Below are positions 1 through 36,046 of a DNA stretch of 36,046 nt, piece after piece (position 1 is the stretch's first letter; each line of letters opens with the position of its first letter). The stretch is from Crocinitomicaceae bacterium (GTDB taxonomy: Bacteria > Bacteroidota > Bacteroidia > Flavobacteriales_G > Salibacteraceae). A model generated the notes under the pieces. That model made no database searches. It was given only the letters and a program-made list of their open reading frames with translations, and was not told where the DNA came from. The position numbers were made by a program, and so were the translations under genes. The DNA lies in the NCBI GenBank assembly GCA_002713215.1, contig PAVO01000012.1:1-36046 (forward strand), given 5' to 3'.

Positions 1-2328
1 CTGTGCGTTCAATGCCTTCTGTTTTAACTTCTTAGTGGTCAAATTCAATTCATCCCTTGCTTTTTTTTGCCTATATCGATAGTTTAAAAACGAATAAAGC
101 AGGGATAATGCTCCTCCAATGTATAAAGTTCTAAACCACCAGGTGTTCCACCATGGAGGAAATATGGTAAAATTGTAAGTTGCGGGTTCTAAACTAGACA
201 CACCATTGTTATTTACCGCAACCACTTCAAATTGATAAACTCCTGGGCTTAAGTCGGCAAATTGTAGAAATGGTTGATTAAGGGAAACATAATTATTGGG
301 TTCACCATCCTTTATAAGACGATATTTAAAACCATACTTTCCTATCGTTTTATAGGTAAGCCCTGAAAGGGTAAATCCAAAATCATTCTTATCATACCTA
401 AATTTATTTTTAACCCTAATATTCACTGTGGAATCACTAACCACCAATCTTTCTATATATATCTTTGGTGGAGTATTATTAAATTTCATATTTCTTAGAT
501 CAACATAACAAAGTCCTTTTTTTGTACCTACGAATAGGCTATTATTTACGACAAGACAATGAGTAACCTCTTCAGAAATTAAACCATTGGACCTGTTAAT
601 CAATTGGGTAGTAAACGAAAATGAGTCGGAAGAGTGGATAAAATTAATCCTATTCAATCCTTTGTTGGTTGATACCCACAAAGTACTATCGTTTTGCTTA
701 AAAAGTGAATTACAAAAATTACTTGCAAGTCCATTTGTATTATCAATTACGGCAACAACCGAATCATTTTGATCCAAAACAAGTAGTCCTTTTCCATTTG
801 TTGCCAGTATAAGCTTGTCTTTATAATCAATTATTGTATTGATTCTTACGTTAAGGTTTGAATTAACATCTGACTCACTCAATAAGTCTTTTTCTTCTAT
901 AGAATATTTAATTAGGCCATTTAAACTTCCCAGGTAGATGTATTTTCTCCATTTGTAAAGACATTTAATCGTTGGAATCGTACTAGTAGAAAAGTGACTT
1001 CTATCCACCACAGAACCGTTCACTTCTAGAAACAAATTACTGGCTCTTGCAAACCAAATTGAATCACCTGAACAAATAGCATTTCCAGAGAAGTCACTTA
1101 AATATAGTTGCTTGGGGTATTCTTTAGGTTTGGTTTTAGTATTTATTATTAGTGACTTACCAGTACCACCTAAATTAAAAACTCTATGGGTGAGAATGAG
1201 ATGTTGCTTAATAGAAAGGTCAATTAAATCCAAAGAATATAAATGGTTAGTATTGGTAGCCACCCAAAGCTCCTTATTAACTACATGAATCCCAATAATT
1301 TCGGAAGCTCCAAGTAAATTGTTTAAAGATTTCATGAATGGGTTTTTTACAAGAAAAACCCCTTCTTGAAGTGAAGTCAGCCAAAGGCTATTTTCACGAT
1401 CTATCATACCTCCGGAAATATTCTTTAAATCATAATTGGTTGAATCCAGTGAAGAAATTGAATCTCCATCCAATGTAAACGTAAGCGGACCTTTATTTTC
1501 ACCTCTACCCTGAATAAAATCATTATTGGCATATTTGAAAAGAGCATCATGCGTTAGAACAGTATTTGTATAAATGCTATCCACTTTAGCGTTTCCATTC
1601 ACCACATATACTCTATTATTTAAAGCAACCACACAAGGTCTTTTATCATCTATTACTAATGAATAACTAGGCACACCTATACCTTTGAAACCCTGCCCAA
1701 TATTCAAATGGTGTAACTCATCTTGAAATAAATAAGAAAGGTTAATCTTACTGGTTTCCTCTCTTATGTAATCTCCATATAAGGTCCCAAAACCTTTTTC
1801 ACTCATTATGTTAATATTGGTGTATTCTGTGGTAGGTATTTTACGGAACAATAAATTTTCCAGTGAGTCTATTTTTAGATAAAACCAAGGAGGAAAAGTT
1901 TGACGTAAAGAAATAAGGATTTCATTATTATCGCTTATCGAAAAACCACTAACTACGGCAAAAAGGCTATCAACAACATTCTTTATTTTTAATGAGTAGT
2001 TTGGAGTTACCACTGAATCATTTTCAATGTATTGAAGGTACTTGTTATAGGTGAAAAACCAGATTCTACCTTTATTCTCTACCAACCGAAATACTACGCT
2101 GGATTTGAGGCCATCGGTAATATCAAAAACCTTAAATGCTTGTCCGTTGTACCTGGCGACTCCTTTATCCGTGGCCACCCAGATATATCCTTTTTTATCT
2201 TGAATAACATCGTAACATTCCGAACTTGGTAAACCATCATCGGTTGTGAGATTTTGGTAGATAAACTGTTGTGCAGAACTGTGAAATGATAAAACAATCA
2301 ATAAGAAAACAAACAAGTGCGAGTACAC
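1..2328 (-). CDS. Two-component regulator propeller sensor kinase (C-terminus beyond window)
   Basis: The reverse strand reads open from a GTG at 2328 to the window edge (776 codons). After a hydrophobic signal segment ending around SFHSSAQQ comes a propeller with Reg_prop-type repeats. The first repeat is typical: DDGLPSSECYDVIQD, then GYIWVATDKGVARYNG. At about residues 648-726 is a Y_Y_Y-type Ig domain (YRLIKDGEPNNYVSL, then LSPGVYQFEVVAVNN). A WWNTWW-flanked transmembrane helix follows at about 728-752, then a charged coil ending LKQKALNAQ at the edge. In Bacteroidota proteins of this layout that coil runs straight into a LytS-type histidine kinase (MNPHFIFN motif), so a kinase output is likely but not visible. 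I saw no in-frame stop in the stretches I translated. No ATG is available; GTG 2328 gives a good signal peptide, and TTG 2370 is the alternative. Confidence 0.85.
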   Translation of the reverse strand, partial: MYSHLFVFLLIVLSFHSSAQQFIYQNLTTDDGLPSSECYDVIQDKKGYIWVATDKGVARYNGQAFKVFDITDGLKSSVVFRLVENKGRIWFFTYNKYLQYIENDSVVTPNYSLKIKNVVDSLFAVVSGFSISDNNEILISLRQTFPPWFYLKIDSLENLLFRKIPTTEYTNINIMSEKGFGTLYGDYIREETSKINLSYLFQDELHHLNIGQGFKGIGVPSYSLVIDDKRPCVVALNNRVYVVNGNAKVDSIYTNTVLTHDALFKYANNDFIQGRGENKGPLTFTLDGDSISSLDSTNYDLKNISGGMIDRENSLWLTSLQEGVFLVKNPFMKSLNNLLGASEIIGIHVVNKELWVATNTNHLYSLDLIDLSIKQHLILTHRVFNLGGTGKSLIINTKTKPKEYPKQLYLSDFSGNAICSGDSIWFARASNLFLEVNGSVVDRSHFSTSTIPTIKCLYKWRKYIYLGSLNGLIKYSIEEKDLLSESDVNSNLNVRINTIIDYKDKLILATNGKGLLVLDQNDSVVAVIDNTNGLASNFCNSLFKQNDSTLWVSTNKGLNRINFIHSSDSFSFTTQLINRSNGLISEEVTHCLVVNNSLFVGTKKGLCYVDLRNMKFNNTPPKIYIERLVVSDSTVNIRVKNKFRYDKNDFGFTLSGLTYKTIGKYGFKYRLIKDGEPNNYVSLNQPFLQFADLSPGVYQFEVVAVNNNGVSSLEPATYNFTIFPPWWNTWWFRTLYIGGALSLLYSFLNYRYRQKKARDELNLTTKKLKQKALNAQ

Positions 2329-2452
2329 TCTGTCAATAACGAACCTTGCCCCTTTAATTGGTTGCTGCAATTTTATCTTAACTATTAATGTCAAATTTAC
2401 ACTTTCAAAATTGAAGTTTTACTTCATTCAATGGCCTGCAACATGAGTATTG

Positions 2453-2484
2453 AAACAAAAAAGGCCTGGTAATAACCAAGCCTT
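2453..2484 (-). terminator. Rho-independent terminator of fhs
   Basis: On the minus strand, 22 bases past the fhs stop, AAGGCTTGG (2484-2476) pairs with CCAGGCCTT (2469-2461). This is a 9-bp stem with one G-U wobble and a 6-base loop, followed by TTTTGTTT. It separates fhs from the sensor gene downstream. Confidence 0.8.
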
Positions 2485-2506
2485 CATTTTCATAAAATCA
2501 GTTTAG

Positions 2507-4195
2507 TTATGACAATCCTGAAATCACTCCATCGTTATCAATGTCCATGTTTTCTGAAGCCGGAGTAGTTGGCAACCCAGGCATACGCATCATCGCACCG
2601 GTAATAGGAATTATAAACCCTGCTCCAGCAGCAAACTCAAATTCTCGAACGGTTACTCTAAATCCTGTCGGGCGTCCATGCAGCTTTTCGTTATCGGAAA
2701 AAGATTTTTGCGTTTTAGCCATGCAGATTGGTAAATTATCCAGCCCAAGGGTCTTAATTCGTTTTAATCCCAACTTGGCCTTAGCAGAATAATCTACTCC
2801 ATCGGCACCGTATACTTTGGTGGCAATAGTTTCCACTTTTTCTTCCACGGATGCGTTCCAATCGTAAAGTGATTTAAAATCATTACCAGCGTTTTCTACA
2901 TTATCCACAACTGCCCGGGCAAGGTCCTGTGTTCCATCTCCTCCAAGTTCCCAACCTTTACTAACTAAGGCTTTTACACCCATTTTAGCACAGGCCTCAA
3001 TGATGTAGTTAATCTCATCTTCTCCATCACCAGTTCTGTGGTTAATGGCAACCACTGGAGTAATCCCAAACTGAATAGCGTTTTCAATGTGTTTTTCCAA
3101 ATTAGGAAATCCAGCCTGAACTCTTTCTAAACTAACATCTCCATATTCTTCTTTTTGTGCCCCACCGTGATGACGAAGTGCCCGAATGGTAGCAACCAAT
3201 ACAATCGTACTTGGTTTTAATCCGGCATATCCGCATTTGATATCCAGGAACTTTTCGGCTCCTAAATCAGATCCAAATCCAGCTTCCGTAACTACGTAGT
3301 CACTCAACGAAAGTCCCATTTTTGTCGCAATAATGGTATTGGTACCCTGGGCTATGTTTGCAAAAGGACCTCCATGAATAATTGCCGGGTTCCCTTCCAG
3401 TGTTTGTACCAGGTTGGGTTTAATGGCATCTTTCAGTAAGATGGTCATCGCGTTTTCTGCCTTTAAGTCGCGAGCATAAATTGGTTTTCTATCCCTTGTA
3501 AATCCAACAAAAATATCGCCTAGTCTTTTCTTCAAATCGGCCCTGTCATTGCTCATACAAAGAATGGCCATTACCTCAGAAGCCGGCGTAATATTAAATC
3601 CGTCCTCACGTGGAACTCCGTTTGGAACTCCACCCAAACCAATGGTTATGTTCCTCAACGACCGATCGTTCATATCCATTACCCTTTTCCAATAAATAAG
3701 ACGAGGATCGAGATTCAGGTTCTTGGTCCTGCTATGTAGATTATTATCAATGAGGGCTGAGAGTAGGTTATTGGCTTTTTCAACTGCAGAAAAATCACCG
3801 GTAAAATGGAGGTTTATATCCTCCATAGGAACCACCTGGCTGTAACCACCTCCGGCTGCACCACCTTTAATCCCGAATACCGGTCCCAGGGAGGGTTCTC
3901 GAAGAACTACGGTAGTCTTCTTTCCAATTTTATTCATTCCTTCGGTAAGGCCAATGGAAACCGTAGTTTTACCTTCTCCGGCAGGAGTAGGAGTTAAAGC
4001 AGTAACCAAAACAAGCTTGTTTCTTTTTGCTTTTTCCTCATCAATAAGACTTAGTGGTAATTTGGCCTTGTATTTTCCGAAATGCTCCAGATCATCAACT
4101 CCAATGTCAAGCTTACTTGCTATGTCGTTGATATGCTGCATGGTAGCAGCCTGCGCAATATCAATATCCGATCCTACTTTTCTTCCTTCACTCAT
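2507..4195 (-). CDS. fhs: Formate--tetrahydrofolate ligase
   Basis: ATP-dependent ligation of formate to tetrahydrofolate, giving 10-formyl-THF for one-carbon metabolism in the cytoplasm. The 562-residue protein has the family's usual length (about 555-560). Visible signatures are the P-loop TPTPAGEGKTT, followed by EPSLGPVFGIKGGAAGGGYS and VPMEDINLHFTGD. Further on are DAIKPNLVQTLEGNPA, HGGPFANIAQGTN, VTEAGFGSDLGAEKF, FANLEKHIEN-like FPNLEKHIEN, and the C-terminal PITGAMMRMPGLP. It lies 74 bases downstream of the bestrophin gene on the same strand and is closed by a good terminator. Nothing else in the window suggests a Wood-Ljungdahl pathway, so a housekeeping folate role is the simplest reading. 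Confidence 0.97.
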   Translation of the reverse strand: MSEGRKVGSDIDIAQAATMQHINDIASKLDIGVDDLEHFGKYKAKLPLSLIDEEKAKRNKLVLVTALTPTPAGEGKTTVSIGLTEGMNKIGKKTTVVLREPSLGPVFGIKGGAAGGGYSQVVPMEDINLHFTGDFSAVEKANNLLSALIDNNLHSRTKNLNLDPRLIYWKRVMDMNDRSLRNITIGLGGVPNGVPREDGFNITPASEVMAILCMSNDRADLKKRLGDIFVGFTRDRKPIYARDLKAENAMTILLKDAIKPNLVQTLEGNPAIIHGGPFANIAQGTNTIIATKMGLSLSDYVVTEAGFGSDLGAEKFLDIKCGYAGLKPSTIVLVATIRALRHHGGAQKEEYGDVSLERVQAGFPNLEKHIENAIQFGITPVVAINHRTGDGEDEINYIIEACAKMGVKALVSKGWELGGDGTQDLARAVVDNVENAGNDFKSLYDWNASVEEKVETIATKVYGADGVDYSAKAKLGLKRIKTLGLDNLPICMAKTQKSFSDNEKLHGRPTGFRVTVREFEFAAGAGFIIPITGAMMRMPGLPTTPASENMDIDNDGVISGLS

Positions 4196-4269
4196 AGTCT
4201 TAAAATTTTGGGATTTACAATAATAAATAAAGTAGCGTTGGTTTTAATCAACCTCCCTATGGGAACACG

Positions 4270-5145
4270 TTAATCTGTCAGCGCTTCTTTAACGTTGGCC
4301 CTAATTTTCGCAGCCAAATTATCCGTGGGTAAATCGTTGTCATCTGTTCCAAATGGATCTTCAATTTCCTCGGCAATTAGCTCGGTACTCACCAGCAGAT
4401 AAAATATAATAACCACAATTGGAATGGTCCAGTAATGGGTGACACTTAATATTCCAAAGGGCAATGAAATGGAATACAGAAATATAAATTTCTTTATGTA
4501 CATGTTGTACGAATAAGGAATGGGCGTATTTTTTATTCGTTCACACGCTCCAATTACGTTCATCAATTCCCTGGCATCCTGATCAATCACAATCAGTTGT
4601 TCACCGGTAATCACTCCTGACTTCATAAGATGGTTTAATCTATCGTACATTGAATTAACAATGTATTGAGGCGGATGACCCAACGTTGGAATGGTCTTTT
4701 TTAAATCTGTACCATCTGGGTCTTCCATTTCATCAATATCGGTACCTTCCCTTAAATGCTCTTTCATGGCAAAGGCGAAGTTGCCAATCATTAGAGCAAA
4801 ATACTCTTTATCTTCTTTATGACCTTCACCAAGAGCAGTTCTTACTTTTAAAGCAAAATTTCGGGATACATTTACGAGGCTACCCCATTGTTTCCGCCCT
4901 TCCCACCATCGATCGTAGGCCGTATTGGTTCTAAAAACCAAAAACAAACCGAGTACAACCCCTAACAGGGAGTGGACAGCTGTTGCACCAGGGTAATGTA
5001 CATCGAAGTAAACATCGAAAACATAAACGATGCCCGAAGTGTAGAATAACAGCATGAGCATGGGAGGCCACAACTGCTTAAAAATGTTTTTACTATCGTT
5101 ATTAAATATAAGCTTGAACCAGCTATGTGGATTGTATTCTATCAT
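4270..5145 (-). CDS. Bestrophin-family anion channel
   Basis: A 291-residue membrane protein of the bestrophin (UPF0187) family. Bacterial members form pentameric ion channels in the inner membrane; known homologues conduct chloride or other small ions. The diagnostic motif is RTNTAYDRWWEGRKQWG at about residues 72-88, right after the second transmembrane segment (VHSLLGVVLGLFLVF). A first helix lies at about 25-45 and two more near 215-250 (FIFLYSISLPFGIL, IVVIIFYLLVSTELI). The tail is acidic (EEIEDPFGTDDNDLP), as in other members. The ATG at 5145 is preceded by a -7 element and an 8-bp inverted repeat. The ion carried and the physiological role cannot be read from sequence. Confidence 0.9.
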   Translation of the reverse strand: MIEYNPHSWFKLIFNNDSKNIFKQLWPPMLMLLFYTSGIVYVFDVYFDVHYPGATAVHSLLGVVLGLFLVFRTNTAYDRWWEGRKQWGSLVNVSRNFALKVRTALGEGHKEDKEYFALMIGNFAFAMKEHLREGTDIDEMEDPDGTDLKKTIPTLGHPPQYIVNSMYDRLNHLMKSGVITGEQLIVIDQDARELMNVIGACERIKNTPIPYSYNMYIKKFIFLYSISLPFGILSVTHYWTIPIVVIIFYLLVSTELIAEEIEDPFGTDDNDLPTDNLAAKIRANVKEALTD

Positions 5146-5146
5146 G

Positions 5147-5165
5147 GGTGTCTAGTATAGACACC
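5147..5165. promoter_or_regulatory. Inverted repeat between promoter and bestrophin start
   Basis: GGTGTCTA-GTA-TAGACACC is a perfect 8-bp inverted repeat with a 3-base centre. It ends one base upstream of the bestrophin ATG and abuts the -7 element, so it would cover the transcription start. It could be a repressor operator, or a hairpin at the 5' end of the mRNA that hides the start codon. Confidence 0.6.
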
Positions 5166-5172
5166 AAATATA
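5165..5172 (-). promoter_or_regulatory. Bacteroidota -7 element of the bestrophin gene
   Basis: The minus strand reads TATATTTG, a match to TAnnTTTG, 19 bases upstream of the ATG at 5145. I see no convincing -33 TTG at the usual spacing. Confidence 0.55.
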
Positions 5173-5202
5173 AATCAATGATTAAATTGAAAAAAATTGG
5201 AC

Positions 5203-5928
5203 TTATGCCACGTGGTGTTCAATAATAACACCTGTTTTTCCAATGGTATAAAAAGTAGTGGCCGGTTTATTTCGCTCGTTTAAGTACTCCTGATAGTCGG
5301 CTGAAAAGTCTACACGTTCCTGAATTACCCGGTTATATTGTCCATTTAATCCCATGAGCAATTCGCAAGTCTCTCTTACTGCATGTTCTCCTCCGGAATA
5401 GGCAGTAATGTAATCTGCCAGGTCATTTTGCCTTACGAATTCGGAGAACAGCACCTTGGCATGGGATCGCACAAAAATGCGAATTCCCACCTTTTGAGCG
5501 ACTGACAGGTCCAAGATATCGTCATAGACATAAAGCACTTCTTCGGGCTTTATTTTATGAACTTCCTCAATGTGGTTGAGGGCGTCAATTTTATTGGGAA
5601 CCTTGAAATATACTTTTCTAAAATGTTCTCTTTTCGCAAAATCGTAAGCAGCGTAATTATCGGCGCCGGTCAGAATGCCACAATAGGGCATTTTTTTATC
5701 GTGCAGCAGCCATTGAGAAAATCGCAACATATTGGTTCCCATTGAATCAACTTCGGAAAACCCACTTTGACTATTTCCTCCTTTGGACCCTTCGTTGAAC
5801 ACACCATCCCAGTCAAAAAGAATGGCTTTTATATCCTTTAATCTGTTGGATATACTGTCAGGGGAAGAAAGAAACTCTCCTCCCCGGTTTCGAAATAATT
5901 CAGCTATTTTATTGGCTGAAACATCCAT
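5203..5928 (-). CDS. KdsC-like HAD phosphatase (Kdo-8-phosphate phosphatase candidate)
   Basis: HAD-superfamily phosphatase resembling 3-deoxy-D-manno-octulosonate-8-phosphate phosphatase. Motif I is FDWDGVFNEG with nucleophile D39 and acid D41. Motif II is GILTGADN (T87), K113 is in KVPNK, and motif III is YVYDDILDL (D136/D137). The KdsC tail signature appears as GGEHAVRE at 179-186. At 241 residues it is longer than ordinary KdsC (about 170-190), with about 30 extra residues before motif I and about 50 after the tail motif. Motif I also differs from the usual FDVDGV. It starts one base after the transaldolase-CBS stop in the kdsA operon, so dephosphorylation of Kdo-8-P is the best guess. 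The extra segments leave room for a modified substrate or an interaction role. Confidence 0.75.
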   Translation of the reverse strand: MDVSANKIAELFRNRGGEFLSSPDSISNRLKDIKAILFDWDGVFNEGSKGGNSQSGFSEVDSMGTNMLRFSQWLLHDKKMPYCGILTGADNYAAYDFAKREHFRKVYFKVPNKIDALNHIEEVHKIKPEEVLYVYDDILDLSVAQKVGIRIFVRSHAKVLFSEFVRQNDLADYITAYSGGEHAVRETCELLMGLNGQYNRVIQERVDFSADYQEYLNERNKPATTFYTIGKTGVIIEHHVA

Positions 5929-5929
5929 T

Positions 5930-6940
5930 TTAGCTAGCTAAATCTTGAATATCCAACATACCTACCGGGCTACCATTTTCTGTTACCAACAAGGTGTCAA
6001 CCTGTGTATTTTTAAACATCTCCTGGGCATCGTTTAGCAATGCACCACCATCGATTGACTTTGGTGTTCCATAATCTAAATCGGCCAGTTTCATACCCAT
6101 AACAGAATCACCTTTTGTTCCAACCAATCGTCGTAAATCACCATCAGTAAAAACTCCTCTTAGGCTACCATCTCCATTTATTACGGTTACACAACCGTAA
6201 CCAAACTCAGTCATTTTTATAATGGCTTCAGGAATTGTCAACTCAGCAGAAACGGATGGGTTAACATTCTTCATAGCACTTTTTACCGTGTTCATCATCA
6301 AACGTGTGTGCTCAAAAAACTGATCGGTTCCTACGGTTGTAAAGTTATTCTCCGTCAATTGTTTCATCACCTTCCAGGGTACAGTGCAAACGTGAACTCC
6401 GGCATTAATTGCATTTCGAACATGCTCAGGATAACGAACCGAAGAGAACATGATTTTGGTATCGTAGCCATAATAGTTTACGGCTTCAACACATTGCTCA
6501 ACCAATCCAAGTGCATCGTGGCCCTGGTCCTGCAAACGACCAACCAATGGACATACATAAGTCGCCCCGGCTTCCATAGCCATATAGGCTTGCTGGAGGG
6601 TATAAACCAAATGAACGTTAACCATAATGCCATCGTCGGCCAATACCTTACATGCTTTTACACCTTCTAAAGAAACAGGAATTTTAAAAACCGATTTCTC
6701 CTTGGTTAATCCCATATCCAATTGACGGTAAGCCTCAGCAATAATTTCTTCAGCAGTTTGACCCAATGCCTCAACCTGAAGAATTGGAACCATGTCAGCT
6801 AGTTTTAAAATTAAGCCATCAATATCAGCAACACCATCTCTATGCATAAATGTTGGAGTGGTGGTTAAACCCGTTAAGAAACCAAGTTTAAATGCCTCTT
6901 CGATTTCGGTAATGTTGGCTGAATCTAAATATAATTCCAT
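5930..6940 (-). CDS. Transaldolase/FSA-type aldolase fused to a KdsD-like CBS pair
   Basis: 336 residues in two parts. Residues 1-215 are a transaldolase-family barrel resembling fructose-6-phosphate aldolase: MELYLD with D6, GLTTTPT, and FKIPVSLEG with the Schiff-base lysine K86. PLVGRLQDQG and FSSVRYPEH follow. Residues about 230-336 are two CBS motifs (EAIIKMTEFGYGCVTV, GVFTDGDLRRLV, DTLLVTENGSPVGMLDIQDL). These closely resemble the CBS pair of arabinose-5-phosphate isomerase KdsD/KpsF. By alignment from memory, FSA Asn28 is Thr and the catalytic-water residue Thr109 is His110. It lies between kdsA (30 bases upstream) and the KdsC-like gene (1 base downstream). Inference: it supplies or controls the arabinose-5-phosphate precursor of Kdo, with the CBS pair sensing a nucleotide or CMP-sugar. 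Transaldolase activity itself is unproven. Confidence 0.85.
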   Translation of the reverse strand: MELYLDSANITEIEEAFKLGFLTGLTTTPTFMHRDGVADIDGLILKLADMVPILQVEALGQTAEEIIAEAYRQLDMGLTKEKSVFKIPVSLEGVKACKVLADDGIMVNVHLVYTLQQAYMAMEAGATYVCPLVGRLQDQGHDALGLVEQCVEAVNYYGYDTKIMFSSVRYPEHVRNAINAGVHVCTVPWKVMKQLTENNFTTVGTDQFFEHTRLMMNTVKSAMKNVNPSVSAELTIPEAIIKMTEFGYGCVTVINGDGSLRGVFTDGDLRRLVGTKGDSVMGMKLADLDYGTPKSIDGGALLNDAQEMFKNTQVDTLLVTENGSPVGMLDIQDLAS

Positions 6941-6970
6941 GTTTTTTATTTTGAATATCTAATTGATGAA

Positions 6971-7804
6971 TTAATTTCTGTATTGAACTTCTAAATTATG
7001 GATTTCTACTAGAGGTTTTAAAAATTCCTCTAAATCATAAACACAAAGTTGGCTAGCTGCATCGCATAATGCTTTAGTTGGTTCAGGGTGGGTTTCAATA
7101 AAAACACCATCTACTCCAGCAGCCACACCGGCACGGGCAATTGTTGGTAAAAATTCTCTATTTCCGCCTTTCGGATCAGCACTTGGAATTCCGTATTTTC
7201 TAATGGAATGAGTAATATCAAATACTACCGGATATCCAGGCTGTCTCAAATGGTAAAAACTTCTTGGGTCAACCACTAAATCGTTGTATCCGAAGGTATA
7301 ACCTCGTTCGGTCAAAATAATTTGATCATTACCCGATTCAGTGCACTTTTCCACCGGCTTAATCATATTTTCGGGAGCCAGAAACTGACCGTGCTTGATA
7401 TTAACAACCTTCCCCGTTTTAGCTGATTCAACCAGCAATTCCGATTGCATACACAAGTAGGCCGGAATTTGAATTACATCCAATACTTCTCCTGCAGGTG
7501 CAGCCTGAGAAGGGTTGTGAATGTCAGACAAAATGGTAAATCCAAAATCATTTTTGATTTTTTGAAGCATTTTAAGCCCTTCCTCCAATCCTGGACCTCG
7601 ATAAAACTTCAGTGAAGATCGATTGTCTTTTACAAAAGACGACTTGTAAATGATTTTGATGTTCATTCTTTCCGAAACTTCAACCAGTTTTTCGGCGGTT
7701 TTCATCATTGTACTTTCGTCTTCAATAACGCACGGGCCGGAGATTAAGAACAACTCATCGGCACCACAATCTATATCTCCAACTTTAACAATCTTTTCTG
7801 ACAT
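6971..7804 (-). CDS. kdsA: 3-deoxy-8-phosphooctulonate synthase, metal-dependent type
   Basis: Condenses phosphoenolpyruvate with D-arabinose 5-phosphate to Kdo-8-phosphate, the first committed step to the LPS inner-core sugar. The 277 residues cover the full length. Signatures are SGPCVIED, KSSFVKDNRSS, ILSDIHNPSQ, IQIPAYLCMQ, KHGQFLAPENM, DITHSIRKYG and ETHPEP. C25 stands where non-metal enzymes such as E. coli KdsA have asparagine. With H199, E237 and D248 it completes the metal site, so this is the metal-dependent class. A -7 element lies 22 bases upstream of the ATG. It heads a unit with the transaldolase-CBS gene (gap 30) and the KdsC-like gene (gap 1). Confidence 0.96.
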   Translation of the reverse strand: MSEKIVKVGDIDCGADELFLISGPCVIEDESTMMKTAEKLVEVSERMNIKIIYKSSFVKDNRSSLKFYRGPGLEEGLKMLQKIKNDFGFTILSDIHNPSQAAPAGEVLDVIQIPAYLCMQSELLVESAKTGKVVNIKHGQFLAPENMIKPVEKCTESGNDQIILTERGYTFGYNDLVVDPRSFYHLRQPGYPVVFDITHSIRKYGIPSADPKGGNREFLPTIARAGVAAGVDGVFIETHPEPTKALCDAASQLCVYDLEEFLKPLVEIHNLEVQYRN

Positions 7805-7825
7805 TAGGTAGTATTAAAATCGCGG

Positions 7826-7833
7826 CAAAAATA
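7826..7833 (-). promoter_or_regulatory. -7 element of kdsA
   Basis: The minus strand reads TATTTTTG, followed by CCGCG, 22 bases upstream of the kdsA ATG. A TTG lies 17 bases further upstream, slightly short of the usual 19-21 spacing. Confidence 0.6.
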
Positions 7834-7924
7834 AGATTTTTGGACAGGTGCAACTGCAGATAATAACAGGTAATTCTTGGTGAATTTAAAAGAAGAAAAT
7901 CAGGGTTTTAAATACCAATTTCTA

Positions 7925-8686
7925 CTAAGCATTTTCTTTTTGGGCCAGCAAGGTCCGAACCCGTTCCAAATCATCAATGGTATCAACCGGAATAGAATCG
8001 TAACCGGTTAATTCCACATGAATACTATTGCCATTTTCAATCCAGCGATTTTGTTCCAGTGACTCCATTCTTTCCAGCGTTGACAATGGTAATTCTGCAA
8101 ACGATTTGAGCGCTTCATGGGTATATGCATACAATCCTACATGCTTATAAAAAGTATGATGCTCCAACCAATGCATTTTATGAATTCCTCTTATGTGGGG
8201 AATTACTGAACGACTGAAATACAATGCCCGCATGTTTTTGTCCAACACCACAAATGCCTCACTCTCATTAAACAAATCTTCAGGTGAAGAAACAGTGGTT
8301 ACCAGTGTAGACATTCTTACGTCCTGTCTTTCAAATGGGGCTATCAGTTCCAATAGCTGATTTGGTTCAAGCATAGGCTCATCGCCCTGAACATTTACAA
8401 TAACATCAAAGGATGTCCCCAGCTTAGCAACTATTTTTTCATAAGCTTCCAGGCACCGGGTACTTCCATTTTGGTGATCAACAGAAGTCATCACCACATT
8501 GCCTCCAAATTCGGTGACGGCTTGCTTTATTCTTTCGTCATCTGTAGCAACAAATGCATCAGGTATAGCTTTAATGGTTTGCTCATAAACCCGTTGAATC
8601 ATTGGCTTACCCAGAATATCCATAAGGGGTTTACCTTCCAGGCGAGAACTTCCAAACCGAGCTGGAATAATTGCTAATGGCTTCAT
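7925..8686 (-). CDS. kdsB: CMP-Kdo synthetase (3-deoxy-manno-octulosonate cytidylyltransferase)
   Basis: Activates Kdo, or here plausibly 8-amino-Kdo, with CTP to the CMP-sugar used by the inner-core transferase. The nucleotide-binding start is MKPLAIIPARFGSSRLEGKPL-like, with the RFGSSRLEGK motif. NVQGDEPML (metal-binding Asp) and SRSVIPHIR follow, as does TLERMESLEQNRWIENG, typical of KdsB. The open frame extends 12 codons further to a GTG at 8722. That extension spans the -7 element at 8704-8711, and KdsB proteins begin just before the PLAIIPAR segment, so ATG 8686 (253 residues) is the likely start. It is divergent from kdnA, 167 bases away. In Shewanella a KdsB encoded beside kdnA/kdnB prefers the amino sugar; whether this one does is inference from context. 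Confidence 0.95.
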   Translation of the reverse strand: MKPLAIIPARFGSSRLEGKPLMDILGKPMIQRVYEQTIKAIPDAFVATDDERIKQAVTEFGGNVVMTSVDHQNGSTRCLEAYEKIVAKLGTSFDVIVNVQGDEPMLEPNQLLELIAPFERQDVRMSTLVTTVSSPEDLFNESEAFVVLDKNMRALYFSRSVIPHIRGIHKMHWLEHHTFYKHVGLYAYTHEALKSFAELPLSTLERMESLEQNRWIENGNSIHVELTGYDSIPVDTIDDLERVRTLLAQKENA

Positions 8687-8703
8687 ATATCTAAAAATCG
8701 TGG

Positions 8704-8711
8704 CAAAGATA
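8704..8711 (-). promoter_or_regulatory. -7 element of kdsB, deciding its start codon
   Basis: The minus strand reads TATCTTTG, followed by CCACG, ending 17 bases before ATG 8686. It lies inside the 12-codon upstream extension of the kdsB frame, which argues against translation of that extension. Confidence 0.6.
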
Positions 8712-8812
8712 GAGTAAAGCACACAACACTATAATTTTCTAAAGGAAACACTACTGAACCATAAGTACAAATTACCTGGAACAAGGAGTATTAAAACCGC
8801 CGTCGTATTATT

Positions 8813-8820
8813 TATTTTTG
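8813..8820 (+). promoter_or_regulatory. -7 element of the kdnA-kdnB-GT2 unit
   Basis: TATTTTTG followed by CCGC, 33 bases upstream of the kdnA ATG. The element plus the CCGC is shared with the kdsA promoter on the other strand. A clear -33 TTG is not seen. Confidence 0.6.
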
Positions 8821-8853
8821 CCGCTTCAATTTCAAGGATAAACAAGAGATTTC

Positions 8854-10044
8854 ATGCCAGGAACAGAATTATTTGGAGAAGAAGAAAGAAAAGAAGTAAA
8901 TGACGTAATGGAAACTGGAGTTCTGTTTCGATATGGTCATGATGCTCAACGAAACGGACACTGGAAAGCGAAAGAATTTGAAGCAGAAGTAGCTCAGTTC
9001 ACTGGTGCTAAATATGCCCACGGTGTAGCCAACGGAACGGCTGCCATAACCTGTGCGTTGGCTGCAGCCGGAATCGGATACGGTGACGAAGTTATTTGCA
9101 CCCCATTCACTTTTATGGCTACCAACGAGGCTGTTATGTTCTTAGGTGCTATTCCTTTGTTTGCCGAAGTTGACGAATCTCTTTGTCTGTCTCCGGAAGG
9201 AATTGAAGCAGTTGTAACCCCCAACACCAAGGCCGTTTGCCTGGTTCACATGTGTGGTGCAGCGGCACGATTGGATGAAATTAAAGCTGTTTGCGAAAGA
9301 CACAATCTGATTTTAGTAGAAGATGCCGGTCAGGCGCTGGGAGCCTTTTATAAAGGAAAACATGTTGGTTTGCATGGCGTAGCAGGAGCTTTCTCATTCG
9401 ACTTTTTCAAACTGGCTACTTGCGGCGAGGGTGGAATTTTCATTACAGACGATGAAGAAACTTATAAAAAAGCAGATACCTATTCCGATCATGGGCACAC
9501 TCACATTGGAGACAATAGAGGCATGGAACAACACCCTTATTTGGGACTAAACTATCGATTGGGTGAACTCAATGCAGCCATCGGATTGGCTCAAATGAGA
9601 AAAGTGCCTAACATGATTGAAACACAAAGGCGAAATAAAGCGATACTAAAAGATGCACTGAATACCATTCCTGAATTAACCTTCCGACATTTAAGTGATG
9701 AGGCAGGAGATTCTTGTACTTTCTTAAATTTCTTTATGCCAAGCAAAGAGGGCGCTAAAAATGCAGCGGATGAGCTCGGTAAAGCAGGAATTGGTGCAGC
9801 ATATTGGTATACCAACATGTATCATTTCATTAATCAATGGGATCATGTACATAACCTAAGTACGGTGTCTAAACTGCCGGTTAATGTTTTACCAAAACCA
9901 CAGGATTATGCCAATCTGGATTTACCAAAATCGCAGGATGTAATTGGTAGATTAATCTCCATAGGGGTTAGTGCCAAAAAAGAAACAAGTGAAATAGAAG
10001 CGATGGCCAACCAATTGGCAGAAATCGTTAGAAAACACGTTTAA
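8854..10044 (+). CDS. kdnA: Kdo8N transaminase (8-amino-3,8-dideoxy-manno-octulosonate aminotransferase)
   Basis: PLP-dependent DegT/DnrJ/EryC1/StrS-family aminotransferase, 396 residues. In Shewanella oneidensis KdnA transfers an amino group to 8-oxo-Kdo made by KdnB, giving 8-amino-3,8-dideoxy-D-manno-octulosonate. The N-terminus MPGTELFGEEERKEV, with VMETGVLFRY, matches my memory of KdnA closely. Other matches are NGTAAITCALAAAGIGYGDE, CLSPEGIEAV, LVHMCGAAARLDEIKAVC, LVEDAGQALG and SDHGHTHIG. The PLP lysine is K186 in FFKLATCGEGG. It is followed after 20 bases by kdnB and stands divergent to kdsB. A generic sugar aminotransferase is possible from the family alone; the kdnB and kdsAB context makes the Kdo8N role strong. 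Confidence 0.9.
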   Translation: MPGTELFGEEERKEVNDVMETGVLFRYGHDAQRNGHWKAKEFEAEVAQFTGAKYAHGVANGTAAITCALAAAGIGYGDEVICTPFTFMATNEAVMFLGAIPLFAEVDESLCLSPEGIEAVVTPNTKAVCLVHMCGAAARLDEIKAVCERHNLILVEDAGQALGAFYKGKHVGLHGVAGAFSFDFFKLATCGEGGIFITDDEETYKKADTYSDHGHTHIGDNRGMEQHPYLGLNYRLGELNAAIGLAQMRKVPNMIETQRRNKAILKDALNTIPELTFRHLSDEAGDSCTFLNFFMPSKEGAKNAADELGKAGIGAAYWYTNMYHFINQWDHVHNLSTVSKLPVNVLPKPQDYANLDLPKSQDVIGRLISIGVSAKKETSEIEAMANQLAEIVRKHV

Positions 10045-10064
10045 TTGAAATCTTACATTAAGAA

Positions 10065-11141
10065 ATGAATCACATCAATTTCAATAATATTGGTAAAATC
10101 TGCTACGGCAGAGGATCGTATAGCCAATTGGGCGAAATTCTGGAGCCCAGAAGAAATGATAACAAAGGGTATATGGTTTTTGTGGTCGATGATTATTTTG
10201 AAGACAAGGACTTTAGCATTCCTGCAAAAGGAAATGACCTGGTTTATTACATCGACGGAAGCCATGAAGAACCAAAAACTTCGCTGATTGATGATTTGCG
10301 CGATGAGATTTTATCGACCCAGGGATTACCGGCCGGGATTGTTGGAATTGGCGGTGGTAGCCTAATGGATATTGCGAAGGCCCTTTCCCTAATGGTTACC
10401 AACGAAGGTTCTTCGGTACTTTACCAGGGGCTGAATCTAATAAAAAAGCCGGGAATTTATCATGTAGGAGTTCCTACCATTTCAGGAACCGGAGCCGAAT
10501 GTTCTATGACTGCTGTATTGAGCGGACCGGAAAAGAAGCTGGGGCTCAAATGTGAATGGACGGTTTTCAATCAGGTGGTATTGGATCCTGATTTAACCAC
10601 AACAGTACCTACTGATCAATGGTTTTATACCGGTATGGATACGTTTATTCATTGCATTGAAAGTGCTACGGGAATTAAATACAATGCTTTTTCCAAGGCT
10701 TATGGAGATCAGTCACTGGAGTTGTGCCGCGAGGTATTTCTTGGTGAAAATGCCGGACAAAATCCGGAAAACGATGAAAAGCTGATGCTGGCTTCTTTGT
10801 TTGGCGGGCTAAGCCTAACTTATTCTGAAGTTGGTGTATGTCACGCACTAAGCTACGGGTTGAGTTATGTATTTGGAACCCGACACGGTTACGCTAACTG
10901 TCTTGCATTTAATCACCTGAAGGATATCTATGGAGAGGCAGTGGATGAGTTCCATGATATGGTGGTTCGATTCAATATTAACCTTCCGGTAAATATGTCT
11001 GCCGGTTGGACTGATGAAGAAATTACAGCGATGAGTGAAATTGCGATCCGTTTGGAGCACATGTGGAACCACGCCTTTGGACCAGGCTGGAAAGACAAAG
11101 TAGATTTAGAATACATCAAAGGGCTATACAGAAGGTTATAA
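10065..11141 (+). CDS. kdnB: Kdo 8-oxidase/dehydrogenase, iron-type alcohol dehydrogenase family
   Basis: Group III metal-dependent alcohol dehydrogenase, 358 residues. In Shewanella KdnB oxidises the C8 hydroxyl of Kdo to the aldehyde that KdnA aminates. N-terminal IGKICYGRGSYSQL is typical of KdnB. The cofactor loop is GIGGGSLMDIAKA and VPTISGTGAECSM follows. Metal ligands are visible as D192 and H196 (MDTFIHCIESATG), H260 (EVGVCHALSYG) and H274 (TRHGYAN). It is translated 20 bases after kdnA, and the GT2 start follows 8 bases after its stop. Assignment rests on the family motifs plus the kdnA/kdsB neighbourhood. Confidence 0.9.
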   Translation: MNHINFNNIGKICYGRGSYSQLGEILEPRRNDNKGYMVFVVDDYFEDKDFSIPAKGNDLVYYIDGSHEEPKTSLIDDLRDEILSTQGLPAGIVGIGGGSLMDIAKALSLMVTNEGSSVLYQGLNLIKKPGIYHVGVPTISGTGAECSMTAVLSGPEKKLGLKCEWTVFNQVVLDPDLTTTVPTDQWFYTGMDTFIHCIESATGIKYNAFSKAYGDQSLELCREVFLGENAGQNPENDEKLMLASLFGGLSLTYSEVGVCHALSYGLSYVFGTRHGYANCLAFNHLKDIYGEAVDEFHDMVVRFNINLPVNMSAGWTDEEITAMSEIAIRLEHMWNHAFGPGWKDKVDLEYIKGLYRRL

Positions 11142-11149
11142 AGCCACAC

Positions 11150-11857
11150 ATGAAAAAACTCTCCATCATAATTCCAGCTTATAACGAAGAGCGGACCATT
11201 CACCTGATTCTTGACCGGGTGAGGGATGCGGAATTACTGGATAATATTGAGAAAGAACTCATAATTGTCAATGACTGCTCCAGTGACAATACAACTGCGG
11301 CCATTCAAGCATACCAACAACAAAACCCTAACCTGAACATTCAGTATTTTGAACATGAAAAAAATCAGGGTAAAGGCGCTGCATTACATACCGGAATTAG
11401 TAGGGCAACAGGTGAGTACCTCATTATCCAGGATGCGGATTTGGAATACGATCCCAACGAATACAATGATCTATTGAAGCCCGTTCTTCGAGGTGAAGCG
11501 GACGTAGTTTACGGTTCCCGATTCCAGGGAAGTAACCCTCATCGAATCCTATTCTTTTGGCACACCATAGGAAACAAATTCCTCACCTTTTTATCTAACA
11601 TGTTCACCAATTTGAATCTGACTGATATGGAGACTTGTTACAAATTGTTTGACACCAAAATGATTAAATCTTTAACACTAAAAGAAAAACGTTTTGGGTT
11701 TGAACCGGAGGTTACCGCTAAGATTTCGAGAATATCCAATATTCGAATTTATGAAGTTGGCATTTCCTACTATGGAAGAACCTATGAAGAAGGAAAAAAA
11801 ATAGGCTGGAAGGATGGAATCAGAGCCATCTATTGTATTCTGAAATACAACCTCTAA
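11150..11857 (+). CDS. Family 2 glycosyltransferase
   Basis: Soluble GT2 enzyme of the dolichyl-phosphate-sugar synthase-like branch, 235 residues from ATG 11150. Motifs are IIPAYNEERTI at the start, IVNDCSSDNT, NQGKGAALHTGI and the DxD-like QDADLEYDP. Then come YGSRFQG, DMETCYKLF and RFGFEPEVTAKI. There is no C-terminal membrane anchor. The frame stays open 29 codons upstream inside kdnB, but the ATG 8 bases after the kdnB stop begins exactly at the conserved KKLSIIIPAYNEE segment. Sharing a unit with kdnA/kdnB suggests a role in LPS or lipid-linked sugar assembly; donor and acceptor are unknown. It is not a Kdo transferase. Confidence 0.88.
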   Translation: MKKLSIIIPAYNEERTIHLILDRVRDAELLDNIEKELIIVNDCSSDNTTAAIQAYQQQNPNLNIQYFEHEKNQGKGAALHTGISRATGEYLIIQDADLEYDPNEYNDLLKPVLRGEADVVYGSRFQGSNPHRILFFWHTIGNKFLTFLSNMFTNLNLTDMETCYKLFDTKMIKSLTLKEKRFGFEPEVTAKISRISNIRIYEVGISYYGRTYEEGKKIGWKDGIRAIYCILKYNL

Positions 11858-11869
11858 TCACCGAGTTTA

Positions 11870-11890
11870 GGCAGAACAATTGCCCTTTTT
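11870..11890 (+). terminator. Weak intrinsic terminator after the GT2 gene
   Basis: GGCAG (11870-11874) and TTGCC (11880-11884) form a 5-bp stem with one G-U pair and a 5-base loop, followed by CTTTTT. It is 12 bases past the GT2 stop and marks the end of the kdn unit. Confidence 0.45.
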
Positions 11891-12037
11891 CATAGACGGA
11901 TTTTTTTGCTAACGAAACACCATCAGTTCATCCAATTGTTAACGCTATATTAACGTATTTATCATCCTTTAATCCATCGTTTGAATGTATCTTTATAGTT
12001 GGTTTAAGCTTTAAAAGCTTAGACGAATTATAAGATT

Positions 12038-12550
12038 ATGAAGTCACTTTTTATAGCCCGTCACGGTAAATCAAGCTGGGTGCATTCCGAACTTAAGGAT
12101 ATTGATCGGTCACTGGATATCAGCGGTATTGAAGGAGTTTATTCAGTAGCGGGTTCGATGAAGAACCAAGGGGTAAAAATTGATAAATTGATTTCCAGTC
12201 CCGCTACCAGAGCCATCCATACAGCTCTAATCCATAGCCGAGTATTGGAGTATCCCGAAAATCAAATTACGATTGAATCATCGGTCTATTACCGAGGTGA
12301 AATGGAACTCTTGAAGCTGATCGATCAACAGGAATCGGATATCGAGTCTCTTATGTTCTGCGGACACAATCCAACCTCGACCAATTTTGTAAACCAATTC
12401 TTGAAAAGCCCCATTTTGAATTTGCAGACATCGGGTGTGGTGCGGTTGGATTTTGAAATTAAACATTGGGCTGAATTAAAGCACACTTCCCCAATTGGGG
12501 CTACCTACTTTAAGCGAAACAGTATAAAGGATTTAAGCAATGGCAAGTAA
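12038..12550 (+). CDS. sixA: SixA-type histidine phosphatase
   Basis: Histidine-phosphatase superfamily protein of the small SixA type, 170 residues. The catalytic triad region is FIARHGKSS (R8, H9), the second arginine is in SSPATRAIHTA, and the second histidine is in CGHNPTS (H110). SixA removes phosphate from phosphohistidine, for example on phosphorelay or PTS-related proteins. Here the gene overlaps ppk1 by 11 bases, and PPK1 works through a phosphohistidine. Action on polyphosphate metabolism is therefore an attractive inference but not shown. It is the first gene of the sixA-ppk1-ppx operon. The 180-base upstream gap holds only an imperfect -7 candidate (TATCTTTA at 11988-11995). Confidence 0.85.
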   Translation: MKSLFIARHGKSSWVHSELKDIDRSLDISGIEGVYSVAGSMKNQGVKIDKLISSPATRAIHTALIHSRVLEYPENQITIESSVYYRGEMELLKLIDQQESDIESLMFCGHNPTSTNFVNQFLKSPILNLQTSGVVRLDFEIKHWAELKHTSPIGATYFKRNSIKDLSNGK

Positions 12551-14603
12551 CAAGGAGAATGAATTCATAAATAGAGAAATAAGCTGGTTAGGATTCAACG
12601 AAAGAGTTCTTCAGGAAGCCGGTGACGAACGAAATCCCTTGGTAGAAAGAATTCGGTTCCTTGGTATATTTTCCAACAACCGGGACGAGTTCTTTCGGGT
12701 GAGGGTTGCAACCGTTAAACGAAGAATTCAACTTGAAAATCAGAATTACGATCCGGTAGAAGGCGACCCCAATAAACTCATGGATCGGATTCAACGGATT
12801 ACCATAAAACAACAGAAGTCATTTTATCGGATCTACCTCCAGATTATTAAACAACTTGAGCAGGAAGGTGTATTTCTCATTAACGAAAAAGAACTTAATC
12901 CAGATCAGGGAAGCTTTGTAAAGGAATTCTTTTCCGAAAACGTATATCCAAATCTTGTCCCGATATTATTGAGCAATTCACGAGACTTCCCTTATTTGAA
13001 AGACAAGTCGATTTACCTGGCCATAAAAATGACCAGAATTGCAACCGGAAAATACAAGTATGCGCTCATCGAAATTCCGTCATCACTCCCTCGGTTTGTT
13101 CAATTGCCTTCCGATGAAAAGAAAAAATACCTCATGATTCTGGATGATATAATCCGGTATAATTTGGAAGATATGTTTGGGGCTTATGGCTACACCAATG
13201 TGGAAGCGCACACCATTAAATTAACGCGCGATGCTGAGATTGACCTCGATGCTGATGTATCGAAAAGCTTTTTGCAAAGCATGCAAAAGGGAATCACAGA
13301 TCGAAAAAAAGGACAGCCCGTTCGATTTATCTACGATGAAAGAATAAGTCCTGAATTACTCGAATATTTAAGAAAGAAACTCAAAGCTGGTAAAAATGAC
13401 AATCTAATTGCCGGGGGACGATATCACAATTTCAAGGACTTTATTGGTTTCCCAAATATAGGCCCCAGATCATTAGAATTTAGAAAACAACCTTCTTCCA
13501 GGCATCCGGAACTAAAGCCTTATAAAAGCATTTTTGAAGTGATAATAAAAAAGGATGTATTGCTTCATTACCCCTACCAAACCTTTAACCATTTAATTGA
13601 TTTTTTAAGGGAGGCGGCAATTGATCCAAAGGTTAAGGTTATCAAAATATCACTCTACCGGGTAGCCAAAAACTCTAAGGTGATCAATGCGTTGATCAAT
13701 GCAGCTAAAAACGGAAAGGATGTCTCTGTAATGGTTGAGTTACAGGCCCGGTTCGATGAAGAAGCAAACATTAAATGGGCAAATGAATTATCGAACGAAG
13801 GCATTAAAGTTTCATTTGGATATCGGGGACTTAAAATTCATTCTAAGATTTGCTACATTAGCCGCAGGGAGGGTAATTCTTTTCGAGAGTTTGCACATGT
13901 TGGCACCGGTAATTTCAATGAAAGTACTGCCAGAATTTACACCGATCTGTCTTTATTAACCTGTAACTCCGACATTACCGATGAAGTAAGGCGGGTTTTC
14001 AATTTAATGGAAGGAAATTTCACTCCCTACCATTACAAACATCTCCTGGTTTCGCCCATCAATATGAGAACAAGGGTTACCAGAATGATTAATCAGGAAA
14101 TTAGAAATGCCCGGGATGGAAAACCGGCCTACATCCATCTAAAGCTAAATAGCCTTATTGATCCTGAGATAATGAATAAGCTGTATCAGGCCAGTAAGTC
14201 CGATGTTGAAATTAAACTTAATATCAGAGGCATTTGTGGAGTGAAATCAGGGTTGAAGAATAGGAGTGAGAATATTGAGGCGAAGAGTATCCTGGGAAGG
14301 TATTTGGAACATGTCCGAATTTTAATATTCTGCAACAACAATAAGCCTAAGACGTTTATCGGGTCAGCCGATTTGATGGAGCGAAACCTGGATCGTCGAA
14401 TTGAAATTACATGCCCAATCTATGACACTGATCTACAAAGTGAAATACGTGATATATTTGACATTCAATGGAAGGACAATGTAAAAGCAAGGGTATTGGA
14501 TTCTCAAACATTAAACAAGTATGTGAATGACGGAAAAAGGACCAAAACGCATTCACAAAATGAACTCTATAAATACTATCGAGAAAGATCTCAATCGAAT
14601 TAA
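12540..14603 (+). CDS. ppk1: Polyphosphate kinase 1
   Basis: Reversibly polymerises the gamma-phosphate of ATP into inorganic polyphosphate. 687 residues, normal for PPK1. The N domain opens with INREISWLGFNERVL, followed by NRDEFFRVRVATVK. The phospholipase-D-like C domains show VKVIKISLYRVAKNS, GYRGLKIHSKICYI with the autophosphorylated histidine H434, and HVGTGNFNESTARIYTDLSL. H591 is in YLEHVRILIF and FIGSADLMERNLDRRIE follows. Both catalytic histidines known from E. coli PPK are present. The ATG lies 11 bases inside sixA, and ppx follows after 26 bases, so synthesis and degradation enzymes are co-expressed. Confidence 0.96.
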   Translation: MASNKENEFINREISWLGFNERVLQEAGDERNPLVERIRFLGIFSNNRDEFFRVRVATVKRRIQLENQNYDPVEGDPNKLMDRIQRITIKQQKSFYRIYLQIIKQLEQEGVFLINEKELNPDQGSFVKEFFSENVYPNLVPILLSNSRDFPYLKDKSIYLAIKMTRIATGKYKYALIEIPSSLPRFVQLPSDEKKKYLMILDDIIRYNLEDMFGAYGYTNVEAHTIKLTRDAEIDLDADVSKSFLQSMQKGITDRKKGQPVRFIYDERISPELLEYLRKKLKAGKNDNLIAGGRYHNFKDFIGFPNIGPRSLEFRKQPSSRHPELKPYKSIFEVIIKKDVLLHYPYQTFNHLIDFLREAAIDPKVKVIKISLYRVAKNSKVINALINAAKNGKDVSVMVELQARFDEEANIKWANELSNEGIKVSFGYRGLKIHSKICYISRREGNSFREFAHVGTGNFNESTARIYTDLSLLTCNSDITDEVRRVFNLMEGNFTPYHYKHLLVSPINMRTRVTRMINQEIRNARDGKPAYIHLKLNSLIDPEIMNKLYQASKSDVEIKLNIRGICGVKSGLKNRSENIEAKSILGRYLEHVRILIFCNNNKPKTFIGSADLMERNLDRRIEITCPIYDTDLQSEIRDIFDIQWKDNVKARVLDSQTLNKYVNDGKRTKTHSQNELYKYYRERSQSN

Positions 14604-14629
14604 CCCGGGCACAACTAAATATTTCGAAA

Positions 14630-15526
14630 TTGAAAAGAACTAAATACGGAGCAATTGACATCGGCTCCAATGCTATTAGATTGCTATTAGTCAATGTATA
14701 CAACAACGACATTGAATCGATCTACAAGAAGGTTTCATTGGTACGTGTTCCTCTGCGATTGGGAAAAGACGTATTTACAAAAGGAAGGATCTCGGACGAA
14801 AAAGCCATTGATTTTGAACGTACCATAATTGCATTTGAACAGCTGATAAAGGTTCATAAGGTGGATCAATACAGGGCATGTGCAACCAGTGCCATGCGTG
14901 ATGCTGAAAACGGGGTTGAAATTGTTAACGGGGTAAAAAACCGAACGGGCATCAACATAGAAATCATCTCCGGAAAAGAGGAAGCAGAAATCATTCGGTC
15001 TACTCACATTGAAGAACGATTGGAACAGGGACATGACTTTTTATACCTTGATGTTGGTGGAGGTAGTACGGAAATTAGTTTTTATAAAAACGGAGAATTG
15101 CAGGATTCTAAATCATTTGATATAGGTACCATACGATTGCTTGAGAATAAAGTGAAGCAAAAATTGTGGGACGATTTGGAGACCTGGACTATAGAAACCA
15201 CAAAGAATCAAACGGGTCTTGAGATTATCGGATCCGGAGGTAATATCAACAAGATTTACAAAATGCTTGGCAAGTCCAACTGGCAAGGGATCTCCTTTGA
15301 AGAGCTATCCAGTATTCTTAGTGAAATGGAATCATTGACCGTGGAAGAAAGAATGGTTAGGTACAAATTGCATCCCGATCGTGCCGATGTAATTGTTCAT
15401 GCCGGTACAATATTTAAAAGTATCATGCAATGGGCACAAAGTAATGAGATTCAGGTTCCAAAACTTGGGCTTTCTGATGGTATCATTAAATCTATGCATA
15501 AAAGTTTATCGTTTAGAGATTACTAA
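14630..15526 (+). CDS. ppx: Exopolyphosphatase / Ppx-GppA family
   Basis: 298-residue Ppx/GppA phosphatase of the actin/Hsp70 ATPase fold, expected to release phosphate from polyphosphate ends or hydrolyse pppGpp. Phosphate-binding loops are YGAIDIGSNAIRLLL and FLYLDVGGGSTEIS. RACATSAMRDAENG, ISGKEEAEII, GSGGNINKI and LHPDRADVIVHAG are further family motifs. It is the short two-domain form, lacking the C-terminal HD domain of E. coli Ppx. Translation appears to start at TTG 14630: the family N-terminus begins immediately there and no in-frame ATG is close by. The 26-base gap to ppk1 places it in the same operon. Confidence 0.9.
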   Translation: MKRTKYGAIDIGSNAIRLLLVNVYNNDIESIYKKVSLVRVPLRLGKDVFTKGRISDEKAIDFERTIIAFEQLIKVHKVDQYRACATSAMRDAENGVEIVNGVKNRTGINIEIISGKEEAEIIRSTHIEERLEQGHDFLYLDVGGGSTEISFYKNGELQDSKSFDIGTIRLLENKVKQKLWDDLETWTIETTKNQTGLEIIGSGGNINKIYKMLGKSNWQGISFEELSSILSEMESLTVEERMVRYKLHPDRADVIVHAGTIFKSIMQWAQSNEIQVPKLGLSDGIIKSMHKSLSFRDY

Positions 15527-15581
15527 ATTGTTTCTCCTTCAATAAATTCACTTACCAAAAATTGAATACTTAAGGCTAAGA

Positions 15582-15604
15582 ACAAATTGTTTAATACAAT
15601 TTGT
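15582..15604. promoter_or_regulatory. Inverted repeat between ppx and the response regulator
   Basis: ACAAATTG and CAATTTGT form a perfect 8-bp inverted repeat around a 7-base centre. No T-run follows, so it is a poor terminator. It lies 56 bases after the ppx stop and about 60 bases upstream of the regulator's -7 element, where an operator could sit. Confidence 0.4.
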
Positions 15605-15662
15605 CTAGCATAGCGCAACACTTATTCTTAAAATAATTTTATTCTGGTTATAGGAAAACAGC

Positions 15663-15670
15663 TAAATTTG
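15663..15670 (+). promoter_or_regulatory. -7 element of the response regulator
   Basis: TAAATTTG matches TAnnTTTG, 23 bases upstream of the ATG at 15694. No clear -33 TTG is seen. Confidence 0.45.
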
Positions 15671-15693
15671 GGTTACAACAAAAGACTAAATCT

Positions 15694-16386
15694 ATGCTTC
15701 CAACTAAAATTGCGATTGTAGACGATCACGAAATGCTGCGAGAGGGTTATAGAAAACTCATTTCTGAATTTCAGAATATAGAGGTGGTTCTAGTTGCAGG
15801 CAGTGGCAGGCAATTGATTGATCAACTTAAGTCATGTTCAAATAATAAGATGCCTAATTTAATATTGCTTGACCTTGAAATGGAAGATATGGATGGGATT
15901 GAAACGGCTAAAAGACTAAGTATATCGTACCCAGAATTAAAGGTCGCTATTCTTTCAATCTTTTATAACAGTTCTTTGGTTAGGCATATGATATCTTTAA
16001 AGGTTTGCGCTTATTTTCCAAAGACTATTTCCTTGAGTCAATTGGAAATCGGCTTGCAAAAAATAATTAAGGAGGGAAAATACTTTACCGAAGAGATATA
16101 TGAAATGTTGCGTAGAGAATCCATTGATCTTCAATTTAAGAATGCAGGTTCACGCAAATCAGATCAGATTACTAGAAGAGAAAAACAAGTTCTCAATTTA
16201 ATCTGTAAAGAATATAACAGTAAGGAAATTGGTAAAAAACTGCATATTGCTCCACGAACCGTCGATGCTCACAGAAATAATCTATTGGCAAAAACAAACT
16301 CCAAAAACGTTGCCGGCCTTGTAGCTTATGCTATAAAAAACAACATTATAGAATCCAGCAGTGAAGATTATTTCAGGCGAAGGTGA
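15694..16386 (+). CDS. NarL/FixJ-type response regulator (REC + LuxR HTH)
   Basis: 230 residues. The receiver domain (1 to about 125) begins TKIAIVDDHEMLREGY with acidic residues D10/D11. The phosphoacceptor is D60 in LILLDLEMEDMDG, the switch serine is in AILSIFYN, and the lysine is in YFPKTIS. The LuxR-type helix-turn-helix is at about 158-215 (ITRREKQVLNLICKEYNSKEIGKKL, APRTVDAHRNNL). No histidine kinase is adjacent. The sensor at the left edge is probably of the LytS type, which normally works with LytTR regulators, so I do not pair them. An inverted repeat and a third half-site just downstream could be its targets in front of the T9SS genes. Confidence 0.92.
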   Translation: MLPTKIAIVDDHEMLREGYRKLISEFQNIEVVLVAGSGRQLIDQLKSCSNNKMPNLILLDLEMEDMDGIETAKRLSISYPELKVAILSIFYNSSLVRHMISLKVCAYFPKTISLSQLEIGLQKIIKEGKYFTEEIYEMLRRESIDLQFKNAGSRKSDQITRREKQVLNLICKEYNSKEIGKKLHIAPRTVDAHRNNLLAKTNSKNVAGLVAYAIKNNIIESSSEDYFRRR

Positions 16387-16419
16387 TTTAATCTTACTTA
16401 ATATTTTATTTATAAAACT

Positions 16420-16478
16420 ACTAGGTAATCTTATGTAGAAAACTATGTAGAATTACCTAGTTATAATATTTAGGTAAT
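16420..16478. promoter_or_regulatory. Paired TAGGTAAT sites downstream of the response regulator
   Basis: ACTAGGTAAT (16420-16429) and ATTACCTAGT (16452-16461) form a perfect 10-bp inverted repeat with a 22-base spacer. A third copy, TAGGTAAT, lies at 16471-16478. The spacer also holds ATGTAGA twice. Two half-sites with centres 32 bases apart (three helical turns) plus a third suggest a binding site for a dimeric regulator. No T-run follows, so a terminator is less likely. Confidence 0.5.
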
Positions 16479-16587
16479 TAAACCGATGTCTTTGTCATAA
16501 ATACCATTCAATTTTATTTGGACAAAAGTTTCGTATAACCATTCGTTCAAAAAATCAAAAACACCAAGCCTTTTGAACAAACTCATG

Positions 16588-16628
16588 TTTTCTGTGGGAA
16601 ACAGAAAAACTCGCCACGATCTTGTGGC
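16588..16628 (+). promoter_or_regulatory. Two tandem hairpins in the leader of the first T9SS gene
   Basis: TTTTCTGT (16588-16595) pairs with ACAGAAAA (16601-16608) around GGGAA. GCCAC (16613-16617) then pairs with GTGGC (16624-16628) around GATCTT and is followed by AAAAAA. They end 28 bases before the ATG at 16657. They may be an mRNA stabiliser or a leader regulatory element; no known riboswitch is recognised. Confidence 0.45.
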
Positions 16629-16656
16629 AAAAAATCATTAACTAAATTTAGAAATT

Positions 16657-18375
16657 ATGAAAAATTTAATCATTGTTAAAACAATACTGCTGTGCTTCTT
16701 TGTAGGAGATATACTGGCACAACCAGCTAACCTAACTCAAATTGCTTCAGCTCGGTATGTTTATGCTGGAACAACTCCAACCAATAACAATACAGGTAGT
16801 GATATTGCGAAAGTAAGTCCTACCAGTACTACCCTGCGGGATGAAAACGTTACAGTTTATCAAACTACAACGGGAATAGAGATGCGCCATATACAGAAAG
16901 GTATTTTAGGCACAGGCACACAGGTTACCTTGGGCGTTGGACTAGGTCTTACTAACATGAATGATCCTGATGTGGTCGCGGTTACCAACGCACCCTATGG
17001 ATTGGGTACACCGAAGGAAATTGTTATGGTAACTTATATTGGAACTACCGGTGGATTTCCAAACGTATTTCTGGAAATTTTTCATTGGGACCGTCCCTCT
17101 GGAACCTTTTTGCGGCTGAGTTGGGCTAATTTAACTCAAAACCGAGCAACTGGAGTTTGTACTAGCCCAAATATTGACGCTGATCATTTGGGGAATTATG
17201 CCGTAGTATGGGAAGAAAGTGGTAAAATTTATTTAGCTAGCGAAAATATAATGACTCCTCCAGGGATAAATTTACCAACCAAGTTTGTTGATATGACTGC
17301 TTCCTGCGTCGCTACAGGTGTTGAACCTGATGTATGCGTTATGCCAGATGATCCTATGACTAGCCTTTCACTCATTAACGTATCATTTCGAGTTGGCAAT
17401 AATCTCTATCTAGAACGAATTTGGACTTCTACCTTAGTTCCTGGATTGATAAATTATCCTGCAGCAAATTGTTTAAACCCATTCATGTTCTATAACAACT
17501 TATTAACCGCTGGTATTTCTGACATTCGAATCGCTTGCCCACCACAGAAAAATCACGGTAGGGATGTTTATGAAGTTACCATGACCTTTATCCACAATGG
17601 GACAACCAATAACGATGTTATGACCGCCACCCATAGTACGTCTAATTTTGGAATGGGTGTTATCGTTTATAGCTCACCAACCATGGGATTTTTACCTGCA
17701 TTTGGAGTTGGCTACAACCATTCAAAGCCTGTAGTAGCATATCAAGATCTGGTTCCTGAGTTTGTGGTTGCGTGGGAAATGGTAGATACATATACAAGTG
17801 GATTGCAAAATGCCTACAATGTAGCAGCAAATTTTGCTCCGCAAGTAATAAATACAAATAAGAACATTGTTGCAATGCCAGTTACGGATGCTAACACTAT
17901 GGTGAATCCATATATTTCTCAAGCAAGTGAACACAATATTTTTGCGCAGACATCAGAGGCCGTGAGTGTTAGCAAGGGAGATATTTCTCCTATGAATTAT
18001 ACTTACACTGATGCTTCTGCGGAAAGGATAAACACCAATTTTGCAGGACTAGCTTTTAAAACAACTCCAGAAGCCAACTATTGGCTTATTGATAGACCCA
18101 GTACTATTGTTAATACTCAAAGTGTAGAAGAATTTGAAAAGGTGATTGCATATCCAAATCCTGCTCCTTCACATACGGGTGAAATTACAGTGGATCTTGG
18201 AGTATTTACCAGTGGAGAAATAATTATTTTGTCCATAGATGGAAGAGTGGTTTATGAAAATACGTTTGAAGAAGAAAACCAAATTTCTATTGAAAACAAC
18301 CTGGAAAAAGGAACCTATTTGATTAAGACCCAAACAGGTAACAACGAAGAAATCCTTAAATTCGTTATCAATTAA
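16657..18375 (+). CDS. T9SS-exported protein with C-terminal sorting domain
   Basis: 572 residues. A signal peptide spans about 1-22 (MKNLIIVKTILLCFF, then GDILAQP). The body (about 25-480) has no domain I recognise. It contains beta-rich stretches such as NYAVVWEESGKIYLASENI and PEFVVAWEMVDTYTSGLQNA, which suggest propeller-like blades. From about residue 489 there is a type IX secretion C-terminal domain: VIAYPNPAPSHTGEITVDL, IIILSIDGRVVYENTF, then LEKGTYLIKTQTGN and ending KFVIN. The product should cross the outer membrane and be released or anchored at the surface. Function unknown. It is followed by a long hairpin and a second T9SS protein. Confidence 0.85.
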   Translation: MKNLIIVKTILLCFFVGDILAQPANLTQIASARYVYAGTTPTNNNTGSDIAKVSPTSTTLRDENVTVYQTTTGIEMRHIQKGILGTGTQVTLGVGLGLTNMNDPDVVAVTNAPYGLGTPKEIVMVTYIGTTGGFPNVFLEIFHWDRPSGTFLRLSWANLTQNRATGVCTSPNIDADHLGNYAVVWEESGKIYLASENIMTPPGINLPTKFVDMTASCVATGVEPDVCVMPDDPMTSLSLINVSFRVGNNLYLERIWTSTLVPGLINYPAANCLNPFMFYNNLLTAGISDIRIACPPQKNHGRDVYEVTMTFIHNGTTNNDVMTATHSTSNFGMGVIVYSSPTMGFLPAFGVGYNHSKPVVAYQDLVPEFVVAWEMVDTYTSGLQNAYNVAANFAPQVINTNKNIVAMPVTDANTMVNPYISQASEHNIFAQTSEAVSVSKGDISPMNYTYTDASAERINTNFAGLAFKTTPEANYWLIDRPSTIVNTQSVEEFEKVIAYPNPAPSHTGEITVDLGVFTSGEIIILSIDGRVVYENTFEEENQISIENNLEKGTYLIKTQTGNNEEILKFVIN

Positions 18376-18385
18376 TTAATATTTA

Positions 18386-18422
18386 TTACCTTTCTTCCAA
18401 TCTTTTATTGGAGGAAGGGTAA
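18386..18422. terminator. Long hairpin between the two T9SS genes
   Basis: TTACCTTTCTTCCAAT (18386-18401) pairs along its whole length with ATTGGAGGAAGGGTAA (18407-18422), leaving CTTTT as the loop. This is a 16-bp stem with two G-U wobbles on the + strand, extendable by an A-T pair. No T-run follows. It could terminate the upstream gene or stabilise its 3' end. The GGAGG in the right arm is 18 bases before the next ATG. Confidence 0.6.
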
Positions 18423-18432
18423 TTAATAATTT

Positions 18433-21400
18433 ATGAAACAGAGCATTCTTGTATTCTTTATTTTCTTAATTGGTATATCTGCTCAAAGCCAAATTCTAAA
18501 GGAATGGGCAATACAAAGGATTAACCCAAATTATGGTGCTATTAAACCAAAAGACACGGTTCTTACCTTTAATTTTTTTCAACCCAAAATGCACCTCGAT
18601 ACCATTGTACTCAATAGTTCTAAAAACTACCGTGCAAACTTTTATCCCAATAGAGGTGGATTGGCCTACGGTAATGGAAAGACAGCAGTATATTCAGCAG
18701 GACAGGCTTTTTACGATTCAACAAAATACGCTTTTGATTCTTTACATTGGTTTGCTGCGGAAAGAGGCCAAAATTTATTGGTTAGGAGCTTAAGACACGA
18801 TTCTATTTTTTATCATTTGAGTTATAGTGCACTTCCACATTATAACTATTTCAACCAGGCATTTGGAACCCGATATTATTCCTATTCAGATTCACTCGGC
18901 CATATAAAACCCTTGACTTCCATATACTATTTAGATAGTTTGAAAAACACGGACTCAACGGTCAAGGAAATGACGAAGCACAGCTACATATTCTTTTCTT
19001 TTCCACATTGCAATGGAAAGGACCTGTGGGTGGGTTATTGGCATCTCTTTCATAAACGTTTTTATACCTACCTCATCGATCAAAATGGATTAAACAAAAC
19101 ACCGGTCGTTTCTCCCCAATTGAACGGATTGGATTATTTATTGGATTTATGTATTTCCCCTGTTGGAAATAGAGTGGTTATGAAAGGTGTTGATACCCTT
19201 TCAACAAAATATTATAACGCTACATTAGGAGCTTGGGTGTATGACTCATCCGAAGTGAGTTTGTATACGGTAGACTTCAATAACAATTTAGGGATATTTA
19301 ATAACTACAACCAGTTTTATAAATTTAAGAATATTCATTACATCTATGGTATTGGAGCGCCAAAAGGCGCTCATATGGCATTTTCGGCTAGTGGTAATTA
19401 TTTATACAACATTAACTCTAAGGAACAATATCATCAATACCAAGGGTTTTCTAAAGTAATAGATACCATATCATTAAATCAATTCGAAAGAAGCGGAAGT
19501 ACTTATGTTAACCGTACGCAAATTGATTACACTTTAAATACCGGGCTAAATAACAAATTTCCTCTTGATGAATTTCAGGATATTGCCCGGGGACCAGATG
19601 GGAAGATTTACGTAATTGCTCAAACCTACAACGTTGCAAACTACCCTGGATTTGATATTAATGTCATACATCGTCCAGAAAAAAAAGGAATAACTTGTAG
19701 ATACCAGAAATCCTATAAAGATTCAATTCCTATCGGTTACCTGCATTTCCCTCGCCTTCCCCCTTCTTCGGTATCCGAAGCCTGGCTTTTTCATGAGAAT
19801 GCCTGTGTAAAAGATACGGCTGTGCTTTGGATTAACGACTCTACCTGTATCGATTCCTTAAAATGGGATTTTGGAGATCCTGGCTCTGGAGCATTGAATA
19901 CAGCAACCGGTTTTAAGGTAGGTCACCGCTACAATCAGGTGGGTAAATACAATCTTAAAATCGTTCGCTTTGAGGGAGGTATACCCGATACTCTGCTTAA
20001 GAATATTGTGGTAGAAGGTGGCGATACGGTTCACATACGCTCCGATACCCTGCTTTGCGCAAAAGACACCCTCTTTATTCAACCCAACCTAAACAACGAC
20101 TACGATTTTGTTTGGTCTACTGGAAGCAACGATAGCGCCATTTACTTTTCAGACTCCGGATGGGTTTGGGTAGATGCCTTCAATAAATGTGTACTTACCC
20201 GAGATTCTATGTATGTTAGCTATGCGTCAACTCCAAAAGTTGATTTACCTAACGATACTGCTGTTTGTGATTCCTTTCCATTGTCAACTTCCTGGGCCAG
20301 GGCAAAGTATTCCTGGAGTACTGGAGATTCCACCACCTCCATAGTTCCCACAACCACTAAAAAGTATTGGGTTACCGCAAAAAACATTTGTGGCTTCGAT
20401 TCCGACAGTATAAATCTTGAAATTCATCATTCAGCTCAATCCAACATAACCGATACCACGTTCTGTAAGGGCAGTAGCTATAAAATAAACCTCAATTTTC
20501 CGCATACCATTTACTGGTGGAGTGCCATAACCAATAAACCTTATGCAACCTACTCCAAAGCAGGTAAACATTGGGTAAGGACCAATAACTTGTGTGGGGT
20601 TTTTAGAGATACGTTCGAAATAAAGTACACTCCCAATCCCAATGTGGACCTGGGTAATGACACCACCATTTGTTCTAACCTACCCCTAACCTTAAATGCC
20701 GGTGCGGCAGATACCTCATTAAGATTCTACTGGTACCACAATGGAACTATAGATTCTTCGGTTGTGGTAAATACTGCCAGGCAGTATAAGGTAGAGGTAA
20801 AACACGAATGCGGTAGATTGTATGATTCCATAAGGATAGATCATGTGGACAAACCAGATTTGTTACTGAAAGATACTTCCATATGTTTAGGAGATTCTGC
20901 TACACTATTGGCTAGTTTGGGCTGGAAAAGTTCTGCTACCAACACCTCTTCAATATTCATTTGGTCTACTGGTGATACCACCTCGTATGCTTCCATTAAG
21001 AACTATGGTAAGTATTGGGCGAAAGCGGAAAACAAATGCGGTAGTGATTCGGTTGATTTTGAGGTTACCGAACTGCAACCTGTAAAAATCAATTTCCCAG
21101 GCGATACCATTATTTGTGACAACAATACATTAACTCTAGACGCAGGTAATCAGCGTGCAACCTATCTATGGCACAATGGAAGCACTAAATCCAGCCATTT
21201 GGTATTGGGTTCTGGAACCTACTCGGTGCGTGTAGAAAACCCCTGTGGCTTTAAATCCAAATCGATAAACGTAACCCATTTAAAAACCCCTGTGGCCTTA
21301 GTTAATGCAGAACCTAACAGCAGAGTATGTCCCGGAACTCCCGTTACTCTTTTGGGTAGAAGTGGAACAGACGAAGGCCAATACCTCTGGAATACAGGAG

Positions 21401-22020
21401 ATACTTCCAATACAATACTTGTAAAAGAAGCCGGAGAATACTCGCTTACTGTTACCAATTATTGCGGCAGTCACTCGGTAAAATTCAATCCAGCTTTTTT
21501 TGCCATTAAGGCAGGATTCACTCTCAACAAAAAAGAAAGCATGATTCCTCTTGACTTAATTGGCAACAACTCTTCTGCTGGCGCCGATCAGTTTATTTGG
21601 TTAATGGATAATAAAAAAATTGGAGAAGAAAGGGATTTAACCTACCGAATTATCCCTTTTGGAGACCATGTTATTTCACTGGTAGCTTACGACAATTATG
21701 GATGCAGGGATACTGTTTCTGATTCTATAAGAGTATTGCCAAACCCCAACATTCCACCATTGCTATGCGATTTTAGAATAGACCCCAACCCGGCCAAAGA
21801 CCACTTTGTAATTACAGCTTTGAACAACGACAAGCAAGTAAGGGAGATAAAGATCTTCAACGACCTGAGCCAAGTAGTTTATCAATCCGACATTTCTCAT
21901 TGGGAAGAAAACCCTTTTTACTTCGAACATCGCTTTACCAACCTGCCCTCGGGTACCTACCTCGTTGGGCTCTTTTGTGTGTCTGAAACTAAATTTAAAA
22001 GAATTGTTGTGAGCGAGTGA
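18433..22020 (+). CDS. Large T9SS-exported protein with PKD-like and seven Cys-paired Ig-like repeats
   Basis: 1195 residues. A signal peptide covers about 1-19 (MKQSILVFFIFLIGISAQSQ). Residues about 20-450 resemble the propeller-like N-terminal region common in Bacteroidota surface proteins (AFSASGNYLYNINS, FQDIARGPDGKIYVIAQTY). A PKD-like domain follows (about 455-527; WDFGDPGSG, GHRYNQVGKYNLKIV). Then come seven tandem repeats of about 70 residues (530-1020). Each has a DTxxC-like first cysteine, a WSTGD- or WHNGS-like turn, and a second cysteine usually in NxCG. A second PKD-like domain (about 1025-1100) precedes the T9SS sorting domain (about 1112-1195: DFRIDPNPAKDHFVI, LPSGTYLVGLF). Probably a surface adhesin or structural protein; ligand unknown. 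Confidence 0.88.
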   Translation: MKQSILVFFIFLIGISAQSQILKEWAIQRINPNYGAIKPKDTVLTFNFFQPKMHLDTIVLNSSKNYRANFYPNRGGLAYGNGKTAVYSAGQAFYDSTKYAFDSLHWFAAERGQNLLVRSLRHDSIFYHLSYSALPHYNYFNQAFGTRYYSYSDSLGHIKPLTSIYYLDSLKNTDSTVKEMTKHSYIFFSFPHCNGKDLWVGYWHLFHKRFYTYLIDQNGLNKTPVVSPQLNGLDYLLDLCISPVGNRVVMKGVDTLSTKYYNATLGAWVYDSSEVSLYTVDFNNNLGIFNNYNQFYKFKNIHYIYGIGAPKGAHMAFSASGNYLYNINSKEQYHQYQGFSKVIDTISLNQFERSGSTYVNRTQIDYTLNTGLNNKFPLDEFQDIARGPDGKIYVIAQTYNVANYPGFDINVIHRPEKKGITCRYQKSYKDSIPIGYLHFPRLPPSSVSEAWLFHENACVKDTAVLWINDSTCIDSLKWDFGDPGSGALNTATGFKVGHRYNQVGKYNLKIVRFEGGIPDTLLKNIVVEGGDTVHIRSDTLLCAKDTLFIQPNLNNDYDFVWSTGSNDSAIYFSDSGWVWVDAFNKCVLTRDSMYVSYASTPKVDLPNDTAVCDSFPLSTSWARAKYSWSTGDSTTSIVPTTTKKYWVTAKNICGFDSDSINLEIHHSAQSNITDTTFCKGSSYKINLNFPHTIYWWSAITNKPYATYSKAGKHWVRTNNLCGVFRDTFEIKYTPNPNVDLGNDTTICSNLPLTLNAGAADTSLRFYWYHNGTIDSSVVVNTARQYKVEVKHECGRLYDSIRIDHVDKPDLLLKDTSICLGDSATLLASLGWKSSATNTSSIFIWSTGDTTSYASIKNYGKYWAKAENKCGSDSVDFEVTELQPVKINFPGDTIICDNNTLTLDAGNQRATYLWHNGSTKSSHLVLGSGTYSVRVENPCGFKSKSINVTHLKTPVALVNAEPNSRVCPGTPVTLLGRSGTDEGQYLWNTGDTSNTILVKEAGEYSLTVTNYCGSHSVKFNPAFFAIKAGFTLNKKESMIPLDLIGNNSSAGADQFIWLMDNKKIGEERDLTYRIIPFGDHVISLVAYDNYGCRDTVSDSIRVLPNPNIPPLLCDFRIDPNPAKDHFVITALNNDKQVREIKIFNDLSQVVYQSDISHWEENPFYFEHRFTNLPSGTYLVGLFCVSETKFKRIVVSE

Positions 22021-22065
22021 GTGATTTAAAAGCACTTCATTTATCAATTATTGTGATCAACTAAC

Positions 22066-22752
22066 TCAATTGTTTCCTACTACCAACCTCAACGCCTCCC
22101 TCCTGCTCAATGGTTTGAGATCATGATTGTCAGCAAACTCAATTACCCATTGTGGATTAAACTTCGAGTACTGCCGTAACGCCCACCCAATGGCTTTTTG
22201 GTGGAAGAATTCATTGGAATCAATATGAGGCAAAATAGACTGAGTTAACCAACTCGTACTGGTCTCTTCTTTGTATTTCAGTTGATAGAGAATGGCTGTT
22301 CGGTTCAGCCACATGTTTTCACTTTCAATCCACATTGAAATTGTAGGCTCTACCAACTTTGGGTGCTTTTTTAGATAGGCACCAACAATATTGCTTGCAA
22401 TGAGATCAACGGTATCCCACCATGAATTGGTTGCAATTAAATACGAGGCATGTTTAAGTACCTCATCGTCCCATTGCCGCTTGAGCTTAAGAACCAACTC
22501 CATAGCACAATAATGATACTCTCGTTGAGGCTGGTCATAAAGCCACCTAATGCATTGGCCTAAATTGGCATATTCCGGAAGTCCATATTCTTTTACAAAT
22601 TGATTGAAAAGAGTCCTTCGAGGGGTTTGTTTAATCCCATAGAATTGGAATTGATCTTTTAAGTAGGCAGCCATGGAATCGGCATTCTCCTGATCGCCAT
22701 TACTAATTAACACTTCCTTTAATGGTGCAAAATAAGGCTCTACCGATCTCAT
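22066..22752 (-). CDS. AlkD-like DNA alkylation repair glycosylase
   Basis: HEAT-repeat DNA glycosylase family (DNA alkylation repair enzyme, AlkD/AlkC type), 228 residues. Such enzymes excise cationic alkylated bases. Signatures are NSWWDTVDLIAS, MWLNRTAILYQLKYK and NEFFHQKAIGWALRQYSK, matching the AlkD substrate-contact tryptophans and aspartate. The frame opens at a TTG at 22767, but ATG 22752 forms a 4-base ATGA overlap with the stop of the upstream gene, a common coupling arrangement, so I use that start. The 3' end faces the T9SS gene convergently with 45 bases between; I see no clear terminator there. Confidence 0.88.
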   Translation of the reverse strand: MRSVEPYFAPLKEVLISNGDQENADSMAAYLKDQFQFYGIKQTPRRTLFNQFVKEYGLPEYANLGQCIRWLYDQPQREYHYCAMELVLKLKRQWDDEVLKHASYLIATNSWWDTVDLIASNIVGAYLKKHPKLVEPTISMWIESENMWLNRTAILYQLKYKEETSTSWLTQSILPHIDSNEFFHQKAIGWALRQYSKFNPQWVIEFADNHDLKPLSRREALRLVVGNN

Positions 22753-23537
22753 TCCCCTGTTTCGCAATGTTGTTCAAAAAGTGCTTCAGCCCTTTTATTT
22801 CCTTTATTCATGGCATTTTGCCAATCCTTGCATGCACCTTTAATTTTTGAAAGTTGGAATTTAACTTCACCTCTTTGAAGAAGTAATTCATGGTCAGTCG
22901 GGTCCCCACGGTACAAATAGTTAAGCTTTTTCAATGCCTCTTGATAATTACCTTTCTCAATATCTACTTTATATTCTCTTTTTGCCACAATTGTTGGGTT
23001 TTCTACGGTATACATATATTGCTGATCCGTACCTTTTAAAGTGCGCATTGGCTTTTTATAACCCGTAAACTCCATATTCCGTACATGCTTCACTTCAATA
23101 CCGGGTCTTAACGGCTTTGCAAACCTGTTTGAATCGTAGACTACATTAAAAACTCCAAAACGATCTTTCTTACCAAATGAAAAAGCTTGATTTATTTGAA
23201 TTGATACAGGTTTATCAGTGTACCAATTGGGCTTAAACGCTCCAAGTAATTTAAAGCCTTCTACTATTCCCGATTCGCAATCTTCGCAAGACGAAGAACT
23301 AATCCAAAATGTATCTACCTTACCATTTGGATTCAGAATAAAAGAGGTATACACAATCTCTGGGTTTTGGCGATTTGATACTTCAAAAGGAAGTTCAACT
23401 GACCTTTCAAATACCTGAAGATAACTGGTATCTCCCCATTGTAAATACTCTAATGAGAATTTTTTTGCGCTATCTTGAGCCAATACAAGTTGGTGAAGCT
23501 GAATCAACCCAAAAAGAATAAAAACAATTGCTTTCAT
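22749..23537 (-). CDS. Secreted protein with TonB-C-like and TPR-like regions
   Basis: 262 residues. A signal peptide (MKAIVFILFGLIQLHQLVLAQ) directs export. The middle, about 45-120, has the pattern of a TonB C-terminal domain: VYTSFILNPNGKVDTFWIS, FKPNWYTDKPVSIQI. Residues about 195-258 form a TPR-like helical pair (GNYQEALKKLNYLYRGDP, then HELLLQRGEVKFQL, GACKDWQNAMNKGN), a common ending in Bacteroidota periplasmic proteins. SSCEDC offers a possible disulfide. It is translationally coupled to the AlkD-like gene by an ATGA overlap, though no shared function is obvious. The weak promoter candidate TAGATTTC lies just upstream. Confidence 0.7.
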   Translation of the reverse strand: MKAIVFILFGLIQLHQLVLAQDSAKKFSLEYLQWGDTSYLQVFERSVELPFEVSNRQNPEIVYTSFILNPNGKVDTFWISSSSCEDCESGIVEGFKLLGAFKPNWYTDKPVSIQINQAFSFGKKDRFGVFNVVYDSNRFAKPLRPGIEVKHVRNMEFTGYKKPMRTLKGTDQQYMYTVENPTIVAKREYKVDIEKGNYQEALKKLNYLYRGDPTDHELLLQRGEVKFQLSKIKGACKDWQNAMNKGNKRAEALFEQHCETGE

Positions 23538-23572
23538 TGATGGTTCGTTCTAATAGAAATCTAAATAACAAA

Positions 23573-23607
23573 AAAAGCCTGAAATCGCATAGCAAAATCA
23601 GGCTTTT
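23573..23607. terminator. Terminator of the proS-barrel-lipoprotein-SPFH operon
   Basis: AAAAGCCTGA (23573-23582) and TCAGGCTTTT (23598-23607) form a perfect 10-bp stem around a 15-base loop, with further A residues on the left side. On the minus strand the stem ends in a run of T's. It lies 20 bases past the SPFH stop and separates that operon from the TonB-C/AlkD pair. Confidence 0.85.
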
Positions 23608-23627
23608 AATTCACCTTAATGTTCTAA

Positions 23628-24473
23628 TTACTGATTACCTAATATCAATGGCATACCATCTTTACCAGACCCAACAATCACCACTTTTGAATTAGGTGAT
23701 TTTGACAATTCCAACGTTGCTTCAATGCCCCTCATTTTTAATAGTTGAGGCGTTAAACTCGAATTGATAATTTGATTTGCCTTCGCTTCTCCTTCTGCCT
23801 GAATTCTTTTTCTTTCGGCCTCAGACTTTTCTTTTTCCAACCTGAATTGGTATGCTAAAGCTTCCTGCTCCTGCTTCAACTTCGATTCAATCGCTCCTTT
23901 AATTTCAGCAGGCAGATTAATTGATCGAATAAGTAGCGCCTTCATTTCAATATTGTTCTCTTTCAGTTTTGAACCTGCCTCTTTAATAATTGATAACTCG
24001 ACTTCAGAACGTTTGGTAGAATAAATTTCTTCAGCGGTGTATCTACCGGCAACCTGACGAACCGTTGAACGTACCTCAGGAATCACCAAAAGGCTTGCAT
24101 AATCCAACATAAATCCTTCGTACAAATAACCAATGCGGTTATAGGTGGGAAAATAACGAACCGTAATATCTATGTTTACCGATAGCCCGTTTTTGTCAAG
24201 AACATCCATTGGCTCTTCACTTTTTTGTTCAGCTACATTAAACACATACATTTTGTTCCAGGGAGCTATAATGTGAAATCCGGGGCTATATACATTGTCT
24301 TTATCCAATCCCATTCCGAAAGGGTGAAACATAACGCCTCGTTCTGTTGCATCCAGCGTAATAAACAATCGATTGCCCAGACCCAAAACCACAATAAGTA
24401 TAATTACTCCAATAAAAACCGGAGCAAACTTTTTGAAGTTAAATTCAGTATTTTCTTGATAATATTCAGCCAT
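23628..24473 (-). CDS. SPFH/prohibitin-family membrane protein
   Basis: 281 residues with one N-terminal transmembrane helix (about 15-33, VFIGVIILIVVLGLGNRLF). A band-7/prohibitin domain follows (ATERGVMFHPFG, SPGFHIIAPWNKMYVFNVAEQ, VDLNIDITVRYFP-like VNIDITVRYFP, LVIPEVRSTVRQVAGRYTAEEIYS). Next is a charged coiled coil (about 200-245: EQEALAYQFRLEKEKSEAER). Prohibitin-like proteins form large membrane rings and influence protease access or membrane domains. It is the last gene of a four-gene run, 10 bases after the lipoprotein gene, before a strong terminator. Confidence 0.92.
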   Translation of the reverse strand: MAEYYQENTEFNFKKFAPVFIGVIILIVVLGLGNRLFITLDATERGVMFHPFGMGLDKDNVYSPGFHIIAPWNKMYVFNVAEQKSEEPMDVLDKNGLSVNIDITVRYFPTYNRIGYLYEGFMLDYASLLVIPEVRSTVRQVAGRYTAEEIYSTKRSEVELSIIKEAGSKLKENNIEMKALLIRSINLPAEIKGAIESKLKQEQEALAYQFRLEKEKSEAERKRIQAEGEAKANQIINSSLTPQLLKMRGIEATLELSKSPNSKVVIVGSGKDGMPLILGNQ

Positions 24474-24483
24474 TTTTATTCTG

Positions 24484-24879
24484 TTATTCGGGGTTACTAC
24501 TTATTTGTTTTAAATCATTCACGAACTTCTTCCCATTTAAAAAGGCCGTAAATTGATACTTATCATCTTCTATTGCTGTAATTGACACCCGCAAGGTATC
24601 TAATTCATTAAGTAAATTCTTATCTGGTGTTTGTGATTCCTTTAAAACAAGGTAATATTCACAATCATTAACCCAGGTAATGCTAAAAACATCCCGGATT
24701 CCTCTTTCCTCACTAATTTCAGTCTGAGTAGAATCGTTTCTGTAAATAGTAATGTCCTTCATTTTCTCGTCCTGCGACTGAAAAACTCCGGCATGAAAAT
24801 CCTTACAGGTTTTTTTCTTACAACCACCTAAGGCTAGTAAAAACAAAATTCCAACTGATAGGATACTAAATTGCTTCAT
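24484..24879 (-). CDS. Small lipoprotein
   Basis: 131 residues with a lipoprotein signal: MKQFSILSVGILFLLALGGC, lipobox LGGC, then KKKTCKDFHAGVF. The rest is a small beta-rich region (ITIYRNDSTQTEI, FSITWVNDCEYYLVL) of a type I have seen in Flavobacteria lipoproteins without assigned function. Cysteines in KTCKD and NDCEY could pair. The frame is open one codon upstream to a TTG; ATG 24879 is preferred. It lies 13 bases after the beta-barrel gene and 10 before the SPFH gene. Confidence 0.75.
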   Translation of the reverse strand: MKQFSILSVGILFLLALGGCKKKTCKDFHAGVFQSQDEKMKDITIYRNDSTQTEISEERGIRDVFSITWVNDCEYYLVLKESQTPDKNLLNELDTLRVSITAIEDDKYQFTAFLNGKKFVNDLKQISSNPE

Positions 24880-24892
24880 CAATATTAGAAAT

Positions 24893-25756
24893 TTACTTAA
24901 TCAAAGGTATGCTAATTCCTAAAGCTCCATAACCTTGAATCCAGCCAAAATGTTGATTTGCCTCAGCAGTTCCTTCACTATTGACCAAAATATTGGGCAT
25001 CCAAACATACCCCGCTTTAGCAGCTGCTTCAAAATAGAAATTCCTCCAGAATGTAAACCTGGCACCTAATTTAGCACTGGGACCGCCACCTGCAATGTGG
25101 AATTTATTGTCTTCCTCCTTATTAAGGGTCATTACGTAAGTTTTGGGTACCACAATACCGGCACCAATGTTACCCATTACATCCAGGTAAAACTTTTTGC
25201 TGGATGCTATCCAAAGCGGGAGGTTATACTCTGCCTCAACACTTGTATAATTAAGGCCATCGCTGTGATGAACCCAGAGCATTCTCCAGTTAACTTCTGT
25301 TTCGTGATCATAGGTACCTGCATAAGTACTGCTTGCCTCAGGTGATACATGCCCTTCTACCTTTAGGTGTTGATCCTCAATCATAAAGTATTTCATATGA
25401 TCCATGCCAAATGAAATACTCCATCGATCATTTATGTAATAACCTATGCGATAATTGTATTGTGGCTTTGAAATGTTGGAAGGTTGAACGTAATCGGTTG
25501 TGGAAAATGGAGTTGGTTTATCCTTGGCTTTTATATCTCTGTAAGTCAGGTCATACCCTTCCCCACTAATGTGAAAATCGCTTTTTGAATATGTAGATCG
25601 GTTGTAGCCCCAATAGAAAAACACACGGCCTTTCCTCTGAACGTCTTGCTTAACATTACAAAACCTCCATTTCTTATCTCCTTTAATTTCCTTCTGAGCT
25701 TTGGCTTGAACAATAAACCCTACTGCTAGCAAAAGCAATCCAATATATCTAGTCAT
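24893..25756 (-). CDS. Outer-membrane beta-barrel protein
   Basis: 287 residues from ATG 25756. A signal peptide (MTRYIGLLLLAVGFIVQAKAQ) is followed by alternating amphipathic strands: RVFFYWGYNRSTYS, YNYRIGYYINDRWSISFGMD, GLNYTSVEAEYNLP, KFYLDVMGNIGAGIVVP. The C-terminal strand is GWIQGYGALGISIPLIK. This fits a small outer-membrane barrel of 8-12 strands. The frame extends 6 codons into proS, but ATG 25756 starts one base after the proS stop and gives the better signal peptide. Substrate or function unknown. Confidence 0.8.
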   Translation of the reverse strand: MTRYIGLLLLAVGFIVQAKAQKEIKGDKKWRFCNVKQDVQRKGRVFFYWGYNRSTYSKSDFHISGEGYDLTYRDIKAKDKPTPFSTTDYVQPSNISKPQYNYRIGYYINDRWSISFGMDHMKYFMIEDQHLKVEGHVSPEASSTYAGTYDHETEVNWRMLWVHHSDGLNYTSVEAEYNLPLWIASSKKFYLDVMGNIGAGIVVPKTYVMTLNKEEDNKFHIAGGGPSAKLGARFTFWRNFYFEAAAKAGYVWMPNILVNSEGTAEANQHFGWIQGYGALGISIPLIK

Positions 25757-25757
25757 T

Positions 25758-27236
25758 CTAATAAGCTTTGGCAAAAACTACTTTTTTGGTCGATGGTTTT
25801 CCAGAATAAATACACTTACCATTCGCTTCCTTAGAATCCAGTAGAATACATCGGATAGTAGCTTTGGTTTCTTTTTTAATGGCCTCTTCGGTTTCTGCGG
25901 TTCCATCCCAGTGTGCCAATACAAATCCACCTTCACCCTCAATTCTGTCCTTGAATTCATCGTAGGTGCTTACCTCCGTTGTATTCTCTTCTCTATAGGC
26001 GTGAGCTTTGTTGTAAAGGGATATTTGTATATCATCCAATAAATCAGGCACATAAGAATCTACAGTATCAATCGAAACCAATTCTTTAGTCAGGGTATCT
26101 CTTCTCGCTACCTCAATGGTGCCGTTTTCAAGGTCTCTTGGTCCCACTGCAAGACGGACAGGAACCCCCTTAAATTCATATTCATTAAACTTCCAGCCTG
26201 GTTTATGAGTATCCCGATCATCATACTTAACCGATATTCCTTTAGCTTCAAGCGCAGCCTTTATGGGAAGTGTTTTTTCAGTTACCATCTCCAATTGTTC
26301 CATTGACCGGTAAATTGGAATTATGGCCACTTGAATTGGAGCCAATCTAGGAGGTAACACCAGGCCGTTGTCATCAGAATGGGTCATAATCAGTCCACCC
26401 ATCAATCGCGTTGAAACGCCCCAACTGGTAGCCCATACAAATTCTTCTTTCCCTTCTTTGGAAGTATATTTTACGTCAAAGGCATGGGCAAAATTCTGTC
26501 CCAGGAAATGTGAAGTTCCTGCTTGTAGTGCCTTACCATCCTGCATAAGTGCCTCAATGCAATAGGTTTCAACTGCTCCTGCAAAACGTTCACTCTCTGT
26601 CTTAAGTCCTTTTAAAACAGGCATTGCCATAAATTTTTCTGCAAATTCAGCATACACCTCTAAAATCTGTTCTGCTTCTTCTATGGCTTCCTGCTCGGTG
26701 GCATGTGCCGTATGGCCTTCCTGCCACAGAAATTCTGCGGTTCGCAAAAAGAGGCGAGTTCTCATTTCCCATCGAACCACATTCGCCCACTGATTGATCA
26801 ACAATGGTAAGTCTCGGTAAGACTGGATCCACCCCTTGTACGTATTCCAAATGATAGCCTCACTGGTTGGTCTAACTATTAACTCTTCTTCCAACTTGGC
26901 ATTAGGATCTACCCTAAGTTTACCTTCCTTTTCAGGATCATTTTGTAATCGATAATGAGTAACTACCGCACATTCCTTGGCAAAACCTTCGGCATTTTTT
27001 TCTTCGGCTTCGAATAAACTTTTTGGAACAAATAAGGGGAAATAGGCATTTTGATGCCCGGTTGCTTTAAACATTCGGTCCAGTTCGGCCTGCATTTTTT
27101 CCCATATGGCATAACCATAAGGCTTTATAACCATGCAACCTCTTACTGCAGAACTTTCTGCCAAATCAGCTTTTACTACAAGCTCATTGTACCACTTTGA
27201 ATAATCTTCTTCCCTGCTGGTAAACCCCTTCGCCAT
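25758..27236 (-). CDS. proS: Prolyl-tRNA synthetase (archaeal/eukaryotic-like type)
   Basis: Class II aminoacyl-tRNA synthetase charging tRNA-Pro. At 492 residues without the large insertion domain of E. coli ProRS, it is the short archaeal/eukaryotic-like form common in Bacteroidota. Visible are motif 1 around [18 protein letters not shown], the proline pocket [12 protein letters not shown], motif 2 [23 protein letters not shown] and motif 3 [19 protein letters not shown]. The anticodon-binding domain ([31 protein letters not shown]) and the C-terminal zinc-like region follow. It heads an operon with an outer-membrane barrel, lipoprotein and SPFH gene. Confidence 0.97.
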
Positions 27237-27265
27237 CTTGTTTTTTTAACTCAAATTTTTCGGGG

Positions 27266-27273
27266 CAAAAGTA
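27266..27273 (-). promoter_or_regulatory. -7 element of proS
   Basis: The minus strand reads TACTTTTG, followed by CCCCG, 29 bases upstream of the proS ATG. Confidence 0.55.
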
Positions 27274-27280
27274 GTTAATC

Positions 27281-27309
27281 GGAAGTATCATAAACTATGA
27301 TTCACTTCC
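27281..27309. promoter_or_regulatory. Imperfect inverted repeat upstream of proS
   Basis: GGAAGTATCATA and TATGAT-TC-ACTTCC form a 12-bp stem interrupted by a 2-base bulge around AAC. It spans the -10 to -40 region upstream of the proS -7 element and lies 60 bases past the desaturase stop. It could be an operator or a 3'-end hairpin; it has no T-run. Confidence 0.45.
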
Positions 27310-27369
27310 CCAAAAAATGAGTTTTTGAGAAACCTTGAAACTAAAATCTGACCAGAATTGCCCGAGTGG

Positions 27370-28455
27370 CTATCGACCCAATTGATAAAGCATTTTACCA
27401 TGATCCACTACTACCGACCTAAATGTCGGTTTGGTGATGTATGGTAAATCAAACTTGGCCACTACCTCCTGCACAATGGGTGATAAATTTTTGTAATGAA
27501 TGTGGCAAATATTGGGGAACAAGTGATGTTCGATCTGAAAATTCAGTCCGCCAATGTACCAACTCAACAGGCGATTGGTCATTGCAAAATTTTGCGTGGT
27601 AAACAATTGATGTTCTGCCCAGCTTAGAGGGATATTCTCTCCTTTTTCCGAAGTGCGGAACGTGGTATCCGGTGACACGTGAGCCGATTGAAAAACGGTA
27701 GAAATAATTACACCAATTACAAAATGCATACTTAGAAAGCCCAATAACACCATCCAAAATGAATACGGTGTGAAAATACTTGGAAGTACGATGTACATGG
27801 TGAAATAGAGTATTCGGGAAATCACAATCCAGGAAAAAACTCCTTTGTATTCCTTCTTTCTGTTGTTGTAAAACCCCCGACTCTTGTACCTAAGGATTTG
27901 CTTAAACTCAGAAGTAGTGGTCCAAACCAACGACAGTAACCCATAGAAAAACCAGGCATAAACATGCTGAAATCGATGAACAACACTTTTGGGCGAATAG
28001 GGTGAAAACCTTAAAAACGGTACCGGAGGTTTAATGTCATCATCTAGCCCATCTACGTTGGTGAATGTATGGTGTAATTGATTGTGCTGAATTTTCCAGT
28101 TGGCAACCGTTCCGCCAATAAACAACATGGTAAAATGACCTAGCTTATTGTTAAACTTAGTCTTTCTGGAATAGCTCCCATGAACTGCATCGTGCATTAC
28201 GGAGAAACCAAGACCTGCGGTAGCCAATCCTATTACTACCCACAGACCAATAAAAAGATAGACCGGCAATTCGGGAAGAACATAAAATGCAATGTAAGGT
28301 GTAAAAAACATAAAAAACAACACAACCGTCTTTACATACATAGACGTATTGCCTGTTTTCTTGATGTTGTTTTCTTTGAAATATTGGTTAACTCTTTTTC
28401 GAAGCGACTTGTAAAACAAATCGCCATCTTGTGATTGAAACTTAACTCGTTGCAT
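27370..28455 (-). CDS. Membrane fatty-acid desaturase (front-end type histidine boxes)
   Basis: 361-residue integral-membrane di-iron desaturase. The three histidine boxes are HDAVHGSY, HNQLHHTFTN and QIEHHLFPNICH. The glutamine in place of the first histidine of box 3 is typical of delta-5/delta-6-like (front-end) enzymes; no cytochrome b5 domain is fused. Hydrophobic segments surround residues about 45-95 and 205-260. It introduces double bonds into membrane acyl chains; the exact position cannot be told. It is paralogous to the next gene upstream (28624-29712). Its promoter region has a -7 element and a perfect 16-bp palindrome, so it is probably regulated separately. Confidence 0.9.
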   Translation of the reverse strand: MQRVKFQSQDGDLFYKSLRKRVNQYFKENNIKKTGNTSMYVKTVVLFFMFFTPYIAFYVLPELPVYLFIGLWVVIGLATAGLGFSVMHDAVHGSYSRKTKFNNKLGHFTMLFIGGTVANWKIQHNQLHHTFTNVDGLDDDIKPPVPFLRFSPYSPKSVVHRFQHVYAWFFYGLLSLVWTTTSEFKQILRYKSRGFYNNRKKEYKGVFSWIVISRILYFTMYIVLPSIFTPYSFWMVLLGFLSMHFVIGVIISTVFQSAHVSPDTTFRTSEKGENIPLSWAEHQLFTTQNFAMTNRLLSWYIGGLNFQIEHHLFPNICHIHYKNLSPIVQEVVAKFDLPYITKPTFRSVVVDHGKMLYQLGR

Positions 28456-28504
28456 TTATTCTCCTTTATTTCAAATGTCCTGCCAATTTCCGGCTACATC
28501 AATA

Positions 28505-28520
28505 ACTATGCGCGCATAGT
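28505..28520. promoter_or_regulatory. Perfect 16-bp palindrome in the desaturase leader
   Basis: ACTATGCGCGCATAGT reads the same on both strands. It lies 26 bases downstream of the -7 element and 50 bases upstream of the desaturase ATG. It stands out in this AT-rich spacer and is a good candidate operator for a dimeric lipid-responsive repressor. Confidence 0.6.
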
Positions 28521-28545
28521 ACCAGCTATACCTTTAGTTTGCGGA

Positions 28546-28553
28546 CAAATATA
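28546..28553 (-). promoter_or_regulatory. -7 element of the 27370-28455 desaturase
   Basis: The minus strand reads TATATTTG, followed by TCCGC, about 90 bases upstream of the ATG at 28455. Confidence 0.55.
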
Positions 28554-28623
28554 GGTAGAGGAAGCCCACGAAATGGTGTTAATAATTATAGAATTTCAAC
28601 AGCAGGTAAGACTGTGTATGCCA

Positions 28624-29712
28624 TCAACTTTTTCCCAGTTTAACCAACATTTTGGCGTGGTCGTAAATGGCCGAACGAAACGTGGGTTTACTATGGTAGG
28701 GAAGATTAAATTCCTTTACTTCTTCCTGAACAATCTTAGACAGGTTCTTGAAATGCACGTGGCTAATGTTGGGAAACAAATGATGTTCAATTTGAAAATT
28801 CAGTCCACCAACATACCAACTCAACCATTTATTTTCCATGGCAAAGTTTTGAGTTGTTTGTAATTGATGACCAGCCCAGCTGTTCAAAATATTATTGTTC
28901 TCATCGAGATTAGGAAATTCTGAGCTGGTAGTTACGTGAGCTGGCTGAAATACAATTCCCAATATAAATCCGGAAACAAAATGCATAAGAACAAACCCAC
29001 CCACAAGAGAAATAGCCGAGTAGGGAGCAAATGCAATTGGAACAAATAGGAATATCACAAAATACATGACCTTAAAAAATAACAAGCGTATCCACTCTGT
29101 GGCATAGGCTGAGGCATCATTGTCATAAAACCCGTCTCTTTTGAAGCGCATTAGTTGCGAAAAGTCCTTTGTAGTTGCCCACATAAGGGTCATCATTCCA
29201 TATAAAAACCAGGCATAAATGTGTTGAAACCGATGTGCACTTTTGTGCGGAAACTCAGTGGAAAGACGAATGACAGAAAATGCCGGGTTAATATCTTCAT
29301 CCAGATCTTTTATGTTGGTATAGGTATGATGCAATTGATTGTGCTGAATACGCCAATTGGCAGCAAAACCTCCAATAAAAAACATACTGACATGTCCTAT
29401 AAAGTCATTCAATCGACGGTTAGAAGAAAAACTACCATGTACTGCTTCATGCATTACTGATAAACCAATTCCCGACATGCTAATACCCATTAAAACCCAG
29501 CAGAGCAAAAAGAAGTAGGCCGGGATTTTTGGCAATAAAATGATTCCGGCAAGGGGTAGGATCAATGTTGAAAACAGGATAATTGTCTTTGCAAACAATC
29601 CGAAGTTGCCCGTTTTTTTGAGGTTGTTTTCTTTGAAATATCGATTTACTTTTTTCCGCAGAGAACGATAAAACTCATCTTTATCTGCAGAAACAAACTT
29701 GGGTCTTAACAC
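28624..29712 (-). CDS. Membrane fatty-acid desaturase, tandem paralogue
   Basis: 362-residue di-iron desaturase with the same boxes as its neighbour: HEAVHGSF, HNQLHHTYTN and QIEHHLFPNISH. FYRSLRKKVNRYFKENNLKKTGN aligns with FYKSLRKRVNQYFKENNIKKTGN of the 27370-28455 gene. The longest frame runs to 29817, inside tolC. Aligning VLRPKF with the paralogue's MQRVKF instead points to GTG 29712 as the start and gives nearly equal lengths (362 and 361). A TACCTTCG sequence 5 bases upstream looks like a -7 element but would leave almost no leader. Double-bond position is unknown. Confidence 0.88.
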   Translation of the reverse strand: MLRPKFVSADKDEFYRSLRKKVNRYFKENNLKKTGNFGLFAKTIILFSTLILPLAGIILLPKIPAYFFLLCWVLMGISMSGIGLSVMHEAVHGSFSSNRRLNDFIGHVSMFFIGGFAANWRIQHNQLHHTYTNIKDLDEDINPAFSVIRLSTEFPHKSAHRFQHIYAWFLYGMMTLMWATTKDFSQLMRFKRDGFYDNDASAYATEWIRLLFFKVMYFVIFLFVPIAFAPYSAISLVGGFVLMHFVSGFILGIVFQPAHVTTSSEFPNLDENNNILNSWAGHQLQTTQNFAMENKWLSWYVGGLNFQIEHHLFPNISHVHFKNLSKIVQEEVKEFNLPYHSKPTFRSAIYDHAKMLVKLGKS

Positions 29713-29766
29713 GAGGCGAAGGTAGCCAAATGTTAACGCTGTAGTACGGGAATAAATATTTCTGTT

Positions 29767-29790
29767 AACAATCCTAATAATTAGGTTGTT
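29767..29790. terminator. Inverted repeat at the end of tolC
   Basis: On the minus strand, starting inside the tolC stop codon, AACAACCTAAT pairs with ATTAGG-A-TTGTT. This is 11 bp with a single bulged base. It may form a 3'-end hairpin, but no T-run follows directly. Confidence 0.4.
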
Positions 29791-31108
29791 ACCCTTCCTT
29801 TTTAATAAGCATTCCACTTAGCCTTATCAACTCAAATTCACTCAAACGTACCTGGTACTTGCTGCTTACAATATTGACCTGGGTTCTCAGGTAATTGAGC
29901 TGTGCGTCACGAAATTGAACGTTGGTAACTTTTCCCAATTGATACAATTCACGTGTTCTGCTAAAGTTCACTTCAGCATTCTTCAAATTGCGTTTCTCCA
30001 TCTCTAATACAGCAGCATTTTTTTCATATTCAATCCATGCATTGTTCAGGTCTGTTTTCAACTGATCAACCGTATTGAGCCTCATTTCTTCACTACTCAT
30101 CAAGGCAACCTTTGCATTTTGGGATCTAATTTTTCGTTGATTGGCCTGAAAAATTGGATAGCTTAGGGTAATGCCCGCACTGTAGCCTAAATTTTTAGCG
30201 TTCAATAAGTTACCAACCTCATTTTCCTGGTAATTCAATCCATATTGGCCATTAACTGAAACCGTAGGTAAGTATCCTGCTTGCGCAACCTTTAAATCCT
30301 TTTCTGCGGTAAGTTTCGAATACTCGGCATTCAATAGCTGAGCATTATTTGCGTTGGATTGCTTTACCAGTTCAGCATAATCCATCTTCGATACAATGTC
30401 CACCTGATCGGATATGGTATATCCTTCAGGCAATTGATATCCCGTCAATTGATTCAGGTTATTGCTGGCTATTTCCAACTGAGCCAGGGAGTTTACAAGG
30501 GTTACACTATCCGTGTTTAAATCCACTTCGGCACTCAGGTAGTCAATGCTAGAACTACCACCTACATCGTAATTGGCCTTGGCCCGATTCAACCGATCTT
30601 TTGTAATCGAAATTGATTCTCTTGCAACCTTAACGTTGTTCATTGTGTTTGCCATTTGATAGTAAGTATTAATAACCTGCATCAAGGTATTCTCAACACT
30701 GGCCCTTGTTTTTACATCCTCTAAATCGACCAACAGCTTTAGCTTATCATAATTATGAAACATGGCCATTCCATCAAATACAACCCAGTTGAGTCCCAGG
30801 CCAAGATTGGCTGAAATGGATTCAGCGCCATCTTGCTCTATGGTTACCGGAGAAGGCTGCGCCAGCAGCTCGAGCTTGGTATCCGTATTGGTGTATGTTG
30901 CACCTCCATCTAAATTGACCTGAGGTAACATTCCCGCATTGCCTCGGTCTGCATTGTTATCTGCAATAATCACATTGTTCTGCAATATCTTAATGTTGTG
31001 ATTGTTCGAAAGAGCAAGTTCCAGGATTTTATCCAGGGAATATTCTTGCGCCGAAACATTGGTAGTCACAAAAACGGTTAGAATAAATAAAAGAGTACGT
31101 CCCATCAT
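29789..31108 (-). CDS. TolC-family outer-membrane efflux protein
   Basis: 439 residues. A signal peptide (MMGRTLLFILTVFVTTNVSAQ) leads into two outer-membrane-efflux repeats. The first is YSLDKILELALSNNHNIKIL, with GMLPQVNLDGGATYTN, and the second is ELVKQSNANNAQLLNAEYS, with AGYLPTVSVNGQYGLNY. Long helices give the periplasmic coiled-coil tunnel. It starts 2 bases after the RND gene stop and completes the tripartite pump. ATG 31108 is followed at once by a second ATG, so the start may be one codon later. Confidence 0.92.
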   Translation of the reverse strand: MMGRTLLFILTVFVTTNVSAQEYSLDKILELALSNNHNIKILQNNVIIADNNADRGNAGMLPQVNLDGGATYTNTDTKLELLAQPSPVTIEQDGAESISANLGLGLNWVVFDGMAMFHNYDKLKLLVDLEDVKTRASVENTLMQVINTYYQMANTMNNVKVARESISITKDRLNRAKANYDVGGSSSIDYLSAEVDLNTDSVTLVNSLAQLEIASNNLNQLTGYQLPEGYTISDQVDIVSKMDYAELVKQSNANNAQLLNAEYSKLTAEKDLKVAQAGYLPTVSVNGQYGLNYQENEVGNLLNAKNLGYSAGITLSYPIFQANQRKIRSQNAKVALMSSEEMRLNTVDQLKTDLNNAWIEYEKNAAVLEMEKRNLKNAEVNFSRTRELYQLGKVTNVQFRDAQLNYLRTQVNIVSSKYQVRLSEFELIRLSGMLIKKEG

Positions 31109-31110
31109 GA

Positions 31111-34100
31111 TTAGATTAATGCTTCATTTTCTGATTTCAATTCAATAATTGCCGGCTCTACCTCTTCCTTGCTTGGTTTTTTACCTGTCCACAACCAGTT
31201 CACCATGATTTTAATTCGGTTTAGCACAATTAGGAATACTGGTAGTACAATTAGTGTAATGTATGTCGCCACCATCATTCCGTAAGCCACAGTTATAGCC
31301 ATGGGGATTAAGAACTGAGCCTGAAAACTCCGTTCAAATATGAGCGGTGTAAGTCCAGCCACTGTAGTAACTGAAGTAAGGATAATGGCTCTAAACCTCG
31401 ACTTACCTGCTTCAAAAACAGCCTTGTCGAAATCGTGGTATTTCTTAACCAACTCATTAACTCTACTAACAAATACCAGGCTATCGTTTACCATAATCCC
31501 GATTAAGGCAATTACCCCAAACATGGACAACAGACTTATGGCATGTCCATGTAAAAAGTGCCCCCACCCTACTCCAATAATGGCAAACGGAATGGTTACG
31601 AACACAATTACGGCCTGCCACATGGATCTAAAGGTCAAAATAATAACGGCCAGCATGAGCAATAAAATCATTGGAATGACCGTAGAACCGGACTTCTTCA
31701 TTTTTTCCTGCTCCTTGCTCTGTCCCTCAAAGGCCACACTCAATGAAGGATACTTATCCAAAATGGGAGGCAAAATGGTGTCCTTTACATTGGTCATTAC
31801 ATCGGATGCTGATACTTCGGGGTCTCCCATATCAGCTTCTATACGAACTTCCCGTTGTCCATCCAAGTGGTTTATGGCTACTATACCACGTTCAATTTCG
31901 TAATCCGCTATTTCATAAAAAGGAACCTCCAAACCACTTTGGGTTCTAATGCGCATATTCTCGAGCTTGTTTACAGAAGAACGATCATCAATCGGATAGC
32001 GCACCCAAACCTTAACTTCATCGAGCCCGCGCTGCAAGCGTTGAACTTCCTGCCCAAAATATCCTTGCCGAACCTGACCAACGACATCACGCATGGTTAA
32101 TCCCATTAGGTAGGCTTTCTCCTTCAACTTAATGGTTAACTCACGAGGGCCTTGCTTGTCGTTATCCACAATATCGATAAGCGCCGGAATTTTTTCCAAT
32201 TCTGCTTCCAGTTCTTCTTTGGCCTGCTCCAATTCTTCCAGGTTATTTCCAAGCAGGGAAACAGAGATAGGTTTTCCAAAAGGAGTTGAAATGGAAAAAA
32301 CCAACTTTTCAGCATCGTAAATGGGTCCGATCTTTTCACGAATCAGGTTGGCAATGTTCTGGCTTTTCATCAATCGGGTCTCTGCGTCTAATAACCGAAT
32401 CTCCACCTTACCCGTATTGGTTGCCGGTCCTAGCTTAAGCAAAGTATTTACAATTATTGGGTTACCATCTTCCCGCTCTGCCTGAACGGAATCACTCACC
32501 GCCAGTGCTCCCTCTTCGATTCTTAGCAAAACCTGCTCGGTAACATTTTCACGGGTACCGGCAGGTAATTCCAATTCCACATTAATAAAATCCTGCTCGA
32601 TAGCCGGAAAAAAAGTCCATCGAATAAATCCTCCTTTAAGACCACCTATGGTAATGAATAAGAGAGCCAGAGGAAAAGAAACAGCAAGCACCCAATTGTT
32701 TAGCGAAAATTTTAATAAAGGTGCATAGGTCTTTTCACGTAACCAAGTCATAGTTCGATCGAAGAAAAGCTCAATCTTATTCTTGATTGCTTCCTTACTC
32801 AATGCTCTTGAATGAGCAACGTGAGCCGGTAGAATAAAGGCACCTTCAACCAGTGAAAACGCCAGCGTGCTGATAACCACAAAAGCCATGTCGGGTGCAA
32901 AATCCCCTAACCTTCCATCCAGAAAGAAAAAGGTAGAAAAAGCAATACCCGTAGTAACAACTGCCGAAAACACGGCCGGCAATACCTGCATAGTACCATC
33001 AACGGCTGCCTGAAGCGGTGGGATTCCTTCCTCGTATTTTTTGTAGATGTTTTCGCCGATAACTATCCCGTCATCGACCAGAATACCTACTACCAGGATC
33101 ATCCCGAAAAGGGAAATAACATTAATCGAAACATCACTGTTGGCCCCCAAAATGAACATTCCTGTAAATGCAATGGGAATACTCAATGCTACCCAAAATG
33201 CCAGACGAACATGGAGAAAGAATGCCAGGAACAGAAGCACCAGAATAAAACCCATGATCCCATTTTCAAGGAGCAGGTCAATCCTTCCGTTTAGCGTAGT
33301 TGATCCATCCCGAACCAGGGTGGTTTTTACCACATCATTTTCGGCATTGAATTCCTCCATGTAATTCCGCACACTTTCGGTAATATCCAGGATGTCTTCC
33401 TCTATGGTATTACTTACTTCTATGATAACACTGGGTTCACCATTTAGAAAATTCCGATTGGGAGATTCTGCCCAAACATCACGAACATCGGCTACTTCGT
33501 GAAGCCGAAGAATTCGACCATCGGGTGTGGTTTTTACCACAATGTCCCTAAACTTATCAGCATAATAGCCCTTGGTATTGGCGCGAATAATCAGCTCTTC
33601 ATTCCTGCCCTTTACCCGGCCTCCGGTAATTTCCAAATTGGCATTTACCACGGCCTGATTAACCTGTAAAAAGGTCAGGTCGTGGGCCTGCAGACTGTTT
33701 TCCCTGACTGCAATTTCAATCTCTTCTTCCGGAAAGCCGGATAGGGCAACCTTACTTAACCCATCCATGGCCAACAAGTCGCTCTCTACTTTTTGAGCAA
33801 ACTTCTTGAGTACGGTTAAACTTACATCGCCACTAAGCGCAAAGCTTATGGCGAAGTTTCTTCCCTCTTGCTTGTAGATAACCGGAGGTTCCATTCCGTC
33901 GGGAAAGGATGGAATTCGATCCACTGCATTCTTAACATCCTGTAGCACCAAATCAGTGTTGTATTTCTTTTGAACCTCAACGGTTATTACACCTGTATTC
34001 TCAGAACTTACCGAACTTACCTGCTCAATTCCGGTTACTCCCCGAAGGTTATCTTCAATTTTAAGTACAACCCCCTTTTCAATTTCTTCAGGCGAAGAGC

Positions 34101-34260
34101 CCGGGTAAACTACCTCAATTTTAAGTATTCGACTCTCTGATACCGGAAAGAAATTCTTCTTCCAGCTCTGTAACCCGATCCACCCGAAAATCATGATCAG
34201 GGCCATAAGGGTATTCCCGGCAACCGGATATTTTATAAAGTATGCAATCAGATTTCTCAC
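31111..34260 (-). CDS. RND efflux transporter permease
   Basis: 1049-residue inner-membrane proton antiporter of the AcrB/MdtB (HAE1-like) group, exporting drugs or other toxic compounds through the TolC partner. The N-terminus has one helix (MRNLIAYFIKYPVAGNTLMAL), then a large periplasmic domain (VVYPGSSPEEIEKGV). TM4 at about residues 390-405 carries the proton-relay pair in GILVDDGIVIGENIYKKY. The second half has VFVTIPFAIIGVGWGHFLHG and GIMVNDSLVFVSRVNEL. Both halves are complete. It starts at GTG 34260, 2 bases after the stop of the adaptor gene, with no ATG nearby. Substrate cannot be deduced. Confidence 0.95.
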   Translation of the reverse strand: MRNLIAYFIKYPVAGNTLMALIMIFGWIGLQSWKKNFFPVSESRILKIEVVYPGSSPEEIEKGVVLKIEDNLRGVTGIEQVSSVSSENTGVITVEVQKKYNTDLVLQDVKNAVDRIPSFPDGMEPPVIYKQEGRNFAISFALSGDVSLTVLKKFAQKVESDLLAMDGLSKVALSGFPEEEIEIAVRENSLQAHDLTFLQVNQAVVNANLEITGGRVKGRNEELIIRANTKGYYADKFRDIVVKTTPDGRILRLHEVADVRDVWAESPNRNFLNGEPSVIIEVSNTIEEDILDITESVRNYMEEFNAENDVVKTTLVRDGSTTLNGRIDLLLENGIMGFILVLLFLAFFLHVRLAFWVALSIPIAFTGMFILGANSDVSINVISLFGMILVVGILVDDGIVIGENIYKKYEEGIPPLQAAVDGTMQVLPAVFSAVVTTGIAFSTFFFLDGRLGDFAPDMAFVVISTLAFSLVEGAFILPAHVAHSRALSKEAIKNKIELFFDRTMTWLREKTYAPLLKFSLNNWVLAVSFPLALLFITIGGLKGGFIRWTFFPAIEQDFINVELELPAGTRENVTEQVLLRIEEGALAVSDSVQAEREDGNPIIVNTLLKLGPATNTGKVEIRLLDAETRLMKSQNIANLIREKIGPIYDAEKLVFSISTPFGKPISVSLLGNNLEELEQAKEELEAELEKIPALIDIVDNDKQGPRELTIKLKEKAYLMGLTMRDVVGQVRQGYFGQEVQRLQRGLDEVKVWVRYPIDDRSSVNKLENMRIRTQSGLEVPFYEIADYEIERGIVAINHLDGQREVRIEADMGDPEVSASDVMTNVKDTILPPILDKYPSLSVAFEGQSKEQEKMKKSGSTVIPMILLLMLAVIILTFRSMWQAVIVFVTIPFAIIGVGWGHFLHGHAISLLSMFGVIALIGIMVNDSLVFVSRVNELVKKYHDFDKAVFEAGKSRFRAIILTSVTTVAGLTPLIFERSFQAQFLIPMAITVAYGMMVATYITLIVLPVFLIVLNRIKIMVNWLWTGKKPSKEEVEPAIIELKSENEALI

Positions 34261-34262
34261 GA

Positions 34263-35381
34263 CTAGTCTTTGATTTGTTTCGGTGAAACCTTCATCCCAT
34301 TGAAGGCAGAACTAAATACCTGATTCATGATAAACTGCTCATTTTTCAATCCGTCAACCACCACTTCACTCTCCCCAATTTTGAGCACATTAACCTGCTC
34401 CAAGGCAAGGTTGGAATCGTTTACCAGGTAGAGTTGATCGACTCCAATTAGCAACTCTCGTGGAATTTTTACAGCATTGGAAAAACCACCGGATAGCACC
34501 GAACCGGAAAGGTACATTCCCTCCCTTAAATCGGTGGAGTTTACTGAAACATATAACTTAACGGTTTGCGAAGTCTGATCAATGTGCTGCGAAAGTCGCT
34601 TCACCTTCCCCACCCATGTCTTCGGAACATCCTCCGAGGTGAGCAGTACGCTATCACCCACTTGTATCAGGTTGGCATTGTTAAGACTTACGGCGGCTTC
34701 TAATTCGTAGGAGCCTGACTGAATAAAGGTTCCTAGTTTTTGCCCGACGCGTATCATCGTTCCCGGTTGTAAATTTCCTTCGCACAATACTCCAGAAAAC
34801 GGTGCCCTTAGATTGTACTTGGTTAATTTTTCTTCCTGACTTTTAATGGCATAGAATTGCTTATACACATCCCGGGAAGTCAGAAAATTCTTGTGTTTTT
34901 CGTTGTTTACTTTGGGTAATGGAAGTAGAGGTTTGGTTACATCAATGCTTGCAACGTACCGGTTCCATTCGTCATAAGCCTCCGGAAAATCGTACTTAAT
35001 GTCCGGCCCCAGCTGCACCAGCGCATTTAAGTAGCTCGACTTACTGGCCAACAAATTCAGGTAATATTCGGTGCTGTCTATTTTGAGCATTCTCTCCTCG
35101 TAACCAAACTGAACTCCTTCTTTGAATTGTTTGCCAGAAGCCAACAATACCCCCTGAACCTCGGAAAAGATTTCTACCCGATTCTCGGCTATCAGCTTGC
35201 CCGTTATAGCAATTTCGTTGTTTACGTAATTGTTGTATAATTTCTTAACCATAACTACCGGTGCGTCTGTGTTACCCGATTTCTTTTCGGGAGGTGTGGC
35301 CTGGGCTTCCAGGAACTTCATTATTCCAATTCCACCGGCAATTATCGCAATGCCCAAGGCAATGGTGACCTGTCTTTTCAT
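34263..35381 (-). CDS. HlyD-family periplasmic adaptor of the RND pump
   Basis: 372-residue membrane-fusion protein. An N-terminal membrane anchor (about 4-22; ITIALGI-like VTIALGIAIIAGGIGIM) has no lipobox. Next come the first lipoyl half (ENRVEIFSEVQGVLLASGK), a helical hairpin (about 105-185), the second lipoyl half (NLRAPFSGVLCEGNLQPGTMIRVGQ) and a barrel (SYELEAAVSLNNANLIQVGD). The ATG overlaps the MarR stop as ATGA, so the repressor and pump are translationally coupled. Confidence 0.93.
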   Translation of the reverse strand: MKRQVTIALGIAIIAGGIGIMKFLEAQATPPEKKSGNTDAPVVMVKKLYNNYVNNEIAITGKLIAENRVEIFSEVQGVLLASGKQFKEGVQFGYEERMLKIDSTEYYLNLLASKSSYLNALVQLGPDIKYDFPEAYDEWNRYVASIDVTKPLLPLPKVNNEKHKNFLTSRDVYKQFYAIKSQEEKLTKYNLRAPFSGVLCEGNLQPGTMIRVGQKLGTFIQSGSYELEAAVSLNNANLIQVGDSVLLTSEDVPKTWVGKVKRLSQHIDQTSQTVKLYVSVNSTDLREGMYLSGSVLSGGFSNAVKIPRELLIGVDQLYLVNDSNLALEQVNVLKIGESEVVVDGLKNEQFIMNQVFSSAFNGMKVSPKQIKD

Positions 35382-35833
35382 TTTTCCGTATTTAATCTGT
35401 TAAGAATTATCTCTTTAATAGCAATTAAGTGCTTTTTAAGTTCAGCGGACTCCTGCTCGCCTAATTCACTTTCAATGGATTGCAAATTGCTGAATCCAAT
35501 GGGGTAAAATCGATTGCGTAGTTCAATTCCTTTTTCTGTCGCAAACAGTTTTTTATTTCTTCGGTCTTCCTGGTCTTCACGTCGATCGACCAATTTCTTT
35601 TTTACGAGGCTATCCACCAATCTGGAAATTCCTGGCTTGGCTTTGTTCATTTTAGAGCAAATGAGTTGTTGGTTTACCCCTTCATGAAAGCTGATAAACA
35701 TAAGGAGTTTAAGCTGCTCAAAGGGAACTTCAATATCGTGCTGCGTTATCTCACGCTGCATAAAGGTGTTTAAAGCATTGGTAACTGTGTTGAACAGGTA
35801 TCCAATATTGTTATTTAAATCGGGTTTCTTCAT
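35378..35833 (-). CDS. MarR-family transcriptional regulator
   Basis: 151-residue winged-helix protein of the MarR family. The DNA-binding core is QQLICSKMNKAKPGISRLVDSLVKKKLVDRREDQEDRRNKKLF-like, with the classic wing DRREDQEDRRNKKL. Dimerisation helices lie at both ends (NNIGYLFNTVTNALNTFMQ; GEQESAELKKHLIAIKE). It is the first gene of the pump operon. A perfect palindrome 4 bases upstream of its ATG sits at the expected transcription start, the standard arrangement for a self-repressed MarR efflux operon released by a ligand. Confidence 0.92.
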   Translation of the reverse strand: MKKPDLNNNIGYLFNTVTNALNTFMQREITQHDIEVPFEQLKLLMFISFHEGVNQQLICSKMNKAKPGISRLVDSLVKKKLVDRREDQEDRRNKKLFATEKGIELRNRFYPIGFSNLQSIESELGEQESAELKKHLIAIKEIILNRLNTEK

Positions 35834-35836
35834 TTA

Positions 35837-35850
35837 GTTAACATGTTAAC
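35837..35850. promoter_or_regulatory. Palindromic operator of the MarR-RND operon
   Basis: GTTAACATGTTAAC is a perfect 14-bp palindrome between the -7 element (35856-35863) and the marR ATG (35833). Binding there would block transcription initiation. Size and placement fit a MarR dimer site. Confidence 0.7.
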
Positions 35851-35855
35851 AGTTG

Positions 35856-35863
35856 CAAACATA
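35856..35863 (-). promoter_or_regulatory. -7 element of the MarR-RND operon
   Basis: The minus strand reads TATGTTTG, 22 bases upstream of the marR ATG, with the start site predicted inside the palindrome at 35837-35850. Confidence 0.6.
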
Positions 35864-35961
35864 ACTAATTTTTAAATGATGGGTTAAATTGTTTTTAAAC
35901 TAATGTTAAAATAGCTTGATGCGCAGAATAATGTGAACCTTACGGTTTGTCAGTCTGATTT

Positions 35962-36046
35962 CTATGACAGAGCCAAACGATTTTCGAATAAATCTTGCTT
36001 CTTGATCAAAGCATAAACAATATGAATGATTTTATTTCTAACAGCA
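35962..36046 (-). CDS. C-terminal end of a transposase, IS110-like (partial)
   Basis: Entering from the right edge, the minus strand is open for 28 codons and stops at TAG 35964-35962. It reads AVRNKIIHIVYALIKKQDL, then FENRLALS. The AVRNKIIxxxYALxKKxxxF pattern is what I associate with the extreme C-terminus of IS110/IS116-type transposases from Bacteroidota; I cannot confirm this without a search. Between its stop and the marR promoter (about 35864-35961) I see no gene; the small repeat AACC-TTAC-GGTT sits at 35937-35948. The rest of the element lies outside the window. Confidence 0.5.
   Translation of the reverse strand, partial: AVRNKIIHIVYALIKKQDLFENRLALS

Follow-up and report, generated by a model that had tools for sequence, protein, structure and literature searches.

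Kdo is a sugar of the outer membrane in most Gram-negative bacteria, and the step that provides arabinose 5-phosphate (A5P) for its synthesis is credited to isomerases of the KdsD type. How, then, does a bacterium supply its KdsA with A5P when its Kdo genes include no such isomerase? The question is raised by a window of 36,046 nucleotides, which represents an entire contig (C12) of a Crocinitomicaceae genome (5.03 Mb, 98.92% complete, 4.39% contamination). A preliminary description of this window had pointed out that its Kdo cluster has no SIS-domain isomerase and that a gene for a transaldolase barrel fused to CBS motifs lies between kdsA and a KdsC-like gene. Both points hold: the three genes follow each other on the minus strand (Table 1), and no SIS domain was found in any of the nine cluster proteins scanned. 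We propose that the fusion is probably a class-I (Schiff-base) aldolase with the transaldolase fold, which supplies A5P to KdsA in place of KdsD. A literature search, covering for the most part papers outside subscription, returned no description of a transaldolase-CBS protein in the Kdo pathway.

Table 1. Features of the Kdo cluster and of the fusion gene (positions in the window)
Feature	Position	Strand	Remarks
KdsC-like HAD phosphatase	5203-5928	-	NF007019, 63.2 bits (cut-off 208)
Transaldolase-CBS fusion gene	5930-6940	-	336 aa, ATG start; predicted A5P-supplying enzyme
CBS pair, KdsD type	5939-6283	-	Residues 220-334; PF00571, profile against PDB, model against 4o9k
Transaldolase-type barrel	6296-6940	-	Residues about 1-215; PF00923, AlphaFold model against 1vpx
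Codon of K86, Schiff-base lysine	6683-6685	-	Alignment, invariant in 85/85; position computed from ORF coordinates
kdsA, F-type clade	6971-7804	-	TIGR01362, 335.5 bits (cut-off 314)
kdsB, CMP-Kdo synthetase	7925-8722	-	TIGR00466, 212.8 bits (cut-off 155)
kdnA, 8-amino-Kdo transaminase	8854-10044	+	Closest solved structure 5k8b, 441 bits
kdnB, Kdo 8-oxidase	10065-11141	+	Closest solved structures 3rf7 and 5k8c, 381-383 bits

The genes kdsB, kdsA, the fusion gene and the KdsC-like gene form one run, from which kdnA and kdnB are divergent, and a single base separates the stop codon of the fusion from the start codon of the KdsC-like gene. The product of the latter also stays under the TIGR01670 cut-off (51.5 versus 106.95 bits). 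The 8-amino-Kdo transaminase 5k8b is the sole solved structure matching the kdnA product at E ≤ 1e-60, and the best matches of the kdnB product include 5k8c, which is named as a Kdo 8-oxidase. These matches identify the neighbourhood as a Kdo/8-amino-Kdo cluster, and with the kdnA-kdnB pair its product is probably 8-amino-Kdo. The Kdo transferase family PF04413 is also represented in the host genome (129 bits). Elsewhere in the window, two ORFs of 572 and 1195 aa (16657-22020, plus strand) gave no Pfam match at 1e-10. Over the window as a whole, Rfam gave no match at gathering scores, and no tandem repeats were found.

The fused architecture seen in the preliminary description, a transaldolase barrel with K86 and D6 joined to CBS motifs, was borne out by the domain matches. 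Residues 3-219 of the fusion correspond to TAL_FSA (PF00923; E 9e-34, 117.5 bits, gathering cut-off 27), with K86 and D6 invariant in all 85 fusions compared, and residues 220-273 to CBS (PF00571; E 6e-13). Pfam lists a single CBS motif, and the second is visible in the structure model and in the match to the kpsF profile (TIGR00393), which covers residues 214-327, the CBS half only. The protein scores below the cut-offs of both the KdsD/KpsF A5P isomerases (TIGR00393, 49.5 versus 203.7 bits) and the fructose-6-phosphate aldolase equivalog (TIGR00875, 169.2 bits versus the curated 245.95). Another natural fusion of a transaldolase barrel is, by its name, the bifunctional transaldolase/phosphoglucose isomerase NF007080, a model of 949 positions against which our protein scores only 19.6 bits (cut-off 712).

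The fusion is not a chance product, as full-length relatives with 64-86% identity to it occur in 84 other loci, none of them copying the window's. In a panel of 296 Bacteroidota genomes, each at least 90% complete, four genomes besides the host had such a relative among the matches listed (64-69% identity, aligned over residues 1-334 or 335). The remaining listed matches covered only the barrel (33-39% identity) and ended at residue 209-260, the longest of them reading through stops. A scan of one genome per species revealed 491 relatives, of which the best 80 share 68-86% identity with the window's fusion and come from Flavobacteriales, Crocinitomicaceae, Chitinophagaceae, Sphingobacteriales, Cytophagales and Bacteroidales. 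The 85 carriers discussed here are the window, the four panel genomes and these best 80 of the 491 loci. Nine pairs within the 80 are at least 98.5% alike, with none between the 80 and the panel carriers, so that invariance among the 85 fusions (64-86% identical to the window's, some of them near-copies) partly reflects relatedness.

If the fusion replaces KdsD, the two should seldom occur together. The preliminary description had left room for an intact KdsD elsewhere in the genome, but the kpsF profile found nothing above its cut-off over the whole host genome. Its three weak matches were the CBS pair of the fusion itself, a CBS protein about the size of IMPDH, and a SIS protein of 189 aa with a likeness to GmhA, both names being read from length and sequence. 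A KdsD hidden in the host was rejected on these grounds. In the panel, kdsA (TIGR01362, E ≤ 1e-40) was detected in 219 of the 296 genomes and KdsD (TIGR00393, E ≤ 1e-25) in 211, with 208 over the cut-off. When the two sets were compared by eye on the genome lists, in agreement with the tallies of 219 and 211, KdsD accompanied kdsA in 210 genomes and was missing from nine, and one genome with KdsD (G114) had no kdsA match. These nine are the five carriers of the fusion (G000, G091, G146, G190 and G292) and four genomes with neither KdsD nor fusion (G023, G200, G268 and G284), in each of whose families other members have KdsD. No panel genome had both proteins among the matches listed, and KdsD is missing from only four of the 214 fusion-free genomes with kdsA (Fisher's exact p 3e-8 for the exclusion, a test that ignores phylogeny). 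The 72 genomes with kdsA from the host's own class comprise 67 with KdsD and five with the fusion, none having both and none neither. Both states are found within families f3, f9 and f11, and the switch therefore cannot be put down to a single deep divergence.

In the full set of 85 carriers, KdsD was found in eight (5/55 over the cut-off, and 3/30) and is missing from 77, while kdsA scored over its cut-off in each of the 55 carriers searched for it, which left their Kdo route unexplained. Assembly gaps were rejected as the reason: 50 of the 55 carriers with kdsA have no KdsD, and missing sequence is thus not the explanation. The proposal of the preliminary description that the fusion is a replacement source of A5P gains weight from this contrast (77/85 carriers without KdsD versus 4/214 fusion-free genomes) and from a natural exchange in genome G249.

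This exchange became visible through KdsA, which in the carriers is of a type of its own, here called F-type. KdsA was seen in 54 of the 85 carriers, and an F-type protein, 72-94% identical to that of the window, was present in all 54. In a phylogenetic tree, a branch with support 100/100 separates 41 F-type sequences from 22 canonical KdsA proteins (40-50% identity); this stem is long, and the tree program flagged long branches within the canonical group. In 13 further carriers with kdsA located away from the fusion, KdsA is again F-type (73-79% identity to the window's). Compared with the 22 canonical proteins, four active-site motifs of the F-type carry the fixed changes A60D (in the KANRS motif), R119M (RQTD), K138H (KKGQF) and Q202R, and its L7 loop is different but strictly conserved (SIRKYGIPSAD). 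All 41 thus have M119, H138, R202 and this other L7 in place of the canonical RQTD, KKGQF and SLQ motifs and loop, and all 41 keep K54, K59, N61, R62, K137, R167 and H199. In PMC6650799 the L7 loop is described as important for A5P binding. The F-type enzyme appears to keep residues that correspond by motif to the PEP and phosphate contacts given there.

F-type KdsA occurs in six panel genomes, the five carriers and G249, a member of the same family as carrier G190. The G249 operon reads kdnA-kdnB-kdsA(F-type)-kdsC-like-kdsB, with 91 bp and no transaldolase match at the expected place of the fusion, and its KdsD is located outside this operon. The exchange in front of the same KdsA implies that the fusion and KdsD supply the same metabolite, A5P. 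G249 would thus represent a natural swap of A5P sources, and no other single observation points as strongly to A5P as the product of the fusion, an identity that we infer from sequence comparisons. G249 also keeps the KdsC-like gene without the fusion, indicating that this gene is a component of the F-type operon and not tied to the fusion. KdnB relatives (E ≤ 1e-80) were detected in 21 of the 296 panel genomes, including four of the five carriers and G249.

Some carriers have more than one version of these enzymes. G306, G322 and G332 (loci L049, L065 and L075) contain KdsD, the fusion and two kdsA genes, one per type, as if KdsD with canonical KdsA and the fusion with F-type KdsA coexisted as two systems. 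In G308 and G313, KdsD and the fusion occur with just one kdsA, of the F-type. KdsD genomes contributed 21 of the 22 canonical KdsA sequences, and the remaining one comes from carrier G343 (L086), in which the fusion occurs with KdsA of either type while no KdsD exceeds the cut-off. The canonical KdsA of G343 would accordingly depend on the fusion. With regard to KdsC, the host has a canonical enzyme at C11:7100-7555 (123 bits), and the KdsC-like gene is conserved beside the fusion all the same. KdsC was found over its cut-off in 19 of the 25 genomes to which this count was restricted (21 carriers and the four with neither KdsD nor fusion), and carriers G091, G292, G304, G313 and G330 yielded either low-scoring matches alone or nothing at 1e-8 with the profile.

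What reaction might yield A5P on this scaffold is suggested by the barrel. The AlphaFold model of the fusion (54 sequences, mean pLDDT 83.6, residues 197-216 poor) matched 1vpx with Z 28.7 (194 residues at rmsd 1.4); among the matches listed, further small transaldolases came out at a similar level. The preliminary description spoke of an FSA/transaldolase barrel; more precisely, the protein is nearer to the transaldolases 3r8r and 1vpx than to E. coli FSA, and like plain transaldolases it has a glutamate, E57, at the place of the catalytic Gln59 of FSA. FsaA and FsaB of E. coli have the same fold, about 27% identity to the fusion and no regulatory domain, with Gln59 corresponding to Glu and Tyr131 to L132 in our protein. 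These two residues, named here from structure titles and placed by motif in an alignment without an FSA row, are E57 and L132 in 85/85 fusions. Closer relatives are the small transaldolases of subfamily IV (B. subtilis 3r8r, T. maritima 1vpx and T. acidophilum 3s0c), which are alike in fold (Z about 28.5) and have in common with the fusion the Schiff-base lysine K86, D6, the catalytic glutamate and the phosphate site R135/S167/R169. They differ in having neither the CBS pair nor the Kdo operon and, going by plain Bacteroidota relatives, in N28, S55, T110, S130 and F132, which are changed in the fusion.

Alignment with 26 plain Bacteroidota transaldolases sharpened this picture. D6, E57, K86, N108, R135, S167 and R169 are the same in 85/85 fusions and 26/26 plain enzymes, and these include the catalytic trio of subfamily IV (K86, D6 and E57). 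In contrast, T28, Q55, H110, C130 and L132 of all fusions are N, S, T, S and F in all plain enzymes, so that the subfamily IV donor-pocket set Asn28, Thr110, Ser130 and Phe132 has become Thr, His, Cys and Leu in 85/85. Both substitutions noticed at the outset are therefore real, Asn28 to Thr as it was described and Thr109 to His with the amendment that 109 is FSA numbering for H110 of the fusion. The title of 4xz9 names E60 and F132 in T. acidophilum. By motif, we take S176, F178 and R181 of TalB to correspond to C130, L132 and R135. According to PMC3962226, S176 (A129 in FSA) governs the donor preference of TalB, the F178Y exchange converts TalB into an aldolase, and the phosphate of the acceptor is bound by R181. 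The predicted catalytic and phosphate-binding parts of the fusion are kept, whereas its putative donor pocket is rebuilt, the serine predicted to favour dihydroxyacetone being gone. Judged from its residues, such a pocket would suit a smaller donor such as glycolaldehyde.

In the proposed reaction, K86 would form an imine with a small aldehyde donor, most likely glycolaldehyde, with D6 and E57 performing the acid-base work and R135, S167 and R169 holding the phosphate of the acceptor. The resulting enamine would add to glyceraldehyde 3-phosphate (G3P), and hydrolysis would release A5P for consumption by KdsA. The (2S,3R) addition expected of this fold gives exactly D-arabinose 5-phosphate from glycolaldehyde and G3P, though naming these two as the exact substrates is a guess on our part. 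The supply of glycolaldehyde is the weak point of the aldol reading, as we know of no source large enough for Kdo synthesis. A ketose-to-aldose isomerization on a lysine imine was rejected by mechanistic reasoning, because the sugar would stay bound as a secondary amine. Previously, FsaA and FsaB have been reported to prefer glycolaldehyde as donor and glyceraldehyde 3-phosphate as acceptor with formation of A5P (PMC6298115). The transaldolase of F. tularensis was solved, judging by the title of 3upb, in covalent complex with arabinose 5-phosphate, indicating that the barrel lysine can hold A5P covalently. The 3upb protein is presumably an ordinary classical transaldolase without a CBS pair.

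The regulatory half points to the same pathway. The preliminary description had likened it to the C-terminal half of KdsD, and the comparison with solved structures agrees: a profile of 25 fusion CBS pairs ranked 4o9k, 3k2v and 3fna first, second and fourth in the PDB, all three of them CBS pairs of A5P isomerases. A separate model of the CBS pair (25 sequences, mean pLDDT 83.6) also found its best PDB match, among the matches listed, in 4o9k, the CBS pair of a putative A5P isomerase from Methylococcus. The motif TDGDLRR is common to the fusion and KdsD-type pairs. With the KdsD profile the fusion CBS pair scored 50 bits in the host genome versus 46 for the IMPDH-sized protein, and given this small margin the PDB ranking is the better evidence that the pair is, by its sequence, of the KdsD type. 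KdsD, KpsF and GutQ thus have a CBS pair of the same type and apparently the same product, but they carry a SIS isomerase domain where the fusion has an unrelated barrel. The ligand in 4o9k we take to be CMP-Kdo. Binding of a late product to the CBS pair would slow the enzyme, and feedback of this kind probably operates on the fusion, with CMP-Kdo or CMP-8-amino-Kdo as our guess for the ligand.

A different chemistry on the same barrel would remove the glycolaldehyde problem. The fusion could be a C2 epimerase that cleaves a C-C bond and converts ribose 5-phosphate to A5P, with the activated end-product sugar of the pathway acting back on it through the CBS pair. K86 would form an aldimine at C1, and retro-aldol cleavage or enamine formation at C2 followed by re-addition from the other face would invert C2. 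Such a route needs one central metabolite only; T28, H110, C130 and L132 align with donor-pocket residues, H110 being a new candidate acid/base, the covalent arabinose 5-phosphate named in the 3upb title would fit, and aldolase-like epimerases exist (AraD, FolB). Against this, we know of no epimerizing member of the transaldolase fold, whose stereocontrol is normally strict, and we regard the epimerase as unlikely, both as a reaction and in the steps outlined. If true, it would add a further way to A5P and a reaction type that is, to our knowledge, new to this fold. In another reading, the fusion would make another phosphorylated aldose for the divergent F-type KdsA, and the operon would lead to a Kdo variant by a different route. 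The changes at positions 60, 119, 138 and 202 and in L7 relative to the 22 canonical enzymes speak for it, L7 being the loop connected with A5P binding in PMC6650799. However, G249 pairs F-type KdsA with KdsD in the absence of the fusion, G308 and G313 have F-type KdsA alone together with KdsD and the fusion, and G343, which lacks KdsD, combines the fusion with one KdsA of the canonical type and one F-type. A different acceptor for F-type KdsA is possible but hard to square with these four genomes; in addition, the KdsA of the window scores above the KDO8P synthase cut-off and keeps K54, K59, N61, R62, K137, R167 and H199, making this reading improbable.

Alternatively, A5P could derive from another SIS enzyme, for example GlmS, and the fusion would be a transaldolase whose function in the operon has nothing to do with A5P. 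GlmS is near-universal, yet only four of the 214 fusion-free panel genomes with kdsA have no KdsD, and hence GlmS does not as a rule make KdsD dispensable. In favour of this reading, human GFAT isomerizes ribulose 5-phosphate to A5P according to PMC11301363, and an E. coli mutant in A5P isomerase is rescued by GFAT genes. The plain transaldolases compared have another donor pocket than the fusion, and a plain transaldolase is encoded elsewhere in the host (C20:185-814), so this explanation has very little probability in our estimate. An ordinary transaldolase merely sitting in the operon was rejected for the same two reasons, the pocket differing in 85/85 fusions.

An aldolase that supplies A5P would fill the KdsD gap with a different chemistry while bearing the presumed sensor of KdsD, and would exemplify the exchange of a catalytic domain while the regulatory domain is retained. 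A further prediction is that the aldol reaction to A5P, so far used in synthetic pathways, has a natural role. The annotation of such fusions as plain transaldolases would need correction, and the replacement would be relevant to any inhibitor aimed at KdsD.

Linkage of the fusion to Kdo genes, expected from the preliminary description, is common across genomes but not universal. Where the flanks reach 8 kb or more on each side (53 loci), at least one kds or kdn gene lies within them (up to 10 kb) in 43 loci, and none is in view in the other ten. By gene midpoints, kdsA is located upstream at a distance of up to 3 kb in only 35/79 loci, and a KdsC-like gene follows downstream within 2.5 kb in 56/76, in each case on the strand of the fusion. 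Over all 84 loci, many of which are ended by contig ends, KdsC-like genes were counted in 61, kdsA in 39, kdsB in 29, and kdnA and kdnB in 27 each. Where the fusion is located away from kdsA, the surrounding genes did not point clearly to a substrate. In 12 of the 84 loci, including L059, the gene immediately upstream of the fusion is phosphoglycerate kinase-like, a name read from the sequence of one representative.
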